This document shows positions 1 through 64,000 of a stretch of DNA of 64,000 bases, in pieces. Within the stretch, counting starts at the first letter, position 1, and the number at the start of each line of letters is the position of its first letter. The stretch spans positions 62,001-126,000 of the forward strand of contig NZ_JOFX01000001.1 of assembly GCF_000719345.1 (NCBI RefSeq), read 5' to 3'. The notes below the pieces were generated by a model. That model ran no database searches, was not told where the DNA came from, and worked only from the letters and a program-made list of their open reading frames with translations. A program made the position numbers and the translations under genes. Source of the stretch: Streptomyces sp. NRRL F-2664 (GTDB taxonomy: Bacteria; Actinomycetota; Actinomycetes; Streptomycetales; Streptomycetaceae).

Positions 1-1
1 C

Positions 2-1804
2 GACGCCGTCGCCGTCCGGCACGGCGCCACGCGCCTGGACTACGCGGCCCTCGACCGCTGGTCCGAGGCCATCGCCCACCGGCTGCGCGACCGCGGCGTC
101 GGACACGGCGACCCGGTGGCCGTCTGCGTGGCCCGCGGCCCCGCCGCCGTCGCCGGCGTCCTCGGCGTCCTCAAGGCCGGTGCCCACTACATCCCGGTCG
201 ACCCGGCCGCCCCGGCGGAGCGGACCCGTACGGTCCTGGCCGACGCCAAGGTCCGCCACGCCCTCGTCGACGGCAGCGCGGAACTGCCCGTCCCGCTCGA
301 ACTCGTCAACACCGGCACCGCGGCCCCCGTCCGGGAGGTCCCCTCCCTCGCCCTCAGCTCGACCCCCGCCGACCTGGCCTATGTGCTCTACACCTCCGGC
401 AGCAGCGGAACCCCCAAGGGCGTCATGATCGAGCACCGCTCGGTCACCCACTTCTCCCGCACCATTGCCAAGGCCTACGAGATCAAGGCCGAGGACCGCG
501 TCCTGCAGTTCGCCCCGCTGACCTTCGACGTCTCCGTCTTCGAGATCTTCACCACCCTCCTCGCCGGCGGCTCGCTCGTCATCGCCACCGACGACGAGCG
601 CCGCGACCCGGCCCTGCTGCAGGCTCGCATGCGCGAGGACGCCGTGACCGTCGCCGAGCTCCCGCCCGCGCTGCTGCCCCTGCTCGACCAGGCGGCCCTG
701 CCCGACCTGCGTCTGGTGTCGGTGGGCGGCGAGGCCTTCCCCGGCCGGCTCGTCGCCGAGTGGACCGCGGGGGAGCGCCGGTTCGTCAACGGCTACGGAC
801 CCACCGAGGCGACCGTAGCCGTCACGCTGATGGACTGCACCGGAAGCTACGACCGCAACCCGCCGATCGGCCGCCCCATGCCGGGCCACCAGGCCTTCGT
901 CCTCGACGAGCGGCTGCGCCCCGTCCCGCCCGGCGTCCCCGGCGAACTGTGCGTGGCCGGCCCCGGCGTGGCCCGCGGCTACCTCGGCCGCCCCGACCTC
1001 ACTGCCGAACGCTTCGCCGACAACCCCTTCGCCGACGGCCCCGAGACCGCCCGCCTCTACCGCACCGGCGACCTGGTCCGCTGGCTGCCGGGCGGCAACC
1101 TCGACTTCCTGGGCCGCACCGACCGCCAGCTCAAGGTACGCGGCCACCGCATCGAGCCCGGCGAGGTCGAGGCCGTCCTGACCGGGCACCCCTCCGTGCA
1201 GCAGGCCGTCGTGGTGGCCCAGCCCGCCGCGGGCGGCGAGCGCATGCTCGCCGCCTACGTCACCGTCGAGCAGGTGGGCAGCTACGCCTCCGAGGTCGCC
1301 GACGCCGAAGGCCTGCGCGCCTACACCGCCGTCCGGCTCCCCGGATACATGGTCCCGGTCGTCGTCGTGCTCGACGAGCTGCCGCTGACCCCCCACGGCA
1401 AGGTCGACACCGCTGCCCTGCCCCTGCCCACCGAGCAGTCGGCACAGGGCGGGACCCCGCCGCGCGACGCCGTCGAGGAGCAGATCTGCCGCGACATCCT
1501 CACCCCGCTCCTGGAATGGCAGAACCCGGACGTGGAGGGCGACTTCTTCGCCCTGGGCGGCAGCTCCCTCCAGGCCACCATCGTGGTCTCCCGGGTCCGG
1601 GCCCTCTTCGGCATCGACATCGCCCTCGCCGACTTCTTCGGCCGCCCGACCGTCGCCGGCCTCGCCGAGCTCGTCCGCGCGGCGAAGGCCGAGGCCGCCG
1701 GCGAGCAGGACCGGCTGCTGGCCGTCTTCGAGCAGATCGAGAACATGAGCGACGAAGAGGCCGCCGCCCTCCTCGGCTCCCTCCAGCAGCCCGAGGGGCC
1801 CTGA
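2..1804 (+). CDS. Nonribosomal peptide synthetase, A-PCP (5' end outside window)
   Basis: Reading frame 2 is open from the first bases, so the gene begins left of the window. About 600 residues are visible. The adenylation domain shows YTSGSSGTPKG near residue 130, NGYGPTEA, YRTGDL, a GRxDxQLKVRGHRIEPGE core and the HGK lysine loop. A carrier domain follows, with LGGSS as the phosphopantetheine site near residue 520. The protein ends in a short acidic tail with MSDEEAA. By eye the ten pocket residues are D-V-F-E-S-G-G-V-A-K. I cannot name the substrate; the Glu at the fourth position also occurs in some ornithine pockets. The stop codon overlaps the next start (ATGA), so it is co-translated with the condensation protein. 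No C domain is seen in the visible part. Confidence 0.93.
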   Translation, partial: DAVAVRHGATRLDYAALDRWSEAIAHRLRDRGVGHGDPVAVCVARGPAAVAGVLGVLKAGAHYIPVDPAAPAERTRTVLADAKVRHALVDGSAELPVPLELVNTGTAAPVREVPSLALSSTPADLAYVLYTSGSSGTPKGVMIEHRSVTHFSRTIAKAYEIKAEDRVLQFAPLTFDVSVFEIFTTLLAGGSLVIATDDERRDPALLQARMREDAVTVAELPPALLPLLDQAALPDLRLVSVGGEAFPGRLVAEWTAGERRFVNGYGPTEATVAVTLMDCTGSYDRNPPIGRPMPGHQAFVLDERLRPVPPGVPGELCVAGPGVARGYLGRPDLTAERFADNPFADGPETARLYRTGDLVRWLPGGNLDFLGRTDRQLKVRGHRIEPGEVEAVLTGHPSVQQAVVVAQPAAGGERMLAAYVTVEQVGSYASEVADAEGLRAYTAVRLPGYMVPVVVVLDELPLTPHGKVDTAALPLPTEQSAQGGTPPRDAVEEQICRDILTPLLEWQNPDVEGDFFALGGSSLQATIVVSRVRALFGIDIALADFFGRPTVAGLAELVRAAKAEAAGEQDRLLAVFEQIENMSDEEAAALLGSLQQPEGP

Positions 1805-3210
1805 TGGCCGGACCGGCCGGGCTGGAGGGAGCGCTCGCCGCGCTCCCCGAGGCGAAACGGGAGCTCGCCCGCCTGATGCTGGCCGCCCGCCGGCCCATAC
1901 CCGGCCACCCGGCTCCGCGCTCCGGCGCGGGGCCGGTCCCGCCGACCGCCCTCCAGGCCCGGCTCTGGCGCCGGGAGCGGACCCATCCGGCCGTCGCCAC
2001 CGGCTCGCACGCGCTCCGGCTGACCGGCACCCTCGACCCCCGGCGGCTGGAGGAGGCCCTCACCGGCGTGCTGCACCGCCACGAGGCGCTGCGCACCCGG
2101 CTGGTCCGCTCCACCGCCGACCAGCCGCGGCTGCACGTCGACGGGGAACCGGTGCTGCGGCTGACCCGCGCCGACCTCTCCGGCTTCACCCCGCACGCCG
2201 CTGCCGAGCGGGTCGCCCTGCAGACCACCGAGAGCGCCTCCACCGTCCTGGACCTGGAGACCGGCCGCACCAGCGCGTTCCGGCTGCTGCGGACCGCGCC
2301 CGACGAGCACGTCCTGATCCTCGCCTCCCACCTCGCGGTCTTCGACGGCTGGTCCTCCGGGGTCTTCCTCGCCGACCTCGCCGCCGGCTACCGGGACGGC
2401 CCGGAGGGGCTGGCTCCGCCCGAGCTGCAGTTCCCCGACTACGCCGACTGGCAGCACCGCTGGCTCGCCGGGCCGGACGGCACCGCCGAACTCGCCCGCC
2501 GGCGGGCGGTCTTCGCGGCGGACCCGCCCGCGCCCCGGGCCCCGGGCGGCTTCGAGCGCGGCCACGTGCCCGTACGGCTGGCCCGCGGTCCCGTCGACGC
2601 CGGGCTGGAACTGGGCGCGGCCGAAGGGGCCACCCCGTTCATGACCCTGCTCGCCGCGCTCGCGGTCGTCCTGGCCCGCAGGGACGGCCGTACCTCCGTG
2701 GTGATCGGCACCCCGGCCGCCGGCCGGTTCGCCGCACCGCTGGAAGGCGCCGTGGGCCAGTACACCACCGTCGTGCCGATCCGGCTCGACCTCGCCGACG
2801 GACCCTCCTTCCGGGAGCTCCTGCACCGTACCCGCACCGCGGTGGCCGACGCCCTGGCCCACCAGCGCCTGCCCGTGGACGTGCTGTTCGGCGACGGCAC
2901 GCCCCCGCCGTACAACGTCCTGTTCGCCCTCCACAACTACCCGGCCGTACCGCTGGACCTGCCCGGCATCGAGGTCGGCCAGCTGCCGGGCCCGCCGGCC
3001 CGCCACCTGGAGCTGTACAGCCCCGACCCGGCCGCCGCCCTGGCCTGCGTCGGCCTGGTCGAGCGGGACGGCGAGATCGGCGGCACCGCCGAGTACAACC
3101 GGCACGCGGCCGCGCCCGAGGACGTGCGCGGCCTGCTCACCGGGATCGAGGAGGTACTGGACCGGGCCGTCGCCGCGCCCGCCTCCCCACTCACCACCAC
3201 CCGGCACTGA
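1804..3210 (+). CDS. Free-standing NRPS condensation-domain protein with altered HHxxxDG motif
   Basis: About 468 residues, the size of one condensation domain. Motifs in order are TALQARLW (C1), RHEALRTRLV (C2), HLAVFDGWS (C3), YADWQ (C4), IGTPAAGR (C5), GQYTTVVPI (C6) and HQRLPVDVLF (C7). In C3 the second histidine, normally the catalytic one in HHxxxDG, is leucine, while the Asp and Gly remain. The protein may therefore be catalytically weak, structural, or use another base. It starts inside the stop of the A-PCP gene, which makes that carrier protein its likely partner. Family and fold are clear from the sequence; activity is not. Confidence 0.9.
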   Translation: MAGPAGLEGALAALPEAKRELARLMLAARRPIPGHPAPRSGAGPVPPTALQARLWRRERTHPAVATGSHALRLTGTLDPRRLEEALTGVLHRHEALRTRLVRSTADQPRLHVDGEPVLRLTRADLSGFTPHAAAERVALQTTESASTVLDLETGRTSAFRLLRTAPDEHVLILASHLAVFDGWSSGVFLADLAAGYRDGPEGLAPPELQFPDYADWQHRWLAGPDGTAELARRRAVFAADPPAPRAPGGFERGHVPVRLARGPVDAGLELGAAEGATPFMTLLAALAVVLARRDGRTSVVIGTPAAGRFAAPLEGAVGQYTTVVPIRLDLADGPSFRELLHRTRTAVADALAHQRLPVDVLFGDGTPPPYNVLFALHNYPAVPLDLPGIEVGQLPGPPARHLELYSPDPAAALACVGLVERDGEIGGTAEYNRHAAAPEDVRGLLTGIEEVLDRAVAAPASPLTTTRH

Positions 3211-3286
3211 GCGGGGCCGGGGCCGCGGGCCCCGGCCCCTGCTCGATCCCCACCCGGACCCACCAGACCCGCCTAGGGAGTTGCCC

Positions 3287-4477
3287 GTGCTCACCACCGA
3301 GTTCTACCGCGCGCCCGCGGACTGCGGGCTCGTACGGAGCGGGGCCGACGTGCCCCGCACCCCCATGCGGGCCCTGCGCGAGGACATCCACGACATCCTG
3401 GTGTCCGCCCCCGTCGCCGAGGCCCGGCGCACCCGGGACCCCCGGCCCATCCACCGGGCCCTGGGCGAACGCGGCCTCCTCGCACCCCAGTGGCCCGAGG
3501 AGTACGGAGGCCGCGGTGTCAGCCAGGTCGCCGCCGCCGTGCTGGTCGAGGAACTCGCCATGCACGACGTCCCCGACCTGCTGCACACGCTCACCGTGCA
3601 GATCGTCGGCTCCACCCTGCTCAACGTCGCGAGCCCGCAGATGAAGGCGCGCCACCTGCCGGGCTTCGCCGCCGGCACCTCCTTCGGGTGCGTGCTCTTC
3701 AGCGAACCGCAGGCAGGCTCCGACCTCAACATCCTCTCCACCCGCGCCGTCTCCGACGGCAACGGTGGCTACAAGCTCTACGGCACGAAGGTCCACTCCC
3801 TCTTCGCCCGCTTCGCCGACTACGGGCTGTGCCTGGCCCGCGGCGAGGACGACGCCTTCAGCCTCTTCCTCGTGCCCCTGGCCCAGCCCGGCGTCACCAT
3901 CCGGCAGATCCCCGGCATCGGCGACGACGCCTTCCACGAGGTCGCCCTCGACGGAGTGGCCGTCACCGCCGACGACGTCGTCGGCGGCATCGGTCAGGGC
4001 TGGGCGATCGTCGTCAAGACCCTGGCCTTCGAGCGCACCGGACTCGACTACTACGTCAAGGCGCTGCGCTGGTACCGGGCCGCGGTCGAACGGCTGGAGG
4101 CCCACACCGACCGGCTGGAGGCCGGCCAGCACGACCAGATAGGCCTGGCCAAGCTCAACGCCCGGCTCCTCGCGGCCGGCACCCTCGTGCGCCGCGTCCT
4201 GACCCGCCTCGACCGTGGCGAGCTCAACGAGGACGAGGCCGCCGCCGCGAAGTGGTACACCACCGAACTCGCCGCGGAGGTGGCCTGGTGGGCCGCCGAA
4301 CTCGACGGCGACACGAGCATGACCCTCGACGACCCGGAGGTCGACGGGGTGGCACACCCACTCGATTCGGCGATGCGTGAAGCCCCCGGGATGCGGATAT
4401 CCGGCGGCACCGCCGAAATGATGCTGGAGACGCTGGCCCGGCTGCGTCTCGACTCAGGGGCGGAGGTACGGCCGTGA
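3287..4477 (+). CDS. Acyl-CoA dehydrogenase family protein (first of a pair)
   Basis: About 396 residues, usual length for the family. It has the mid-domain FSEPQAGSDL segment that shapes the flavin pocket and a C-terminal ISGGTAEMM in the place of the usual EGT/GGT segment. The catalytic Glu of the MCAD type is glycine here, so the base, if any, lies elsewhere or in the partner. GTG at 3287 is chosen over TTG at 3281 because AGGGAG sits six bases before GTG. The 4-base overlap with a second, more diverged dehydrogenase suggests an alpha2beta2 heteromer, as known for steroid-degrading ACADs. In this cluster it probably desaturates a carrier- or CoA-bound intermediate; the substrate is unknown. 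Confidence 0.9.
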   Translation: MLTTEFYRAPADCGLVRSGADVPRTPMRALREDIHDILVSAPVAEARRTRDPRPIHRALGERGLLAPQWPEEYGGRGVSQVAAAVLVEELAMHDVPDLLHTLTVQIVGSTLLNVASPQMKARHLPGFAAGTSFGCVLFSEPQAGSDLNILSTRAVSDGNGGYKLYGTKVHSLFARFADYGLCLARGEDDAFSLFLVPLAQPGVTIRQIPGIGDDAFHEVALDGVAVTADDVVGGIGQGWAIVVKTLAFERTGLDYYVKALRWYRAAVERLEAHTDRLEAGQHDQIGLAKLNARLLAAGTLVRRVLTRLDRGELNEDEAAAAKWYTTELAAEVAWWAAELDGDTSMTLDDPEVDGVAHPLDSAMREAPGMRISGGTAEMMLETLARLRLDSGAEVRP

Positions 4478-5619
4478 CGACGCAGGCGGTCAACGGAAGC
4501 GGTACGGGCGGGGCGGCCGGTGCGGCGCCGGAGCGGTGGCGGGAGCGGGAGGACGAGGACTCGCTCTTCCGGCAGCTCCGGCTCACCGTGCGCCAGGGCC
4601 TGGAGGTCGACGGGGACACCCCCGCCGGCGCCTGGGAGGCACTGACGCAGGTCGGCGCGTGGGAGTTCGCCCTGCCCATCGACCAGGAGGGACTCGACCT
4701 CGGCCAGGCCGTCCTCGCGATGGTCTGCGAGGAGGCGGGCAACGCGATGCAGCCCGTCCCGCTGGCCGACACCCTCCTCGCGCTCGACGTGCTCTCCGCC
4801 CTCGGTCCCCTCGCCCCGGAGGGCACCGACGACCTGCTCGACCGGGTACGCGCCGGCGAGCTGCAGCTCGCCGTCCCCGGCCGGCTGCCCGACCCGCGCG
4901 GGACGGTAGCGCCGGGCATCGCCTGGAAACCGGACGGCGACGGCGCGGGGGTCGTCCTCACCGGCACCGGCGGTCCGTTCGCCGCCGGCGTCGGGCCGGA
5001 CGCCCTGCTGGTCCTGGCGAGCGGTCCCGACGGTCCCTGCATCGTCCTGGTCGACCTGCCCGCGCAGGGGGTGACCGTACGCCCGCTGCGTGACCACGGC
5101 GGGGGAGCGGTCGCCGGCGCCGTCTTCGACGAGGCGCGGATCCCGGCCGGGTCGGTCCTGCTGCGCGGCCTCGCCGCCGAGCAGGCCCTTGCCCGCGTCG
5201 GCCTGCGCGCCGCCGTCCACCAGGCGTCGCTGCTGGCCGGCATCACCGCGGCCGCGCTGACCGCCGTCGTCTCCCGGATCCGCGGCCGCCAGCAGTTCGG
5301 CCAGGCCCTGGTCAAGCACCAGGGCCCCCGGCTGCGGGTGGCCGGGCTGCTGGCCCGGCTCGACGCCGTGCGCTGGGCCGTCGGGGACGCGGCCCGGGAC
5401 CTGGACGAAGGCCGGCTCACCCCGGGGGAGGCCGCCGGACTGATCGCCCTCACTGCCGAAACCACCCTCGACGTGACCCGTGACGCGGTGCACCTGCACG
5501 GCGCCTCCGGCCTCGTCCGGGACGGCCTGGTGGCCGGCTGCTACCGGCGCGCGGCATGGGAGGCACTGCGCTGCGGACGGCCCACCCAGCTGTGGGACAC
5601 CGCGGCGCACACCCCCTGA
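4474..5619 (+). CDS. Acyl-CoA dehydrogenase family protein (second of a pair)
   Basis: 381 residues. It is recognisable by the C-terminal helical domain with RGRQQFGQALVKHQ, which holds the conserved Arg/Gln-Phe-Gly flavin contact, and by a tail ending in LWDTAAH. The N-terminal half is more diverged than in its neighbour. GTG overlaps the stop of the first dehydrogenase (GTGA), so the two are translationally coupled. Such pairs commonly form one flavoenzyme with two subunit types. It is the last gene of the plus-strand cluster run and is followed by a strong hairpin. Substrate not predictable from sequence. Confidence 0.88.
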   Translation: MTTQAVNGSGTGGAAGAAPERWREREDEDSLFRQLRLTVRQGLEVDGDTPAGAWEALTQVGAWEFALPIDQEGLDLGQAVLAMVCEEAGNAMQPVPLADTLLALDVLSALGPLAPEGTDDLLDRVRAGELQLAVPGRLPDPRGTVAPGIAWKPDGDGAGVVLTGTGGPFAAGVGPDALLVLASGPDGPCIVLVDLPAQGVTVRPLRDHGGGAVAGAVFDEARIPAGSVLLRGLAAEQALARVGLRAAVHQASLLAGITAAALTAVVSRIRGRQQFGQALVKHQGPRLRVAGLLARLDAVRWAVGDAARDLDEGRLTPGEAAGLIALTAETTLDVTRDAVHLHGASGLVRDGLVAGCYRRAAWEALRCGRPTQLWDTAAHTP

Positions 5620-5631
5620 GCCGAGGACGAG

Positions 5632-5662
5632 GAAGGGGCCCCCGCACTGCGGGGGCCCCTTC
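5632..5662. terminator. Bidirectional hairpin terminator between convergent operons
   Basis: Two perfect 15-base arms, GAAGGGGCCCCCGCA and its complement, are separated by one base (a few more in practice). It lies between the ends of the plus-strand dehydrogenase and the minus-strand acetyltransferase, so it can stop transcription from both sides. Confidence 0.85.
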
Positions 5663-5684
5663 ACCGGTACCGCCGGTGCGGGCG

Positions 5685-6266
5685 TCAGACCAGGTCGCGA
5701 CGTACGATCCAGCGGTGCCGCTTGTCGCTCTTGGCCTCGGTGCGCAGGATCCGGCGGAAGCCGGCCCGCTCGAACATGTCCATCGTGCCGACGTAGGCGA
5801 GGGTCGGGTTCACCCGGCCGCCCTCGGGATCCACCGGATACCCCTCGACGGCGGGCGCGCCGTTCGCCCGCGCGTGCTCGACGGCCCCCTCCAGCAGACC
5901 GGAGGCGACCCCCTTGCCGCGGAATTCCTTGCGCACGACGAAACAGGTCACCGACCACACGGGCACGTCGTCGACGGGCGTGATCGTCTTCGACGAGGTC
6001 AACCGGTCGAGCTGGCGGCGCGGCGCCACGTTGCACCAGCCGGCGACCTCCCCGTCCAGGAACCCGAGGACCCCGGGCGGCGGATCGGCCTTCTCCGCCA
6101 GGGTCCGCAGGTGCTCACCGCGCTCCTCCGCGGACATCCTCCCGTAGTCCCCGGTCGTCAGCCGCCACGCCATGCACCAGCACGTGTGCGCGCTCTTCTT
6201 CGGCTGGAGCACCTTCTTGACGTCGTCCCACAGATCCGCCGTGGCCGGCCGGACTTCTAAACTCAT
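5685..6266 (-). CDS. GNAT family N-acetyltransferase
   Basis: 193 residues with a GNAT core: [17 protein letters not shown] is beta4 plus the acetyl-CoA loop (R-G-K-G-V-A), followed by the helix [14 protein letters not shown] tryptophan- and cysteine-rich N-terminal part (HTCWCMAW) is typical of a streptomycete subgroup annotated only as GNAT. The start overlaps the threonine aldolase stop by four bases, so it is the last gene of the minus-strand operon. The acceptor is unknown; tailoring or self-protection in the NRPS cluster and a house-keeping role are both possible. Confidence 0.9.
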
Positions 6267-7363
6267 GCTGCTACTTCGCTCTCTTCCGCTTCTTGCTTTC
6301 GCCCCGCGGGCACGCCCTCACGCGCACCAGCGACGACATCGGTCATAACGGCGGTCAGCACCTCCAGGGCGCGCCGACACGCCTCGCGTCCTGCGTCCAT
6401 ATGGGTGACCAGCCGGACGGTGTCCGGGTCCGGCGCGGTCACCAGCACTCCTTCCCGTGCGGCCCGGGCGACGACCTCGTCGGCGCCCGGCACCCCGACG
6501 AGGACGATGTTGGTCTCGGGCGGGCGCACGGGGAAGCCCGCCTCCCGCAGCCCCGCCGCCAGCAGCGCGGCGTGTTCGTGGTCCTCGGCGATCCGCTCCA
6601 CGTGGTGGTCCAGGGCGTACAGCCCCGCAGCCGCCAGGATGCCCGACTGGCGCATCCCGCCGCCCAGGCCGTGCCGCAGCTTGCGCGCACGGGGCAGGTG
6701 TTCGGCCCGCAGCAGCAGCACCGAGCCGACCGGCGCGCCGAGCCCCTTCGACAGGCACACCGACAGCGAGTCGGCCGTCTCCCCGTACCGCTCCGCCGCG
6801 GTTCCGGTCGCGGCCATGGCGTTCCAGATGCGGGCACCGTCCATGTGGACGGCAACGCCCGCGCCGGCCGCCAGGGCGCGCACCGCCCGCAGCGTCTCCA
6901 GCGGATGGACGGTGCCGCCGGCGCGGGTGTGGGTCTGCTCCACCTCCACCGCGCGCGTGCCCAGGGTGTACGGGTTCCCCCGCCGGAGCACCCGCGCCAG
7001 CAGGGCCGGGGTGATCACCCCCCGTTCGGCCGTCACCGTACGGGTCTGGATGCCGCCGTAGCGGGCCGGGGAAGCCTCCTCATGGGCGAGGACGTGCGCC
7101 TCCGCGTCGCACACCAGCTCCTCGCCGGGACCGACGAGGAGCTGGAGCGCGATCTGGTTGGCCATCACTCCGGACGGCGTGAACAGCGCCGCCGGGAAGC
7201 CGAAGAGCGCCGCGAGGCGCTCCTCCAGGGCGCGTACGGTCGGGTCCTCCCCGAAGAGGTCGTCGCCGACCTCCGCGTCGGCCATCGCGGCCCGCATCGC
7301 GGGACCCGGCCGGGTCACCGTGTCGCTGCGCAGATCGGCGACCGTGCATCCGGCTGTGCTCAT
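6263..7363 (-). CDS. Low-specificity L-threonine aldolase family PLP enzyme
   Basis: 366 residues, fold type I. The N-terminal [10 protein letters not shown] motif and GDDLFGEDP are hallmarks of LtaE/GLY1 aldolases. [10 protein letters not shown] carries the PLP-binding Asp, and [14 protein letters not shown] holds the Schiff-base lysine (about K206). The family splits L-threonine or other beta-hydroxy amino acids to glycine and an aldehyde, or runs the reverse. It overlaps both neighbours by four bases. Inside an NRPS operon next to an SHMT-like enzyme it may supply or recycle a beta-hydroxy amino acid, which is inference. A second, only distantly similar aldolase lies at 46630-47691. Confidence 0.93.
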
Positions 7364-8049
7364 GACGGATCGTCAACTCCTCGTTCACGCGGCCGCGGGG
7401 TGAGCCCACGGGCCGCCATCCAGTCCAGCAGCGGCCGTACCAGCAGCCAGGTCTCCCGTACGAGCTCCCCGGCGCGTGCCGTGTGCAGACCCGCGGCCGG
7501 ACCGTAGCGGCGCCCCGCGTCGATCTTGCGGTGGCGCAGCAGGTCCAGCCGGGGGTGGTCCGCGGGCACCCCCCGCGGCCGGGACCTGAGCCGGTCCCCG
7601 CCGATGACGAAGCCCTGCTCCGCCAGCCGGCCGGTGAGCGCCGCCAGTTCCGTGCCGCCGTCCTCCTCCTCGACGGCGGCACGGTAGCGGGCGACCTCGG
7701 CCCCGGCGTACGGGTACCAGCGGCCGGAGGCGTACAGCCCGTCCCGGTCCAGGTGCACCCACAGTCCCAGACAGGGCAGCAGGTCCAGATAGGCGCCCTG
7801 GTAGGTCTTGTACGGGGACTTGTCGTGGGACATCCGGGTGTCGCGGACCGGGCCGAGCACCTGCACCCCGGCCGGTCCGGCCCACTCCGCGAAGAACGTG
7901 CCCAGTTCAGCGGCCAGCTCGTCCATCGGCGCACGCACGTCGCGCTCGTACCGCTCGCGGTGGCGCAGCCGCCACGCCTCCTTGCTGTTGTCGGCCGCGA
8001 GGTCCTCGTACAGGCGCAGTGCCGAGGGCGGGAAGCCGCTGAAGGTCAC
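7360..8049 (-). CDS. DUF2461 family protein
   Basis: 229 residues from a GTG start at 8049. [17 protein letters not shown] at the N-terminus and [16 protein letters not shown] in the middle are the family's typical segments. The function of DUF2461 is not known. It sits between the SHMT-like gene and the threonine aldolase with GTGA overlaps at both ends, so it is translated with them. The overlap with the upstream stop decides the start; the frame stays open far upstream but has no reason to be used there. Confidence 0.88.
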
Positions 8050-9446
8050 GGCAGGTACCCCGGCAGGGGGTGGGCGGCGCACAGCTCCGACACCCGGGCG
8101 CGGACCCGGTCGCGCAACACGTCCGGGAGCACGCCGCCGGGCGCGGCGAGCGCCGTGAGGACGTCCGCGACCAGGTCGGCGCACTCGGCGGCCACCGTCC
8201 GGTCCATCCCGCGGGCGGCCAGCGTGTTCGTGCCCAGCCGCAGCCCGCCCGTCACCCGGACCGGCGTGGTGTCCCCGGGGACGCGGTTGCGGTTGACGAC
8301 GATCCCGCAGGACTCCAGGGCCTCCTCGGCCACGTCCCCGGTGACGCCGGTGCCGCGCAGGTCGAGCAGCACCATGTGGGTGTCCGTACCGCCCGTGACC
8401 AGCCGGAAGCCCCGGTCCAGGAGGCGCTCGGCGATCGCCTGCGCACCGTCGGCCAGCCGTTTGGCCACCTCGGCGAAGTCCGGGCTGGCCACGAAGTCCA
8501 GGGCGCGGGCCTTGGCCGCCACCGACGCCAGGTCGGGGGTGCCCTGGGTGAAGGGGAACACCGCCCGGCGCAGGGTCGCGGCCAGGGTGCCGCGCTCCGG
8601 CCCCGCCCTGCGGGCCTCGCGGCCCAGCAGGATCAGTCCGCCGCGCGGGCCGTACAGCTGCTTGTAGGTGCTGGTGGTGGTCACGTGGGCGTGGTCGACC
8701 GGACTCTGGTGGAGGCCGGCCGCGACCAGGCCCGCGATGTGCGAGATGTCCGCGAGGAGGTAGGCGTTGGCCTCGTCCGCGATCTCCCGGAACCGGGCGA
8801 AGTCGATGCTGCGGGGGTACGCGCTCGCCCCGCACACGATCAGCTTCGGCCGGTGCTCCAGCGCCAGTTCACGGATCTGGTCGTAGTCGAGCAGCCCCTC
8901 CGGCGTCACCCGGTAGCCGTGGGCGCGGTAGTAGCGGCCGGTCACCGAGGCGGGGGAGCCGTGGGTGAGGTGCCCGCCGCAGTCCAGGTCGAGGCCGAGC
9001 AGGCTGTCACCCGGGCTGAGCAGGGCCGTGATCACGGCGAGGTTCGCGGACGACCCGGAGTGCGGCTGCACGATCGCGTCCTGCGCCCCGAAGGCCGCGC
9101 ACGCCCGCTCGATCGCGAGGCGTTCGATGTCGTCGGCGACGCCGCACCCCGCGTGGTAGCGGTTGCCGGGATACCCCTCGGCGGTCAGGTTCCCCAGCGC
9201 ACTGCCCTCGCAGGCCAGCACGGAGGGGTCCGCGACGCTGGACGCCGCGACCATCATCAGGGTGTCGCGCTGGCGCGCCGACTCCCGCGCCAGCAGGTCG
9301 TACAGGACGGAGTCGCGGTCTCTGAGCCGGGTGTTGGCGTGCGCGGCGAAATCGACCAGGTCCGGTGCGGGCACCCGGGGTGCGCCGCCCGGCCGTCCGT
9401 TCCCGTCCGGAGGACCGGTGACGGGCGCGGGCAGGGTGAGACTCAT
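8046..9446 (-). CDS. Serine hydroxymethyltransferase-like PLP enzyme (possible beta-hydroxy amino acid aldolase/transaldolase)
   Basis: 466 residues. SHMT signatures are SALGNLTAEGYPGNRYHAG, LLADISHIAGLVAAG with the PLP-binding Asp, and TTTSTYKQLYGPRGG with the internal aldimine lysine (K262). Ordinary SHMT has His before that lysine (TTTTHK); here it is Tyr261. A short N-terminal extension rich in Gly and Pro is also present. Known SHMT relatives in antibiotic clusters act as L-threonine transaldolases or alpha-methylserine enzymes, so this copy may not be the folate-dependent house-keeping enzyme. It lies 54 bases after the Cy-A-PCP synthetase and is coupled to DUF2461 downstream. Calling it plain glyA would be unsafe. 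Confidence 0.9.
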   Translation of the reverse strand: MSLTLPAPVTGPPDGNGRPGGAPRVPAPDLVDFAAHANTRLRDRDSVLYDLLARESARQRDTLMMVAASSVADPSVLACEGSALGNLTAEGYPGNRYHAGCGVADDIERLAIERACAAFGAQDAIVQPHSGSSANLAVITALLSPGDSLLGLDLDCGGHLTHGSPASVTGRYYRAHGYRVTPEGLLDYDQIRELALEHRPKLIVCGASAYPRSIDFARFREIADEANAYLLADISHIAGLVAAGLHQSPVDHAHVTTTSTYKQLYGPRGGLILLGREARRAGPERGTLAATLRRAVFPFTQGTPDLASVAAKARALDFVASPDFAEVAKRLADGAQAIAERLLDRGFRLVTGGTDTHMVLLDLRGTGVTGDVAEEALESCGIVVNRNRVPGDTTPVRVTGGLRLGTNTLAARGMDRTVAAECADLVADVLTALAAPGGVLPDVLRDRVRARVSELCAAHPLPGYLP

Positions 9447-9500
9447 GACTGTCCCCTCTCGGAATCGTCCGTGGTGGCCGTGCTGAACCGGGTGGTTTCC

Positions 9501-12500
9501 TCAGTCCTCGGCATCGGCGGTGTCCGTCTCCTCGGCCTCCAGCTCGCCGAACGCCTCGGCGGCCGCGACCGCCTCCGCACCGTGCTGCTCGTCCGCGGCG
9601 ATCTTTCCGGCCAGGTCGCGGACCACCGGGTTCTGGAACACGGTCTTGACCGGCACCGGCACCCCGAGCAGCTCCTTGAGCAGTCCGGCCAGCCGGGTCC
9701 CGCTGAGCGAGTCGCCGCCCAGGGTGAAGAAGTTGTCACCGGGCGCCACCCCGTCCAGGCCGAGGATGTCCGCGACCGCCGCGCACAGCACCAGCTCCAG
9801 CGCGCTGCCGGTCGCCTCCCCGCCGTCGGGTGCGGCCGCGTCGTCGGCGGACTGCCGGCTCCCGGCGGAGGAGGCCAGCAGCAGCCGGTCGACCTTGCCG
9901 TTGCGGGTCAGCGGCAGTTCGTCGAGCGCGGTGATCGCGGCGGGCACCATGTAGCCGGGGAGCTGCGCGGCGAGCCGCTCCAGCACCCGGTCGGCGGCGC
10001 CGGCGTCCGACCCGGCGTCGGCCACCACGTAGGCGTGCAGCCGCCGCACCCCGTGGGCGCTGGCGGGGGCCACGACCACGGCCGCCTCGACCTCGTCGTC
10101 CTGGCGCAGCACGGCCTCGATCTCGCCCAGTTCGATCCGGTGCCCCTGGATCTTGACCTGGAAGTCGTCCCGGCCCAGGATCTCGATGCTGCCGTCCGGC
10201 AGGTACCGGCCCAGGTCGCCGGTCAGGTAGGCGCGTTCGCCGGTCTCCGGGAGGCGCACGAAGCGGCTCGCCGTGCGCTCGGCGTCGTTCCAGTAGCCGA
10301 GCGCGAGGCCGACGTCGCTGGCCACGGCCATCTCGCCGACGACGCCGAGCGGGCGCTCGTGGGCCGTCCGGTCGACGATGTAGTAGCGCTGGTTCGTGAT
10401 CGGCTTGCCGTAGGGGATGCTCGTCCACGACGGGTCGACCTCGCCGATCGGCTGGAAGAGCGACCAGCAGATCGTCTCGGTCGGACCGCCCGAGCCCACC
10501 ACCTGGATCCGCGGGCTCTGCGCCCGCAGCCGGTCCGGCAGGGTCAGCGGGATCCAGTCGCCGGAGAGCACCGACAGCCGCAGGGACTCCAGCGGCCGGC
10601 CGGCCCCCCGCCGGTCGCGCACCTCGGCCTCGCCGACGAGCAGTTCCATCAGCACGGGTACGGAGTTCCACAGCGTGACCCGCTCCGTCTGCACCAGGTC
10701 GGCCCACACGTCGGGCTCGGCGTGCTCGAACGGCGGCGGCACCACCACGGTCCCGCCCTGGGTGAGCACCCCGAAGACGTCGTAGATCGAGGCGTCGAAG
10801 TGCAGCCCCGAGATGGCCAGCAGCCGGTCCCGCTCGTCGACCCCGAAGCGGTCGGCGACGTCGCGGATCAGGTTGACCACGCCGATGTGGTCGACCATCA
10901 CGCCCTTCGGCTCGCCCGTCGAGCCCGAGGTGAAGATCGTGTACGCGAGGTCCGCGGGGGTCTGCGCGGTGTCGGGCCGGGTCGCGGTGCCGGTCTCGAA
11001 GTCCTTGTCCACCCGGTAGCGGCGGGCCGTGGGCGGCCAGCTGACCCGGGACTCCAGCGAGGACTGCGTGAGGATCCGGTCCACCTTGGCCTCGGCCAGC
11101 AGCCGGCGCAGCCGCTCCGGCGGCACGGACGCGTCCAGCGGCAGGTAGGCGGCACCGGACGCGAGGATGCCGTACACCGCTGCGTACTGCTCCCAGCCCT
11201 TCTCCATCACCACGGCCACCAGCTCGCCCGGCGCCGCCCCGTGCTCGCGCAGCGTGTGCCCGATCCGCCAGGCGTAGGCGGCCAGTTCGGCGTAGCTGAG
11301 CCGCCGCCGGGAGTCCACCACGGCCTCGGCGTCCGGCGTGAGCTCCGCCTGCCGGGCGAACAGCTCGTGCAGGGTGGTGTACGGGATCTGCCCGGCCGTG
11401 TCGTTGACCTGCCGGCGCAGCTCCCGCTCGGCCGGCGGGACCAGGTCGAAGCGCGGGGTGTGCAGGCTGTCCGGATCGTCGGTGAGCCTGGTCAGGAGGT
11501 CCACGTACACGCCGAAGGCGGCGTCGACGAAGCCGGGCGCGAACGCGCCGTCGACGAAGTCCCAGATGACGCGGAGCTCACCGGCCAGCTCCCGCAGCTG
11601 CACGTCGAGGGTCACCTGCGGGGTCTGCGAGATCGAGTACACCTCCCGGCCCAGGTCCGTGACGGGCCGGCGCACCGGGTAGTCGAGCAGGCTGGTGACG
11701 ACCACGGGCATCCCGGCCTGCGCACCCACGCCGTGCAGGCGAGTCAACTCCCGCAGTACGCGGACGCCGTTGAAGGAGCCGTGCTCGACATCGCGGGCCA
11801 GCTGGTCGCGCAGGGCGTGCGCGCGGTCCAGGAAGGTCGCGCCCGAGCCGTCGGCGGCGAGCATCACCGCGTTGGTGAAGTCGCCGAGCACGCCGGTGAT
11901 GTCCGGGTGCACCGCGGGGCGCTGGAAGACCGGGTAGTTGATCGTGAAGTCGGACTCCTCCGCCCAGGCCCGCACCACTTCGGCGAAGGCCGCGGTGAGC
12001 AGCAACGACGGGGTCAGGCCCGCCCCGTGCGCCCGCTCGGTGAACCGCTGCCAGTCCGCGGGGGAGAGGCGGTGCTCACGCCGGTCGAAGCGGACCTCGC
12101 CGGTGTCGCCGCCGGCACCGCCCGTGGGCAGCGACGGGGCCGGCGGCAGCGTGGGCACGCGCTGCACCCAGTAGTCGCGGGCGGCCCGGAAGGCTTCGGT
12201 GTGCGGCAGGGCGTCGGCGCGCCAGCGGGCGTACTCGGCAAAATTGATGCCGGGCTCGGGGAGTTCGGCATCGGGGTTCTCGTACAGGTCGACCAGCTCC
12301 GGGAAGAGCACCTGGAAGGCGCTGGAGGCATCCAGCACCTGGAGGTCGATGCCCAGGTGGACCCGGCCGAGGTCCTCCGGACCGCCCAGCCGGAATATCC
12401 GCAGGTCGAACAGCGGCCAGCTGCCGACCGGGAAGACCACGTGGCTCATCTCCTCGCGCACCGCGGCGAGGTGCTCCCGGGCGGCGTCCGCGGACAGGTG

Positions 12501-12788
12501 GCGCAGGTCCACGACCGGGATCTCGAACGGCAGCGGGTCGGCGGGCACCCACTGGGTGCCGTCCGTCCTGCCGATCGCGCGGAGCATGTCGTGGCGGGCG
12601 ACCACCGTGCGCCAGGCGGTCGCGAACCGTTCCGGGTCGAGGTCCGCGCGCTCCCACTCGAAATATCCGTAGCAGCCGATGCCGCCCATCTCGACGGCTT
12701 CGCCTCGCCCGATCATCAGTGCCTGCTGCGTCTCGGTCATCGGGAAGGACGCGGCACTGTCCGCGCGAGCGGGCAGGAGCTCGGTCAT
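9501..12788 (-). CDS. Nonribosomal peptide synthetase, Cy-A-PCP module
   Basis: 1095 residues. The N-terminal domain has FPMTETQQALMIGR and DLQVLDASS, which fits the DxxxxDxxS motif of heterocyclisation (Cy) domains rather than HHxxxDG. The A domain follows, with TIFTSGSTGEPKG, GSGGPTETICWS, YLTGDLGRYLPDG and NGKVDR. Pocket residues by eye are D-A-Y-N-V-S-S-C-W-K, closest to the cysteine code D-L-Y-N-L-S-L-I-W-K but changed at four places. The carrier site is NFFTLGGDS near residue 1030, and an acidic tail closes the protein. Cy domains condense and cyclise Cys, Ser or Thr to thiazoline or oxazoline rings. No oxidase or thioesterase domain is present. Confidence 0.94.
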   Translation of the reverse strand: MTELLPARADSAASFPMTETQQALMIGRGEAVEMGGIGCYGYFEWERADLDPERFATAWRTVVARHDMLRAIGRTDGTQWVPADPLPFEIPVVDLRHLSADAAREHLAAVREEMSHVVFPVGSWPLFDLRIFRLGGPEDLGRVHLGIDLQVLDASSAFQVLFPELVDLYENPDAELPEPGINFAEYARWRADALPHTEAFRAARDYWVQRVPTLPPAPSLPTGGAGGDTGEVRFDRREHRLSPADWQRFTERAHGAGLTPSLLLTAAFAEVVRAWAEESDFTINYPVFQRPAVHPDITGVLGDFTNAVMLAADGSGATFLDRAHALRDQLARDVEHGSFNGVRVLRELTRLHGVGAQAGMPVVVTSLLDYPVRRPVTDLGREVYSISQTPQVTLDVQLRELAGELRVIWDFVDGAFAPGFVDAAFGVYVDLLTRLTDDPDSLHTPRFDLVPPAERELRRQVNDTAGQIPYTTLHELFARQAELTPDAEAVVDSRRRLSYAELAAYAWRIGHTLREHGAAPGELVAVVMEKGWEQYAAVYGILASGAAYLPLDASVPPERLRRLLAEAKVDRILTQSSLESRVSWPPTARRYRVDKDFETGTATRPDTAQTPADLAYTIFTSGSTGEPKGVMVDHIGVVNLIRDVADRFGVDERDRLLAISGLHFDASIYDVFGVLTQGGTVVVPPPFEHAEPDVWADLVQTERVTLWNSVPVLMELLVGEAEVRDRRGAGRPLESLRLSVLSGDWIPLTLPDRLRAQSPRIQVVGSGGPTETICWSLFQPIGEVDPSWTSIPYGKPITNQRYYIVDRTAHERPLGVVGEMAVASDVGLALGYWNDAERTASRFVRLPETGERAYLTGDLGRYLPDGSIEILGRDDFQVKIQGHRIELGEIEAVLRQDDEVEAAVVVAPASAHGVRRLHAYVVADAGSDAGAADRVLERLAAQLPGYMVPAAITALDELPLTRNGKVDRLLLASSAGSRQSADDAAAPDGGEATGSALELVLCAAVADILGLDGVAPGDNFFTLGGDSLSGTRLAGLLKELLGVPVPVKTVFQNPVVRDLAGKIAADEQHGAEAVAAAEAFGELEAEETDTADAED

Positions 12789-12879
12789 GGTCCAACTCCA
12801 TTCGGTGTTACGGGCCGTTGGCGTGTGCGTGCTCGGGGTGGATGCGGGCCGGGGCGCCCTGCTGCGGGGCAGGGCGAGG

Positions 12880-14766
12880 CTAGGGGCGGTGAGTTAGCCG
12901 CCGGTTACGCTCCGGACGGCCGGTCCGCTCGGCGGGTACCGCCGCGCGTCCCTCCTCCAGGGAGAGCGCGAAGAGCCGGACGAGCGGGTGGAACAGGTAG
13001 CAGGGCTGGCCCCACTCGTCCGCGCCGCTGACCTCCAGCAGGGCGGCGTCGGCGAGCGCCTCCAGCAGCCGCTCGGCCTCGGCCTCCGGCAGGTCCAGCG
13101 CCGTCGCCGCCTCGGCTGCCGGGAACGGATCCGGGCCGAGCGCGGCCAGCTCCGGGAACACCGCCCGCACCTCCGGCTCCAGTGCGCGCCAGGAGGGCAG
13201 CAGGGAGGTGTGCACGTCCATGTCGCCGGAGTGCAGTTCCCGCAGCCGGGTCACGGGGTCGGCCAGCCTGCGGGCGAGCCGGTCGGGCGTGCAGTGCGGC
13301 CGGGCCGCGATCCGTGTACCGACGATCCGCAGCGCCAGCGGCAGCCCGGCGCAGTGCTCGACGATCGCGGACGCCGCGCGCGGGGCCGCCGCCACCCGGG
13401 AGGGACCGGCCGCCGCGGCGAGCAGCTCCAGGGAGGCCCGCGGCTCCAGGGGCGCGAGGGCCACCGTGTGCGCCCCGGCCACCGTAGGCAGGGCCGTACG
13501 CCCCGTCACCAGCACGGCCGGCTCGGGGGTGTTGGGCAGCAGCGGACCGAGCTGGGCCGCCCCGGAGGCGTTGTCCAGCACGATGAGCAGCTGCCGTCCC
13601 CGGGTCCGCTCCCGGTACAGGCGCACCAGCTGGTCCTGGTCGTCGGCGGCCGGTACGTCGTCCATCGGGCCCAGCGCCCGCAGCAGCCGGCGCAGTACCC
13701 GGGCCGGGTGCCGCGGAGTGCCGTCCGCGGCGCGCAGGTCGGCGTACAACTGGCCGTCGGGGAAATGCCGCTGGCAGCGGTGCGCCGCGTGGACGGCCAG
13801 CGCGGTCTTCCCCAGCCCCGCCATGCCGGTGACCAGGACCCGGCGGGGCCGTCCGGCACCCTGCCCGTCGGGGGCCAGGGCCCGGCACACCAGCTCCAGC
13901 TCCGGCTCCCGCCCGGTGAAGTCGACGGTGTCCGGGGGCAGCATGGCCGGGGTCCCGTCCGAGGGGCCCGAGGCCCGCGGCCGCGCGCCCGCCCGTACGG
14001 CGGGGGCGGAGCCCGGCCACCGGTCGAGTGTGCCGTCCAGCAGCGCCCGGTAGGTGGCCTGGAGTTCCTCGCCGGGATTGACCCCCAGTTCGTCCGCGAG
14101 CACCGCCCGGCCGTGGTGGTAGAGGTGGATCGCGTCCGCCTGCCGCCCCGACCGGCACAGGGCGGTCATCAGCTGGCAGCGGATGCGCTCGCGCAGTGGG
14201 AACTCCGCCACGAGCCCGGTGAGTTCGCCGGTGAGCTGCTCGTGCCGGCCGAGGGCGAGGTCCGCGGCGATGCGGTGCTCCAGGGTCACGGCCCGCGCCT
14301 CCGTCAGTCGCGGGGCCTCTGCGTCGGCGAGGTATTCGGTGGCGTTCGCGAACGGCTGGCCGTTCCACCGGGCCAGGGCGTCGCGCAGCAGCTCACCGGC
14401 CTTTTCGAAGTCCTCTTTGATCAGTGCCTCGCGGCCGCCGAGTGCCAGCTTCTCGAATTCGTTCAGGTCGACGGTCGCATTACCGATGCTCATGGCATAT
14501 CCCGGCGGTCTGCGATCGATCGTCACGTCGGCGCCCAGAATCTTGCGCAGGCGCGAAATATAGGTGTAGAGCTGTGCGCTGACGGTCGCGGGGGGCGCCC
14601 AGCCCCACAGCAACCGGCACAGCCGCTCGTCCGACACCACTTCCCCGCGGGCCAGGAGGAGCGCCGCGAGCACGGTGTGCAGCTTCGCCCCGGAGAACGC
14701 GACCCGGTGGCCGTCCCGCCGTACCTCTACTGGCCCGAGCACTCGGAATTCCATGTACCGCCCCAT
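12880..14766 (-). CDS. AfsR/SARP family transcriptional regulator with NB-ARC domain, no TPR tail
   Basis: About 628 residues from ATG at 14766, chosen because AGGA lies seven bases upstream; a second ATG four codons later is possible. Order of domains: winged-helix OmpR-like DNA-binding domain (FRVLGPVEV, residues 5-95), bacterial transcriptional activation domain (about 100-245), then an NB-ARC-type ATPase with GMAGLGKTALA near residue 315 and a following winged-helix region. It stops before the TPR array that full AfsR has. It lies 91 bases upstream of the Cy-A-PCP gene on the same strand, so it is the likely pathway activator of that operon. Confidence 0.92.
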   Translation of the reverse strand: MGRYMEFRVLGPVEVRRDGHRVAFSGAKLHTVLAALLLARGEVVSDERLCRLLWGWAPPATVSAQLYTYISRLRKILGADVTIDRRPPGYAMSIGNATVDLNEFEKLALGGREALIKEDFEKAGELLRDALARWNGQPFANATEYLADAEAPRLTEARAVTLEHRIAADLALGRHEQLTGELTGLVAEFPLRERIRCQLMTALCRSGRQADAIHLYHHGRAVLADELGVNPGEELQATYRALLDGTLDRWPGSAPAVRAGARPRASGPSDGTPAMLPPDTVDFTGREPELELVCRALAPDGQGAGRPRRVLVTGMAGLGKTALAVHAAHRCQRHFPDGQLYADLRAADGTPRHPARVLRRLLRALGPMDDVPAADDQDQLVRLYRERTRGRQLLIVLDNASGAAQLGPLLPNTPEPAVLVTGRTALPTVAGAHTVALAPLEPRASLELLAAAAGPSRVAAAPRAASAIVEHCAGLPLALRIVGTRIAARPHCTPDRLARRLADPVTRLRELHSGDMDVHTSLLPSWRALEPEVRAVFPELAALGPDPFPAAEAATALDLPEAEAERLLEALADAALLEVSGADEWGQPCYLFHPLVRLFALSLEEGRAAVPAERTGRPERNRRLTHRP

Positions 14767-14786
14767 CCGTGATTCCTGAGAAGAAT

Positions 14787-14844
14787 CTTCGAACGAAGCT
14801 AGAGGAGGTCGTTGTCCCCTCGATATCGTGTCGATTTCGAGGGG
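14787..14844. promoter_or_regulatory. Inverted repeats in the SARP / DMPWG peptide divergent promoter
   Basis: Two inverted repeats lie between the divergent starts. CTTCG-AA-CGAAG is at 14787-14798. CCCCTCGA (14816-14823) pairs perfectly with TCGAGGGG (14837-14844) across 13 bases. They are good operator candidates, but the binding protein is unknown. Confidence 0.5.
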
Positions 14845-14953
14845 GGCCTGGGTCACGAAATCGATGGAACACGGAAGAGAAAGGAGGCGTCCCTACTGTT
14901 CCATTCGTGCCGCAGCGAGCGGCAGTGATGATCCATCGAGAGGGGAATCCGAG

Positions 14954-15160
14954 ATGCGCAGCACCCGGACGGCGAAGAAGACGGCCGCTTGCCTGGTTGT
15001 CCTTGCGGGGATGTTCGTGGGCACGGGGGCCGTGTCGGCCGTCACGGCGCAGGGGGGCACCAGCGTCCAGGCGGACGACATGCCCTGGGGGATCGTCAAG
15101 CCGCTGCACCCCTCCCCGTCCGGCTCCGCCGGCACGAACGGCGACATGCCCTGGGGCTGA
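14954..15160 (+). CDS. Small secreted peptide with duplicated DMPWG motif
   Basis: 68 residues from ATG at 14954, with GAGAGGGGA about eight bases upstream. The N-terminus is a textbook signal peptide: basic MRSTRTAKK, a hydrophobic stretch to about residue 27, and small residues before a likely cut near VTA/QGG. The mature part would be about 36-40 residues, rich in Gly, Ser and Pro. It contains ADDMPWG in the middle and NGDMPWG as the last residues. A 15-base DNA repeat (15076-15090 and 15142-15156) underlies the motif. No Cys is left after cleavage. It is transcribed away from one SARP gene and towards the end of a TPR-type SARP. No family recognised; a secreted signal or a modified-peptide precursor are the main possibilities. 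Confidence 0.75.
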   Translation: MRSTRTAKKTAACLVVLAGMFVGTGAVSAVTAQGGTSVQADDMPWGIVKPLHPSPSGSAGTNGDMPWG

Positions 15161-15391
15161 CCCCCCTGCGGCGCCCCCACCCGAGCGCCGCGCCGCTCCT
15201 CCGGTTCCACCGCAGCACGCAGCATCGCAAGCCCGCACCACCGCACGTGGACGGCAGCACGTGCTGGGGCCGCACGCACCACGCAGGCCCGCACCGCCAC
15301 CGCAGCCGGCGCCCCCGCCGCGGACCCCGCACCACCGCAGCCCGCACCGGCGGCCATCCGCCCCCGCGGCCCGCGCCATATCGGACGGGCG
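15161..15391. repeat. C-rich low-complexity spacer with CGCAC-type motifs
   Basis: 231 bases without a convincing gene. The plus strand is very C-rich and repeats short variants of CCGCACCACCGCA and CGCAGC, for example around 15232-15250 and 15300-15350. It separates the peptide gene from the convergent end of the next SARP. No clean terminator hairpin was found. Confidence 0.45.
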
Positions 15392-18300
15392 TCAGTTCGC
15401 CGGATGCGCCAGCAGCTCCGTCAGTTCCTCCGGAGTGAAGGAACGATGCGGCAGCCCTCCGGGACCCCCACCGCCCGGTACGTCCCCCGCATCCCGTACG
15501 GCCGCCAGCAGCCGGCCCGCCTGCACCCGCCAGGGCTGCGCGCCGACCTCACCGAAGGCGGCACAGGCCCGCCGGAACCTCTCCGCCGCCTCCGCACACC
15601 GGCCCCCGAGCGCATCCACGCACCCGAGGTCCGTCTCCACCCGGGCGTACAGGAACCGGTCCGCCAGTTCGACGGTGATCTCCAGGGCCTGCTGCAGCGT
15701 GTCCCCCGACGCCTGCAGCAGGCCCTGGCTCCACTGCGTCTGCCCCAGACCCCGCAGCGCGTGGGCCTCACCGACCCGGTCGCCCTCGCCGCGGGTCAGG
15801 CGCAGCACCGCGCCGAACGCCTCGGCCGCCTCGCCGTAGCCCCCCGCGCGCAGCCGCACCTCGGCCAGCCGGTACACGCTCTGGGCCTCCGCCCGTACCG
15901 ATCCGGTACGCCGGCTGAGCGCCACCGCCTGCTCCGCCAGCGGCAGCGCGCCGCCCACGTTGCCCCGGTCCAGTTCGATCTGCGCCTGGAAGCCCAGCAG
16001 ATGGGCCTCGTTGCCGATGTCCCCCGACGCATGGAAGCCGCCGAGCGCCGCCTCGCAGTACTCCAGCGCCCGCTCCCAGTCGCCCTGGAACCGTGCGCAC
16101 ATGGCCAGGTTCCGTTGCGCGAGCGCCGCCCCGCCCAGGTCACCCGTGGTGCGCAGCAGCCGCAGCGCGGCCATGTTCCAGCCCTCGGCCTGCTCGTAGC
16201 GCCGCTGGTAGATCGCCAGCGACCCCAGGAGCCGCAGCATGGTCGCCTCGCCGGGCTCGTCACCGGCGCAGCGGGCGGACGCCAGGGCCTGCTCGGCGCT
16301 GCGCTGCCAGTCCTCCAGGTAGTTCTTCGTCTCGAAGTGCGGCACCGCGCTCTCGGTCAGCTTCCAGGCGTAGCCGGCCCGGCCCGTCTCCGCCGCCTGG
16401 GCCACCACGTCGGTCACGGCGGTGCGCTCCGACTCGAACCAGTCCATCGGCGAGCCGAGCAGCTCGTCGGCGAGCTCGCCCAGGAAGCCGGGGGCGGGCG
16501 CGGCCGGCCGGCCCACCGGGAAGTCGCGTCCGTCGATCCGCCGGTGCGCCTCCTCGGCCAGCCAGAGCCACGCGCCGAAGGCCCGCTCCAATGCGGCGTC
16601 CGTCTCGCCCTCCGGCTCGTCCGACTCCGCCCGCTCCCGGGCGAACAGCCGCAGCAGGTCCTGGAAGCGGTAGCGGGCCGCCCGGCCCGGCGCCGACTCC
16701 GCCACCTCCAGCAGCTGGGCGTCGACCAGGTGGTCGATCAGCTCCTCCGCGTGCCACACGCTGGTGTCGAGGACGGCCGCCCCCGCCCAGGCGGCGAAGT
16801 CCGCCGTGCGCAGCAGTCCGAGGCGCCGGTACATCCGGGCCGCCTCCGGCGGCAGGTCCCGGTAGGTGAGGCGGAAGCCGGCGCGCACCCCGCCCTCGCC
16901 CGGGCTCAGAACGTCCAGCCGGGAGCGGTGGTCGCGCAGCCGCTCCACGAGGCTGCGCACGCTCAGGTTGGGTTTGGCCGCGAGCCGGGCGCCGGCGATC
17001 CGCAGCGCCAGCGGCAGGCAGTCGCACAGCGCGCCGAGCTGCTCCACCGCCACCGGGTCACTGCCGAACCGGTCCGCCCCCGCGAGTTTGATCAGCAGGG
17101 CCGTGGCCTCGGTCGGCTCCAGCATCCGCAGCCGGATGCTGAGCGCCGTGTAGTCCCCGGTCAGGTCGCCCAGGTTCTCCCGGCTGGTGGCCAGCACCAC
17201 GCTGCGCCCACCGCCGGGCAGCAGGGGTCTGAGCTGCTGGAAGGAGCGTACGTTGTCCAGGAGGATCAGGGTTTTGCGGGTGCTGAGCAGGCTCCGGAAC
17301 AGCGCCGCCCGCTCATCGGGATCGACCGGTACCTGCGGTGCGGCTATGCCGAGGGCCCGCAGGAAGCGGTCCAGCACGGCCGCGGGCGACACCGGCGCCT
17401 GCTCCTCGTCGTAGCCGCGCAGATCGGCGAAGAGCTGGCCGTCGGGGAACTGGTCCGCCACCTGGCTCGCCCAGTGCACCGCCAGTGCCGTCTTGCCCAC
17501 CCCGCCCACGCCCACGATCGTCGCCAGGGCCGGGGTGTGCGGGTGGTACGGCTCCTTCAGCAGCCGGTCCAGCGAGGCCATCTCGCGCTGCCGGCCGGTG
17601 AACGCCATGACCTGCGCCGGGAGTTGCGCCGGGACGGTGTGCAGGGCGGTCGGCGCGGGGGTGGCCACGGCCGGGGGCCGGGTCAGCTCCGGCGAGTCGC
17701 GCAGGATCAGGTCGTGCAACTGCCGCAGCCCCGGACCCGGTTCGATCCCGAGCTGCTCGGTGAGTAAGCGGCGGCCGGCCAGGAACACGTCGAGGGCCTC
17801 GGCCCGCTGGCCCGACCGGTAGAGGGCCAGCATGAGGTGCTCACGGCACTGCTCGCGCAGTGGATGCCGGGCCACCAGGTCGGTGAGCTCGCCGATGAGC
17901 GCGCGGTGCCGGCCGAGCTGGAGCATCAGCCCCGCCCGCTCCTCCATGAGCGTGAGCCTCATCTGCTCCAGCCGCGTCGCCTCGGCCTCCAGCCGGGAGC
18001 CGGGCGTCTCGTCGAGGGCCGAGCCCCGCCAGATGCTCAGCGCCTCCTCGAACAGCGTGCAGGCCTCCTCGGTGCGGCCGTGCCGGGCGGCGTCGCGGCC
18101 CTGCTCGGCGCGCTCCAGGAACTCCTGGACGTCGACGCGGTGCTCGCCCTTGGCCAGCAGGTAGCCCGGGGGAGAGGTGATCAGCAGGTCGGTCACGCCG
18201 GCCTGCTTGAAGGTCTTGCGCAGGGTGGCCACGCAGATGGCGATCTGGTTGCGGGCCGTCGCGGGAGGCGAATCCGGCCAGACGGCGTCCACCAGGGTGT

Positions 18301-18436
18301 CCACCGAGACGACCCGGTCGGCATAGAGCACCAGCATCGCGAGGACCGTCGCCTGGCGCCTGCCGTTGATGCGCAAGGGGCCGTCCTCGGCCTGGACGAG
18401 CAGTGGCCCCAGCAGTCTGAAGACAAACCGATTCAC
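15392..18436 (-). CDS. AfsR-type SARP regulator with NB-ARC and TPR domains
   Basis: About 1014 residues from GTG at 18436, which has GGGGGA six bases upstream. Domains: winged-helix DNA-binding (FRLLGPLLVQ, about 5-95), BTAD (about 100-250), NB-ARC ATPase with VGVGGVGKTALA near residue 308 and ILLDNVRS as Walker B, then helical TPR-like repeats from about residue 690 to 980. The layout is that of AfsR, a pleiotropic activator of antibiotic production. The TPR region could receive a peptide or protein signal, and a secreted peptide gene lies just beyond its 3' end. Whether it controls the NRPS operons is inference. Confidence 0.93.
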   Translation of the reverse strand: MNRFVFRLLGPLLVQAEDGPLRINGRRQATVLAMLVLYADRVVSVDTLVDAVWPDSPPATARNQIAICVATLRKTFKQAGVTDLLITSPPGYLLAKGEHRVDVQEFLERAEQGRDAARHGRTEEACTLFEEALSIWRGSALDETPGSRLEAEATRLEQMRLTLMEERAGLMLQLGRHRALIGELTDLVARHPLREQCREHLMLALYRSGQRAEALDVFLAGRRLLTEQLGIEPGPGLRQLHDLILRDSPELTRPPAVATPAPTALHTVPAQLPAQVMAFTGRQREMASLDRLLKEPYHPHTPALATIVGVGGVGKTALAVHWASQVADQFPDGQLFADLRGYDEEQAPVSPAAVLDRFLRALGIAAPQVPVDPDERAALFRSLLSTRKTLILLDNVRSFQQLRPLLPGGGRSVVLATSRENLGDLTGDYTALSIRLRMLEPTEATALLIKLAGADRFGSDPVAVEQLGALCDCLPLALRIAGARLAAKPNLSVRSLVERLRDHRSRLDVLSPGEGGVRAGFRLTYRDLPPEAARMYRRLGLLRTADFAAWAGAAVLDTSVWHAEELIDHLVDAQLLEVAESAPGRAARYRFQDLLRLFARERAESDEPEGETDAALERAFGAWLWLAEEAHRRIDGRDFPVGRPAAPAPGFLGELADELLGSPMDWFESERTAVTDVVAQAAETGRAGYAWKLTESAVPHFETKNYLEDWQRSAEQALASARCAGDEPGEATMLRLLGSLAIYQRRYEQAEGWNMAALRLLRTTGDLGGAALAQRNLAMCARFQGDWERALEYCEAALGGFHASGDIGNEAHLLGFQAQIELDRGNVGGALPLAEQAVALSRRTGSVRAEAQSVYRLAEVRLRAGGYGEAAEAFGAVLRLTRGEGDRVGEAHALRGLGQTQWSQGLLQASGDTLQQALEITVELADRFLYARVETDLGCVDALGGRCAEAAERFRRACAAFGEVGAQPWRVQAGRLLAAVRDAGDVPGGGGPGGLPHRSFTPEELTELLAHPAN

Positions 18437-18514
18437 AGGTCCCCCGCCTTTGAAACCCCGTGTCAGGCGCGAACGGTACCGCAAAGACGATTCCTCGGTG
18501 CAGTCAACCTTTGG

Positions 18515-18541
18515 GAAAAACGGCGGCTGTTTCAAGCCGCC
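18515..18541 (-). terminator. Intrinsic terminator after the MarR gene
   Basis: On the minus strand GGCGGCT, a six-base loop and AGCCGCC form a perfect stem (18522-18541), followed by G and five T (18516-18520). This is a rho-independent terminator for the MarR transcript, just before the TPR-type SARP. Confidence 0.85.
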
Positions 18542-18575
18542 TTGTCCGTATAGCGGTAGCGGGCGCGGGCGGCCC

Positions 18576-19046
18576 TCACCCGGAGCCGCCCGTGCCGACC
18601 GAGGCCAGCGCGCCCGACAGCCCCCGAATGATCTCGGCCGTCCGGTGCACCTCCTCCTCACCGCCCAGGCTCGCGCACAGCTGCCGGGCCAGGTCGGCCA
18701 GACAGGAGTCGACCTCCTGCTTCGCAGCCCCGCCCCGCTCGGTCGCGGCCAGCAGTTTCGCCCTCCGGTGCGCCGGATTGTCCAGATAGACGGCGAGTCC
18801 CTGCCGTACGAGCAGGTCCGCTATGCGCTGCACGCTCTGCCGGGTGGTCCCCACGCGCCGGGCCACTTCGGAGACCGACAGGGGCTCGTCCGTCACCGTG
18901 CTGAGGACCTGCCAGCGCGCCGCGCTCAGACCGGACGCCGGCGCCAGCCGGTCGACGGCCGCGGTGAAGCGCCCGTTCAGTCGGAAGACGGCCACGGCGG
19001 CCCGGCTGAACGCCTCGGCCTCCCCGGACTCCGCTCTGCACGTCAA
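18576..19046 (-). CDS. MarR family transcriptional regulator
   Basis: 156 residues from TTG at 19046, supported by GGAGGGGG seven bases upstream. The winged helix is clear: LSAARWQVLSTV, then LSVSEVARRVGTTRQSVQR (recognition helix), then the wing YLDNPAHRRAKLL. MarR proteins are dimeric repressors released by small, often aromatic, ligands. It is divergent from a FUSC-family exporter, the classic arrangement for a ligand-controlled efflux pump. Two long inverted repeats in the shared promoter are its probable targets. Confidence 0.9.
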   Translation of the reverse strand: MTCRAESGEAEAFSRAAVAVFRLNGRFTAAVDRLAPASGLSAARWQVLSTVTDEPLSVSEVARRVGTTRQSVQRIADLLVRQGLAVYLDNPAHRRAKLLAATERGGAAKQEVDSCLADLARQLCASLGGEEEVHRTAEIIRGLSGALASVGTGGSG

Positions 19047-19405
19047 CGCAGGTCCCCCTCCGTACGTCTTCCGGGTCGCTGCACGATAACAGCGCGTGGT
19101 CGCACGGACGAGAGTCGTGCGCGACCTGTCCGCGAAGGCCGGGCCCGGCTGGTCCATTGGCAGCGCTCTGGCGCGCCGATCACCTCTGCGACTGCGCCAA
19201 TGGACCTGGTCATCGAGGCCGAGTTGAGCCACTGGGCCCCCAGGTGCTTATCTGTGTCCTATCCATGTACTTCGGCGCCGCGCAGCGCCGGACGGCAACG
19301 AGGCCGGTTCCGGAGCGCGGCGCCTTCGCCGTGCCCGTCCGCCGCCCACCACCCCCGGGCGGGGTCGGCCCGGCGCGCACCACTGCAGGGGGGCGGCACA
19401 CCGCT
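19047..19405. promoter_or_regulatory. MarR/FUSC divergent intergenic region with long inverted repeats
   Basis: 359 bases with no gene. GGTCCATTGGC (19151-19161) recurs as a perfect complement GCCAATGGACC (19196-19206), with centres about 45 bases apart. A second pair, CGCACG/CGTGCG, lies at 19101-19121. Both are placed where a MarR dimer could control both genes. Confidence 0.55.
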
Positions 19406-20917
19406 GTGAAGAGGATGTTCGTGGCTCCGGATCCGGGGCGTCTGCGGCTGAGGACCTCGGTCCGCGCGGTGATCGGCGTCGGCGCCGCCGTCGCCCTCGC
19501 CGAACTGTGCGGTCTCTCCCTGACCGCCTCCATCACCGGCGGCCTGGCAGCGCTGCTCGCGCTGTTCACCGTCACCGACCCCACTGTGCGCCGCCAGGCC
19601 GTCACCACCGCCCTGCTGCCCGCCGCCGGGTTCCCGGTACTGGCCCTGGCCACCGCCCTGCACGGGGTGACCCCGCTGCGCGACGCCGCCTTCGTCCTCG
19701 TCGTCTTCTGCGGGGTCTACGCCCGACGCTGGGGCCCGCGCGGCCACGCACTCGGGATCTTCGCGTTCATGAACTTCTTCGTGACGCAGTTCCTCCATGC
19801 CCTCCCGGCCCAGCTCCCCGAGCTCTACGCCGCCGTCGGCCTGGCCCTGGCCGCGTCGGCCGCGGTGCGCTTCCTGCTCTGGCCCATCGAGCGGCGCACC
19901 CCGCCGCCCGCCGCCCCCGCACCGCTGCCCGGCCGCGGCCTGGCCCGGCACACCACCCGCCAGGCCTTCCAGGCGACTGCCGCCTGCGCCGTCGCCCTCG
20001 CCGTCGGCCAGGTGCTGTCCGAGGACCGCTGGTACTGGGCCGTGGGCACCGCCTGGTGGATCTTCGTCAACACCGCCTCCCGCGGCGAGACGCTGGTCCG
20101 CGGCTTCCGCCGGGTGCTGGGCACCGTCGTCGGCGTCGCCGCCGGCGTACTGATCGCCATCCCGTTGGACGGCGCACCCCTTCCCACCGCCCTCCTGGTC
20201 GCGGCCTGCGTCTTCGGCATCTTCTACACGGCCGCCGTCTCCTACAGCTGGATGATCCTCGCGGTCACGCTGATGGCCGGGCTGCTCTACGGCCTCCTCG
20301 GCGTGCTGGACCCCGGCCTGCTCGTGCTGCGCCTGGAGGAGACGGCGGTCGGCGCCGTGTGCGCCGCGCTGGCCGTGGTCCTCGTCCTGCCCGTCACCAC
20401 CCACGCCACCAACGACGCCTGGATCCAGCGCGCGCTGCACTGCGTGCACGCGGCCACCGCCCAGGCCGCCGCCCGACTCGCCGGCTCCGCGACGGCGGAT
20501 CCCGCCCCGCACGCCGCCGAGCTGGAGACCCTGCTGGCCCGCGTCCGGACGGCCCTCGCCCCGCTGGTCCACCCGCTCAGCCCGTTCCGGGCCCGTAAGG
20601 CGCGCGCCGGCCAGGTCATCGCCCTGCTGGACGACTGCGCCCGCGAGGTGCGCGGCCTGGTGGCCGTCGCCGCCGACCCGGACGCCGGCCACGACGCCCG
20701 CCTCGCCGCCGCCTGCTGGCGCGTCGAGGCCGCCGTACAGGCGCTCACCGCGGGCGAGCGGGAGCTCGAAGGACCTCGGGCGGCGCACCCCGCCGCCCCG
20801 CCCGCCGGCACCGCCGAGCCCGCGCTCGCCCACCTCCAGGGCCTCGAACGGGCCCTCACCCAGCTGGCCACCCCGCTGGGCACCGACCCGAAGGCGCCGT
20901 TCGTCATCAGCGCCTGA
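19406..20917 (+). CDS. FUSC family (aromatic acid exporter-like) membrane protein
   Basis: About 503 residues from GTG at 19406 (ATG at 19415 is equally possible). Two membrane halves are visible: hydrophobic segments between about residues 10 and 165, a linker, then a second set from about 180 to 340 that includes ALAVGQVLSEDRWYWAVGTA, the fusaric-acid-resistance core. The C-terminal 160 residues are soluble and helical. Relatives such as AaeB export aromatic acids; the substrate here is unknown. The divergent MarR gene suggests substrate-induced expression. Its 3' end overlaps the convergent helicase gene by 11 bases. Confidence 0.88.
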   Translation: MKRMFVAPDPGRLRLRTSVRAVIGVGAAVALAELCGLSLTASITGGLAALLALFTVTDPTVRRQAVTTALLPAAGFPVLALATALHGVTPLRDAAFVLVVFCGVYARRWGPRGHALGIFAFMNFFVTQFLHALPAQLPELYAAVGLALAASAAVRFLLWPIERRTPPPAAPAPLPGRGLARHTTRQAFQATAACAVALAVGQVLSEDRWYWAVGTAWWIFVNTASRGETLVRGFRRVLGTVVGVAAGVLIAIPLDGAPLPTALLVAACVFGIFYTAAVSYSWMILAVTLMAGLLYGLLGVLDPGLLVLRLEETAVGAVCAALAVVLVLPVTTHATNDAWIQRALHCVHAATAQAAARLAGSATADPAPHAAELETLLARVRTALAPLVHPLSPFRARKARAGQVIALLDDCAREVRGLVAVAADPDAGHDARLAAACWRVEAAVQALTAGERELEGPRAAHPAAPPAGTAEPALAHLQGLERALTQLATPLGTDPKAPFVISA

Positions 20918-23204
20918 GCAGCGCACCCCACCCGGCCGCCGGTCCCTCCGGCGGCCGGCCGGGGGTGTGCACCACCCCCAGCGCCTGGGTGGCCCGGGTC
21001 AGCGCCACGTAGAGGTCGCTCGGCCCGAACTCGCCCGGCTCCACCACGATCACCGTGTCGAACTCCAGCCCCTTGGCCTGCCGCGGATCCAGCAGCACCA
21101 CCTCCCGGGTCAGATCGGGCTCGGCGCCCTCCCGTACCCCCGGCAGCACGCCGGTCAGCGCCGCATGCCGCTCCCGCCGCGCGATCACCGCGAGCCGCCC
21201 CTCCGCCGGCCGGTCCCGCTCCACGGCCTCCGCGACCGCTGCGGCGAGGTCCTCGGCCGCCCGCGCCCACGGCCGCACCCCGGTGGACCGCACCGAGCGC
21301 GGCGGCTCGAACCCCGGGTCGCGCTCGCGCAGCACGGCCGCCGCCACCGCCATGATCTCGGCCGGCGTGCGGTAGTTGACCCCGAGCCGGACCAGCTCCC
21401 AGCGGTCGCCCACGTACGGCGCCAGGATCCGCTCCCAGGAACCGCAGCCCGCCTCGTCACCGGTCTGCGCGGGATCGCCGACCAGCGTCATCGAACGGGT
21501 CGGGCAGCGCCGCATCAGCAGCCGCCACGCCATCTCCGACAGCTCCTGCGCCTCGTCCACGATCACGTGCCCGAACGCCCAGGTGCGGTCCTGCGCGGCG
21601 CGCTCGGCGGTACTGCGGTGGTCGGCCTCCTCATGGCGTTCCGCCATCCGCTCCGCATCGATGATGTCGTGGGCCGCGAGGTACTCGTTCTCCTCGTCCT
21701 CGAACTCGTACGACTGCGAGCCCGCCGAGACGTCCAGCACGCCCTGCGCGTACGCGATGCGCCGCCGGCGCTGCCGCTCCTCGGCGGCGCGCAGCGCACT
21801 GTCGTCCTCCCCGAGCAGCTCGGCCGCCTCGTCCAGCAGCGGCACGTCGGCCGGGGTCCAGTCGGGCCGGGCCGAGCGCGCGCGCCGGATGAGCCGGGCC
21901 TCGTCCGGGGGCAGGTGCGTGGGCTCCGCCAGGAAGTCCGCGATCAGCCGCTGCGGGGTGAGGGAGGGCCAGAGCGAGTCGATGGCGGCGTGCACGGCCC
22001 GGCTCGTCGCGATCTCCTTGCCGAGCTGGGCGACGTCGTCCGGCCCCAGCAGGTTGGGTCCGCCGTACGGATCGGCGCCGAGCCGGTCCGCCAGCTGCGC
22101 GGTGAGCGCGTCGATGACGGCGAAGGCGAAGGCCGGACGCGCCTGGTTGTGCGGCAGCCCGGTGGCCCGGGCCCGGTCGCGTGCCTCGTGGGCCATCGTG
22201 CGGTCCAGCCGCAGGGTCCCGTGGTCGTCGTGGTCAATCTCCAGCGCGGGCTCCGGGACGGTGTCGTACTCCTCGCCCGTGTCGGCCGGCACCTCCTCCG
22301 GCAGGCGCTGCCGGTCGGCCACGACGCGGGCGAGGACCCGCGCCATCGAGGCGCGGCCCTTCACCGCGGCGGCCCCCGGGCGGTCGGTGCCGGTGGCGTG
22401 GACGCCGGGGAACAGCTCGCCCGGCGTGGACAGCAGCACGCCCGTCTCGCCGAGCGCCGGGAGCACTCCGCCGATGTAGCCGAGGAAGGCCGGCCCCGGC
22501 CCCACGATCAGCACCCCGCGCCTGGCGAGCAGCTCGCGGTGGGCGTACAGCAGGTATGCGGCGCGGTGCAGCGCGACCGCGGTCTTGCCGGTGCCCGGCC
22601 CGCCCTCGACGACCAGCACCCCCCGGTGCGTGGAGCGGATGACCCGGTCCTGCTCGGCCTGGATGGTGCGCACGATGTCGTGCATGCGGCCGGTCCGGGC
22701 GGCGTCCAGGGCGGCCAGCAGCACCGCGTCCGCGTCGGCGCCCTCGTGGCCGGTGCGCTCCGCGTCGGTCAGGTCGAGGATCTCGTCGTGCAGGGCGGTG
22801 ACCACCCGGCCGCGGCTGCTGATGTGCCGGCGGCGCCGCAGCCCCATCGGGGTGTGGCCGGTGGCGAGGTAGAAGGGGCGGGCGACCTCGGCCCGCCAGT
22901 CCAGGACCAGCGGTGTGCGGTCCGCGTCGTCGGCGCGGATCCCGATGCGGCCGATGTGGTGGTCGGCGCCGTCGGAGAACTCCAGGCGCCCGAAACACAG
23001 GCCGTTCTCCCCGGCGTTCAGGGCGGACAGCAGACCGGACTGCTCGGCCACCAGGACATCGCGCTCCAAGCGCGCCTGGAAGCCCGTCCCCACGTCCCGC
23101 AAAGCCCCTTCGACCGCCTGTTCGGCCTGGTCGCGCAGGTCGTCGAGGCGCCGATAGAGGTCGGTGACGAATTGCTGCTCTTTTCGGAATTCCTCGGTTG
23201 ACAA
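20907..23204 (-). CDS. HelD-like UvrD/Rep-family helicase (RNA polymerase-recycling type)
   Basis: 765 residues from a TTG start with GGGAG five bases upstream. An N-terminal coiled coil (about 1-60, FRKEQQFVTDLYRRLDDLRD) precedes Walker A EGGPGTGKTAVALHRAAYLL near residue 200, the Walker B-like FGHVIVDEAQELSEMAW and the motif LVGDPAQTGD, then RLGVNYRTP and VALTRATQALGVVH near the C-terminus. The layout matches actinobacterial HelD, which pulls stalled RNA polymerase off DNA and in some species (HelR) protects against rifamycins. I found no rifamycin-associated inverted repeat upstream, so drug induction is not supported by the sequence. Confidence 0.9.
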   Translation of the reverse strand: MSTEEFRKEQQFVTDLYRRLDDLRDQAEQAVEGALRDVGTGFQARLERDVLVAEQSGLLSALNAGENGLCFGRLEFSDGADHHIGRIGIRADDADRTPLVLDWRAEVARPFYLATGHTPMGLRRRRHISSRGRVVTALHDEILDLTDAERTGHEGADADAVLLAALDAARTGRMHDIVRTIQAEQDRVIRSTHRGVLVVEGGPGTGKTAVALHRAAYLLYAHRELLARRGVLIVGPGPAFLGYIGGVLPALGETGVLLSTPGELFPGVHATGTDRPGAAAVKGRASMARVLARVVADRQRLPEEVPADTGEEYDTVPEPALEIDHDDHGTLRLDRTMAHEARDRARATGLPHNQARPAFAFAVIDALTAQLADRLGADPYGGPNLLGPDDVAQLGKEIATSRAVHAAIDSLWPSLTPQRLIADFLAEPTHLPPDEARLIRRARSARPDWTPADVPLLDEAAELLGEDDSALRAAEERQRRRRIAYAQGVLDVSAGSQSYEFEDEENEYLAAHDIIDAERMAERHEEADHRSTAERAAQDRTWAFGHVIVDEAQELSEMAWRLLMRRCPTRSMTLVGDPAQTGDEAGCGSWERILAPYVGDRWELVRLGVNYRTPAEIMAVAAAVLRERDPGFEPPRSVRSTGVRPWARAAEDLAAAVAEAVERDRPAEGRLAVIARRERHAALTGVLPGVREGAEPDLTREVVLLDPRQAKGLEFDTVIVVEPGEFGPSDLYVALTRATQALGVVHTPGRPPEGPAAGWGALLRR

Positions 23205-23342
23205 TTGCGCTCCCGCCGCGATATAGTGTCTCCGTAAGCTTTTCGCGATTTGTTAGGGTCCAAGTCGCGAACCATTCAATATACGCCTTCTCCTCCCTCG
23301 GCAGTGAATTCGGCCGGGGTTTTTTTGCGTACGGTGGATCTC
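23205..23342. promoter_or_regulatory. AT-richer divergent promoter region, helicase / acetyltransferase
   Basis: 138 bases noticeably richer in A and T than their surroundings. They contain TATAGT at about 23222-23227, TTTTCGCGATTTG, and a run of seven T at about 23320-23326. It serves both divergent genes; no clear operator was recognised. Confidence 0.4.
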
Positions 23343-23933
23343 ATGACGACCACCCCGCACGAGCCGGCCGGCGCAGTCGTCCACCGCCTCGCGCGCCCCG
23401 AGGACGCGGGTGCCATCGAGGCCCTGGACGGGTCCTTCACCACCTCCACCGTCTTCGAGGTGACCGCCTCCGGCGACGGGTGGGGCTTCCTGCTCCGCGA
23501 GGTCCCCGTGGACCCGCCGGTGCACAAGGCGTTTCCGCCCGAGGAGCACGACGAGCAGGGGTTCGCCCGCGGCGCGGGCCCCGACGTGGACGCCGACACG
23601 CGCACCTTCGTGGCCCTCGACGGCGACGAGCTCTGCGGTTTCGCCGCCGTCGGCTACTCCGCATGGAACCGGCGGCTGACCGTCGAGGACATCGAGGTCG
23701 CGCCCGGCCACCGGGGCCGCGGGATCGGCAGCGCGCTGATGGAGCGCGCCGCGGAGTTCGCCCGCGCACGGGGCGCGGAGCACCTCTGGCTGGAGGTCAG
23801 CTCGGTCAACGCCCCCGCCGTGCACGCCTACCGGCGCATGGGGTTCACCTTCTGCGGCCTCGACACCGCGCTCTACGACGGTACGCCGTCGGCGGGTGAG
23901 CGGGCGCTGTTCATGAGCCGCCCCTGCCGCTGA
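23343..23933 (+). CDS. Streptothricin/nourseothricin N-acetyltransferase-like GNAT
   Basis: 196 residues. Large parts resemble the nourseothricin acetyltransferase NAT1: AIEALDGSFTT near the start, LREVPVDPPV, YSAWNRRLTVEDIEVAP, the acetyl-CoA loop HRGRGIGSALM, HLWLEVSSVNAPAVHAYRR and the tail GLDTALYDGT. NAT1 and SatA acetylate the beta-lysine amino group of streptothricin and confer resistance. A middle insertion (PPEEHDEQGFARGAGPDVDAD) is rich in acidic residues, as in NAT1. I infer aminoglycoside-like or peptidyl-nucleoside resistance, or self-protection; such genes are also widespread in non-producers. ATG at 23343 is favoured over the longer upstream frame by similarity. Confidence 0.9.
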   Translation: MTTTPHEPAGAVVHRLARPEDAGAIEALDGSFTTSTVFEVTASGDGWGFLLREVPVDPPVHKAFPPEEHDEQGFARGAGPDVDADTRTFVALDGDELCGFAAVGYSAWNRRLTVEDIEVAPGHRGRGIGSALMERAAEFARARGAEHLWLEVSSVNAPAVHAYRRMGFTFCGLDTALYDGTPSAGERALFMSRPCR

Positions 23934-24010
23934 CCCGGCTCGGCTCGAGGCTCGATGCGTGGCACTCGGTGCAACCGGGGGCGCGCGGAGGGTCCGACGC
24001 TCCGTCAGTT

Positions 24011-24043
24011 CGCCGGGTGCGCCGGGTGCGCCGGGTGCGCCGG
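24011..24043. repeat. 9-base tandem repeat upstream of nitric oxide synthase
   Basis: CGCCGGGTG is repeated three times exactly (24011-24037) and followed by a partial copy (to 24043). On the minus strand it falls inside a 17-codon frame (24005-24058, GTG start) that would read as PAH repeats. The rest of 23934-24222 holds no gene that I can see. Confidence 0.6.
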
Positions 24044-24222
24044 ATCGTACGCCTTCACGCCCCCCGTCCGCAGCCGTTTCCGCGAGGATCACCCGGAGGA
24101 GTGTTCCGGGAGCTCATGCCGTACGCCGCTGACCTGCGGCAGGTACAACGGGTAATTGTTTACTGCACATTCATCCGGCACGTACAGGGTGGATCTGGTC
24201 GGACAGGGGGTACCCCGCCGGA

Positions 24223-25359
24223 ATGGAAATTCTTCAACAGCGCTCCACCACCGCACAGGTGTGGCAGGCGGCCGAGGAGTTCATCCGACTCTTCCACAGG
24301 GAGAACGCCGGCGCGGGTGATCCGCGCGCCCGGCTCGCCGCCGTCAGGGCGGAACTGGCGGACACCGGTACCTATGTGCATACGCCCGAGGAGCTGGCCC
24401 ACGGGGCGCGTGTCGCCTGGCGCAACAGCAACCGCTGCATAGGCAGGCTCTACTGGAACTCGCTGCGGGTCCGCGACCGCCGCGGCCTCACCGACGCCGA
24501 CGCGATAGCCGCCGAGTGCTTCGACCACCTGCGCGAGGCGACCAACGGCGGCCGGGTCAGACCCACCATCACCGTCTTCGCCCCGGAGACCCCGGACCGC
24601 CCGGGGCCGCTGATCTGGAGCGAGCAGCTCGTCCGCTACGCCGGCTACGGCGACCACCCCTCCCTCACCGTCGGTGACGCCCGCAACGCCCCGCTGACGG
24701 CGGCCCTGCTCCGGCTCGGCTGGTCCGGCGGCGCCGGCACCCCCTTCGACCTCCTCCCCCTGGTGGTCCAGGGCGTCGACGACAAACCCCGGTGGTTCGA
24801 CACCCCCGCGGACGCCGTCCTGGAGGTGCCGATCGGCCATCCCGACGGCGACGACTGGGCCGACTGGGGCCTGCGCTGGCACGCGGTACCGGCCATCTCC
24901 AACATGTGCCTGGAGATCGGCGGCATCCACTACCCGGCCGCGCCGTTCAACGGCTGGTACATGGGCACCGAGATCGGAGCGCGCAACCTCGCCGACACCG
25001 ACCGCTACAACCTCCTGCCCGCCGTCGCCCGCCGCCTGGGCCTGGACACCTCCGACGACCGCTCCCTGTGGAAGGACCGCGCCCTCGTCGAACTCAACCG
25101 GGCGGTCCTGCACTCCTTCGACCGCGCCGGGGTCACCATCGCCGACCACCACTCCGAGTCCCGGCGCTTCCTCTCCCACATGGCGCGCGAGGAGCGCAAG
25201 GGACGGGACGTGGGGGCCGACTGGTCCTGGATCGTGCCGCCCATCTCCGGCTCCGCCACCCCCGTCTTCCACCGCACCTACGAAGACCTCCCCAGCAGTA
25301 CGGCCTATGTCCACCACGCCGGCGCACAAGAACGGGCCCGGGGCCGGGATTTGGTCTAG
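24223..25359 (+). CDS. nos: Bacterial nitric oxide synthase, oxygenase domain
   Basis: 378 residues, the size of oxygenase-only bacterial NOS. The haem-ligating cysteine is C72 in VAWRNSNRCIGR. VPAISNMCLEIGG and APFNGWYMGTEIG shape the substrate and haem pocket, and the C-terminal DWSWIVPPISGSATPVFH carries the pterin-side residues. It oxidises L-arginine to citrulline and NO and needs outside reductases, since no reductase domain is attached. In Streptomyces, NOS serves nitration (TxtD with TxtE), signalling or stress defence; no nitrating P450 is adjacent here. ATG at 24223 has only a loose ribosome-binding site. Confidence 0.96.
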   Translation: MEILQQRSTTAQVWQAAEEFIRLFHRENAGAGDPRARLAAVRAELADTGTYVHTPEELAHGARVAWRNSNRCIGRLYWNSLRVRDRRGLTDADAIAAECFDHLREATNGGRVRPTITVFAPETPDRPGPLIWSEQLVRYAGYGDHPSLTVGDARNAPLTAALLRLGWSGGAGTPFDLLPLVVQGVDDKPRWFDTPADAVLEVPIGHPDGDDWADWGLRWHAVPAISNMCLEIGGIHYPAAPFNGWYMGTEIGARNLADTDRYNLLPAVARRLGLDTSDDRSLWKDRALVELNRAVLHSFDRAGVTIADHHSESRRFLSHMAREERKGRDVGADWSWIVPPISGSATPVFHRTYEDLPSSTAYVHHAGAQERARGRDLV

Positions 25360-25414
25360 ACCTTCTGTTACCGTCGGCTGCGTACGGATCCGACAGCGGT
25401 GAGAGGGGTTTCCT

Positions 25415-26488
25415 GTGGACGACGCCGACAGCACGGACCGAAGCGGCGAACACCGGGCCTACATCGGTTCCTTCACCTCGGGGGGCGGCCGCGGTGTCAC
25501 CACCGCGACCGTGGATCCGAAGACCGGGGCGCTGACCCCGCTCTCGGTCGCCACCGCCGAGGATCCGTCGTACCTCGCCCTCGCCAGGGACACCGGCGTC
25601 CTCTACGCGGTGAGCGAGAGCGAGCGGGGCGAGGTCGCGGCCTTCCGGCCCACCACTGGCGGCCTCGCCCCGCTCGGCGCCCCCGTGCGCGTCGGCGGCT
25701 CCGGGCCCACCCACGTCAGCGTGGCCGGACGCCGCCTGTTCACGGCCAACTACACCTCGGGCAGCGTCAGCAGCCTCGCGCTGGCGGCCGACGGCCGCCC
25801 GACCGGACCGGCCCGGGTCCTCGCGCACCGGGGCTCGGGCCCCGACACGGCCCGACAGGCCGGCCCGCACGCCCACCAGGTGCTGACCGACCCGTCCGGC
25901 CGCTGGGTGTGCAGCGTGGATCTCGGCACGGACTCGGTACGGGTCTGCGTGCCCGACGCGGCCACGGGGGAGCTGCGGGTGCACGCCGAGACACCGCTGC
26001 GCGCCGGCACCGGGCCGCGCCACCTGGCCTTCCATCCGGAGGGCGAGGCGGTCTACGTCCTGCACGAGCTGGAGCCGCAGGTGACCGTCTGCCGCTGGAA
26101 CGGCGCATCCGGGCGGCTGGAACCGGTCGAGGAGGTTCCGGTGGCTTCCCCGGGCGCGCCAGGGGCCGTACGGGCGTACCCCTCGGCGGTCGTGGCCTCG
26201 CCCGACGGGCGGTTCCTCTGGGCGGCCGTGCGCGGGGCCGACGCGCTCGTCACCCTGTCGCTCGCCGACGGCCCCCGCAGGCCGCGGCTCACCGGCAGTG
26301 CGGACTGCGGGGGCGTCTGGCCGCGGGACCTCGCCGTGGACGCCGCGGGGAGCCGGCTCTACGCGGCCAACGAGCACTCCGGCGACGTCACCTGGTTCGA
26401 CGTGGACCCGCTCACCGGCCGGCCGCACCGGGCCGGGTCGCTGCCCGTGCCCGCCGCCAGCTGCGTGGTCCTCGCCCCAGGCGCGTAG
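25415..26488 (+). CDS. Lactonase family (seven-bladed beta-propeller) protein
   Basis: 357 residues from GTG with GAGAGGGG upstream. YIGSFTSGGGRGV opens the first blade. Repeated blade segments follow: PTHVSVAGRRLFTANYTSGSV, HAHQVLTDPSGRWVCSVDLG, TGPRHLAFHPEGEAVYV and WPRDLAVDAAGSRLYAANE. This is the layout of the 6-phosphogluconolactonase-type YbhE/lactonase family; no signal peptide is seen. The pentose phosphate role is possible, but many Streptomyces copies are uncharacterised. It stands alone between NOS and a terminator shared with the next convergent gene. Confidence 0.9.
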   Translation: MDDADSTDRSGEHRAYIGSFTSGGGRGVTTATVDPKTGALTPLSVATAEDPSYLALARDTGVLYAVSESERGEVAAFRPTTGGLAPLGAPVRVGGSGPTHVSVAGRRLFTANYTSGSVSSLALAADGRPTGPARVLAHRGSGPDTARQAGPHAHQVLTDPSGRWVCSVDLGTDSVRVCVPDAATGELRVHAETPLRAGTGPRHLAFHPEGEAVYVLHELEPQVTVCRWNGASGRLEPVEEVPVASPGAPGAVRAYPSAVVASPDGRFLWAAVRGADALVTLSLADGPRRPRLTGSADCGGVWPRDLAVDAAGSRLYAANEHSGDVTWFDVDPLTGRPHRAGSLPVPAASCVVLAPGA

Positions 26489-26498
26489 GGCCGCACCA

Positions 26499-26549
26499 CG
26501 CGAAGGCCCCCGCCCTCCGGGGAAACCGGGCTCGGCGGGGGCCTTCGCG
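26499..26549. terminator. Bidirectional hairpin terminator
   Basis: CGCGAAGGCCCCCGCC (26499-26514) and its exact complement (26534-26549) form a 16-base-pair stem. A 19-base loop carries a smaller CCGG pairing. It lies between convergent ends of the lactonase and chelatase-like genes. Confidence 0.88.
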
Positions 26550-26563
26550 TCGTAGGGGACGGA

Positions 26564-27478
26564 TCAGTGCGCGGGCGTGCCCTGAGGAATGCCGAGCGCC
26601 GCCGTGTACTGCGCAACGGCCAGCTTGCCGAGGGCCGGGTAGGCGCCGAGCACCTCGGCGGTGGCGCAGTCGGCCTCCTTGCAGGCGGTGTCCAGCAGCC
26701 CGTCGGCCGCCTCGGGCCCGATCAGGTACGGCGCGAGGGCGAGCTGCGTGGAGCCCTCGCGGCGCAGCTGCTCGGCGACCGCGGCCACCGAGCCCTCCTG
26801 GTCCAGCGCGGCGGCCTGGACGGGTACGGCGAGCCGCGCGGCGAGCAGCATGCCGGTGATGCCGGCGGCCTGGACGGCCTCCTCGCCGCCGGTGGTGGCG
26901 AGGACGATGCCGTCGGCGGCGGTGGTCACGGTGAACAGGCGGGCGCGGTCGGCGCGGGCCAGACCCGCCTCGGAGAGGCGCACGTGCAGGCCCTCGGCCA
27001 GCAGCGGGTGCGGGCCGAGGACGTCGGCCAGCTCGGCGGCGGCGGAGGAGTCCATCAGGGCCTGACGCATCCGGCGCAGCAGGTCGCTGGCCGGACCCGC
27101 GAGCAGCGGGACGACCACGGCGTCCGGGCCGGTCTGCTCGGGCACCTCGTGGCCGGCTGCGCGGGCGAACTCCGCCCGCGCGGTCCGGTCGGCCGCCACG
27201 GCGCTCAGCACGCCGGACAGGGACGGGAACTCGGAGGCGTCGTCACCCTCCAGGAAGCCGACGCGGGCGTCGAGGCCCGGCAGCTCGGAGCGGCCGATGC
27301 TGATGATCTCTTCCGCCAGCCCCCGCGAGGCGGCCGAAGGCGCACCGGGCACCGCGAGCACCAGCGCGGGCGCGCCCTCGGGCGCGGCCGCGGGCTCGGG
27401 CCGGCGGTGCCGTCCGGTCGGGCGGGGTCGCGGCATTCGTACGGGCAGGCCATGTGCGGGGCCAGTGGGGGAGCTCAT
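26564..27478 (-). CDS. Sirohydrochlorin chelatase-like protein lacking the family's histidines
   Basis: 304 residues. The two-half CbiX-type layout is visible: LVLAVPGAPSAASRGLAEEI begins the first half and PDAVVVPLLAGPASDLLRRM ends it; LALAPYLIGPEAADGL is the matching segment of the second half. In true CbiX/SirB enzymes the first strand reads GHGSR and a second His follows the PLL segment; both are absent. A basic, Pro- and Arg-rich N-terminus of about 35 residues precedes the domain. The protein may therefore not insert metal. It follows ung on the same strand after 96 bases. Confidence 0.75.
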   Translation of the reverse strand: MSSPTGPAHGLPVRMPRPRPTGRHRRPEPAAAPEGAPALVLAVPGAPSAASRGLAEEIISIGRSELPGLDARVGFLEGDDASEFPSLSGVLSAVAADRTARAEFARAAGHEVPEQTGPDAVVVPLLAGPASDLLRRMRQALMDSSAAAELADVLGPHPLLAEGLHVRLSEAGLARADRARLFTVTTAADGIVLATTGGEEAVQAAGITGMLLAARLAVPVQAAALDQEGSVAAVAEQLRREGSTQLALAPYLIGPEAADGLLDTACKEADCATAEVLGAYPALGKLAVAQYTAALGIPQGTPAH

Positions 27479-27574
27479 GGCGCCGCATGCTACTGGCTTA
27501 TCGGAACAAGGTGTTCGGGCAGGGCCATCCCGTGCCGCATCTGTCCGTATTTATCCGTTGAATTGCAGATACGC

Positions 27575-28261
27575 TCAACTGACGGACGGCAAGCGCCAGT
27601 CCACGGGCTGTGATCCCTGGCCGACCAGCAACTGGTTCGTCCTGCTGAAGGGCCGCGAGCCGAAGAAGCCGTAGTCGGCCGACTTGGGGGAGGGGTGCGA
27701 GGACTCCACCACCGGCAGGTCGCCCAGGAGCGGCCGCAGATTGCGGGCCGCCCGGCCCCACAGGATCGAGACCAGCGGCTTCCCCCGCGCGGCCAGGGCA
27801 CGGATGGCCTGGTCGGTGACCGCCTCCCAGCCCTTGCCCTGGTGCGCGTTCGACCGGCGGGGCGCGGTGGTGAGCGAGCGGTTGAGCAGGAGCACGCCCT
27901 GCCGGGTCCACGGGGTCAGGTCGCCGTTCGCGGGCCGGCCGGTGCCCATGTCCCGGTGCAGCTCCAGGAAGATGTTGTCCAGGCTCGGCGGCACCGGCCG
28001 CACGTCGGGTGCCACCGAGAAGGACAGCCCCACCGCGTGGCCCGGGGTCGGATACGGGTCCTGGCCCACGATGAGGACCTTCACCTCGTCGAAGGGCTGC
28101 TGGAAGGCGCGCAGGACGTTGGCCCCGGAGGGGACGTACGTCCTGCCCGCCGCGATCTCTGCCCGCAGGAAGTCGCCCATCACGGCGATCTGCGCCGCCA
28201 CGGGCTCAAGAGCCCGGGCCCAGCCCGGCTCGACGATCTCGTTCAACGGTCGTGCTGCCAC
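27575..28261 (-). CDS. ung: Uracil-DNA glycosylase (family 1)
   Basis: 228 residues, normal length. The catalytic water-activating Asp is D68 in [20 protein letters not shown]. The uracil-pocket Asn is in [10 protein letters not shown], and [20 protein letters not shown] carries the catalytic His (H189) and the DNA-insertion loop. It removes uracil from DNA as the first step of base-excision repair. It starts 11 bases after the BNR-repeat gene, so the two are probably co-transcribed. Streptomyces often have two Ung paralogues; whether this is the main one is not decidable here. Confidence 0.97.
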
Positions 28262-28272
28262 GGTGGATCACT

Positions 28273-29364
28273 CTACTGGCCGATCGTCGCCGCCCGCACG
28301 CACAGGACGTCCGGCAGGTGCTCGGCGAGCAACTGCCAGCTGTCGCCGTCGTCGTGGCTCGCGTACAGCTCGCCGTTGCGGTTGCCGAAGTAGATGCCCG
28401 CCGGGTCCGCGTCGTCCGTGCAGAGCGCGTCCCGCAGCACCGTGCCGTAGTGGTCGGCGGCGGGCAGCCCGTGCGTGAGCGGCTGCCAGGTGGTGCCCGC
28501 GTCCTCGGTACGGAAGACCCGGCACCGGTGCTCGGCCGGCACCCGGTCGGAGTCCGCGTTGAGCGGGAAGACGTAGGCGGTGTTCGGCCGGTGCGGGTGG
28601 GCGGCCACCGCGAAACCGAAGTCGGAGGGCAGTCCGTCGCCGATGTCGGTCCACCGGGTCCCCGCGTCGTCGCTGCGGTAGACCCCCCAGTGGTTCTGCA
28701 GGTACAGCCGGTCCGTGTCGCCGGCGTCGCGGGCGATCTTGTGCACGCACTGGCCGAACTCCGGATTCGGATCCGGCAGGAACACCGCCGAGACTCCCTG
28801 GTTGGACGGCTCCCAGCTGGCCCCGCCGTCCCGGGTCCGGAACACCCCGGCGGTGGAGACGGCCACGGTCAGCGCGTCCGGGTCGCCGGGGTGGGTGATC
28901 ACGGTGTGCAGGCCCTCGCCGCCACCGCCCGGGACCCATTTGCCGCGGGTCGGGTGCTCCCACAGCGGGCGGACCAGCTCGAAGGACTCGCCGCGGTCCG
29001 TCGAACGGAACAGCGCGGCCGGCTCCGTGCCCGCGTACACCACGTCCGGCGCCTCGTCCCCGGCCGGCTGGAGCTGCCAGACCCGTTCCAGCGAGGCGCC
29101 GGTGTCCTGGGGGAACTTCACCGCCGGCCGGGCCGGTTCGTGCCAGGTCGCCCCGAGGTCGTCGGAGCTGAAGACGGACGGCCCCCAGTGGGTGCTGTCC
29201 CCTCCGACCAGCAGCCGCGGGACCGGGCCGCGGCGGTCGACGGCGAGCGCGTAGACGGCCTGGGCGTTGAAATGGGGCTCACCGAACTCCCAGGGCCCGT
29301 CCCCCCGGCGGCGGCCGATGAACAGTCCCTTGCGGGTTCCCACGAGCAGCAGTACATCGGCCAT
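28273..29364 (-). CDS. BNR/sialidase-type beta-propeller protein (photosystem-assembly Ycf48-like/WD40 class)
   Basis: 363 residues from ATG at 29364, with GGAGGTG six bases before. Several SxDxGxTW-like Asp-box repeats are visible: SSDDLGATWHE, STDRGESFE, TRDGGASWEP, RSDDAGTRW, RTEDAGTTWQP and SHDDGDSWQ. The start (DVLLLVGTRKGLFIG) is typical of a bacterial cytosolic group annotated as exo-alpha-sialidase or WD40/YVTN protein. No signal peptide and no sialidase Arg triad were recognised, so glycosidase activity is doubtful. It is upstream of ung in the same direction and divergent from the wax synthase. Confidence 0.85.
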   Translation of the reverse strand: MADVLLLVGTRKGLFIGRRRGDGPWEFGEPHFNAQAVYALAVDRRGPVPRLLVGGDSTHWGPSVFSSDDLGATWHEPARPAVKFPQDTGASLERVWQLQPAGDEAPDVVYAGTEPAALFRSTDRGESFELVRPLWEHPTRGKWVPGGGGEGLHTVITHPGDPDALTVAVSTAGVFRTRDGGASWEPSNQGVSAVFLPDPNPEFGQCVHKIARDAGDTDRLYLQNHWGVYRSDDAGTRWTDIGDGLPSDFGFAVAAHPHRPNTAYVFPLNADSDRVPAEHRCRVFRTEDAGTTWQPLTHGLPAADHYGTVLRDALCTDDADPAGIYFGNRNGELYASHDDGDSWQLLAEHLPDVLCVRAATIGQ

Positions 29365-29576
29365 GGCCGGCACCTCCGGACGTCGTCGCCTTCTTCGCAG
29401 AGCGTCTTTCCGGCCAGTCTGCACCCGCCCACCGACAAGAGCCCGGCGGGCGCCGCGCACCGCACATCGGATGATCTATACCGATCATTTACCGCTGGGA
29501 AATGATTGCGCCTTGCATGAGGGTGTTCTTCATGGGTTGACTTCAAGCCACTGCTGCCGCATGTGGAAGGACGTAC

Positions 29577-30914
29577 GTGGCCACCGAGCACCTCTCTCCG
29601 CTCGACCTCGCCTTCTGGCGGATGGAATCCGCCGACCACCCCATGCACCTCGGCGCCCTCGCCGTGTTCCGGCCCGCCGGACCGCCGGGCTCCGGCGGGC
29701 ACGCCGCCGAGCGCGCCGCCGCACTCCTGGCCGTACGCTGCGCCGCCGTCCCCGGCCTGCGCCGCCGGATCCGGGACGTGCTGCTGCCGCTGGGCGCCGC
29801 CGCCTGGTCGCCGGACCCGGACTTCGACCCCGCACGGCACGTCTTCCTCGTCCGCACGGACCGCATCCGCGTGCACGAGGCGGCCGGGCCGCTGATGGCC
29901 CGCCCCCTCGACCGCGACCTGCCGCCGTGGGAGGCGCACGTGCTGGCCGGACCGGATCCGGACACCTTCGCCGTGCTCTTCAAGTTCCACCACGCCCTCG
30001 CCGACGGCCTGGGCGCCCTCGCCCTCGCGGCCGCGCTGTTCGACGAGGTCCCGGAGCCGCGGGCCGCCGTGCGCCCGGTCCCCGGACAGCGGGCCGGCTC
30101 CGTCCTGAGCCGGATCCCCGGGGTTCTCGCCGCCCGGGTCCAGGGCGTCGGGCAGGCCCTGGAGATCGGCGCCGCCGTGGCCCGCGGCGGTCTGCCGCTC
30201 GGTGTCCCGGCCGCGCTCACGGCCGACCCCGCCGGCGCGGGCCCCCGTACCGTCGCCGGACTCACCCTCGACCTGGACGAGGTCAACCTGGTCCGCAAGG
30301 GGGCCGGCGGCACCGTCAACGACGTGCTGATCACCCTCGTCGCCGGCGCCCTGCGGCGCTGGCTGGCGGAGCGCGGCGACCCCGAACCGCTCGGGGCCGG
30401 CCCGCGGGCCCTGATCCCCGTCTCGCGCCGCCGCGGGCCGCGCGGCGCCGACGGCGCACGCAACCGGCTCTCCGGCTACCTGCTGCGACTGCCGCTCGCC
30501 GAGCCCGACGCGCTGCGCCGGCTGGACCGGGTACGCGCCGGCATGGACCGCAACAAGGACGCCGGACCCGCCCGGGGTGCCGGGGCCGTGGCCCTGCTCG
30601 CCGACCACGTGCACCCGCTCGGCCACCGCCTCGGCGGGCCCCTCGTCGCCCAGGCCGCCCGGTTGCTCTACGACATCCTCGTCACCAGCGTCCCGTTGCC
30701 CGGCCTCACCTTCTCGCTCGGCGGCAGCAGGGTCCATGAGGTCTACCCGCTCGCCCCGCTGGCCCGCGGCCAGTCCCTCGCCGTCGCGGTCTCGACCTAC
30801 AAGGGGACGGTCCACTACGGCCTGGTCGCCGACGCGGCCGCCGTCCCCGACCTGGCGGCCCTGACCGGAGCGCTGCGCGCGGAGCTGGACGCGCTTGTAC
30901 GAGAAGTCTCGTAG
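29577..30914 (+). CDS. Wax ester synthase/diacylglycerol acyltransferase (WS/DGAT)
   Basis: 445 residues from GTG with GGAAGG nearby. LSPLDLAFWRMESADHPMHLG is the typical N-terminus, FKFHHALADGLGAL carries the catalytic HHxxxDG motif intact, and the second half has VNDVLITLVAGALRRWL, IPVSRR and a C-terminal TSVPLPGLTFSLGG segment. These enzymes esterify fatty acyl-CoA to diacylglycerol or alcohols to make storage lipid, and are common in Streptomyces. It is followed by the old-yellow-enzyme gene after 78 bases that contain operator-like repeats, so the two are probably regulated separately. Confidence 0.95.
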   Translation: MATEHLSPLDLAFWRMESADHPMHLGALAVFRPAGPPGSGGHAAERAAALLAVRCAAVPGLRRRIRDVLLPLGAAAWSPDPDFDPARHVFLVRTDRIRVHEAAGPLMARPLDRDLPPWEAHVLAGPDPDTFAVLFKFHHALADGLGALALAAALFDEVPEPRAAVRPVPGQRAGSVLSRIPGVLAARVQGVGQALEIGAAVARGGLPLGVPAALTADPAGAGPRTVAGLTLDLDEVNLVRKGAGGTVNDVLITLVAGALRRWLAERGDPEPLGAGPRALIPVSRRRGPRGADGARNRLSGYLLRLPLAEPDALRRLDRVRAGMDRNKDAGPARGAGAVALLADHVHPLGHRLGGPLVAQAARLLYDILVTSVPLPGLTFSLGGSRVHEVYPLAPLARGQSLAVAVSTYKGTVHYGLVADAAAVPDLAALTGALRAELDALVREVS

Positions 30915-30948
30915 TACGAAAGGATTCGTAGTATGGTGACTCTCGTAC
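30897..30948. promoter_or_regulatory. Operator-like inverted repeats before the old yellow enzyme
   Basis: TACGAA-AGGA-TTCGTA is a perfect inverted repeat (30915-30930). GTACGAGA (30897-30904) is the complement of TCTCGTAC (30941-30948). The 11-base GACTCTCGTAC (30938-30948) recurs upstream of the ArsR-type regulator at 32185-32195. Confidence 0.6.
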
Positions 30949-30992
30949 TTGGGCGCCGATCCCGGCGCGCCCGGTGACCTCTGGAGAGCCCG

Positions 30993-32102
30993 ATGAGTGC
31001 TGCCCCCGCCGTACCCGCTGCTTTCGCCGCCCTGTTCGAGCCGTACACCCTCCGATCGGTCACGGTCCCCAACCGGGTGTGGATGACCGCGATGTGCCAG
31101 TACAGCGCGGAGGCCTTCGGGCCGAACGCGGGCGTCGCCCAGGACTGGCACTTCGCCCACTACGCCGCCCGCGCGACCGGCGGCACCGGCCTGATCATCC
31201 AGGAGGCCACCGCTGTCTCCCCGGAAGGCCGGATCTCCCCCTACGACCTCGGCATCTGGAACGACACCCAGGTCGAGGCCCTGCGCCGGATCACGGGCTT
31301 CCTCAAGACGCAGGGGACCGTCCCCGGCATCCAGATCGCCCACGCCGGCCGCAAGGCCTCCACGGACCGCACCTGGAAGGGAGGCGCGCCCGTCGGCGCC
31401 GACGCGCACGGCTGGCAGCCGGTCGCCCCGAGCGCCGTCCCGTTCGCCGAGGGCCACCCGGTGCCGCACGAGCTGACGACCGATGAGATCGCAGAGATCA
31501 CCGGCCGGTTCGCGGCGGCGGCCGGTCGGGCCCTCGCGGCGGGCTACGAGGTCGTCGAGATCCACGGCGCCCACGGCTACCTCATCGGGGAGTTCCTCTC
31601 CCCGCACAGCAACAGGCGCACGGACGCCTACGGCGGATCCTTCGAGAACCGGACCCGCTTCGCCCTGGAGGTCGTCGACGCCGTGCGGGCGGTGTGGCCG
31701 CAGGAGCTCCCGCTCTTCTTCCGGATCTCCGCCACGGACTGGCTGGAGGAGGGCGGCTGGACCGCCGACGAGACGGTGCGCCTGGCCCGGCTCCTCCAGG
31801 AGCACGGCGTGGACCTCCTCGACGTCTCCACCGGGGGCCTCGCCCCCGGCGTGACGATCCCGGTCGGCCCCGGCTACCAGGTGCCCTTCGCCGCCCGCGT
31901 GAAGGCCGCGACGAGCCTGCCGGTGGCCGCGGTCGGCCTGATCACCGAGCCCGCGCAGGCCGAGAAGATCCTGGCCAACGGCGAGGCCGACGCGGTCCTG
32001 CTGGGCCGGGAGCTGCTGCGCGACCCGTACTGGGCCCGCCGTGCGGCCGCCGAGCTCGGCGCGCAGGTCCGTACGCCCGAGCAGTACCACCGGTCCTGGT
32101 GA
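30993..32102 (+). CDS. NADH:flavin oxidoreductase, old yellow enzyme (YqjM-like)
   Basis: 369 residues, a TIM barrel with FMN-binding features. VPNRVWMTAMCQYSAEAFGPN contains the Cys that marks the thermophilic-like YqjM class. IQIAHAGRKAS, EIHGAHGYLIGEFLSPHSNRRTDAYGGS (His-Gly-Ala-His pair and product-binding region) and a C-terminal LLGRELLRDPYW complete the family signature. It reduces activated C=C bonds with NAD(P)H, often as a response to reactive electrophiles. The ArsR-like gene 130 bases downstream shares an upstream motif, so it may be its repressor. Confidence 0.96.
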   Translation: MSAAPAVPAAFAALFEPYTLRSVTVPNRVWMTAMCQYSAEAFGPNAGVAQDWHFAHYAARATGGTGLIIQEATAVSPEGRISPYDLGIWNDTQVEALRRITGFLKTQGTVPGIQIAHAGRKASTDRTWKGGAPVGADAHGWQPVAPSAVPFAEGHPVPHELTTDEIAEITGRFAAAAGRALAAGYEVVEIHGAHGYLIGEFLSPHSNRRTDAYGGSFENRTRFALEVVDAVRAVWPQELPLFFRISATDWLEEGGWTADETVRLARLLQEHGVDLLDVSTGGLAPGVTIPVGPGYQVPFAARVKAATSLPVAAVGLITEPAQAEKILANGEADAVLLGRELLRDPYWARRAAAELGAQVRTPEQYHRSW

Positions 32103-32184
32103 CGGCGGTGCGGCCGCGGCGGCGGGGCCGCGGCCGCACCCTCCTGTTCCGGCCGGTCTTCCCGAGCCCCGCGCCTCCTTCGAC

Positions 32185-32195
32185 GACTCTCGTAC
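32185..32195 (+). promoter_or_regulatory. Second copy of GACTCTCGTAC before the ArsR gene
   Basis: Identical over 11 bases to the motif in front of the old yellow enzyme, in the same orientation and about 40-50 bases from the start codon. It fits autoregulation by the ArsR-type protein. Confidence 0.55.
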
Positions 32196-32234
32196 CATGG
32201 GGGCCCGACCAAGCCGAGTGAGCGGAGCAGGGAC

Positions 32235-32636
32235 ATGACGGACCGGGACACCTCCCGCACCCTCGCCCACCCGGAGGCGGCCGAGATCCGCCTGGAGGGC
32301 GTGCTGCACGCCCTCTCCGACCCGGTCCGGCTCTCCATCGTCCTGGACCTGGCCGGCTCGGCGGACGACCTGGCCTGCTCGCACTTCGACCTGCCGGTCA
32401 CCAAGTCCACGACCACGCACCACTTCCGCGTCCTGCGCGAGAGCGGGGTGGTGCGCCAGGCCTACCGGGGCACCACCAAGCTCAACGCCCTGCGCCGAGA
32501 CGACCTGGAGGCGCTCTTCCCCGGCCTTCTCGACAGCGTCCTGGCGGCGGCCGCCGCCGAGGCGGACCGGCTGTCGGTGCCCGGCCGACCTGCACCGGGC
32601 CCGACCCGGGACCGCTACCAGGCAGCGGGCCGGTAG
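32235..32636 (+). CDS. ArsR/SmtB-like winged-helix transcriptional regulator
   Basis: 133 residues. LEGVLHALSDPVRLSIVLDLAG is the typical ArsR N-terminus, followed by the recognition-helix segment KSTTTHHFRVLRESGVVRQAYRG. A single Cys precedes the HTH (LACSHFD), not the CxC metal site of ArsR/SmtB, so metal sensing is not indicated; thiol or electrophile sensing would fit the neighbouring ene-reductase. The C-terminal tail runs 22 bases into the convergent SDR gene. Confidence 0.92.
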   Translation: MTDRDTSRTLAHPEAAEIRLEGVLHALSDPVRLSIVLDLAGSADDLACSHFDLPVTKSTTTHHFRVLRESGVVRQAYRGTTKLNALRRDDLEALFPGLLDSVLAAAAAEADRLSVPGRPAPGPTRDRYQAAGR

Positions 32637-34069
32637 TCCTTGAGGAACACCGCGTGCAGCGGCCTGCCCGCCTCGCCTTCGCGGATGGGGTGGTAGATGC
32701 GCGCCGCGCCGTCGACGACGTCCAGCGGCGGCCGCCATCCCGTCGACGCGTGTCGCGCGCGGGCGGCCGCGGGCTTCTCGTCCGTGATCCAGCCGGTGTC
32801 GACGGAGCAGCAGTGGATCCCGCGTGCGGCGAGGGCGGCGGCGCTGGTGCGGGTGAGCATGTTCAGGGCGGCCTTGGCCATGTTGGTGTGCGGATGGTCG
32901 GGGGACTTGTTGGGGGCGCCGAACTGGCCCTCCACGGCGGAGACGTTGATCAGGTAGCGGCGGGGGTGCGGCGAAGCCTCCATCAGCGGCAGCAACCGGT
33001 CGGCCAGCAGGAACGGGGCCACCGCGTTGACGAGTTGCACCTCGATCAGCTCCGCGGCGCTGATGTGGCCGAGCTGGAGCGTCCAGGAGTTCATCGGTGC
33101 GGTGTCGGGCAGGAGTCCCGCGGCATCGACCACGCCGCCGACGCCCGCCGGCACGCCGGGTGCGGCCGGCTCCGCAGTGCCGCCCGCGGTGAGGGCGAGC
33201 TGCGCACTGCCGGGCACGGTGAACCCCGGGGCCGCCCAGTGGCGTGCGGGGGGCAGGCCGGCCGCCTCGGCGGCGGCCAGGGCCGCGTACGCCTCGGGTG
33301 GGCGGCGCAGGGTCTGGGCCGCGTTGTTGACGAGGATGTCCAGCGGGCGGCCGCGGGCCAGCTCCTGGTCGGTGAAGGCCAGCACCTGACGCGGGTCCCG
33401 CAGGTCGAGCGCGGCTATGGTCAGTCGCTCCCACCAGAGGTCGCGGTCCGGGGCGGCCGCGAAGCGGGCGGCGGCGTCGCGGGGGAAGCGGGTGGTCACG
33501 GTCAGGTCGGCGCCGTCACGCAGAAGCATGAGGGCGAGCTCGTGCCCGATCTTGACGCGGCCCCCGGTGAGCAGGGCCCGGCGGCCGCCGAGGTCGGTCC
33601 GTGCGGTGCGCTGGTCGAGGTGGGAGCCGGCGCAGGGCATGCACAGCCGGTGGTAGAAGGGATGCACTTCCCGGTACGGGGTCTTGCAGACGTAGCAGCG
33701 CTGGCTGCGCCGCAGGCTGCCGACGGCGGCCGGCTGCCCCGCGGCGGGCGTCGGCCCTGCTGCGGAGGTCTCGACCTTCCGCCGGGCTGCCGGCAGGGGC
33801 CGCGGTCCGGCCGACGGGGCGGGGAGGGCCGTGTCCATGACCCGGTCGCGGGCTCCGGTGGCGGTGGCGGCGAGCAGCGCGGCGTCGACCTCCCGGTCGC
33901 GCAGGCGTGCTTGGGCCCGGCGGTCGCGACGGCCGCGCCGCAGGAGGTTCTTGGCTGCCCCCTCGATGCGGCGGCGCCGAGCGTCCTGCGCCGGCAGGGC
34001 GGCGGCCTGCTCCAGGAGTGACAGCAGGTTCTCCACGGACTCACTGTCCATACACGTCTTCGAATTCAC
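32615..34069 (-). CDS. SDR oxidoreductase with N-terminal basic region and CxxC-CxxC knuckle
   Basis: About 484 residues from GTG at 34069. The first 120 residues are Arg- and Ala-rich and probably helical or disordered. They are followed by CYVCKTPYREVHPFYHRLCM with a closing PC (Cys at about 125, 128, 143 and 146), a likely zinc knuckle. A Rossmann SDR domain comes next: LLTGGRVKIGHELA replaces the usual TGxxxGIG, DILVNNAAQT is the NNAG-like strand, and the catalytic Ser in INVSAVEGQFG is followed by HTNMAKAALNML rather than classical YxxxK. Asn-Met-Ala-Lys leaves the lysine but no Tyr, so catalysis is uncertain. The neighbours give no pathway clue. Confidence 0.82.
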   Translation of the reverse strand: MNSKTCMDSESVENLLSLLEQAAALPAQDARRRRIEGAAKNLLRRGRRDRRAQARLRDREVDAALLAATATGARDRVMDTALPAPSAGPRPLPAARRKVETSAAGPTPAAGQPAAVGSLRRSQRCYVCKTPYREVHPFYHRLCMPCAGSHLDQRTARTDLGGRRALLTGGRVKIGHELALMLLRDGADLTVTTRFPRDAAARFAAAPDRDLWWERLTIAALDLRDPRQVLAFTDQELARGRPLDILVNNAAQTLRRPPEAYAALAAAEAAGLPPARHWAAPGFTVPGSAQLALTAGGTAEPAAPGVPAGVGGVVDAAGLLPDTAPMNSWTLQLGHISAAELIEVQLVNAVAPFLLADRLLPLMEASPHPRRYLINVSAVEGQFGAPNKSPDHPHTNMAKAALNMLTRTSAAALAARGIHCCSVDTGWITDEKPAAARARHASTGWRPPLDVVDGAARIYHPIREGEAGRPLHAVFLKDYRPAAW

Positions 34070-34235
34070 CGTCCCATCTTCCGGGTCGGCCGGCACGGTC
34101 GGGGGAGCGGGAGGGGGGACGACCGCAAGCGCCGCGGGAAGGGGGACACGCGATCCGCCCATGGTGCGGCCGCACTGCTCCACGCAGGCCCGAAGCAAGG
34201 CTCTGCGGGCCGGGGGCGAGCGGCTCGACGGGCCC

Positions 34236-35603
34236 TCAAAGTGCGGGAGGCGCGCCCGCCGCGGCCAACAGGCCGGGCCAGTCGGGGATCTTGACGGAGC
34301 GACGGCCCAGCGAGCGGCCCAGATCGGCCTCGGCCGACTCGATCGCCATCCAGCCCGGCCACTCCACCGGCCGCAGGCCCGCCGCGCGCAGGGCGTCCAG
34401 CGGGTCGCCGGGGAGCGCGCGGCGGGACAGCACCCCCGCGTCCTGGAGCAGCGAGGACGCCGTCTCCTTCGCGCACGGCCGGTTCGTGCCGATGACTCCC
34501 GTCGGGCCCCGCTTGATCCAGCCCGCCACGTACTCGCCGACCGAGGCGCGACCCGCCCGCAGCACCCGTCCGGCCGCGTGCGGGACCGTGCCCGTCACCG
34601 GGTCGAACGGCAGCCCGGCCAGGGGCACGCCCCGGTACCCCACCGAGCGCAGCACCAGCTGCGCCTCGACGTCCTCGTGGACGCCCGTACCGGTGACCCC
34701 GCCGCGGCCGTCGGGGGCGGTCCGCTCGAAGCGCATCCCGGTGACCCTCCCGTCCGGCCCGCCGAGCACCTCCACCGGGCGCAGGTAGAACCGCAGCGCG
34801 ATGCGGCGGGGCCCCGCGGCCGGGGCCGCTGCGGCCCAGCCCCGCAGCACCTCCAGGTTCCGCCGCGCGACCGCAGGCAGCGCGGCGGCCGCGTCCGGAT
34901 CGGCATACACGGGGTCCAGGGCCAGTTCGGCCGGGTCCGTGCGGGCGTCCACGCCCGGCAGCGTGCCCAGTTCCCGCAGTTCCTTGGTGGTGAACCTGGC
35001 CTGGGAGGGCCCCCGCCGGGCCACCATGGACACTGTGCGCAGGCCGCTGTCCGCGAGCGCGGCGAGAGCCGGCTGCGGCATGTCCGTCGGGGCCAGGCCG
35101 GCCGCGCCGCGGGCCAGGATCCGCGTCACGTCCACCGCGACGTTGCCCGCCCCGACCACCACCGCCGCGTCGACCCCGGGCAGGCCGAAGGCCTCGGCGG
35201 CGGCGTCGGGGTGCCCGCTGTACCAGGACACGAAGGCCGTGGCCGAGTGCACCCCGGCGAGGTCCTCGCCGGGGATCCCCAGCATCCGGTCCCGGGCCGC
35301 GCCCACGCAGTAGACGACCGCGTGGTAGAGCTCCAGCAGCCGTGCCGCGGGCAGGGCGGCTCCGCCGACCTCCACGTTCCCGAGGAAGCGGATCCGCTCG
35401 TCCTCCAGCACCGTGCGCAGGCTGCCCTGGAGGGACTTGATCTTCTCGTGGTCCGGTGCGACGCCGTACCGGACGAGCCCGTACGGGGCGGGCAGCCGGT
35501 CCAGTACGTCCACCCGCACCCCGGGCACCTCGCGCTGCTGGACCAGCGTCTGGGCCGCGTAGACCCCGCTGGGGCCCGATCCGACGACGGCGACACGAAG
35601 CAC
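34236..35603 (-). CDS. FprA-like NADPH-ferredoxin (adrenodoxin-type) reductase
   Basis: 455 residues. VAVVGSGPSGVYAAQ binds FAD; RLPAPYGLVRYGVAPDHEKIK is a hallmark of adrenodoxin-reductase homologues; VVVGAGNVAVDVTRIL binds NADP; GWIKRGPTGVIGTN is the C-terminal flavin segment. The family passes electrons from NADPH to ferredoxins, for example for P450s. It stands alone on the minus strand with a spacer of about 165 bases before the SDR gene. Substrate ferredoxin not visible here. Confidence 0.95.
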   Translation of the reverse strand: MLRVAVVGSGPSGVYAAQTLVQQREVPGVRVDVLDRLPAPYGLVRYGVAPDHEKIKSLQGSLRTVLEDERIRFLGNVEVGGAALPAARLLELYHAVVYCVGAARDRMLGIPGEDLAGVHSATAFVSWYSGHPDAAAEAFGLPGVDAAVVVGAGNVAVDVTRILARGAAGLAPTDMPQPALAALADSGLRTVSMVARRGPSQARFTTKELRELGTLPGVDARTDPAELALDPVYADPDAAAALPAVARRNLEVLRGWAAAAPAAGPRRIALRFYLRPVEVLGGPDGRVTGMRFERTAPDGRGGVTGTGVHEDVEAQLVLRSVGYRGVPLAGLPFDPVTGTVPHAAGRVLRAGRASVGEYVAGWIKRGPTGVIGTNRPCAKETASSLLQDAGVLSRRALPGDPLDALRAAGLRPVEWPGWMAIESAEADLGRSLGRRSVKIPDWPGLLAAAGAPPAL

Positions 35604-35655
35604 GGCGGAGCTCCTTCCGCAGGTGGTCCCAGCATGCCACCGCCCCGACCGCGGG

Positions 35656-36381
35656 TCAGCCCATCGTGCGCATCCGGTGGATCTCGGCGCTCTGCGTGGC
35701 GACCACCTCGTTGGCCATCTCCTCGACGGCCGTGTTGTTCCCCCCGGCCAGCGCCTCGCCCGCCATCGTCAGGGCCCCCTCGTGGTGGGCGGTCATCAGC
35801 CTGAGGAAGAGCCGGTCGAAGTCCGCGCCCCTGGCGGCGGCCAGCTCCTGCAGCTGCTGTTCGGTCGCCATGCCCGGCATGGCACCGTGGTCGTGCCCTT
35901 GTGCGTGCCCCGGCTGCTGGCCGTGGTCGTGACCGGGGGAGGGGGTGCCGGAGCCCGCCGTCGGCGCCGGGTGGCGGGCCAACCACTTCTGCATCGCGCC
36001 GATTTCGGGTTTCTGAGCTGCGGTGATCCGCTCCGCCAGCCGTTTGACCGCATCGGCCGCCGCGCGCTCCGGTGCCAGCGCGCTCATCGTCAGCGCCTGC
36101 CGGTGGTGCTCGATCATCCGCTGCACGTAGGCGTGGTCGGCGGCGTTCGGACTGTCGTCGGGTTTGGCCTTGGCGGCCTGTTCGGGAGTCAGTGTGCGTG
36201 CGGTCTCGCCCGGCCTGCCCGGCGCGACGACCGTGGCCCGTCCGTCGTCGTCCCGGTCCGCCCCGCCGTCCTGGCAGGCCGTGAGGGCCAGGAGGAGGCC
36301 GGCGGCCGCCCACGCCGCGGTCGTCCGTAAGGGCCGCGTGGTCAGGGCCTTGCGACCCCGGAGGTCTGTTGCCATGTCCAT
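35656..36381 (-). CDS. DUF305 lipoprotein (duplicated ferritin-like helices)
   Basis: 241 residues with a lipoprotein signal: AAWAAAGLLLALTAC ends at the lipobox Cys (C36). Two DUF305 halves follow, each with a His-rich helix: AYVQRMIEHHRQALTMS and FLRLMTAHHEGALTMAGEAL. A His/Gly/Pro linker (PGHDHGQQPGHAQGHDHG) joins them. The HH pairs suggest metal binding; copper handling is often proposed but not proven. It is divergent from a secreted LVIVD protein, an arrangement that hints at a shared cell-surface role. Confidence 0.92.
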   Translation of the reverse strand: MDMATDLRGRKALTTRPLRTTAAWAAAGLLLALTACQDGGADRDDDGRATVVAPGRPGETARTLTPEQAAKAKPDDSPNAADHAYVQRMIEHHRQALTMSALAPERAAADAVKRLAERITAAQKPEIGAMQKWLARHPAPTAGSGTPSPGHDHGQQPGHAQGHDHGAMPGMATEQQLQELAAARGADFDRLFLRLMTAHHEGALTMAGEALAGGNNTAVEEMANEVVATQSAEIHRMRTMG

Positions 36382-36456
36382 GAAGGGAAGATACTGCCGG
36401 GGTCCTGGTTCCGTTCCCCTGCGGAAGGAACCGATCGGGCTCCCATGGGAGGCACA

Positions 36457-37941
36457 GTGACCTCGTTACGCACCAGGAGAGCGCATCAGAGGAGGGCGGG
36501 GGTGGTCGCAGCGGCGGCCGGACTCCTCGCGACCCTCCTGGCGGCCGGACCGGCGGCGGCCACCCCCGACCCGGGCGACCTGACGACCGGCCACGGCAGC
36601 CATCAGGGCACGGCCGCCTCCGACGGCGGGGGATCCGCCCCGGGCGGCATCCCCGGCCCGGACGAGATCGTGCACAGCGCCAACATCCAACACCTGGCGA
36701 ACGTCCCCTCCACCGACCCCGCCGTGATCAACTCGGACATCGCCTTCCAGGGCCGGTACGCCTACGCGGGCAGCTACAACGGCTTCACGATCTACGACAT
36801 CGCCAATCCCAGGACGCCGAAGAAGGTCACCGAGGTGCTCTGCCCCGGCGGGCAGAACGACATCTCCGTCGACGGCGACCTGCTCTTCCTCTCCACCGAC
36901 TCCTCCCGCAGCGACGACTCCTGCAACAGCGTCTCGCAGCCCGCGACGGAGAAGTCCTCGTGGGAGGGCATCAAGATCTTCGACATCAAGGACAAGAAGA
37001 ACCCCCGCTACATCAAGTCCGTCGAGACGGCCTGCGGCTCGCACACCCACACCCTCGTCCCGGACGGCAGGGACGTCTACCTCTACGTCGCCTCCTACTC
37101 CCCGAACGAGGCCTTCCCCGACTGCCGGCCGCCGCACGACGGCATCTCGGTGGTGAAGGTCCCGAGGAAGGCGCCGACGCAGGCCGCGGTCGTGGCCTTC
37201 CCGGTCCTCTTCCCCGACGGCGGCAACCCGGGCGCGCCCACCAACCCCGGCGTCTCCAAGACCACCGGCTGCCACGACATCACCGTGCTGCCGTCGAAGG
37301 ACCTGGCCGCCGGCGCCTGCATGGGCGACGGCATCCTCTTCGACATCAGCAGGCCCGAGCAGCCGCGCGTCATCGACCGGGTGCAGGACAACGTGAACTT
37401 CGCCTTCTGGCACTCGGCCACCTTCAACGAGCGGGCGAACAAGGTGGTGTTCACCGACGAACTCGGCGGCGGTGGCGGCGCCACCTGCAACGAGGCCACC
37501 GGCCCCGACCGGGGCGCCGACGGGATCTACGACATCACCGGCCGCGGGGACCAGCGCAAACTCGTCTTCCGCAGCTACTTCAAGATCCCGCGCCACCAGG
37601 CCGACACCGAGAACTGCGTCGCCCACAACGGCTCGCTGGTGCCCGTCGGCGGCGGCCGCGACATCATGGTGCAGGCCTGGTACCAGGGCGGCGTCTCGGT
37701 CTGGGAGTTCACCGACTCGGACCGGCCCCGTGAGATCGCCTACTTCGAGCGCGGGCCGCTGACGACGGACCGGCTCGGTCTCGGCGGATCCTGGTCGGCG
37801 TACTACTACAACGGACACATCTACTCGAACGACATCGCCAAGGGCCTCGACGTGCTGCGGATCGACGACCGCCGCACAGACAGCGCAAAACGGGTCCGCA
37901 TGGACCGGCTCAACGTGCAGACCCAACCCGACTACCGCTGA
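36457..37941 (+). CDS. Secreted LVIVD-repeat beta-propeller protein
   Basis: About 494 residues from GTG at 36457 (GGGAGG just upstream); ATG at 36445 is the alternative. An arginine-rich start and AAAAGLLATLLAAGPAAATPD form a signal peptide. The body has LVIVD-type propeller blades, such as YAGSYNGFTIYDIANPRTP and IKIFDIKDKKNPRYIKS, and an HTHTLVPDGRDVYLYVASY segment. No enzyme motif was recognised. It is divergent from the DUF305 lipoprotein and only nine bases from the convergent TetR gene. Confidence 0.9.
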   Translation: MTSLRTRRAHQRRAGVVAAAAGLLATLLAAGPAAATPDPGDLTTGHGSHQGTAASDGGGSAPGGIPGPDEIVHSANIQHLANVPSTDPAVINSDIAFQGRYAYAGSYNGFTIYDIANPRTPKKVTEVLCPGGQNDISVDGDLLFLSTDSSRSDDSCNSVSQPATEKSSWEGIKIFDIKDKKNPRYIKSVETACGSHTHTLVPDGRDVYLYVASYSPNEAFPDCRPPHDGISVVKVPRKAPTQAAVVAFPVLFPDGGNPGAPTNPGVSKTTGCHDITVLPSKDLAAGACMGDGILFDISRPEQPRVIDRVQDNVNFAFWHSATFNERANKVVFTDELGGGGGATCNEATGPDRGADGIYDITGRGDQRKLVFRSYFKIPRHQADTENCVAHNGSLVPVGGGRDIMVQAWYQGGVSVWEFTDSDRPREIAYFERGPLTTDRLGLGGSWSAYYYNGHIYSNDIAKGLDVLRIDDRRTDSAKRVRMDRLNVQTQPDYR

Positions 37942-37950
37942 ACCGTGAGG

Positions 37951-38580
37951 TCACAGGCGTGAGTCGAGCGTTCCGCCGGGCGGCCCGCCGTCCGGCGGGA
38001 CACCCAGCTCCCAATCCAGCCCGTAGCGCTGGAACAGCTCCGCGCGCAGCCGCGCGGCCGGCATCGGGGCGCCGGGCATCAGCACCGCCACGACGGCCCC
38101 CATCAACAGGGCGCGCAGCAGCGGATAATCCGCGTCCACATCCGCCGAGCCGTACCCGGCGAGGGTGTCGCGCAGCAGGGCGGCCAGCCTCCGCTGCTCC
38201 GGGCACTGCACGAAACCGTCGGCCGTGAGGATGCCCGCCATGTGCGTCCGCATCAGCAGCGGTTCGTCCCGGGCCAGCCCCAGGACCGCGTCGATCGCGC
38301 GCGCCAGCCGTTCCCGCCCGTCCGCGCTGCGGGGCTCCCGTTCCAGTGCCGCGTGCAGGGTGAGGTGCATCAGCCGGTGCACGGCCGCCTGCAGCAACTG
38401 CCGCTTGCCCGGGAAGTAGTAGGAGACCAGGCCGCGCGCCGCACCGGCCCGGTCGGCGATGTCGCCGAGGGTCGTGGCCTCGTAGCCGTGCTCGGCGACG
38501 AGTTCGACCGTGGACTGCAGCAGCCGCTCCCGGGAACGTCTGCGCAATTCTTCATTGACCGAGGCGCTGCGCGGGGACAT
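37951..38580 (-). CDS. TetR family transcriptional regulator
   Basis: 209 residues. The N-terminal HTH is clear: RERLLQSTVELVAEHGYEAT then LGDIADRAGAARGLVSYYFPGKRQLL. The ligand domain (about 60-200) has no diagnostic motif. It starts with ATG after AGGAG, and an inverted repeat with a TATATT box overlaps its promoter, so it probably represses itself. The divergent side holds no adjacent start: the next gene (PAP2) is on the same strand and ends at 38677, so the target gene is not obvious. Confidence 0.94.
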   Translation of the reverse strand: MSPRSASVNEELRRRSRERLLQSTVELVAEHGYEATTLGDIADRAGAARGLVSYYFPGKRQLLQAAVHRLMHLTLHAALEREPRSADGRERLARAIDAVLGLARDEPLLMRTHMAGILTADGFVQCPEQRRLAALLRDTLAGYGSADVDADYPLLRALLMGAVVAVLMPGAPMPAARLRAELFQRYGLDWELGVPPDGGPPGGTLDSRL

Positions 38581-38598
38581 GCTTACTCCTGCGTTGAC

Positions 38599-38611
38599 TG
38601 GCTCGCAGCCA
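38599..38611. promoter_or_regulatory. Candidate TetR operator
   Basis: TGGCT-CGC-AGCCA forms a perfect short inverted repeat within 30 bases of the TetR start. It lies directly beside a minus-strand TATATT box (38611-38616), a good position for autorepression. Confidence 0.5.
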
Positions 38612-38676
38612 ATATACTCAGCGCACGGGGTCGCCTGCTCTGGGTGACACGGGGGATCATCCAGGGCAGGCGCGCC

Positions 38677-39327
38677 TCATCCACAGCGCTCCCGCCGATC
38701 CCGGCCGCGCCCGCGGACGCACACCGACGTCGCCAACACCACCAGGGCCGCGCCCAGCAGCCAGCCCGCCACCACGTCCGAGAGCCAGTGCACACCCAGG
38801 TAGAGCCGGGTGAAGCCGACGCCCAGCACCGAGACGGCAGCCGCGGCCCAGGCGGCCGGCGCCCACCGCGGAGCCGGCCGGGGGACGAGCCACAGCAGCA
38901 TCCCGCACACCGCCGCCGCCGTCAGGGCGTGGCCGGAGGGGTAGGCCGCGTAGTGCGCCGAGTCCACCGGGTCCGACCACACCGGACGCTCCCGCCCCAC
39001 TACCGCCTTCAGCCCCTGCTGCACCAGCGTGGCCACGAGCACGACCAGCGCCACCCGCAGCGCCCGCTCCCGCTCGCCGCGCCACCACAGCGCGCAGCAC
39101 GCGACGGCGGCGAGCAGGCGCATGGCCCACGGGTCCCAGACCCAGTCCGTCAGCACCCGCATGGACTGCGTGACCCCGGGGTGGACGACGGCGTGCGCGT
39201 GCAAGTCCCGCGCGACCCGCTCGTCGCCCGCCAGGAGCGGCTGCCAGGCCGCCACCACCAGGGCGGTCAACAGCGCCGTCAGCAGTGCGCACCCGATCCC
39301 CACCCACCGAAAGTGATCGTTCCGCAT
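38677..39327 (-). CDS. PAP2-superfamily membrane phosphatase
   Basis: 216 residues with about six membrane segments. The three phosphatase motifs are complete: KAVVGRERP, YPSGHALTAA and TRLYLGVHWLSDVVAGW (Arg/His/Asp). Such proteins dephosphorylate lipid phosphates such as undecaprenyl pyrophosphate, phosphatidic acid or phosphatidylglycerol phosphate at the outer face of the membrane. It follows the M56 peptidase gene (39374-40318) with a 46-base gap; both are on the minus strand. Confidence 0.94.
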   Translation of the reverse strand: MRNDHFRWVGIGCALLTALLTALVVAAWQPLLAGDERVARDLHAHAVVHPGVTQSMRVLTDWVWDPWAMRLLAAVACCALWWRGERERALRVALVVLVATLVQQGLKAVVGRERPVWSDPVDSAHYAAYPSGHALTAAAVCGMLLWLVPRPAPRWAPAAWAAAAVSVLGVGFTRLYLGVHWLSDVVAGWLLGAALVVLATSVCVRGRGRDRRERCG

Positions 39328-39373
39328 ACGGGGATCCTCGCACCGGCGAACCCGGTGCGGCGCCGGACACTCC

Positions 39374-40318
39374 CTACCTCAACGCGCTCAGCCCCGGTAC
39401 GAAGGCCACCAGCAGGGGGACCGCCGGCACCAGCGCGGCCAGCGCCGTCAGGCGCAGCCGACGCCCCGGCGAGAGCCGGGGCGCGGCCGACAGCAGCCTG
39501 CGCACCCGCTGCGGTACATGCGCCTCGGGCGGCGACGTCGCCGTGAACACCCCGCGGTCCTCGTTGAGTCCGACGAGCGCCAGCGCGACCGTCAGCCGTC
39601 CGAACCGTCGCGAGGCCATGTCGTCGGCGGCCAGCTCCACCAGCCGGTGCATCTCTGCCTCGAAGGCCGCGAAGACCGGCACCTGCGGGAAGCCCCGGGC
39701 CAGCGCCCGCGAGCAGTGCAGCAGCCAGTCGTGCCGGGCCGCCGCGTGCCCCTGCTCGTGCGCCATCACCGCGTCCAGCTGGCTGCCCTTCAGCCGGCCC
39801 AGCGCCGCCGTCGTGACCACCAGCTGCGGGGCCGCTCCCGGCAGCCACCAGGCGTCCGGCCGCGGACCCTCCAGGACGACGAGACGGGCGCCCGCGGGAT
39901 CCTCCCCGGGCAGCAGCGGGGCACGCTCCAGCAGTTCACTGCCCTGCGCGCGCCGCCGGGCCCGCGCCCGCAGCACCTCTCCGGCCAGCATCGCCCCGGT
40001 CCACAGGCCGCCGCCCGCCAGGACGAGGGCGGTGCCGGCGGCCCAGGGGCCCCCGGACGCGCCGAGTGCGTAGGCGTCGACCACCCCGTGCGGGGCGACG
40101 GCGAAGAGCCGGCCCCGGACCGCCTGCCAGGCCGCGGCGGCGCTCAGCAGCATGGACAGCCCGAAGCACAGCAGCACCGCGCCGACGACGCACTGCCACA
40201 CCCACAGGGCCACGACCGGCTCGCGTTCGGGCCATTGGGCCCGGGCCAGCAGACGGGGAGCGAGCACCGCGGTCAGGGCGCCGAGCAGCAGGAGAGCGGC
40301 GGGGACCATCATGGCCAC
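39374..40318 (-). CDS. M56/M48-type membrane metallopeptidase (BlaR1-like)
   Basis: About 314 residues (GTG at 40318; ATG two codons later is also possible). Three to four hydrophobic segments in the first 115 residues precede a zinc peptidase domain with VMAHEQGHAAARHDW (HEQGH, about 187-191) and LVELAADDMASRR, which supplies the third ligand region. A last membrane segment ends the protein. BlaR1/MecR1 relatives sense beta-lactams with a partner BlaI repressor; no BlaI gene or penicillin-sensor domain is seen here, so this is the short orphan type. Confidence 0.9.
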   Translation of the reverse strand: MAMMVPAALLLLGALTAVLAPRLLARAQWPEREPVVALWVWQCVVGAVLLCFGLSMLLSAAAAWQAVRGRLFAVAPHGVVDAYALGASGGPWAAGTALVLAGGGLWTGAMLAGEVLRARARRRAQGSELLERAPLLPGEDPAGARLVVLEGPRPDAWWLPGAAPQLVVTTAALGRLKGSQLDAVMAHEQGHAAARHDWLLHCSRALARGFPQVPVFAAFEAEMHRLVELAADDMASRRFGRLTVALALVGLNEDRGVFTATSPPEAHVPQRVRRLLSAAPRLSPGRRLRLTALAALVPAVPLLVAFVPGLSALR

Positions 40319-40393
40319 CAGCCTATGAGCGGGGGACTACCTGCGGGTACGGGACGGGTGCATTGGTGACGCAGGACACGTCCGCGGGCACCG

Positions 40394-40924
40394 TCACATC
40401 GCCGGGAGCATCGCCAACATCCCCATCCCCATGGCCAGTCGGCAGGCCCTGACGAGTTCGGTGGGCGGGCCGTGCGCGGGGCCCGGACCGCCCGGCGTGA
40501 TCAGACGCGCCCCGCCGAGGACCACATAGCCGGCGTAGTAGAGCAGCAGGGCCCCGGTCAGCAGCGGCAGCCCGGCGCCGTGGCCGTGTCCGCCCCCCGG
40601 TCCGAGGCCCGCGGTGGCGGTCATGTAGACCATCGTCAGCGACCCGACCAGGTGGTGCGCGTGGTGGGCCCCGTCCCGCAGCAGCCACACGGCGTGCAGC
40701 GCCGCCGCGCAGAAGACCGCGCCCAGTACGGGCGGCCGCCATGCGCCGCCGCTCCCTAGGGGCACCGCCATCAGCGCCATGCCGAACCCCATCACCGCCT
40801 CTCCGGCGGCCGGCCCGCCCCACTCGCACGCCCTGCGCAGGCAGTACGCACCGCTCACGGCGCACAGGAGTACCAACAGCCAGGCGGAGAGGGAGGCGGG
40901 CAGGGACGAGGCGGATCCGTGCAC
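40394..40924 (-). CDS. DUF5134 membrane protein
   Basis: 176 residues from GTG at 40924. Five or so hydrophobic helices are visible (WLLVLLCAVSGAYCL, VMGFGMALMAVPLG, LGAVFCAAALHAVWLL, LLTGALLLYYAGYVV, MGMGMLAMLPAM). AHHAHHLVGSLTMVYM carries a His cluster inside a membrane segment, followed by GPGGGHGHG. The MGFGMALM segment and the His cluster are typical of DUF5134, of unknown function, possibly metal- or haem-binding. It is 75 bases from the M56 gene on the same strand. Confidence 0.85.
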   Translation of the reverse strand: MHGSASSLPASLSAWLLVLLCAVSGAYCLRRACEWGGPAAGEAVMGFGMALMAVPLGSGGAWRPPVLGAVFCAAALHAVWLLRDGAHHAHHLVGSLTMVYMTATAGLGPGGGHGHGAGLPLLTGALLLYYAGYVVLGGARLITPGGPGPAHGPPTELVRACRLAMGMGMLAMLPAM

Positions 40925-41053
40925 GGCGGAACCTCCCGGTTCGTCGGCGTCACGGGGAGAGATGCCCTTCTCGCACGGGGCTCACGCGGCCCCGGGATAG
41001 GCTCTCCCTGCTGTCCCGGCATGTCATATGCCACCGCACCGAACGGAGCGCCC

Positions 41054-41593
41054 ATGTCGACCGCCCAGCCCGCAGCCCTCAGCTTCCGCAGTGCCGTCGA
41101 GGCCGACGTACCGGAACTGGTGGCGCTCGTGGAGTCCGCGTACCGCGGGGACGCCAGCCGGGCGGGGTGGACCACCGAGGCCGACTACCTGGACGGACAG
41201 CGCACCGACCCCGACGGGGTCCGCGCCGTGATCGACAACCCGGACGGGGTACTGCTCGTCGTCGAGCGCGCGGACGAGCTCGTCGCCTGCTGCCACATCG
41301 AACACCGCGGCGACCACGCCTACTTCGGCATGTTCGCCGTACGCCCCGGGTTGCAGGGTGGCGGCCTCGGCAAGGAGATCCTCGCCGAGGCGGAGCGCCG
41401 CGCGCGCGACACGTGGGGTGCCGGCGAGATGCGGATGACGGTGGTGAACGTGCGGGAGGAGCTCATCGCCTACTACGTGCGCCGCGGCTACCGGCGCACC
41501 GGCGAGCTGAGCCCCTTCCCCTACGGCGACGAGCGCTTCGGCATCCCGCTGCGCGACGACCTCGCCTTCGAGCTGCTGGTCAAGCCCCTGTAG
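41054..41593 (+). CDS. GNAT family N-acetyltransferase
   Basis: 179 residues from ATG at 41054, with GGAG six bases before. SFRSAVEADVPELVALVESAYRG is a typical GNAT alpha1-alpha2 start; FGMFAVRPGLQGGGLGKEILAEAE contains the acetyl-CoA loop (Q-G-G-G-L-G); AYYVRRGYRRTGELSPFPYG ends the fold. The substrate is unknown. Such stand-alone GNATs often act on small amines or peptides. Confidence 0.93.
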   Translation: MSTAQPAALSFRSAVEADVPELVALVESAYRGDASRAGWTTEADYLDGQRTDPDGVRAVIDNPDGVLLVVERADELVACCHIEHRGDHAYFGMFAVRPGLQGGGLGKEILAEAERRARDTWGAGEMRMTVVNVREELIAYYVRRGYRRTGELSPFPYGDERFGIPLRDDLAFELLVKPL

Positions 41594-41664
41594 GCGGCGG
41601 GCCACCGGTCGCGCCGGCGGCGCCGGTGACGGACGGGGGCCGCGGCCGCCCGGGGCCGGCCGCC

Positions 41665-42357
41665 TCAGGCCGTGAAGCGGCCCGTGCTGCGGATCTCCGG
41701 ATGGTCCGTCGTCACCCCGTCCAGGCCGAGCGCCCGCGCCAGCCGCAGCAGGTCCAGCGTGTCGACCGCCAGGCCCGTCACGCGCAGGCCGGCCGCATGG
41801 GCCGCCTCGACCAGCTCCAGGGTGATCCCGCGGATGTCCAGGGAGACCGTGGCCGCCCCCGCGCCCGTCGCCCGGCCCACCACGGCCGCCGGGTCACCGG
41901 GGGCGGACCGTACGAAGAGAGCGGTCCGGACGCCCGGCACCCGCCGGGCCGCCTCGGTGAGCACCTCCTCGCGCGCGGAGGCGATCTCCACACGGGAAAC
42001 CAGGTCCCGGCGCAGCACCAGCTCCGCGAGCGCCGCTGCCGCGGCCCGGTCGTCGACGGACACCTGCAGCGGCGAGCGGACCGCCTCCAGCACCTCTTCG
42101 AAGACCGGCACCCGCTCGCCCTGACCGGCGTCCAGTCCGCGCAGCTCGGCCAGCGTCAGGTCGGCGACGGCCCCCGAGCCGTCGGTGGTCCGGTCCACGT
42201 CGGGGTCGTGCACGGCGACGAGGACGCCGTCCTTGCTCAGCCGGAGATCCAGGGCGATGGCGTCCATCCCGCAACGTTCCGCCCGAAGATACGACCGCAG
42301 GGTGTTCTCCGGCTCGACACCCATGACCCCGCGGTGACCGATGGTGAGGAAAGTCAA
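41665..42357 (-). CDS. GDPD-like TIM-barrel protein with missing metal ligand
   Basis: About 230 residues from TTG at 42357; the start is uncertain because an ATG 26 codons upstream has no good ribosome-binding site. IGHRGVMGVEPENTLRSYLRAE is the glycerophosphodiester phosphodiesterase N-terminus, and VAVHDPDVDRTTDG holds the second catalytic His. However, the usual E-L-D is A-L-D (Ala35-Leu-Asp37) and the later E-I-K strand reads V-S-V-D. Two metal ligands are thus lost. It may be a pseudoenzyme or have another reaction. The C-terminal GLDGVTTDHPE is typical. Confidence 0.85.
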   Translation of the reverse strand: MTFLTIGHRGVMGVEPENTLRSYLRAERCGMDAIALDLRLSKDGVLVAVHDPDVDRTTDGSGAVADLTLAELRGLDAGQGERVPVFEEVLEAVRSPLQVSVDDRAAAAALAELVLRRDLVSRVEIASAREEVLTEAARRVPGVRTALFVRSAPGDPAAVVGRATGAGAATVSLDIRGITLELVEAAHAAGLRVTGLAVDTLDLLRLARALGLDGVTTDHPEIRSTGRFTA

Positions 42358-42548
42358 GGTTCTCTCGCTTCCGTCGACGGCGGCTCCCCGCGCGGTCGCG
42401 GTGTCCCGACCGGCCGCGCGCGATAGAGGTCGCATGCTAGTGCGCCGCTCGCGGATACGGACCGTGCGTGCACGGGCCCGCGGAAGCGCCCCGGCCGCTT
42501 CCCGCCAGGGTTGCGCGCCCCCCGGCGGCCTGCCGCGGCCCTGTCGCG

Positions 42549-43193
42549 TCACCCGGGCGTGGGCGCGTCCCCGCCGGCTTGACGGCCGGTCGCCTCGACC
42601 CGCGCGGAGAGCCGCCCGAGGTCGGCCAACAACGCCTCGCCCAGTTCCAGTTCGGCCAGGTGCTGGCGCTCGCTCCAGCGCAGCGCGACGGCGGGGAAGT
42701 CCCACTCCGGCACGCCGGCCGCCTGCTCCACGGCCTCCCGCACGGCCGCCAGCTCGCCGCGGGTGCGCTCCAGGTGCGCCTCGACCATGGCGCGCAGCCG
42801 CGCCGGTTCGGCCAAGTGGCCGAGCCAGACCCGCAGCAGCAGCCCGTGTTTGAGGACCGGGGGGCCGGCGTCCGCGGTGTCGGCGGCCCAGCGGGACAGG
42901 GCCGCGCGCCCGGCTCCGGTGATGCTGTAGCGGCGCTTGGCCCGCGCCTCCTCGGGCCCCGAGCGCGCGGAGGACGCGTACCCGATGTCCTCCAGACGGC
43001 GCAGTTCGGCGTAGATCTGGCTGATGGCCGGCGACCAGTAGAAGAAGCGCAGCGAGGAGTCCGCCCACTTCTTCAGCTCGTACCCGGTGCGCTCGCCGGG
43101 GAAGGACAGCAGGCCGAGAACGGCCCAGGCGGTCGGTGGCAGGTCCGGGTGCTGCTGCTTCTCTTGCCTCTTCGCGGTGTGACTACTAGTCAT
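42549..43193 (-). CDS. PadR family transcriptional regulator
   Basis: 214 residues from ATG at 43193. LPPTAWAVLGLLSFPGERTGYELKKW and FFYWSPAISQIYAELRRLEDIGY are the PadR winged helix; the C-terminal helices (from about residue 110) form the dimerisation arm. Members respond to phenolics or drugs and often repress a divergent gene. The divergent gene here is a broken esterase, and a perfect palindrome overlaps the PadR start codon. Confidence 0.93.
   Translation of the reverse strand: MTSSHTAKRQEKQQHPDLPPTAWAVLGLLSFPGERTGYELKKWADSSLRFFYWSPAISQIYAELRRLEDIGYASSARSGPEEARAKRRYSITGAGRAALSRWAADTADAGPPVLKHGLLLRVWLGHLAEPARLRAMVEAHLERTRGELAAVREAVEQAAGVPEWDFPAVALRWSERQHLAELELGEALLADLGRLSARVEATGRQAGGDAPTPG
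43180..43192. promoter_or_regulatory. Palindrome overlapping the PadR start
   Basis: TGACTA-C-TAGTCA is a perfect 13-base palindrome covering two bases of the minus-strand start codon. It is a probable PadR autoregulatory site, and also lies at the breakpoint of the truncated monooxygenase tail. Confidence 0.5.
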
Positions 43194-43203
43194 ATTCCGA
43201 ATT

Positions 43204-44357
43204 GAAGGGGCCGACGAGATCATGTGCCTGGTCCAGATGGGCACGGTGGAACAGGACGCCTGCATGGAGACCCTGCGCCAGTGGGGCGAGAAGGTCATCC
43301 CGCACTTTCGGAACCTGTGCTGGCGGCCCCGCACCCGCGACCGCCGAGGCCCGGCGGGGCGGGGAAGCGACCGGGACCGTCTCGACCCGGCGGCCGCGGC
43401 ATGCGTCGACGCCCTCGCCGCCGCGTTCCCCGACCTCGGCCGCGGCGTCACCCGCGCCGACGAGGCCCGGCGGGTCCTGGCGGCCGCGCCCCGCCCGCCG
43501 GCCCGCCGCCCGCGTGTGGGGGCGGTGGCGGACCTGACCGTTCCCGGCCCGCCCGGCGCCGCGCCCGTACCGGTGCGGGTCTACCTGCCCGACCCCGGGC
43601 GGTGGCCGGGGCCCCGCCCCACCGTCGTGTTCTGCCACGGCGGCGGGTGGGTCCTGGGCGACATGGACACGCACGACACCACCGTCCGCCACCTGGCACG
43701 GGCGGCCGGCGCGGCCGTGGTCTCGGTGGACTACCGGCGTGCCCCCGAGCACCGCTTCCCGGCGGCCGCGGAGGACGCCCACGCGGCGCTGTGCTGGGCC
43801 GGCGGCCACGTGGACGACCTCGGCGGCGACCCGGCCGCCCTGGTCGTGGCCGGGGCAGCTCCGGCGGCAACCTCGCCGTCGCCTCGCTGCTGCTCGCCCG
43901 GGAGCGCGGGGGGCCGCCGGTCGCGCTCCAGGCCCTGGCGTGTCCGGTGCTGGACGCCGCCCAGGACCGCCGCTCGTACCGGACCGCCGCCGAGGGCTGC
44001 TTCCTCACGGCCGCGCACATGCGCTGGTTCTGGGAGCAGTACCTCGGGCCCGGCGGCGACGGCCGGCACCCGCTGGCCTCCCCGGTGCGCGCGGACCTCG
44101 CCGGGCTGCCGCCGGCCCACCTGGTGATCGCCGGGTGCGACCCGCTGCGGGACGAGGCCCGCGCATACCACCGCAGGCTGCGGCGGAGCGGGATCCGGTC
44201 GGTCCTGGACGGCCATCCGGGCATGTTCCACGGCTTCCTGGGCCTGGCCGGGGTACTGCCACAGGCATGTGAAGCCTTCGCGCGACTGGGCGGAGCTATC
44301 AGTTCCGCCCGGACAAACGGGAAGACTTTCGGTGAAGCCGGGGGTGACGCAGGATAA
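43204..44357 (+). pseudogene. Luciferase-like monooxygenase tail joined to a frameshifted HSL-type esterase
   Basis: The first 35 codons read GADEIMCLVQMG...GEKVIPHFR, which looks like the last part of a luciferase-like flavin monooxygenase whose front is gone. An alpha/beta hydrolase of the hormone-sensitive-lipase type follows: VVFCHGGGWVLGDMD is the oxyanion HGGG motif and VDYRRAPEHRFPAA is typical. At 43855-43856 one base is missing, so GDSSGG (the catalytic serine elbow) is broken; the rest (SSGGNLAVASLLLA to the His in GHPGMFHGFLGL) is in the next frame and ends at 44357. An ATG at 43222 could start the fused frame. A sequencing error would explain the shift but not the missing monooxygenase front. 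Confidence 0.8.
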
Positions 44358-44438
44358 TTTCCCGAATTGCCTCTTGAGCGGGAGAGCCTCGCACGCATAC
44401 GCTGTGCGGACGTGAGGTTCTCCTGTGGAGGAAGTGAC

Positions 44439-45845
44439 ATGACGGAAACTCTTGTGCCGGGCGTCGGCGGTGCCGTGATATCCGCTGGGGCGCGGGTGGT
44501 GGACCACCCCGCGTGGCCCGAGCTCAAGGCCGCCGTGGAGGAGATCCGCCCCTGGCAGGCGTCCGACGGTTCCATCGACTTCGAGGCCGAGGGCGAGCAC
44601 GCCCGGGCCACGGTCCTCGCCGCGGTCGACCGCGTGATCGGCGCCGTCGAGACGCTGTCCCCGCTGCTCCCGCACGCCGCCGCGTACCACGCAGCCCTCG
44701 TCGCGGACCTGCGCAAGTGGGCCGCGGAGGACTTCGGCGTGCCGGACTTCCTCGACTCCCTGATGGCCTTCCACCCGGCCGCCGAGCGCGCCGACGGCCT
44801 GCAGCACCTCGTCGTCTTCCCCATGTACACGCAGAACGGCAACCCCGACCGCAACCTCGAGGCCGTCGTCCTGAAGATGGTCTGGCCGGAGTGGCTCTCC
44901 GAGCTGGAGCGCACCCGCTACGACAACCCGCTCTTCCTCGGCATCACCTTCGAGGACTTCACCCCGGGCTACGACACGCACTCCGCCGTGCTCTTCCCGG
45001 AGACCATCGCGGTGCGCGAGGCCCCCGAGCGCTTCACCTGGGGCGGCATCTTCTGCGACCGCGAGGCCGCCCGCTACCGCAAGGTGACCGCTGCCGCCGT
45101 GGACATCCTGGGCATCGACCTGCCCGAGGACATCGCACGCATGGTCGACGACCAGGAGCGCTGCGAGAAGGCCTTCGTCCTGTGGGACATGGTCCACGAC
45201 CGCACCCACAGCCACGGCGACCTGCCGTTCGACCCCTTCATGATCAAGCAGCGCCAGCCGTTCTGGATGTACGGCCTGGAGGAGCTGCGCTGCGACCTCA
45301 CCGCCTTCAAGGAGGCCGTGAAGCTGGAGTCCGAGGGCAACGAGCACGGCCGCGACGTGCAGTACGCCGTCCTCTTCGACCGGATGTTCCGCTTCCCCGT
45401 CTCCGGTGACCGCAACCGCAACTACGACGGTCTCGGCGGCCAGCTGCTCTTCGCCTACCTCCACAAGCACGACGTGGTGCGCTGGACGGACAACAAGCTG
45501 AAGATCGACTGGATGCGCGCCCCGCAGGTCACCAACCAGCTGTGCGCCGAGATCGAGGACCTCTACCGCGCCGGCATCGACCGCCCGAAGCTGGTCCACT
45601 GGCTCAAGGCCTACGAGCTGGTCTCCACGTACCTCGCCCCGCACCCGGGCTCGAAGTGGGCCAAGGGTGCCGACGCCCTCGACCTGACGCAGCCGCCGCG
45701 CAAGCTCGTCGACGACGTGCTTCCGGACGAGTTTCCGCTCAGCATGTTCTTTGAGGCGCTCGCCAAGAAGCTCAAGAGCACGATCGCGGCGACCAGGGGC
45801 ATCACCGCCCAGAACGCGGAGCAGGCCGAGCGAGTCGCCGCGTGA
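44439..45845 (+). CDS. DUF6421 family protein
   Basis: 468 residues from ATG at 44439 (GGAGGAAG five bases upstream; the frame is open earlier). Soluble and well conserved in appearance, with HLVVFPMYTQNGNPDRNLEA, MVHDRTHSHGDLPFDPFMIK and DGLGGQLLFAYLHKHDVVRW. The HDRTHSHG and HKHD clusters look like a metal or catalytic site, but no function is known to me. It is the first gene of a tight operon with an SDR and a threonine aldolase (26-base and 4-base junctions), so it may act in the same pathway. Confidence 0.88.
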   Translation: MTETLVPGVGGAVISAGARVVDHPAWPELKAAVEEIRPWQASDGSIDFEAEGEHARATVLAAVDRVIGAVETLSPLLPHAAAYHAALVADLRKWAAEDFGVPDFLDSLMAFHPAAERADGLQHLVVFPMYTQNGNPDRNLEAVVLKMVWPEWLSELERTRYDNPLFLGITFEDFTPGYDTHSAVLFPETIAVREAPERFTWGGIFCDREAARYRKVTAAAVDILGIDLPEDIARMVDDQERCEKAFVLWDMVHDRTHSHGDLPFDPFMIKQRQPFWMYGLEELRCDLTAFKEAVKLESEGNEHGRDVQYAVLFDRMFRFPVSGDRNRNYDGLGGQLLFAYLHKHDVVRWTDNKLKIDWMRAPQVTNQLCAEIEDLYRAGIDRPKLVHWLKAYELVSTYLAPHPGSKWAKGADALDLTQPPRKLVDDVLPDEFPLSMFFEALAKKLKSTIAATRGITAQNAEQAERVAA

Positions 45846-45871
45846 GCACTCGCCCACAGGAGGCTGCACAG

Positions 45872-46633
45872 ATGAACGGCTCCGGGAACGGCAATGGAAA
45901 GCTGAACGGAGCGGTGGTGGCGGTGGCCGGGGCCGGCGGGCCCGCGGGCCGCGCCGCCCTGCTCCGCCTCGCCGAGGCGGGTGCGACCGTCGTGGCGTCC
46001 GACGCCGATCCGGCGCGGCTCGCGGAAGCCGTGGACGCGGCGCGCTACGCGCACGGCGGCGCCACGATCACCGGTGACACCGTGGACCTGCTCGACCTGG
46101 AGGCCACGAAGGCCTGGGCCGAGCACACCGAGAAGGAGTTCGGGCGGGTCGACGGACTGGTCCACCTCGTGGGCGGCTGGCGCGGCAGCAAGACCTTCAC
46201 CGACGTCGACCTGGCCGACTGGACCTTCCTGGAGAAGCTCCTCGTCCGCACCGTCCAGCACACCTCGCTCGCCTTCCACGACGGGCTGCTGCGCAGCGAC
46301 CGCGGCCGCTACGTCCTGGTGAGCCAGTCCGGCGCGCACAAGCCGGTCGCCAACAACGCCGCCTACAACGCGGGCAAGGCGGCCGCCGAGGCCTGGACCC
46401 TCGCCATGGCGGACTCCTTCCGCAAGGCTGGGGGTGACGAGGGACCCGGCGCGGCAGCTGCGATCCTGGTCATCAAGGCACTGGTGCACGACGCGATGCG
46501 CGCCGAGCGTCCCAATGCGAAGTTCGCGGGCTTCACCGACGTGAAGGAGCTGGCCGAGGCCATCGCCGGCGTGTGGGAGCAGCCCGCCATCGATGTGAAC
46601 GGACAGCGTCTGTGGCTCACTCCGCAACCGTGA
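45872..46633 (+). CDS. Short-chain dehydrogenase/reductase in DUF6421 operon
   Basis: 253 residues from ATG at 45872, preferred because AGGAGG lies nine bases before; a GTG overlapping the DUF6421 stop is the alternative. VAVAGAGGPAGRAALLRLAEAGA is the nucleotide-binding loop, GLVHLVGGW takes the place of NNAG, the catalytic Ser is in VLVSQSGAH, and AAYNAGKAAAEAW is the YxxxK motif. The stop overlaps the start of the threonine aldolase (GTGA). Substrate unknown; a hydroxy-amino-acid or its keto form would fit the neighbour, which is inference. Confidence 0.92.
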   Translation: MNGSGNGNGKLNGAVVAVAGAGGPAGRAALLRLAEAGATVVASDADPARLAEAVDAARYAHGGATITGDTVDLLDLEATKAWAEHTEKEFGRVDGLVHLVGGWRGSKTFTDVDLADWTFLEKLLVRTVQHTSLAFHDGLLRSDRGRYVLVSQSGAHKPVANNAAYNAGKAAAEAWTLAMADSFRKAGGDEGPGAAAAILVIKALVHDAMRAERPNAKFAGFTDVKELAEAIAGVWEQPAIDVNGQRLWLTPQP

Positions 46634-47691
46634 AGACCGATGCCCGCCGGCACCACGACCCGGCAGTGCGCGGCTTCGCCAGCGACAACTACGCGGGGGT
46701 CCATCCGGAGATCCTGGAGGCCCTCGCCCTCGCCAACGGAGGTCACCAGATCTCCTACGGCGAGGACGAGTACACCGAACACCTGCAGAAGATCGTCCGC
46801 AGCCACTTCGGTCCGTACGCGGAGGCCTTCCCGGTCTTCAACGGCACCGGCGCGAACGTCACCGCCCTCCAGGCGATGACCGACCGCTGGGGCGCGGTGA
46901 TCTGCGCCAAGAGCGCCCACATCAACGTGGACGAGGGCGGCGCGCCGGAGCGGATGGCCGGGCTGAAGCTGCTCGCGGTGCCGACCCCGGACGGCAAGCT
47001 CACGCCCGAGCTGATCGACCAGGAGGCCTGGGGCTTCGAGGACGAGCACCGCGCGATGCCGCAGGTCGTCTCGATCACGCAGAACACCGAGCTCGGCACG
47101 GTCTACACGCCGGACGAGATCAAGGCGATCTGCGAGCACGCCCACAGGCTCGGCATGAAGGTCCACCTCGACGGGGCCCGGATAGCCAACGCCGCGGCCT
47201 CGCTCGACGTGCCGATGCGCACCTTCACGAACACGGTCGGCGTCGACGTGCTGTCCTACGGCGGCACCAAGAACGGCATGATGTTCGGCGAGGCCATCGT
47301 CGTGCTCAACCCGGACGCGGCCCGGCAGATGAAGCACATCCGCAAGATGTCGATGCAGCTCGCGTCGAAGATGCGCTTCGTCTCGGTGCAGCTCGAAGCG
47401 CTGCTCGCCAAGGACCTGTGGCTGCGCAACGCCCGCCACGCCAACGAGATGGCGCAGCGCCTCGCCGCCGGTGTCCGCGAGACCGACGGCGTGGAGATCC
47501 TCTACCCGGTGCAGGCGAACGCCGTGTTCGCGCGGCTGCCGCACGAGGTCTCCCGGCGTCTGCAGAAGCGTTACCGCTTCTACTTCTGGGACGAGGCCGC
47601 GGGCGACGTCCGCTGGATGTGCGGCTTCGACACCCAGGAGGAGGACGTCGACGGCTTCCTCCAGGCCCTGAAGGAGGAGCTCGCCCGCTAG
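46630..47691 (+). CDS. L-threonine aldolase family PLP enzyme in DUF6421 operon
   Basis: 353 residues from GTG at 46630, set by the 4-base overlap. FASDNYAGVHPEILEAL is the N-terminal substrate loop (SDN instead of SDT), KVHLDGARIANAAASL binds PLP, and LSYGGTKNGMMFGEA holds the Schiff-base lysine (K214). The subgroup differs from the cluster copy at 6263-7363, sharing only the fold-level motifs. It splits or makes beta-hydroxy amino acids; in this operon the true substrate is unknown. Confidence 0.94.
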   Translation: MKTDARRHHDPAVRGFASDNYAGVHPEILEALALANGGHQISYGEDEYTEHLQKIVRSHFGPYAEAFPVFNGTGANVTALQAMTDRWGAVICAKSAHINVDEGGAPERMAGLKLLAVPTPDGKLTPELIDQEAWGFEDEHRAMPQVVSITQNTELGTVYTPDEIKAICEHAHRLGMKVHLDGARIANAAASLDVPMRTFTNTVGVDVLSYGGTKNGMMFGEAIVVLNPDAARQMKHIRKMSMQLASKMRFVSVQLEALLAKDLWLRNARHANEMAQRLAAGVRETDGVEILYPVQANAVFARLPHEVSRRLQKRYRFYFWDEAAGDVRWMCGFDTQEEDVDGFLQALKEELAR

Positions 47692-47712
47692 GGGCGCTCC
47701 CTCCCGCCTGGC

Positions 47713-47761
47713 TGTATAAGTATGCCGCCCACCGCAAATCCATTGAATTGCGGTGGGTGGC
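47713..47761 (+). promoter_or_regulatory. Promoter with long hairpin/operator before the transglutaminase-like gene
   Basis: A TATAAG box (47715-47720) is followed by a near-perfect inverted repeat: 14-base arms at 47724-47737 and 47748-47761 with one mismatch and the loop ATCCATTGAA. It could be an operator over the transcription start, a leader hairpin, or the terminator of the upstream operon. Confidence 0.55.
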
Positions 47762-48379
47762 ATGCCTATGCTCCGGGCCATGCAGCTGATCCAGCAGAAC
47801 CCCGACGTGCGCGCCTATCTGGCCTCGGACGAGGCCGTGGACCACTGGCATCGCCTCGTACGGGAACGGGCGGACGCCCTCTGGTCGACCACCGGCGACG
47901 CATACTCATACGCCGAAGCCGCCTTCGTGTTCGTTCGCGACACCATCCCGCACTCCGCCGACTCCGGCGACGAGCGGGTCGCCTGGCGGGCCTCCGACGT
48001 GCTCGGCACGCGCAACGGCATCTGCCACGCCAAGTCCCATGCCCTGGTCGCCCTGCTGCGCGCCCGGGGGATCCCGGCCGGCCTGTGCTACCAGAGCCTC
48101 GCCGACGACGACGGCTCGAACCCCCTCGTCCACGGGCTGACCGCCCTGCGCCTGCCGGGCCGCGACCGCTGGAGCCGGCTCGACCCGCGCGGCAACAAGC
48201 CGGGAGTGGACGCCCGGTTCGACCTCGCCGAGGAGCGCCTGGCCTTCCCCGTACGCCCCGAGCTGGGCGAGGCCGACCACCCCGAGGTGTACGCGTCCCC
48301 GCACCCGGCCGTGCTCACCGCGCTCCGCGAGTCCGCCGACCGGCAGGACCTGTGGCGCAAGCTGCCGACCGCACTCTGA
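47762..48379 (+). CDS. Transglutaminase-like cysteine-peptidase-fold protein
   Basis: About 205 residues; ATG at 47762, 47768 and 47780 are all possible. YAEAAFVFVRDTIPHSAD and SDVLGTRNGICHAKSHALVALLRARGIPAGLCYQ are the transglutaminase-like core with the catalytic Cys in GICHAKS; the His is in LVHGLTALRLP and the Asp in RLDPRGNK. Bacterial members are usually peptidases or amidases rather than cross-linkers. No signal peptide, so cytosolic. It stands alone behind its own promoter hairpin. Confidence 0.92.
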   Translation: MPMLRAMQLIQQNPDVRAYLASDEAVDHWHRLVRERADALWSTTGDAYSYAEAAFVFVRDTIPHSADSGDERVAWRASDVLGTRNGICHAKSHALVALLRARGIPAGLCYQSLADDDGSNPLVHGLTALRLPGRDRWSRLDPRGNKPGVDARFDLAEERLAFPVRPELGEADHPEVYASPHPAVLTALRESADRQDLWRKLPTAL

Positions 48380-48394
48380 GGCTGCGGCAGCCGG

Positions 48395-48875
48395 TCACGG
48401 GCCGAACGCCTTGGACTCGGAGGCGTTCTCGGCCCGGGGCTCCGTGCTGGCGCACATCGCGTGCTGGTACAGCCTCTCCAGCGCGTCGTCGATGGGGTGG
48501 TGCTGCGGCCGCCCCGAGGAGTCCCGTTCGTTCCACCTCTGGAGATTGACCGCGACGGACAGCTGACGCCGGCCGTCGGCCCGGGTCAGGGAAACCGTGC
48601 CGGCCCCCCAGACCGTGCCGTCGTGTCCCCAGAAGGTGCCACACCCCGGGACGACGACCTTGTGCAGCCCGAGGCCGTACTCGATCACCGATCCGTCCAG
48701 GGCGATGACCGGGCCCGTGCGCTGCATCTGAGCCAGCGACGACCGGTTGACGATCTCGCCGTCGAGAAGCTTGCCGTAGAACCGGTTGAGGTCCTCCATG
48801 GTCGACACCAGAGCGGCACCCGTCCCCGTCCAGGACATGTCGTAGACGCGGTACGGCCCGGCCCGCACCACCATG
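48395..48875 (-). pseudogene. C-terminal remnant of a beta-lactamase/D-Ala-D-Ala carboxypeptidase-type serine hydrolase
   Basis: The last 160 codons encode the end of a class-C-like serine hydrolase: YRVYDMSWTGTGAALVSTMEDLNRFYGKLLDG, EYGLGLHK and FWGHDGTVWGAG (the HxG motif). The N-terminal half with SxxK and YxN is missing; upstream the frame reads low-complexity, arginine-rich shadow of the opposite gene. The break is at about 48870, where a headless regulator begins on the other strand. This looks like a deletion or recombination junction. Confidence 0.75.
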
Positions 48876-49520
48876 GCCGACCCCGCGCTCGTCGAACTGG
48901 CCATCAGCTCCGACGGCGATGAGGCGGCCAGAGCACGGGCGCTACGGCTCCTGGGGTTCGCCGCCGACCTGCCGGTCCACGTCGTGGCCGTCCGCTCGCA
49001 GCTCCCGCTCGGCCGGATCGGCAGCCTGGTGTGCCGCGCCCGCCCCGTGAAGGCGGCACCGCTCGCCGATGTGGGCGTCATCCTGGCCACCACCGTCGAC
49101 CGGGCCCTGTTCCCGGCAGGCGTGCGCGCCGGCATCGGCGCGGCCGACAGTCCCGACCGGTCCTGGCAGCAGGCCCGCACCGCCCTGCGCTTCACCACCC
49201 CGCGCGAACCCGTCGTCCGCCACACCGACCTGGGTGCGCTGGCACTCCTGGCCGAGGTACCCCGGGAGACCGCACGTGACAACGCCGACGTGGCAGCCAT
49301 CGCCCGCATCGCGCACGACGGTGAGGACATGGAGACCCTGGACACCTACTGCGCCACCGGCTCCCTGCGCCGCGCCGCCGACCTCCTCCACCTGCACCAC
49401 AGCAGCGTCGCCCGGCGACTCGAACAGATCTCGAAGACCCTGGACATCGACCTCACCGCGCCCACCGGACTGACCCGGGTCAGGCTCGCCCTCACCGCGT
49501 GGCGGTTGCTCGACGACTGA
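48873..49520 (+). pseudogene. N-terminally truncated PucR/CdaR-type HTH regulator
   Basis: 215 codons from ATG at 48873, without a ribosome-binding site. It begins in mid-domain (DPALVELAISSDGDEAARARALRLLGF) and ends with a PucR-type HTH: LDTYCATGSLRRAADLLHLHHSSVARRLEQI. Full members are 350-500 residues with a sensory N-terminus, which is absent here. Its first bases touch the end of the serine hydrolase remnant. It might still be translated as a free DNA-binding domain, but decay is more likely. Confidence 0.65.
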
Positions 49521-49651
49521 CCTCCTGCCGGACGGGACCGCCCGGGCCGTCGCGGCGGTGGTGTCAAGTCACGAGAGGCCGGGACCTGACGGGCGACGAG
49601 GACCGGGGCGTACTGGAGATGCCCGTTCCGCTCTCCCGGAGGAGAACCGTC

Positions 49652-50068
49652 ATGACCCACACCGTACGTACGCGGCGCCTGGCCCACTTCGCGGCCGCGA
49701 CCGCCATGGCCGCCGGAGCCGTACTGGTCCCCACGGCCGCGTTCGCCGCCACCCCGGCCGCCGCCGCGCACGCGGCCGTCACGGACCGGGGCGGGCCGGG
49801 GAAGGACCACCGCGACAGCTGGAAGAAGGGCGGCGCGTGGGACAAGAAGCGTCCGGGCGCGGGCGGCGGCAAGGGCGGCACGAACGACGCCGGTCACCAG
49901 CCCGAGGAGCCGCAGTGGCAGTGCATCACCGCCCCGTGCGGTCCGCCCGGCAAGGGCGGCCCCGACCATGGCAAGCACCACCCGAAGGAGCCGCAGTGGC
50001 AGTGCGTCAAGGCCCCCTGCGGCCCACCCCGCGCCGCGTCCGACGACGGCCGGACCCAGGCAGGCTGA
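49652..50068 (+). CDS. Small secreted protein with duplicated PQWQC...APCGPP motif
   Basis: 138 residues from ATG at 49652 (GGAGGAGA seven bases before). HFAAATAMAAGAVLVPTAAFA is a Sec-type signal peptide after a basic start. The mature protein is Lys/Gly/Asp/His-rich. Near the end PQWQCITAPCGPP and PQWQCVKAPCGPP repeat, 36 residues apart, each with two Cys four residues apart and one Trp. The four Cys could form two disulfides or bind metal or haem. No family recognised. It ends 50 bases from the convergent acyltransferase gene, with a hairpin between. Confidence 0.85.
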   Translation: MTHTVRTRRLAHFAAATAMAAGAVLVPTAAFAATPAAAAHAAVTDRGGPGKDHRDSWKKGGAWDKKRPGAGGGKGGTNDAGHQPEEPQWQCITAPCGPPGKGGPDHGKHHPKEPQWQCVKAPCGPPRAASDDGRTQAG

Positions 50069-50071
50069 GCC

Positions 50072-50102
50072 GCGGCTCCGCTCCTGCGCGGGGCGGAGCC
50101 GC
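50072..50102. terminator. Bidirectional hairpin terminator
   Basis: GCGGCTCCGC (50072-50081) and GCGGAGCCGC (50093-50102) form a perfect 10-base-pair stem between two convergent genes. Confidence 0.8.
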
Positions 50103-50119
50103 ATCGTCGGCGCGAGGGC

Positions 50120-50842
50120 TCAGCCCGCCTCGCGCACCTGGGCCGCCGTCGGCGCCGTACCGCCCAGGTGGGCCGGCAGCCACCAGGAGTCCTCGGCACC
50201 CCGGGGCTTCTCCGGGTAGGCGCGCTGGGCCGCGTCCAGCAGCTCCTGCACGCGCTCGCGCAGCCGGCGCGTGATCGCCCCGGCGTACTGGTCCGTCGGC
50301 GCCTCGATGGGCTCGCCCACCCGCAGCGTCACGGGGATGTGGCTGCGCTTGAGGTTCTTGGGGCGGCCCTTGGTCCACAGCCGCTGCGTGCCCCACAGCG
50401 CCACGGGGATCAACGGGACTCCGGCCTCCTGCGCCATGCGGGCCGCACCCGACTTGAAGCTCTTCAGGGTGAAGGACTGCGAGATCGTCGCCTCGGGGAA
50501 CACCCCGATGATCTCACCGGAGCGCAGCGAATCCAGCGCGTGCTGGTAGGCGGTCTCGCCCTGCTTGCGGTCCACCGGGATGTGCTTCATCGCGCGCATC
50601 AGCGGGCCGGACACCTTGTGCCGGAACACCGACTCCTTCGCCATGAAACGCACCAGGCGCTTCTGCGGCCGTGCCGTCAGCCCGGCGAAGATGAAGTCGA
50701 GGTAGCCGATGTGGTTCGACACCAGGACGGCACCGCCCTTGCGGGGGATGTTCTCGGTGCCCTTCATGTCGATGCGGATGTCCAACGCGCGGAACAGACT
50801 GTGCGCGGCGCCGATCACCGGGGGGTAGACGAGCTCAGCCAT
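50120..50842 (-). CDS. 1-acyl-sn-glycerol-3-phosphate acyltransferase (PlsC family)
   Basis: 240 residues from ATG at 50842. AVLVSNHIGYLDFIF carries the NHxxxxD catalytic motif and GEIIGVFPEATISQSF the glycerol-phosphate site (FPEAT); KSGAARMAQEAGVPLIPVAL is motif III. It transfers a fatty acyl group to lysophosphatidic acid at the membrane during phospholipid synthesis. The N-terminus is not clearly hydrophobic. It is divergent from the thioredoxin-like gene. Confidence 0.94.
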   Translation of the reverse strand: MAELVYPPVIGAAHSLFRALDIRIDMKGTENIPRKGGAVLVSNHIGYLDFIFAGLTARPQKRLVRFMAKESVFRHKVSGPLMRAMKHIPVDRKQGETAYQHALDSLRSGEIIGVFPEATISQSFTLKSFKSGAARMAQEAGVPLIPVALWGTQRLWTKGRPKNLKRSHIPVTLRVGEPIEAPTDQYAGAITRRLRERVQELLDAAQRAYPEKPRGAEDSWWLPAHLGGTAPTAAQVREAG

Positions 50843-51079
50843 GGGGAGACCCGCTTTCTGTCTGGGGAGGAGCTCCCGGCCGGAAGTTACGGAAGCGTAG
50901 GTACGCGACCCTTGGGGATGGTGCCCCAAACGAGGGCCGCTGGCCAGTCCAGACGCCCGCGCCCGGGGAGATTCTTGTCACGCCGGGAATGCCCCGGGCC
51001 CGCCGCGTGTCCCATCCACGTACGAGCGTACGACGATCATGTGGGTACGCGAAGGCCGCGGGTGACGAGGGGAGTGCGG

Positions 51080-51457
51080 GTGCGCGGGCGGGAAGAACGG
51101 CGGGACGGCAGGGCCGGGGGCCCGTCCGGCGCCCGGGTCGACGGCGGGCGCGTGCGCCTGAGTGCGGCGGAATTGGGCGCGCAGCCGGGCCGGCGGGCGA
51201 CCCTGGTGCAGTTCTCCAGCGCGTTCTGCCAGCCCTGCCGGGCCACGCGCCGGATCCTGGCCGAGGTCGCCGGCATGGTCGAAGGGGTCGCGCACGTCGA
51301 GATCGACGCGGAGGAGCGCCTGGACCTGGTGCGGGCCCTCGGCATCGAGAAGACCCCGACCGTGCTCGTCCTGGACGCGGCGGGCCGCATCGTGCGGCGG
51401 GCGGCCGGCATGCCGCGCAAGGTCGACGTGATCGCCGCGCTCGGCGCCGCCGTATGA
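51080..51457 (+). CDS. Thioredoxin-like protein
   Basis: About 125 residues from GTG at 51080, with GAGGGGAG five bases before; nearby GTG codons at 51062 and 51074 are weaker. A basic N-terminal stretch of about 35 residues precedes the thioredoxin domain. TLVQFSSAFCQPCRATRRIL holds the CxxC site (C-Q-P-C), and KTPTVLVLDAAGRIV has the cis-Pro. Cytosolic; probably a thiol-disulfide reductase. The active-site dipeptide QP differs from the GP of house-keeping thioredoxin. Confidence 0.9.
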   Translation: MRGREERRDGRAGGPSGARVDGGRVRLSAAELGAQPGRRATLVQFSSAFCQPCRATRRILAEVAGMVEGVAHVEIDAEERLDLVRALGIEKTPTVLVLDAAGRIVRRAAGMPRKVDVIAALGAAV

Positions 51458-51600
51458 CGGGCCGACGGGAGGTGCCCGCGGCGGCGCGGCCGACGGCGGG
51501 CCCGGGCGCGCCGGTGCGCGCGCCCGCACAGCGCGTGACGCGCCCGACATCTGCCCGATCCCGCTTGACGGCGTCCCCGGGAGATCGCCACGCTGGCCGT

Positions 51601-51696
51601 ATGCGGTATGAACTCCTGCTCCGCGGACGGATCCCAGTGGACCTCGTCCGGCACGCGAGCGCGCGCTGTCAGGATCACCGAACGACCCGCCCCTGA
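51601..51696 (+). CDS. Putative cysteine-attenuation leader peptide
   Basis: A 31-codon frame starts at 51601 and ends 44 bases before the flavin reductase. Its second half, PVDLVRHASARCQ, resembles the HVDLxRxxSAxC pattern of short actinobacterial leader peptides found before sulfur-metabolism genes, where ribosome stalling at Cys controls the next gene. The single Cys codon is TGT near the end. The hairpin needed for attenuation is weak here (TGCC/GGCA around 51706-51725), so the call is tentative. Confidence 0.55.
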   Translation: MRYELLLRGRIPVDLVRHASARCQDHRTTRP

Positions 51697-51740
51697 TCCC
51701 GACTGTGCCCGTGTGTCCCGTGGCAGAAGGCAGAACCCTG

Positions 51741-52280
51741 ATGAGTGCTCCGACGGTCCCGACGGTCCCGGCGGCCGCTTCCCCCTTTTCCGACGCCGGC
51801 CGTCCCGGCTCGCCCGACCTCCTTCGCTCCGTCTTCCGGCAGCACGCCGCCGGGGTCGCCGTGATCACCTCCCAGGACGGCGGCCGGCCGGTCGGTTTCA
51901 CCGCCACCTCGCTCAACTCCGTCTCCGCCGACCCGCCGCTGCTCTCCTTCACGATCGGCACCGGGGCCTCCACCTGGCCCGCGGTGCGCGACAGCGACCA
52001 CCTCGGCGTGCACATACTCGGTGAGCACCAGCGGGAGCTGGCCGGCCTCTTCGCGCGCAGCGGGGCCGACCGGTTCGGGCCCGGCACCGCCTGGGCCGTC
52101 GGCCCGCACGGTGTCCCGGTGCTGGACGGCGTGCTGGCGTGGCTGGTCTGCCGGGTGGTGGCGAGGGTGCCCGCCGGTGAGCACCGGGTGATCATCGCTC
52201 AGGCGCTCGTGGGGGACCCGGCCGGGGAAGGCCGTCCGCTGCTGTACCACCAGGGGCGCTTCAACGCGCTGCGCGACTGA
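51741..52280 (+). CDS. Flavin reductase family protein (FMN-binding split barrel)
   Basis: 179 residues from ATG at 51741. LLRSVFRQHAAGVAVITSQ, GFTATSLNSVSADPPLLSF and GVHILGEHQRELAGLFAR are the flavin-reductase core, and a His/Gly pair occurs in LLYHQGRFNAL near the end. Such proteins reduce FMN with NAD(P)H for two-component monooxygenases. A cysteine-type leader ORF upstream would suggest a role in sulfonate or sulfone use, where such monooxygenases release sulfite; the monooxygenase itself is not in the window. Confidence 0.93.
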   Translation: MSAPTVPTVPAAASPFSDAGRPGSPDLLRSVFRQHAAGVAVITSQDGGRPVGFTATSLNSVSADPPLLSFTIGTGASTWPAVRDSDHLGVHILGEHQRELAGLFARSGADRFGPGTAWAVGPHGVPVLDGVLAWLVCRVVARVPAGEHRVIIAQALVGDPAGEGRPLLYHQGRFNALRD

Positions 52281-52360
52281 ATCGTCCCTGTTGGGGCGGG
52301 TCGGCCGGCGTTGGGCAGATCACAGTTCGCCGACCTTGCGACTTGGTGGGACCCACGGTG

Positions 52361-52372
52361 TACTGACGAGTA
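52361..52372. promoter_or_regulatory. Candidate operator upstream of etfBA
   Basis: TACT-GACG-AGTA is a perfect short inverted repeat about 110 bases before etfB; GTGGG-A-CCCAC lies just before it (52346-52356). Similar TACT/AGTA sites are reported for fatty-acid-degradation repressors of actinobacteria, which is inference here. Confidence 0.4.
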
Positions 52373-52480
52373 ACATTCCGTTCGGGGCGCGGGCCGCCCC
52401 GATCGGGATCCGCCCGACAAGGCGCCTATGCTGCCTGCATAAGGCGGTACACGAAAAGACGATGCGGTAGGAGAGCCGGC

Positions 52481-53266
52481 GTGAGCCTGAGGATCGTTGT
52501 CTGTGTGAAGTACGTGCCCGACGCCACTGGCGACCGGCAGTTCACCGAGGACTTGACCGTCAACCGTGACGACGTCGACGGCCTGCTGTCGGAGCTCGAC
52601 GAGTACGCCGTCGAGCAGGCGCTGCAGATCGCCGACGAGGCCGACGATGCCGAGATCACCGTCCTGACGGTGGGCCCCGAGGACGCCAAGGACGCGCTGC
52701 GCAAGGCGCTGTCGATGGGTGCCGACAAGGCCATCCACGTCGAGGACGACGACCTGCACGGCACCGACGTCATGGGCACCTCGCTGGTGCTCGCCAAGGC
52801 CATCGAGAAGGCCGGCTACGACCTGGTCATCACCGGCATGGCGTCCACCGACGGCACCATGGGCGTCCTCCCGGCGATCCTGGCCGAGCGCCTGGGCGTC
52901 CCGCAGGTCACCCTGCTCTCCGAGGTCAAGGTCGAGGACGGCACCGTGACCGGCCGCCGCGACGGCGACACCGCGAGCGAGCAGCTGGAGGCCTCCCTCC
53001 CGGCGCTCGTCTCGGTGACGGACCAGTCGGGCGAGGCCCGCTACCCGTCCTTCAAGGGCATCATGGCCGCGAAGAAGAAGCCGGTCGAGTCCTGGGACCT
53101 CGAGGACCTGGAGATCGAGGCCGACGAGGTCGGCCTGGAGGGCTCCTGGACCGCGGTGGACTCCGCGGCGCAGCGCCCGGCCCGCACCGCCGGCACGATC
53201 GTCAAGGACGAGGGCGAGGGCGGCAAGCAGCTGGCCGAGTTCCTGGCCGGCCAGAAGTTCATCTAA
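52481..53266 (+). CDS. etfB: Electron transfer flavoprotein beta subunit
   Basis: 261 residues from GTG with GGAGAG six bases before. RIVVCVKYVPDATG at the start, EQALQIADEA, and GRRDGDTASEQLEASLPALVSV are typical of the EtfB/FixA AMP-binding subunit. With EtfA it carries electrons from acyl-CoA and other flavin dehydrogenases to the ETF:quinone oxidoreductase. It is followed by etfA after 59 bases, so the two form an operon. The dehydrogenase pair in the NRPS cluster could be among its donors. Confidence 0.97.
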   Translation: MSLRIVVCVKYVPDATGDRQFTEDLTVNRDDVDGLLSELDEYAVEQALQIADEADDAEITVLTVGPEDAKDALRKALSMGADKAIHVEDDDLHGTDVMGTSLVLAKAIEKAGYDLVITGMASTDGTMGVLPAILAERLGVPQVTLLSEVKVEDGTVTGRRDGDTASEQLEASLPALVSVTDQSGEARYPSFKGIMAAKKKPVESWDLEDLEIEADEVGLEGSWTAVDSAAQRPARTAGTIVKDEGEGGKQLAEFLAGQKFI

Positions 53267-53325
53267 GGGCTTCGGCCACCCCTCAGTAGCCCCCAGACAC
53301 TTCGCAATCGCAGGAGAGCAGTCCC

Positions 53326-54288
53326 ATGGCTGAAGTTCTCGTCTACGTCGACCACGTGGACGGCGCCGTCCGCAAGCCCACCCTCGAGCTGCTGACGCTG
53401 GCCCGCCGCATCGGCGAGCCCGTCGCCGTCGCCCTGGGCGCCGGTGCCGACGCCACCGCCGCGGTGCTCGCCGAGCACGGCGCGGTCAAGGTCCTCACCG
53501 CCGACGCCCCCGAGTTCGCCGAGTACCTCGTGGTACCGAAGGTGGACGCGCTGCAGGCCGCGTACGACGCCGTGTCCCCGGCCGCCGTGCTCGTCCCGTC
53601 CTCCGCCGAGGGCAAGGAGATCGCCGCGCGCCTGGCCGTGCGCATCGGCTCCGGCATCATCACCGACGCCGTCGACCTGGAGGCGGGTGACGAGGGCCCG
53701 GTCGCGACGCAGTCGGCCTTCGCCGCCTCGTTCACCACCAAGTCCCGTGTCTCCAAGGGCACCCCGGTCATCACCGTCAAGCCGAACTCGGCGCCCGTCG
53801 AGGCTGCTCCGGCCGCCGGCGCGGTCGAGGCGCTCGCCGTCACCTTCGGCGCGCTGGCCACCGGTACCAAGGTCACCGGGCGCACCCCGCGCGAGTCGAC
53901 GGGCCGTCCCGAGCTGACCGAGGCCGCGATCGTGGTCTCCGGTGGCCGCGGCGTCAACGGTGCCGAGAACTTCGGCATCATCGAGGCCCTCGCGGACTCC
54001 CTCGGTGCGGCCGTCGGCGCCTCCCGTGCCGCCGTCGACGCCGGCTGGTATCCGCACACCAACCAGGTCGGCCAGACCGGCAAGTCGGTCTCCCCGCAGC
54101 TCTACATCGCCTCCGGCATCTCCGGCGCGATCCAGCACCGGGCCGGCATGCAGACCTCGAAGACCATCGTGGCCATCAACAAGGACGCCGAGGCCCCGAT
54201 CTTCGACCTCGTCGACTACGGCGTGGTCGGCGACCTCTTCACGGTCGTCCCGCAGCTGACCGACGAGATCAAGGCGCGCAAGGGCTGA
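53326..54288 (+). CDS. etfA: Electron transfer flavoprotein alpha subunit
   Basis: 320 residues from ATG with AGGAGAG upstream. The N-terminal half ([20 protein letters not shown]) is the FixB alpha/beta domain. The C-terminal FAD domain is complete: [54 protein letters not shown] and [13 protein letters not shown]. It binds the FAD that shuttles electrons; EtfB is the partner just upstream. A hairpin terminator follows. Confidence 0.98.
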
Positions 54289-54327
54289 CCGCCTGACCTG
54301 CGTTTCTCTTCGTAGCATCGCTTCTCC

Positions 54328-54360
54328 GGGGCCGTGTGGTGATTCTCACCGCACGGCCCC
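54328..54360 (+). terminator. Hairpin terminator after etfBA
   Basis: GGGGCCGTGTGGTGA (54328-54342) pairs with TCACCGCACGGCCCC (54346-54360), 14 of 15 positions plus one G-T. It ends the etfBA unit. Confidence 0.8.
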
Positions 54361-54471
54361 GAGTCGTTCGTCCGGCCGGGCCGGGGGGACCATTGACGGA
54401 GCGGAACGGCATGACTAAATTCTGCTATGCGGATCTAAGCTTCCGTGAAGCGGAAAAGAGGAGAGTGCACG

Positions 54472-55770
54472 ATGGGTCAGCAGGAGAAGGTGGCGACGAG
54501 CCTCGCAGGCGCGGTCAGCGAGGGCATCAGCGCCTCCCTCGCGCCGGTGGACGCGGAGCTCGCGCGCCACTACCCGGGCGACCCCGGCACCCGCCAGCCC
54601 ATCCACACCGTCTACGTCCCCGGTGACGTCTTCGCCGCGGACACCATCCGCTCCTGGGGCGACCAGGCCCTGGCCGCCCTCGACGAGCACGCCCCGGACG
54701 CCGCCACCTTCGCCGGAGTCCTCGGCATCTCCGACGAACTCGCCGTACCGGTCTACGAGCGCGTGCGCGCCAAGCTGCTGCGCGAGCCCGTCGAGGACCT
54801 CCGCGTCGACTTCGAGGACGGCTTCGGCGTCCGCTCGGACGAGGAGGAGGACCAGGCCGCGGCCCGCGCCGCCCGCCTGGTCTCGGAGGCCTTCTCCAAC
54901 GGCACCAACGCCCCGTACATGGGCATCCGCATGAAGTGCATGGAATCCAACGTGCGCGACCGCGGCATCCGCACCACGGACATCTTCCTCTCCGGCCTCC
55001 TGGAGCACGGCGGACTGCCCGAGGGCCTCGTCCTGACGCTCCCGAAGGTCACCTACGCCGAGCAGGTCAGCGCCTTCGTCAAGCTGCTGGAGGCCTTCGA
55101 GAGCGCCCGCGGCCTGCGCCCGGGCCGGATCGGCTTCGAGATCCAGATCGAGACCAGCCAGTCCATCCTCGCCTCCGACGGCACCGCCACCGTCGCCCGC
55201 ATGATCGAGGCCGCCAAGGGCCGCGCCACGGGCCTGCACTACGGCACCTTCGACTACAGCGCCTGCGTCGGCGTGTCCGCCGCCTACCAGGCCAGCGACC
55301 ACCCCGCCGCCGACCACGCCAAGGCGATCATGCAGGTCGCGGCCGCCGGCACCGGCGTACGCGTCTCCGACGGCTCCACCAACGTCCTGCCGATCGGCAC
55401 CACCGAGAAGGTCCACGAGGGCTGGAAGCTCCACTACGGCCTGACCCGCCGCGCCCTGGCCCGCGCGTACTACCAGGGCTGGGACATGCACCCCGCGCAC
55501 CTGCCCACCCGTTACGCCGCCGTCTTCACCTTCTACCGCGAGGGCCTCGAAGCCGCCGCCGCGCGGCTGAAGGCGTACGTGGCCAAGATCGAGGGCGACG
55601 TGATGGACGAGCCGGCGACCGCCAAGGCCCTGGCCGGCTACCTGGTGCGCGGCCTCGACTGCGGCGCGGTGGGCGCCGACGAGGTCACCGCGCTGACCGG
55701 CCTGACCCGCGCCGAGCTCGACGCCTTCGCCATCCCGCGCCGCTCGGCGACCCTGACCGCGACCGCCTGA
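54472..55770 (+). CDS. DUF6986 family protein (HpcH/HpaI aldolase / citrate lyase-like fold)
   Basis: 432 residues from ATG at 54472, with GAGGAG nine bases before. TVYVPGDVFAADTIRSWG opens the protein, DLRVDFEDGFGV has the acidic metal-binding pair, YMGIRMKCMESNVRDRG the phosphate/CoA Arg, LEAFESARGLRPGRIGFEIQIETSQS the glutamate ligand strand. The order matches the aldolase/CitE TIM-barrel superfamily. The exact reaction is unknown. It has its own spacer and terminator, so it is probably a single-gene unit. Confidence 0.88.
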   Translation: MGQQEKVATSLAGAVSEGISASLAPVDAELARHYPGDPGTRQPIHTVYVPGDVFAADTIRSWGDQALAALDEHAPDAATFAGVLGISDELAVPVYERVRAKLLREPVEDLRVDFEDGFGVRSDEEEDQAAARAARLVSEAFSNGTNAPYMGIRMKCMESNVRDRGIRTTDIFLSGLLEHGGLPEGLVLTLPKVTYAEQVSAFVKLLEAFESARGLRPGRIGFEIQIETSQSILASDGTATVARMIEAAKGRATGLHYGTFDYSACVGVSAAYQASDHPAADHAKAIMQVAAAGTGVRVSDGSTNVLPIGTTEKVHEGWKLHYGLTRRALARAYYQGWDMHPAHLPTRYAAVFTFYREGLEAAAARLKAYVAKIEGDVMDEPATAKALAGYLVRGLDCGAVGADEVTALTGLTRAELDAFAIPRRSATLTATA

Positions 55771-55784
55771 TCCGGGGAGCGTAC

Positions 55785-55815
55785 GGCCCGGCCCCCGTTC
55801 CTCCGGGGCCGGGCC
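55785..55815. terminator. Bidirectional hairpin terminator
   Basis: GGCCCGGCCCC (55785-55795) and GGGGCCGGGCC (55805-55815) form a perfect 11-base-pair stem between the convergent DUF6986 and LacI genes. Confidence 0.82.
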
Positions 55816-55832
55816 GCCGGTGTGTACGGGGC

Positions 55833-56870
55833 TCAGTCCGCCGGAGGCAGTTCGCCCGAGCCGCGGGGTACGAGGCGGGTGGGCAGCTCCGTGCGGGTCG
55901 GGGGGAGTCCGGCCCCGGCCAGGCGCTGGAAGAGGCGGTCCGTCGCCACCCGGCCCAGCGCCGCCGGGTCCTGGGCGACCACCGTGATGCCCGGCCGCAG
56001 CAGGTCCGCCAGCTCGAAGTCGTCGAAGCCGACCAGCGCCACCGGCCGCTCCAGGGCGGCCAGGACCCGTACCACCGTGACCGTGACCCGGTTGTTGCCG
56101 GCGAAGACGGCGGTCACCGGCTCCGGACCCGCGAGCATCGACCGCGCCGCGCCCGCGACCCGCTCCGGGTCCGTCGAACCGAGCGAGACCCAGGCTCCGG
56201 CCACCGGAAGATCGGCCTCCGCCATCGCCGTGCAGTAGCCGCGCAGGCGTTCCGTCGCCGTGTGGATGCGGGGATGGTCCCCGATGAAGCCGATCCGGCG
56301 GTGGCCGCCGGCGATGAGGTGGGCGACGCCGCCGAGGGCGCCGCCGAAGTTGTCCGACAGCACCACGTCGGCGTCGATCCGGCCGGCCGGCCGGTCCACG
56401 AAGACCGTGGCCACGCCCGCCCGCATCTCCGGCTCCAGGTAGCGGTGGTCGTTCCCGGCCGGGATCACGATCAGGCCGTCCACCCTGCGGGCGCACAGCG
56501 CCAGCGCCAACTCCCGCTCGCGGTCCGGGTCCTCGGCGCTGGAACCGTTGATGAGCAGCGCCCCGTGGGCGCGCGCCACCTCCTCCACGGCCCGGTTGAG
56601 CGGCCCGTAGAAGGGGTCGGCGAGGTCCTCCAGGACCAGGCCGACGGTGGCGGTACGGCCCTTGCGCAGCACACGCGCACTGTCGTTCCTGCGGAAGCCC
56701 AGGGCCTCGATGGCCTCCAGGACACGCCTTCCCGTCTCGGGGGTGACCCCCGGCTCGCCGTTGACCACCCGGGACACCGTCTTCAGGCCCACTCCGGCCC
56801 GGGCCGCCACGTCCTTCATGGTCGGCCGGGTTCCGTAGCGGGGGTCTGACGTGCGGCGGTTGTGGGGCAC
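55833..56870 (-). CDS. LacI family transcriptional regulator
   Basis: 345 residues. The HTH reads MKDVAARAGVGLKTVSRVVNG with the hinge helix ARVLRKGRTATVGL. The periplasmic-binding-like effector domain follows: LEDLADPFYGPLNRAVEE, DGLIVIPAGNDH, AHLIAGGHRRIGFIGD and PVALVGFDDFELADLL. Members repress sugar-use genes and are released by a sugar. No transporter or glycosidase lies next to it, so the target is unknown. The divergent neighbour is the P-loop/Nudix gene. Confidence 0.96.
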   Translation of the reverse strand: MPHNRRTSDPRYGTRPTMKDVAARAGVGLKTVSRVVNGEPGVTPETGRRVLEAIEALGFRRNDSARVLRKGRTATVGLVLEDLADPFYGPLNRAVEEVARAHGALLINGSSAEDPDRERELALALCARRVDGLIVIPAGNDHRYLEPEMRAGVATVFVDRPAGRIDADVVLSDNFGGALGGVAHLIAGGHRRIGFIGDHPRIHTATERLRGYCTAMAEADLPVAGAWVSLGSTDPERVAGAARSMLAGPEPVTAVFAGNNRVTVTVVRVLAALERPVALVGFDDFELADLLRPGITVVAQDPAALGRVATDRLFQRLAGAGLPPTRTELPTRLVPRGSGELPPAD

Positions 56871-57016
56871 GGTCGTGAATCCTCCCTCGTACGCGGGCGA
56901 GCGTGCGGGCTCGTGACCATGAGGATAAGCACTCGGCCGATAGTGAGGTTTTCGTGGCAGGCTGGGGCGGGCAAGCCACTGGGGGCTCCGGACGAGCCAT
57001 GGGGAGAGGGGTAGAC

Positions 57017-58054
57017 GTGATTGTCTGGATCAACGGAACGTTCAGCGCGGGGAAGACCAGCACGGCCCGCGAACTGACCGCCATCCTCCCGGACAGCACC
57101 CTGTTCGACCCCGAGTTCGTCGGCGACGCGCTGCGGGTGCTGCTGCCGCCCAAACGTCTGGCCGAGGTCACCGACTACCAGGACCTGCCGAGTTGGCGCC
57201 GGCTCGTGGTGGACACCGCCGCGGCGGTCCTCGCCGAAGTGGGCGGGGTGCTGGTGGTCCCGATGACGCTGCTCCGCCAGGCCTACCGGGACGAGATCTT
57301 CGGCGGGCTCGCGGCACGGCGGATCCCGGTGCGGCATGTGCTGCTCGCCCCTGCGGAAACGATCCTGCGGGAGCGGATCGCGACCCGCAGCGAGCCCGGG
57401 GCGCCCGAGCAGGTCGACGTGCGGGTCCGGCAGTGGGCCTACGACCACATCCCCGCCTACCAGGAGGCCCTCGGCTGGCTCACCGCCGACGCGCACGTCG
57501 TCGACAACGGGGCCCTGACGGTGCGGGAGACGGCCGAGCGGATCGCCGAGGCCGTCCGCTCGGACACCGCCCGGGTCTGCGACATCGTGCAGACGCCGGA
57601 ACCCACGCGGGAGACGGTCGCGGCCGGGGTCCTGCTCTTCGACGAGCAGGACCGGGTGCTGCTGGTCGACCCCACGTACAAGGCGGGCTGGGAGTTCCCC
57701 GGCGGCGTCGTCGAAGCCGGCGAGGCACCGGCCGCCGCCGGTGTACGAGAGGTCGCCGAGGAACTGGGCCTCGTACTGGACCGGGCGCCCGGCCTCCTCG
57801 TGGTCGACTGGGAACGCCCCCAGCCCCCCGGATACGGCGGCCTGCGCCTCCTCTTCGACGGCGGCCGCCTCACCGCGGACGCGGCCGCCCGCCTCAGGCT
57901 GCCGGGACCCGAACTGCGGGCCTGGCGCTTCGTGACGGAGGCAGAAGCCGCGGACCTCCTGCCGCACCACCGCCACGAACGCCTGCGCTGGGCCCTGCGC
58001 GCCCGGGAACGCGGCCGCCCGCTCTACCTGGAGGCAGGTGTCCCGACGGAGTGA
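57017..58054 (+). CDS. Fusion of P-loop kinase-like domain and Nudix hydrolase
   Basis: 345 residues from GTG at 57017 with GGAGAGGGG just upstream. The first 190 residues are a P-loop NTPase: VWINGTFSAGKTSTARELT is Walker A, and RRIPVRHVLLAPAETILRERI resembles the lid region of small-molecule kinases such as chloramphenicol phosphotransferase. The second half is a Nudix domain with the full box GGVVEAGEAPAAAGVREVAEELG (G-x5-E-x7-R-E-x2-E-E). The pair suggests one enzyme that phosphorylates and hydrolyses nucleotide-like compounds, but the substrate is unknown. The stop overlaps a hairpin terminator. Confidence 0.92.
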   Translation: MIVWINGTFSAGKTSTARELTAILPDSTLFDPEFVGDALRVLLPPKRLAEVTDYQDLPSWRRLVVDTAAAVLAEVGGVLVVPMTLLRQAYRDEIFGGLAARRIPVRHVLLAPAETILRERIATRSEPGAPEQVDVRVRQWAYDHIPAYQEALGWLTADAHVVDNGALTVRETAERIAEAVRSDTARVCDIVQTPEPTRETVAAGVLLFDEQDRVLLVDPTYKAGWEFPGGVVEAGEAPAAAGVREVAEELGLVLDRAPGLLVVDWERPQPPGYGGLRLLFDGGRLTADAAARLRLPGPELRAWRFVTEAEAADLLPHHRHERLRWALRARERGRPLYLEAGVPTE

Positions 58055-58076
58055 GGCCCGCGCGTGCAGCGGGCCT
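58054..58076. terminator. Hairpin terminator after the Nudix fusion gene
   Basis: AGGCCCGC (58054-58061) pairs with GCGGGCCT (58069-58076) around the loop GCGTGCA, beginning at the stop codon. Confidence 0.7.
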
Positions 58077-58181
58077 CCCCGCGACGCGGCCGAGGGGCCC
58101 GGGCCGTGCCACCCGCCGCCCGGGTCGCCCGGCGGTCACTCCCGCCCCGGGGCGGCGCCCGCCGTCTCACCCCCGCCGCTG

Positions 58182-58877
58182 TCAGACCGCGGTACCGGCG
58201 GCGGCCCCGGCCAGCGCGGCCGCGGTGTCCACCGTGAGGGGGTCGCCGTGGCCGAAGCAGGCGACCCGCGGAGCGAGGCCCGCCAGCCGCCGGAAGGAGC
58301 CGACCGCCCGGGCCTTGTCGACGTTGAAGACGCCCAGCATCGGCGGCCCCACGGCGGCGATGCAGTCACCCGCGAACAGCACCCCGTGGTGGGGCAGATG
58401 GACGCCGATGCTGCCGTCGGTGTGGCCCGGCGCGTGGACGACGTACGCTCCGTCCCCGAAGCCCAGCGCGTCCCCGTCCTCCAGCTCACGGTCCACCCGG
58501 GTGGGCGGTGCCTCGGGAACGGTCAGGCCGTGCGCGTACAGCGGGACCTCCCAGTCCAGGAGCACCGGTTCGGGAACGGGCCGCTCGCCGCGGATCACGG
58601 GCGCGTCCAGCCGGTGCGCGAGCACCTGGGCGCCCCAGCGCCCGGCGAGCTCACCGGCCGCACCGACGTGGTCGCGGTGGCAGTGCGTGAGGACGATCCG
58701 CTCCAGCCGCTCCGGGAGCAGCCCGAGGGAACGTATCGCCCCTTCGATCTCGGCGGCGGAGGCGACGTTGCCCGCGTCGACGAGGGTGAGGTCTGCGCCG
58801 TCCTGCCAGAGATGGGCCTGGCCGATCGGGAATCGGAGCATGTGGAGCCGGTTCGGGAGCACTTCGACGAGATCCAT
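58182..58877 (-). CDS. Metallo-beta-lactamase fold hydrolase
   Basis: 231 residues from ATG at 58877 (weak ribosome-binding site; a longer start is possible). VLTHCHRDHVGAAGEL is the HxHxDH metal motif, APGHTDGSIGVHLPHHGVLFAGDCI gives the third His and bridging Asp, and FGHGDPLT the last His. This is the glyoxalase-II-like type of MBL hydrolase, with unknown substrate. It lies downstream of the M20 peptidase on the same strand with a 103-base gap. Confidence 0.94.
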   Translation of the reverse strand: MDLVEVLPNRLHMLRFPIGQAHLWQDGADLTLVDAGNVASAAEIEGAIRSLGLLPERLERIVLTHCHRDHVGAAGELAGRWGAQVLAHRLDAPVIRGERPVPEPVLLDWEVPLYAHGLTVPEAPPTRVDRELEDGDALGFGDGAYVVHAPGHTDGSIGVHLPHHGVLFAGDCIAAVGPPMLGVFNVDKARAVGSFRRLAGLAPRVACFGHGDPLTVDTAAALAGAAAGTAV

Positions 58878-58980
58878 ACGGTGACCGTACGGACGGCCCG
58901 GCGCCCGACGGCCGGACTTCACCGTGAGCGGAGTACGCCCAGGGCGGAGACCGCCCCGGGCGGACACGCGTCCGGGCAGA

Positions 58981-60345
58981 TCAGGCGCGCTTGGACTCCG
59001 CGTAGTTGATCAGGAAGAGGGCCTCGGCCACCGACAGGCGCTCCAGCTCCTCCGGCGACACGCTCTCGTTGACCGCGTGGATCTGCGCCTCCGGCTCGCT
59101 GAGCCCGATCAGCAGCATCTCCGCCCCCGGGTACAGGGACGTCAGCGTGTTGCACAGCGGGATGGAGCCGCCCATGCCGCTGATCTGCATCTCCTGGCCG
59201 GGGTAGGCGGCTTCCAGGGCCGTGCGCATCGACGCGTACGCCGGGCTGTCGGTGTCCGCCTGGAACGGCTGGCCCTGGCCGACCACCTCCAGTTCGAGAC
59301 GCGCCTTCCACGGGGTGTGCGCCTCCAGGTGGGCCTGGAGGAGCTTGATGGCCTCGGCGGTGTCCACGCCCGGCGGCACGCGCAGGCTGATCAGCGCGCC
59401 CGCGCTCGCGTGGACGGACGGGGTCGCACCGACGACGGGCGGGCAGTCGATACCGAGGACGGTGACGGCCGGGCGGGCCCACAGGCGGTCGGCGACGGTG
59501 CCCTCACCGATCAGTTCGACGCCGTCCAGGACCTTGGCGTCGGCGCGGAAGTCCGCCTCCGGGTACTGCAGGCCCTCCCACACCGCGTCCGAGGCGAGCC
59601 CGTCGACGGTCGTCGAACCGTCGGCGGCGCGCAGCGAGTCGAGCACGCGGATCAGCGCCGCCAGGGCGTCGGGGGCGGCGCCGCCGAAGATCCCCGAGTG
59701 CAGGTTGCCGCCCAGCGTGTCGATCTTCACCTTGAGCAGGCACATGCCGCGCAGCGTGGCGGTCACCGTCGGCAGTCCCGGACGGAAGTTGCCGGCGTCG
59801 CCGATGACGATGGTGTCGGCGCTCAGCAGTTCCGGGTGCGCCTCCGCGTACTGCTGGAGGCCGCCGGTGCCCTGCTCCTCCGAGCCCTCGACGATCACCT
59901 TCACGCTCACCGGCACACCGCCGTTGGCCTTCAGGGCGCGCAGCGCCAGCAGGTGCATGATGAACCCGCCCTTGCAGTCGGCCGCACCGCGCCCGTACCA
60001 GCGCCCGTCGCGCTCGGTCAGCTCGAAGGCCGGGGAGATCCACGCGTCGTCGTCCAGCGGCGGCTGCACGTCGTAGTGCGCGTAGAGCAGCACGGTGGGC
60101 GCGCCCTGCGGGCCGGGCAGGAAGCCGTACACGGACTGGGTGCCGTCGGGGGTGTCGAGGAGCGCCACGTCCTGGAAGCCCTCGGCGCGCAGCGCGTCGG
60201 CCACCCAGTTCGCCGCGGCCTCGCTCTCGCTGCGGGGGAACTGCGCCCAGTCCGCCACCGACTGGAAGGCCACCAGCTCGGTCAGCTCCTGCTTGGCGCG
60301 GGGCATCAGCGAGGCGATGGTCTCGGCGATCGGATGCTGGGACAT
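58981..60345 (-). CDS. M20 family dipeptidase/metallopeptidase
   Basis: 454 residues from ATG at 60345, with AAGGAG seven bases before. VLLYAHYDVQPP (metal His and catalytic Asp), WYGRGAADCKGG (bridging Asp), VIVEGSEEQGTGGL (catalytic Glu pair) and DAGNFRPGLPTVTATLRGM are all present; the C-terminal His is in AQIHAVNES. The lid domain (about 200-330) is of the CNDP/PepV type. It cleaves dipeptides or acylated amino acids in the cytoplasm with two zinc ions. Confidence 0.97.
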   Translation of the reverse strand: MSQHPIAETIASLMPRAKQELTELVAFQSVADWAQFPRSESEAAANWVADALRAEGFQDVALLDTPDGTQSVYGFLPGPQGAPTVLLYAHYDVQPPLDDDAWISPAFELTERDGRWYGRGAADCKGGFIMHLLALRALKANGGVPVSVKVIVEGSEEQGTGGLQQYAEAHPELLSADTIVIGDAGNFRPGLPTVTATLRGMCLLKVKIDTLGGNLHSGIFGGAAPDALAALIRVLDSLRAADGSTTVDGLASDAVWEGLQYPEADFRADAKVLDGVELIGEGTVADRLWARPAVTVLGIDCPPVVGATPSVHASAGALISLRVPPGVDTAEAIKLLQAHLEAHTPWKARLELEVVGQGQPFQADTDSPAYASMRTALEAAYPGQEMQISGMGGSIPLCNTLTSLYPGAEMLLIGLSEPEAQIHAVNESVSPEELERLSVAEALFLINYAESKRA

Positions 60346-60526
60346 GGGCACGCTCCTTGTGGGTGCGACGTTGTATCCGTGTACGCAGGCCCGCGCACGC
60401 GCGGGATGTGCGTATGCCGGGTACGGCGGAAGACGGTCCGATCTTCGCACAGCAGGGTGGGGCGGCGTCTCGCCGTAGGATTTCCCCGGCATCGGAGCAA
60501 CGGGTGATCAGGAGCAGCAACACATC

Positions 60527-61885
60527 GTGAGCAGCGACGACGACGTACGCGACGCAGGTGCAGGTGCAGGCGAGGCCGGAGACGCCGGCGCCGAGGCAGG
60601 CGCGGGCGCAGAGCCGGGTGCGGGCCCGGGTGCGGACCCGGCCGGGCAGGGGGCGGGCGACGAGGGGGCCGGGGGAGCCGGCGAGGTGTGGGACGTGGTC
60701 GTGGTCGGAGCCGGACCGGCCGGGTCCTCCGCCGCGTACGCGGCGGCCACGGCGGGGCGGCGGGTGCTGCTGCTGGAGAAGGCCGAACTGCCCCGGTACA
60801 AGACGTGCGGCGGCGGCATCATCGGCCCGTCGCGCGACGCCCTCCCGCCGGGCTTCGTCCTGCCCCTCAAGGACCGCATCCACGCGGTCACCTTCTCGAT
60901 GGACGGCAGACTGGCCCGTACCCGGCGCTCGAAGCACATGCTGTTCGGGCTGATCAACCGGCCCGAGTTCGACGCCGGCCTGGTCGCGGAGGCGGAGAAG
61001 GCGGGCGCCACCGTCCGTACGGGCACCGCCGTGTCCCGCGTGGAGCAGCACGGCTCCGCCGTGCCGGACCGGCGCACGGTCGCCGTCGTGCTGGCCGACG
61101 GGGAGACCGTCCTGGCGCGCGCGGTGGTCGGCGCGGACGGCAGCGCGAGCCGGATCGGCGCGCACGTCGGCGTCGAGATGGACCAGGTGGACCTCGGCCT
61201 GGAGGCGGAGATCCCCGTCCCCGCGACGGTGGCCGAGGACTGGAAGGGGCGGGTGCTGATCGACTGGGGCCCGCTGCCCGGAAGTTACGGCTGGGTCTTC
61301 CCCAAGGGCGACACCCTCACCGTCGGGGTGATCTCGGCGAAGGGCGACGGGGCCGCGACCAAGCGGTACCTGGACGACTTCATCGCCCGGCTCGGTCTCG
61401 CCGGTTTCGAACCGGCCGTCTCCTCCGGGCACCTCACCCGTTGTCGCAAGCCCGACTCGCCGCTCTCGCGCGGCCGGGTCCTGGTCGCGGGTGACGCCGC
61501 CGGACTGCTGGAGCCGTGGACCCGCGAGGGCATCTCCTTCGCGCTGCGTTCGGGCCGGCTCGCGGGGGAGTGGGCGGTGAAGATCGCCGAGGCGCAGGAC
61601 GCGGTCGACGCGCGCCGCCAGGCCCTCAACTACGCCTTCGCGGTGAAGGCCGGACTGGGTGTGGAGATGGGGGTCGGGAAGCGGATGCTGACCGTCTTCG
61701 AGGCCCGGCCGGGGCTGCTGCACGCGGCGATCACCGGGTTCCGCCCGGCGTGGCGGGCCTTCGCCCGCATCACGCGGGGCGCGACGACCCTGGCCGACCT
61801 GGTGCGCACGTACCCGCTGGCGCGCAAGGCACTGCACGCACTGGACGCCCGGCAGGCGGCGGCCCGCAAGGCCGACGGGACTTAG
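60527..61885 (+). CDS. Geranylgeranyl reductase family FAD-dependent oxidoreductase
   Basis: 452 residues from GTG at 60527. The first 52 residues are a low-complexity run of Ala, Gly, Asp and Glu made of near-repeats at DNA level. The enzyme then starts with VWDVVVVGAGPAGSSAAYAA (FAD), LPRYKTCGGGIIGPS (the family's Cys motif PxxKxCGG), AVVGADGSASRIGAHVG and RVLVAGDAAGLLEPWTREGISFAL. Relatives reduce isoprenoid chains of lipids or menaquinone. No isoprenoid genes are adjacent. The extension is probably disordered and dispensable; an internal start is possible but none has a clear site. Confidence 0.93.
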   Translation: MSSDDDVRDAGAGAGEAGDAGAEAGAGAEPGAGPGADPAGQGAGDEGAGGAGEVWDVVVVGAGPAGSSAAYAAATAGRRVLLLEKAELPRYKTCGGGIIGPSRDALPPGFVLPLKDRIHAVTFSMDGRLARTRRSKHMLFGLINRPEFDAGLVAEAEKAGATVRTGTAVSRVEQHGSAVPDRRTVAVVLADGETVLARAVVGADGSASRIGAHVGVEMDQVDLGLEAEIPVPATVAEDWKGRVLIDWGPLPGSYGWVFPKGDTLTVGVISAKGDGAATKRYLDDFIARLGLAGFEPAVSSGHLTRCRKPDSPLSRGRVLVAGDAAGLLEPWTREGISFALRSGRLAGEWAVKIAEAQDAVDARRQALNYAFAVKAGLGVEMGVGKRMLTVFEARPGLLHAAITGFRPAWRAFARITRGATTLADLVRTYPLARKALHALDARQAAARKADGT

Positions 61886-62359
61886 GAGGCGCCGCTCCGA
61901 CGCAGCCGGGCTCACGGCGCGCAACCCCTGATCCGGCCTGCTCGGCGGAACACCTTCAGCGCGCAGCCGGGCACGGCGGGGCGGCGCGGACGGTGGGGCG
62001 GCGGGCGGGCCGGCGGGCGGGCTGGGTCGAGGGCCCGGGTGCGGGCCGCCAGGCTTCCCGGGCTCGGCTTGGGACGCCGGCCGAAGGGGACGCGTCCGTT
62101 CCAGCGGGCCGGGGGGAGGCCGGACCGGGCACCAGCTCTCATGGAGCCGGGCCCTCCGGGCTCGTTCGGAGCCGGTTTGCGGGTGCCCTTAGGGCATGAG
62201 GGCGGCGGAAGGGGGCAGTCGTGCGGGAAATCACGTGATGGGGTGATGGATCGCTCTGCTGTTCCTCTGGCCGATACCAGAGGTTCGGCCCGAGGGGAGG
62301 GGCCCGCCGTCTAGTGTTCCTCGGGTCCCCCCGCCCCGCCTCCCTCGGAGGAAACGTTC
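61886..62359. promoter_or_regulatory. 474-base intergenic region with palindromes
   Basis: No gene found. Palindromes: GCCCT-T-AGGGC-like at about 62186-62197, ATCACGTGAT at 62230-62239, and CCTCTGG-N6-CCAGAGG at 62264-62283, the last within 100 bases of the spherulin-4 gene. These may regulate it. The first 200 bases are G-rich and carry repeated GGCGGGCGGGC-type runs. Confidence 0.5.
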
Positions 62360-63319
62360 ATGCCCCGCGCCGCGAAGGCCTTGTGGGCCGTCCTGGCCAC
62401 CGTCCTCCTGGCGGCGCCCGCACCCTCCGACGCCACGCCGCAGCGCGAAGCACCCACCCGGCCCGCCCCGGCCGCCGCCCCGCAACCCGTCCCGGCCCCG
62501 ACCCCGCGCCTGCCGGGCGTACGGGGCCTGGAGATCGGCGTACCCGCCTACGTAATGGCGAACGACCGGATGCTGACCGACCTCACCCGCACCGGCCCGG
62601 CACCCTCGGTCGTCGTCCTGAACCCGGGCAACGGGGACGCCCCCTTCGACGCCCCCTGGCAGGCCCGGGCCGACGCGCTGCGCGCCCGCACCACCTCCAC
62701 CGGCGAGCGGACCAAAGTGCTCGGATACGTGCACACCGACCACGGCAACCGCGACATCGCCGCCGTCAAGGCGTCCGTCGACAACTACCTCAGGACCCCC
62801 GACGGCCGCCTCCACGTCGACGGCATCTTCTTCGACGTCGTCAGCCGCGACTGCGGCCCCGGCCACGCCACCCGCGACCACTACGCCGAACTGCGCCGCT
62901 ACGTCCAGGAGACCATGGACGCGACCGACCCCGCCGTCCCCGACCTGGTCGTCAACAATCCCGGCACCGCCATCGCCGACTGCTACCTGGATCCGGGCCA
63001 CCGGACCGCGGACGTGTTCGTCACCTACGAGGACACCTACGCCGCGTACACCGGAGCCGGCTGGCTCGGCGGCAACGTCTTCCACCACGACTCCGGCTAC
63101 CGCCCCGGCACCGAACTCGACCCGAGCGGTACGGCCTTCTGGCACCTGGTCCACGACGTCCCCGACGACGGGGCGATGCGCGCGGCCCTGCGCACCGCCT
63201 TCGCCCGCGGCGCGGGCTACGCGTACGCCACGGACACGGTCATGCCCAACCCTTGGAACAGGGGCCCCACATGGACGTACACCTCCCAGACCGCGTTCGC
63301 CGCCACCCTCGGCGAGTGA
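62360..63319 (+). CDS. Spherulation-specific family 4 (spherulin 4 / GH135-like) secreted protein
   Basis: 319 residues from ATG with CGGAGGAAA nine bases before. ALWAVLATVLLAAPAPSDATP is a signal peptide, followed by a Pro/Ala linker to about residue 50. The TIM-barrel domain starts with LEIGVPAYVMANDRMLT and includes SVVVLNPGNG, VLGYVHTDHGNRD, VDGIFFDVVSRDCG, LVVNNPGTAIADCYL, VFVTYEDTYAAY and FWHLVHDVP, all typical of spherulin-4 proteins. Fungal relatives (Sph3, Ega3) cleave galactosamine-containing glycans; the bacterial role is unknown. Confidence 0.92.
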   Translation: MPRAAKALWAVLATVLLAAPAPSDATPQREAPTRPAPAAAPQPVPAPTPRLPGVRGLEIGVPAYVMANDRMLTDLTRTGPAPSVVVLNPGNGDAPFDAPWQARADALRARTTSTGERTKVLGYVHTDHGNRDIAAVKASVDNYLRTPDGRLHVDGIFFDVVSRDCGPGHATRDHYAELRRYVQETMDATDPAVPDLVVNNPGTAIADCYLDPGHRTADVFVTYEDTYAAYTGAGWLGGNVFHHDSGYRPGTELDPSGTAFWHLVHDVPDDGAMRAALRTAFARGAGYAYATDTVMPNPWNRGPTWTYTSQTAFAATLGE

Positions 63320-63376
63320 CCGCCACCCCGCCGTGTCGTCCGGCCAGGGCGCGGCCGGCCGCCCCATGATGACGGC

Positions 63377-63775
63377 ATGGGCGATCGTGAGGACTTCCTG
63401 AGGTGGATCAGGACCGACCTGTACCAGGCGGAGCGCGCGCTGCACAGCGGCGACGCGGAACCCCGCCGAGCGCTCTGGTCGCGCACCGAGCCCGTCAGCG
63501 TGCTGGGGGCCTGGCGCAACGCCCACGGACGGCAGGAGCTCGATGCGCTCTTCACCTCCCTCGCAGCGAGCTTCTCCGACTGCTCGTCCTACGTCTTCGA
63601 GTTGCTGGCCTACGACGTCGTGGGCGACATGGCCTACACGGCAGGCCTGGAGCACACCACGACACGCGTCGACGGCGAGCCGCGCAGCTACACCCTGCGG
63701 GCCACCCAGGTGTACCGCCGGGAGAGCGGCGGATGGCGCGTCGCCCATCGGCACGGGGACACCGTGACCGACTGA
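63377..63775 (+). CDS. NTF2-like (SnoaL/DUF4440) protein
   Basis: 132 residues. FLRWIRTDLYQAERALHSGD is the N-terminal helix; RALWSRTEPVSVLGAWRNAHGRQELDALF, AYTAGLEHTTTRVDGEPRSYTLRATQVY and GGWRVAHRHGD form the cone-like NTF2 sheet. It is the small stand-alone type seen as SnoaL-like or ketosteroid-isomerase-like proteins. A catalytic role is not predictable. It follows the spherulin-4 gene by 57 bases and may share its transcript. Confidence 0.9.
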   Translation: MGDREDFLRWIRTDLYQAERALHSGDAEPRRALWSRTEPVSVLGAWRNAHGRQELDALFTSLAASFSDCSSYVFELLAYDVVGDMAYTAGLEHTTTRVDGEPRSYTLRATQVYRRESGGWRVAHRHGDTVTD

Positions 63776-63923
63776 GACTCCCTTCCCCGTGGAGAGACCT
63801 CCGGCGGCCGGTACGGCCGCCCGGATGCACGTACCTGCGCCGGACGGGACCGACGGGGCGGGGCTGGGCATCCGGCTCCGTGATCGGCGTCGCCGGTTCG
63901 GAAGCCGGTGCCCGTCGTAGGGC

Positions 63924-64000
63924 TCAGATGCCGGCGGTCTCCGTCCACAGCGCCGCGAGCGACAGGTCACCCGTCACCCCCGGGCCAGCCAACGGCAGCC
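63924..64000 (-). CDS. C-terminal end of an unidentified gene at the right edge
   Basis: A minus-strand frame ends with a TGA at 63924 and is open to the window edge. Its last residues read VTGDLSLAALWTETAGI. Codon use (G or C at third positions throughout) supports coding. Too little is visible to name a family. The 148 bases between it and the NTF2-like gene hold no other feature that I can see. Confidence 0.4.
   Translation of the reverse strand, partial: LPLAGPGVTGDLSLAALWTETAGI

Follow-up and report, generated by a model that had tools for sequence, protein, structure and literature searches.

A short ORF lying between two SARP genes of Streptomyces sp. NRRL F-2664 encodes an exported-type peptide whose repeated DMPWG motif is maintained by selection, and peptides of similar build with motifs of their own are found beside non-orthologous SARP-TPR genes. 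The best explanation, which we regard as on balance probable, is a Phr-like system in which the DMPWG peptide would be exported, re-imported and sensed by the adjacent SARP-TPR protein. All coordinates refer to the window, that is, the whole 64,000-nucleotide stretch of DNA that was analysed.

A protein-coding gene with a selected motif

The ORF and its parts are located as follows:

14954-15160, + strand: peptide precursor ORF of 68 amino acids with DMPWG twice (translation, homologs, alignments, codon test)
14954-15046, + strand: putative Sec-type signal sequence, approximately residues 1-31, with an estimated end (own hydropathy rule)
15077-15091, + strand: internal DMPWG, residues 42-46 (translation, alignments, codon test)
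15143-15157, + strand: C-terminal DMPWG, residues 64-68 (translation, alignments, codon test)

The translation of 68 residues opens with a basic N-terminus followed by a hydrophobic stretch, and its second DMPWG ends directly at the TGA stop codon; a candidate ribosome-binding site, GAGAGGGG, lies immediately 5' of the ORF. The peptide, with its signal-like start, passes our own hydropathy rule for export. Searches of approximately 5.8 billion proteins returned 21 homologs with the single sequence and 43 with a profile, and all those with an organism name are from Streptomyces; none of the NCBIfam families matched the peptide. A sequence-only reading of this DNA had pointed to the signal-like start and to the two copies of DMPWG, one of them exactly C-terminal. 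Both are seen in the translation, and the motif arrangement is invariant across the family: at least two unaltered copies, one forming the exact C-terminus, occur in 44 of 44 proteins (the 43 homologs plus the query, P0001), the signal, linker and length being the variable parts. Copy number ranges from two to five per protein, with five in the 120-residue P0035 (named S. subrutilus).

Codon alignments of 16 genomic copies revealed no amino-acid change in any of the 10 motif columns as compared with 45 of 54 other columns (Fisher p 6e-7), while synonymous variation is present in 4 of the 10 DMPWG columns; it is therefore the protein motif that selection keeps, and 14954-15160 is a real protein-coding gene. 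The shortness of the ORF and the conservation of the surrounding DNA might otherwise suggest a chance ORF or a regulatory RNA rather than a protein, but such a reading is next to impossible in view of this codon pattern and of a second family of like build (DLPWT, below) that likewise keeps its own motif.

The flanking SARPs and the three-gene module

The neighbours of the peptide gene are:

15392-18436, - strand: large SARP-TPR of 1014 amino acids with BTAD, NB-ARC and TPR, the proposed receptor (start by ortholog alignment)
15512-16366, - strand: TPR region of the large SARP, residues 691-975, the proposed peptide-binding domain (domain search, structure model)
12880-14751, - strand: medium SARP with BTAD and NB-ARC, without a TPR match (domain search; start by ortholog alignment)
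14752-14953, no strand: divergent promoter region of the medium SARP and the peptide gene, conserved in 16 loci (aligned part 14764-14953)

Two flanking SARP genes, the larger with a TPR half, had been read from the letters, and domain searches bear this out, with BTAD and NB-ARC in both products and TPR in that of 15392-18436 only. The large SARP carries Trans_reg_C together with BTAD, its TPR_12 match has an E-value of 2.7e-21, and its top PDB matches are the AfsR chains 8k60 and 8jke. It has the SARP domain, the NB-ARC, the TPRs and the length of about 1000 amino acids that mark the AfsR-type class of large SARPs, following the definition in the available text of PMC10972967.

The peptide gene and the medium SARP gene are divergent, and the peptide gene and the SARP-TPR gene converge tail to tail across a gap of 231 bp. 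Across 15 genomic loci, the SARP-TPR gene adjoins the peptide gene in all 15 and the medium SARP gene does so in 14, while the remaining locus stops at a contig end. The earlier reading had made its proposal depend upon conservation of the ORF and motif beside SARP genes in relatives, and they are present there in 15 of 15 loci.

By eye, the aligned segment at 14764-14953 holds TCGATAT and TCGATTT 11 bases apart in the present genome, a SARP-box-like arrangement. The same segment, strongly kept across 16 loci, includes a conserved TCCCTACTG stretch.

Association with a tambromycin-type NRPS cluster

To the left of the medium SARP lie genes of an NRPS cluster:

9501-12788, - strand: FmoA3-type NRPS (condensation/cyclisation, AMP-binding and carrier domains), the likely target cluster (domains, PDB match, co-occurrence)
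8046-9446, - strand: SHMT-like enzyme of the cluster (domain/family search)
6263-7363, - strand: GntG/threonine-aldolase-like enzyme of the cluster (domain/family search)

The top PDB match of the window's C-A-PCP protein is 6lta, which we take to be FmoA3 of JBIR-34/35. Further left, in L047, a Trp-halogenase-like ORF was recognised by eye. A C-A-PCP protein of this kind and an SHMT-like gene link the window to the clusters for tambromycin (BGC0001368) and JBIR-34/35 (fmo), which are described as similar NRPS compounds (PMC9040887), and we assign its cluster to the tambromycin/JBIR-34 type. The tambromycin reference cluster has been reported to comprise 27 genes (PMC8466323). The available portions of PMC8466323 and PMC9040887 make no mention of a SARP or a small peptide in the tambromycin and fmo clusters, whereas the window has both. 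AZL proteins have been reported in both clusters (PMC9040887), and the ORF at 9767-10798 (+ strand) of L046, left of the window, has an AlkZ-like (HTH_42) look. On the other side, 20907-23204 (- strand) of the window encodes a HelR/HelD-like RNA polymerase recycling protein, which scores 704.5 bits against a curated NCBIfam cut-off of 1100.

The peptide profile, with the best 15 candidates scored per genome, matches 11 of 392 Streptomyces genomes, and the first 300 residues of the FmoA3-like protein score above 480 bits in the identical 11 (next match, 262 bits). The DMPWG family is therefore tied to this cluster, although co-occurrence by itself does not point to any one gene as the peptide's partner.

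Two simpler searches were set aside. The pattern DxPWG before a stop codon matched 20 of the 392 genomes, and its reversed control matched more; DMPWG accounts for five of the 20, the remainder having TGG in place of a stop or appearing chance-like, and the present genome was missed because its gap is 52 bases. The pattern also gave a DHPWG-stop match at G242:C1:1143498-1143548 (L053). Likewise, a peptide search of 100 relatives gave 80 with a match at E <= 1, of which only five fall below 1e-10 and the others are noise.

Exported-type peptides beside other SARP-TPR genes

SARP-TPR relatives were drawn from the matches listed from 41 genomes, and 100 loci together with four of the present genome made up a set of 104. 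Directly behind several non-orthologous SARP-TPR genes of this set lies a small ORF on the opposite strand, with a signal-like start and a repeated or C-terminal motif. For example, L124 has DLPWT twice beside a SARP-TPR 46% identical to the window's, and L122 has DDPWM/DDPWL/DDPWM beside one that is 51% identical. Both loci keep the full three-gene order, with medium SARPs 49% (L124) and 47% (L122) identical to the window's, and G191 repeats this order by ORF layout. Other convergent ORFs carry NTVWE (L128, L129), NTVWD (L141), DDQGPTVIG five times (L169) or related DxxGP forms (L157, L165, L189, L207), and a further peptide ends in DDTPWG (L133, which stops at a contig end). The pairing of peptide and SARP that the sequence-only reading had proposed for a single locus thus recurs with other motifs.

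In the protein collection, the DLPWT copies, two or three per protein, are unaltered in 16 of 16 sequences. Since both DMPWG and DLPWT are invariant within their families, each family has its own motif, which differs between families. Searches of 219 genomes with the DLPWT and DDPWM peptides found two and three genomes, respectively, the DDPWM motif being visible in its own genome only.

The annotated genes flanking the DxPW modules differ from one to the next while the SARP-TPR stays. The flanks in G016 hold AMP-binding/MbtH, FAD monooxygenase and BBE genes, and those in G006 encode a Trp halogenase, an acyltransferase and an A-PCP-thioesterase protein. The peptide, in other words, follows the SARP-TPR beyond the tambromycin-type cluster and into different neighbourhoods. 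This bears on the suggestion of an extracellular role, in which the peptide would be an antimicrobial, a protease inhibitor or a product of surface or RiPP-like kind that is found next to the regulators without working with them. An exported-type, multi-copy protein with a motif as invariant as a core peptide would suit such a role, which we nevertheless consider improbable: the enzymes change where the SARP-TPR does not, the motif class follows the SARP-TPR clade, and the neighbours that were annotated and are common to the DxPW modules include no modifying enzyme. The idea of a RiPP-like precursor, also raised by the earlier reading, finds no support in the annotated part of these flanks.

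Extent and limits of the pairing

How often such peptides accompany SARP-TPR genes was gauged by a single rule, written once examples were known, that sought an exported-type ORF, convergent and no more than 200 bp away. It was satisfied at 13 of 102 SARP-TPR 3' ends (two of the 104 loci, with too little downstream sequence, being omitted) versus 5 of 245 control 3' ends (p 1.4e-4). Three of the 13 hits (L160, L181, L204) look false and L210 is unclassified; four real cases (L122, L139, L144, L090) were missed; and the five control hits include two D-motif peptides (L146, L150) with an AfsR gene close by.

A scan for C-terminal repeats in 60 SARP-TPR loci gave two hits, of which L124 is real and the ORF of L141 was judged to be chance. 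Extended to 104 loci and both strands, the scan returned eight loci, four with a repeated D-motif (L122, L124, L146, L169) and four that are noise-like (L144, L165, L213, L215).

A targeted look at 17 more loci, none of which had yet been assigned a peptide, recovered a motif in three (L139, L144, L090), all within matching clades. L139 and L144 have a GNTVWD peptide with another gene intervening, and it is an aldolase-like ORF that separates it from the SARP-TPR in both. The motif was absent from the other 14, which include members of the DxPW (L127), NTVW (L130, L131, L132) and DxxGP (L220) clades, the sister group L123, L125 and L126, and also L137, L166, L216, L217, L089 and L136. At most of the 104 SARP-TPR loci, these scans detected no peptide.

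A first look at small ORFs near the present genome's other SARPs found none that was convincing; L090 (G000:C4:87194-95482) was found later. This locus is a second SARP-TPR of the present genome with a convergent exported-type ORF, located approximately 98 bases behind the SARP-TPR stop on the opposite strand and ending in ADDKGPGMPSPYPAP; its motif, ADDKGP, belongs to the DxxGP class.

Motif class and SARP-TPR phylogeny

A FastTree phylogeny of 101 SARP-TPR proteins accommodates the four labelled groups with three changes, the minimum possible, as compared with a shuffled mean of 11.4, in a test where the classes were set up once the sequences were known, 79 of the 101 rows are unlabelled and near-copies favour clustering. 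Of 120 proteins, 110 passed the coverage limit, and nine near-identical tambromycin-type sequences among these were omitted. A single branch sets off each of the NTVW, DxxGP and AfsS groups; DxPW, taken alone, needs two changes because L133 falls outside the DxPW clade. Motif class tracks SARP-TPR clade with this one exception.

Clade-specific residues in the TPR domain

Residues invariant among the DxPW SARP-TPRs and absent from their sister group make up 19 of 72 invariant positions in the TPR as compared with 22 of 213 in the other domains (SARP 10/85, NOD 8/94, arm 4/34; p 0.0016), a comparison referred to three peptide-less sister sequences in a fast-diverging domain. The 17 DxPW rows consist of 15 of the 16 tambromycin-type sequences (L037 being below the coverage limit) plus L122 and L124. 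Moreover, with concave positions assigned by the usual TPR numbering, 7 of the 19 clade-specific residues are concave versus 3 of the other 53 (p 0.0024); H892, W902, R932 and C939 are among these clade-specific concave residues. In this exploratory analysis, clade-specific residues thus appear enriched in the TPR of the DxPW clade. The structure model of the large SARP has a mean pLDDT of 56.2 overall and is confident in the TPR only, where blocks of residues 711-960 reach 77-94; paired helices are modelled at residues 687-984.

Proposed peptide signalling

Phr signals are pentapeptides, and the preferred reading here is of a similar kind. The ORF would encode a precursor that gives rise to a linear, exported signalling peptide, with DMPWG as its active unit or as the end of that unit. 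The precursor would presumably leave the cell by the Sec route, be trimmed outside, and re-enter as a trimmed peptide through a peptide importer; no importer or protease gene common to the loci was seen among the genes annotated. Once inside, the DMPWG peptide may bind the TPRs of the neighbouring large SARP and switch this STAND-type activator and, with it, the tambromycin-type NRPS cluster, acting as either an inducer or an inhibitor. STAND proteins are held inactive until an inducer binds, and the inducer of AfsR has been called elusive, according to the available text of PMC10936776; it is this inducer model, combined with the RRNPP-like layout of the locus, that leads to the proposal of DMPWG as an inducer or inhibitor of the SARP-TPR. 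The module of medium SARP, divergent peptide gene and convergent SARP-TPR would then be one of several cognate pairs, each with a fixed motif.

A broader and more tentative reading, plausible although we would not yet bet on it, is that the large SARPs of Actinobacteria read a peptide code, in which each of several clades has a cognate repeat protein that is bound by the TPRs and whose motif has diverged with them. Peptide signals specific to a strain or a cluster would then gate the antibiotic clusters. Its types would be the exported DxPW, NTVW and DxxGP peptides and the intracellular AfsS.

A literature search that covered mainly papers open without subscription gave no account of peptides of this sort next to SARP-TPR genes, and the letters DMPWG appeared in one unrelated paper only. 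The SARP-TPRs would be a new receptor family for peptide/TPR signalling, in a phylum where such signalling is unusual. If the proposal is true, intracellular-receptor peptide signalling of the Phr kind reaches antibiotic control in Streptomyces, and silent clusters might be woken by adding the right short peptide. A cognate peptide beside its regulator also makes the elusive sensing by AfsR-type TPRs testable with a synthetic pentapeptide, and motifs that are fixed per family and changed between families provide inherent specificity controls.

Comparison with known systems

The AfsR-AfsS pair resembles the DMPWG module in having a large SARP with NOD and TPR next to a small protein of uniform repeats. 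AfsR orthologs form a separate clade of the SARP-TPR tree, and in 21 of 25 loci of this clade an AfsS-like uniform-repeat ORF lies just behind the gene on the same strand, with [DN]xH in 19 of the 21. The repeat is uniform per protein and differs between genomes (L088, 2674-2865 on the - strand, and 20 other loci); motifs include DNHAS, DQHAT, DMHAT, NLHIT, DSHQP, DNAMP and others. Downstream of the AfsR-clade gene in L146, a signal-bearing ORF with DDHST three times lies beside an AfsS-like ORF with DDHVT four times; in L150, a signal-bearing ORF with DNHAP is found beside an AfsS-like ORF with DNHAP five times. These pairs hint that exported and intracellular forms may have a common binding partner.

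The same pair, which the sequence-only reading does not bring up, offers the main rival explanation, in which the peptide gene is a SARP target and its repeat protein a downstream effector inside or outside the cell rather than a TPR ligand. In the available text of PMC2267785 and PMC10936776, AfsR activates afsS, whose product of 63 amino acids has three 12-residue repeats thought to be crucial for activity; AfsS is known as a target of AfsR rather than as its ligand. The regularity of AfsS-like ORFs behind AfsR-clade genes and the conserved divergent promoter region common to the peptide gene and the medium SARP fit this explanation, which we judge unlikely yet well worth weighing. The two kinds of peptide differ, however: AfsS-like ORFs are on the SARP's strand, have [DN]xH motifs in most cases and, judged by eye, no signal sequence, whereas DxPW peptides are convergent and have a signal-like start. 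Moreover, the roles of target and ligand are mutually compatible.

With DMPWG read as an exported signal, there is a likeness to the RRNPP systems (Rap-Phr, PlcR-PapR), which also combine an exported-type precursor, a C-terminal motif in multiplied copies and a neighbouring TPR regulator. By the RRNPP criteria in the available text of PMC10075063, the 68-residue ORF is within the propeptide range of 10-100 amino acids, the genes are adjacent (231 bp, within a default spacing of -60 to 400 bp) and the large SARP has TPRs, but its 1014 residues exceed the 250-500 of RRNPP receptors and it has Trans_reg_C plus BTAD in place of an HTH-type DNA-binding domain. Four of the five criteria are matched wholly or partly, with Sec export judged by our crude rule only; because the receptor is too long and its DNA-binding domain is another, the DMPWG/SARP-TPR pair is not an RRNPP member. 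RRNPP systems belong to the Firmicutes, whereas the DMPWG system is from Actinobacteria, where signals are typically small molecules (PMC10075063, in part), has a convergent gene order and would depend on a TPR binding that we infer. Finally, for NosP, the nosiheptide SARP, a response to peptidyl ligands that stem from a precursor peptide has been reported (PMC10972967, in part); its ligand derives from the product's own precursor, whereas DMPWG would come from a dedicated exported repeat peptide.
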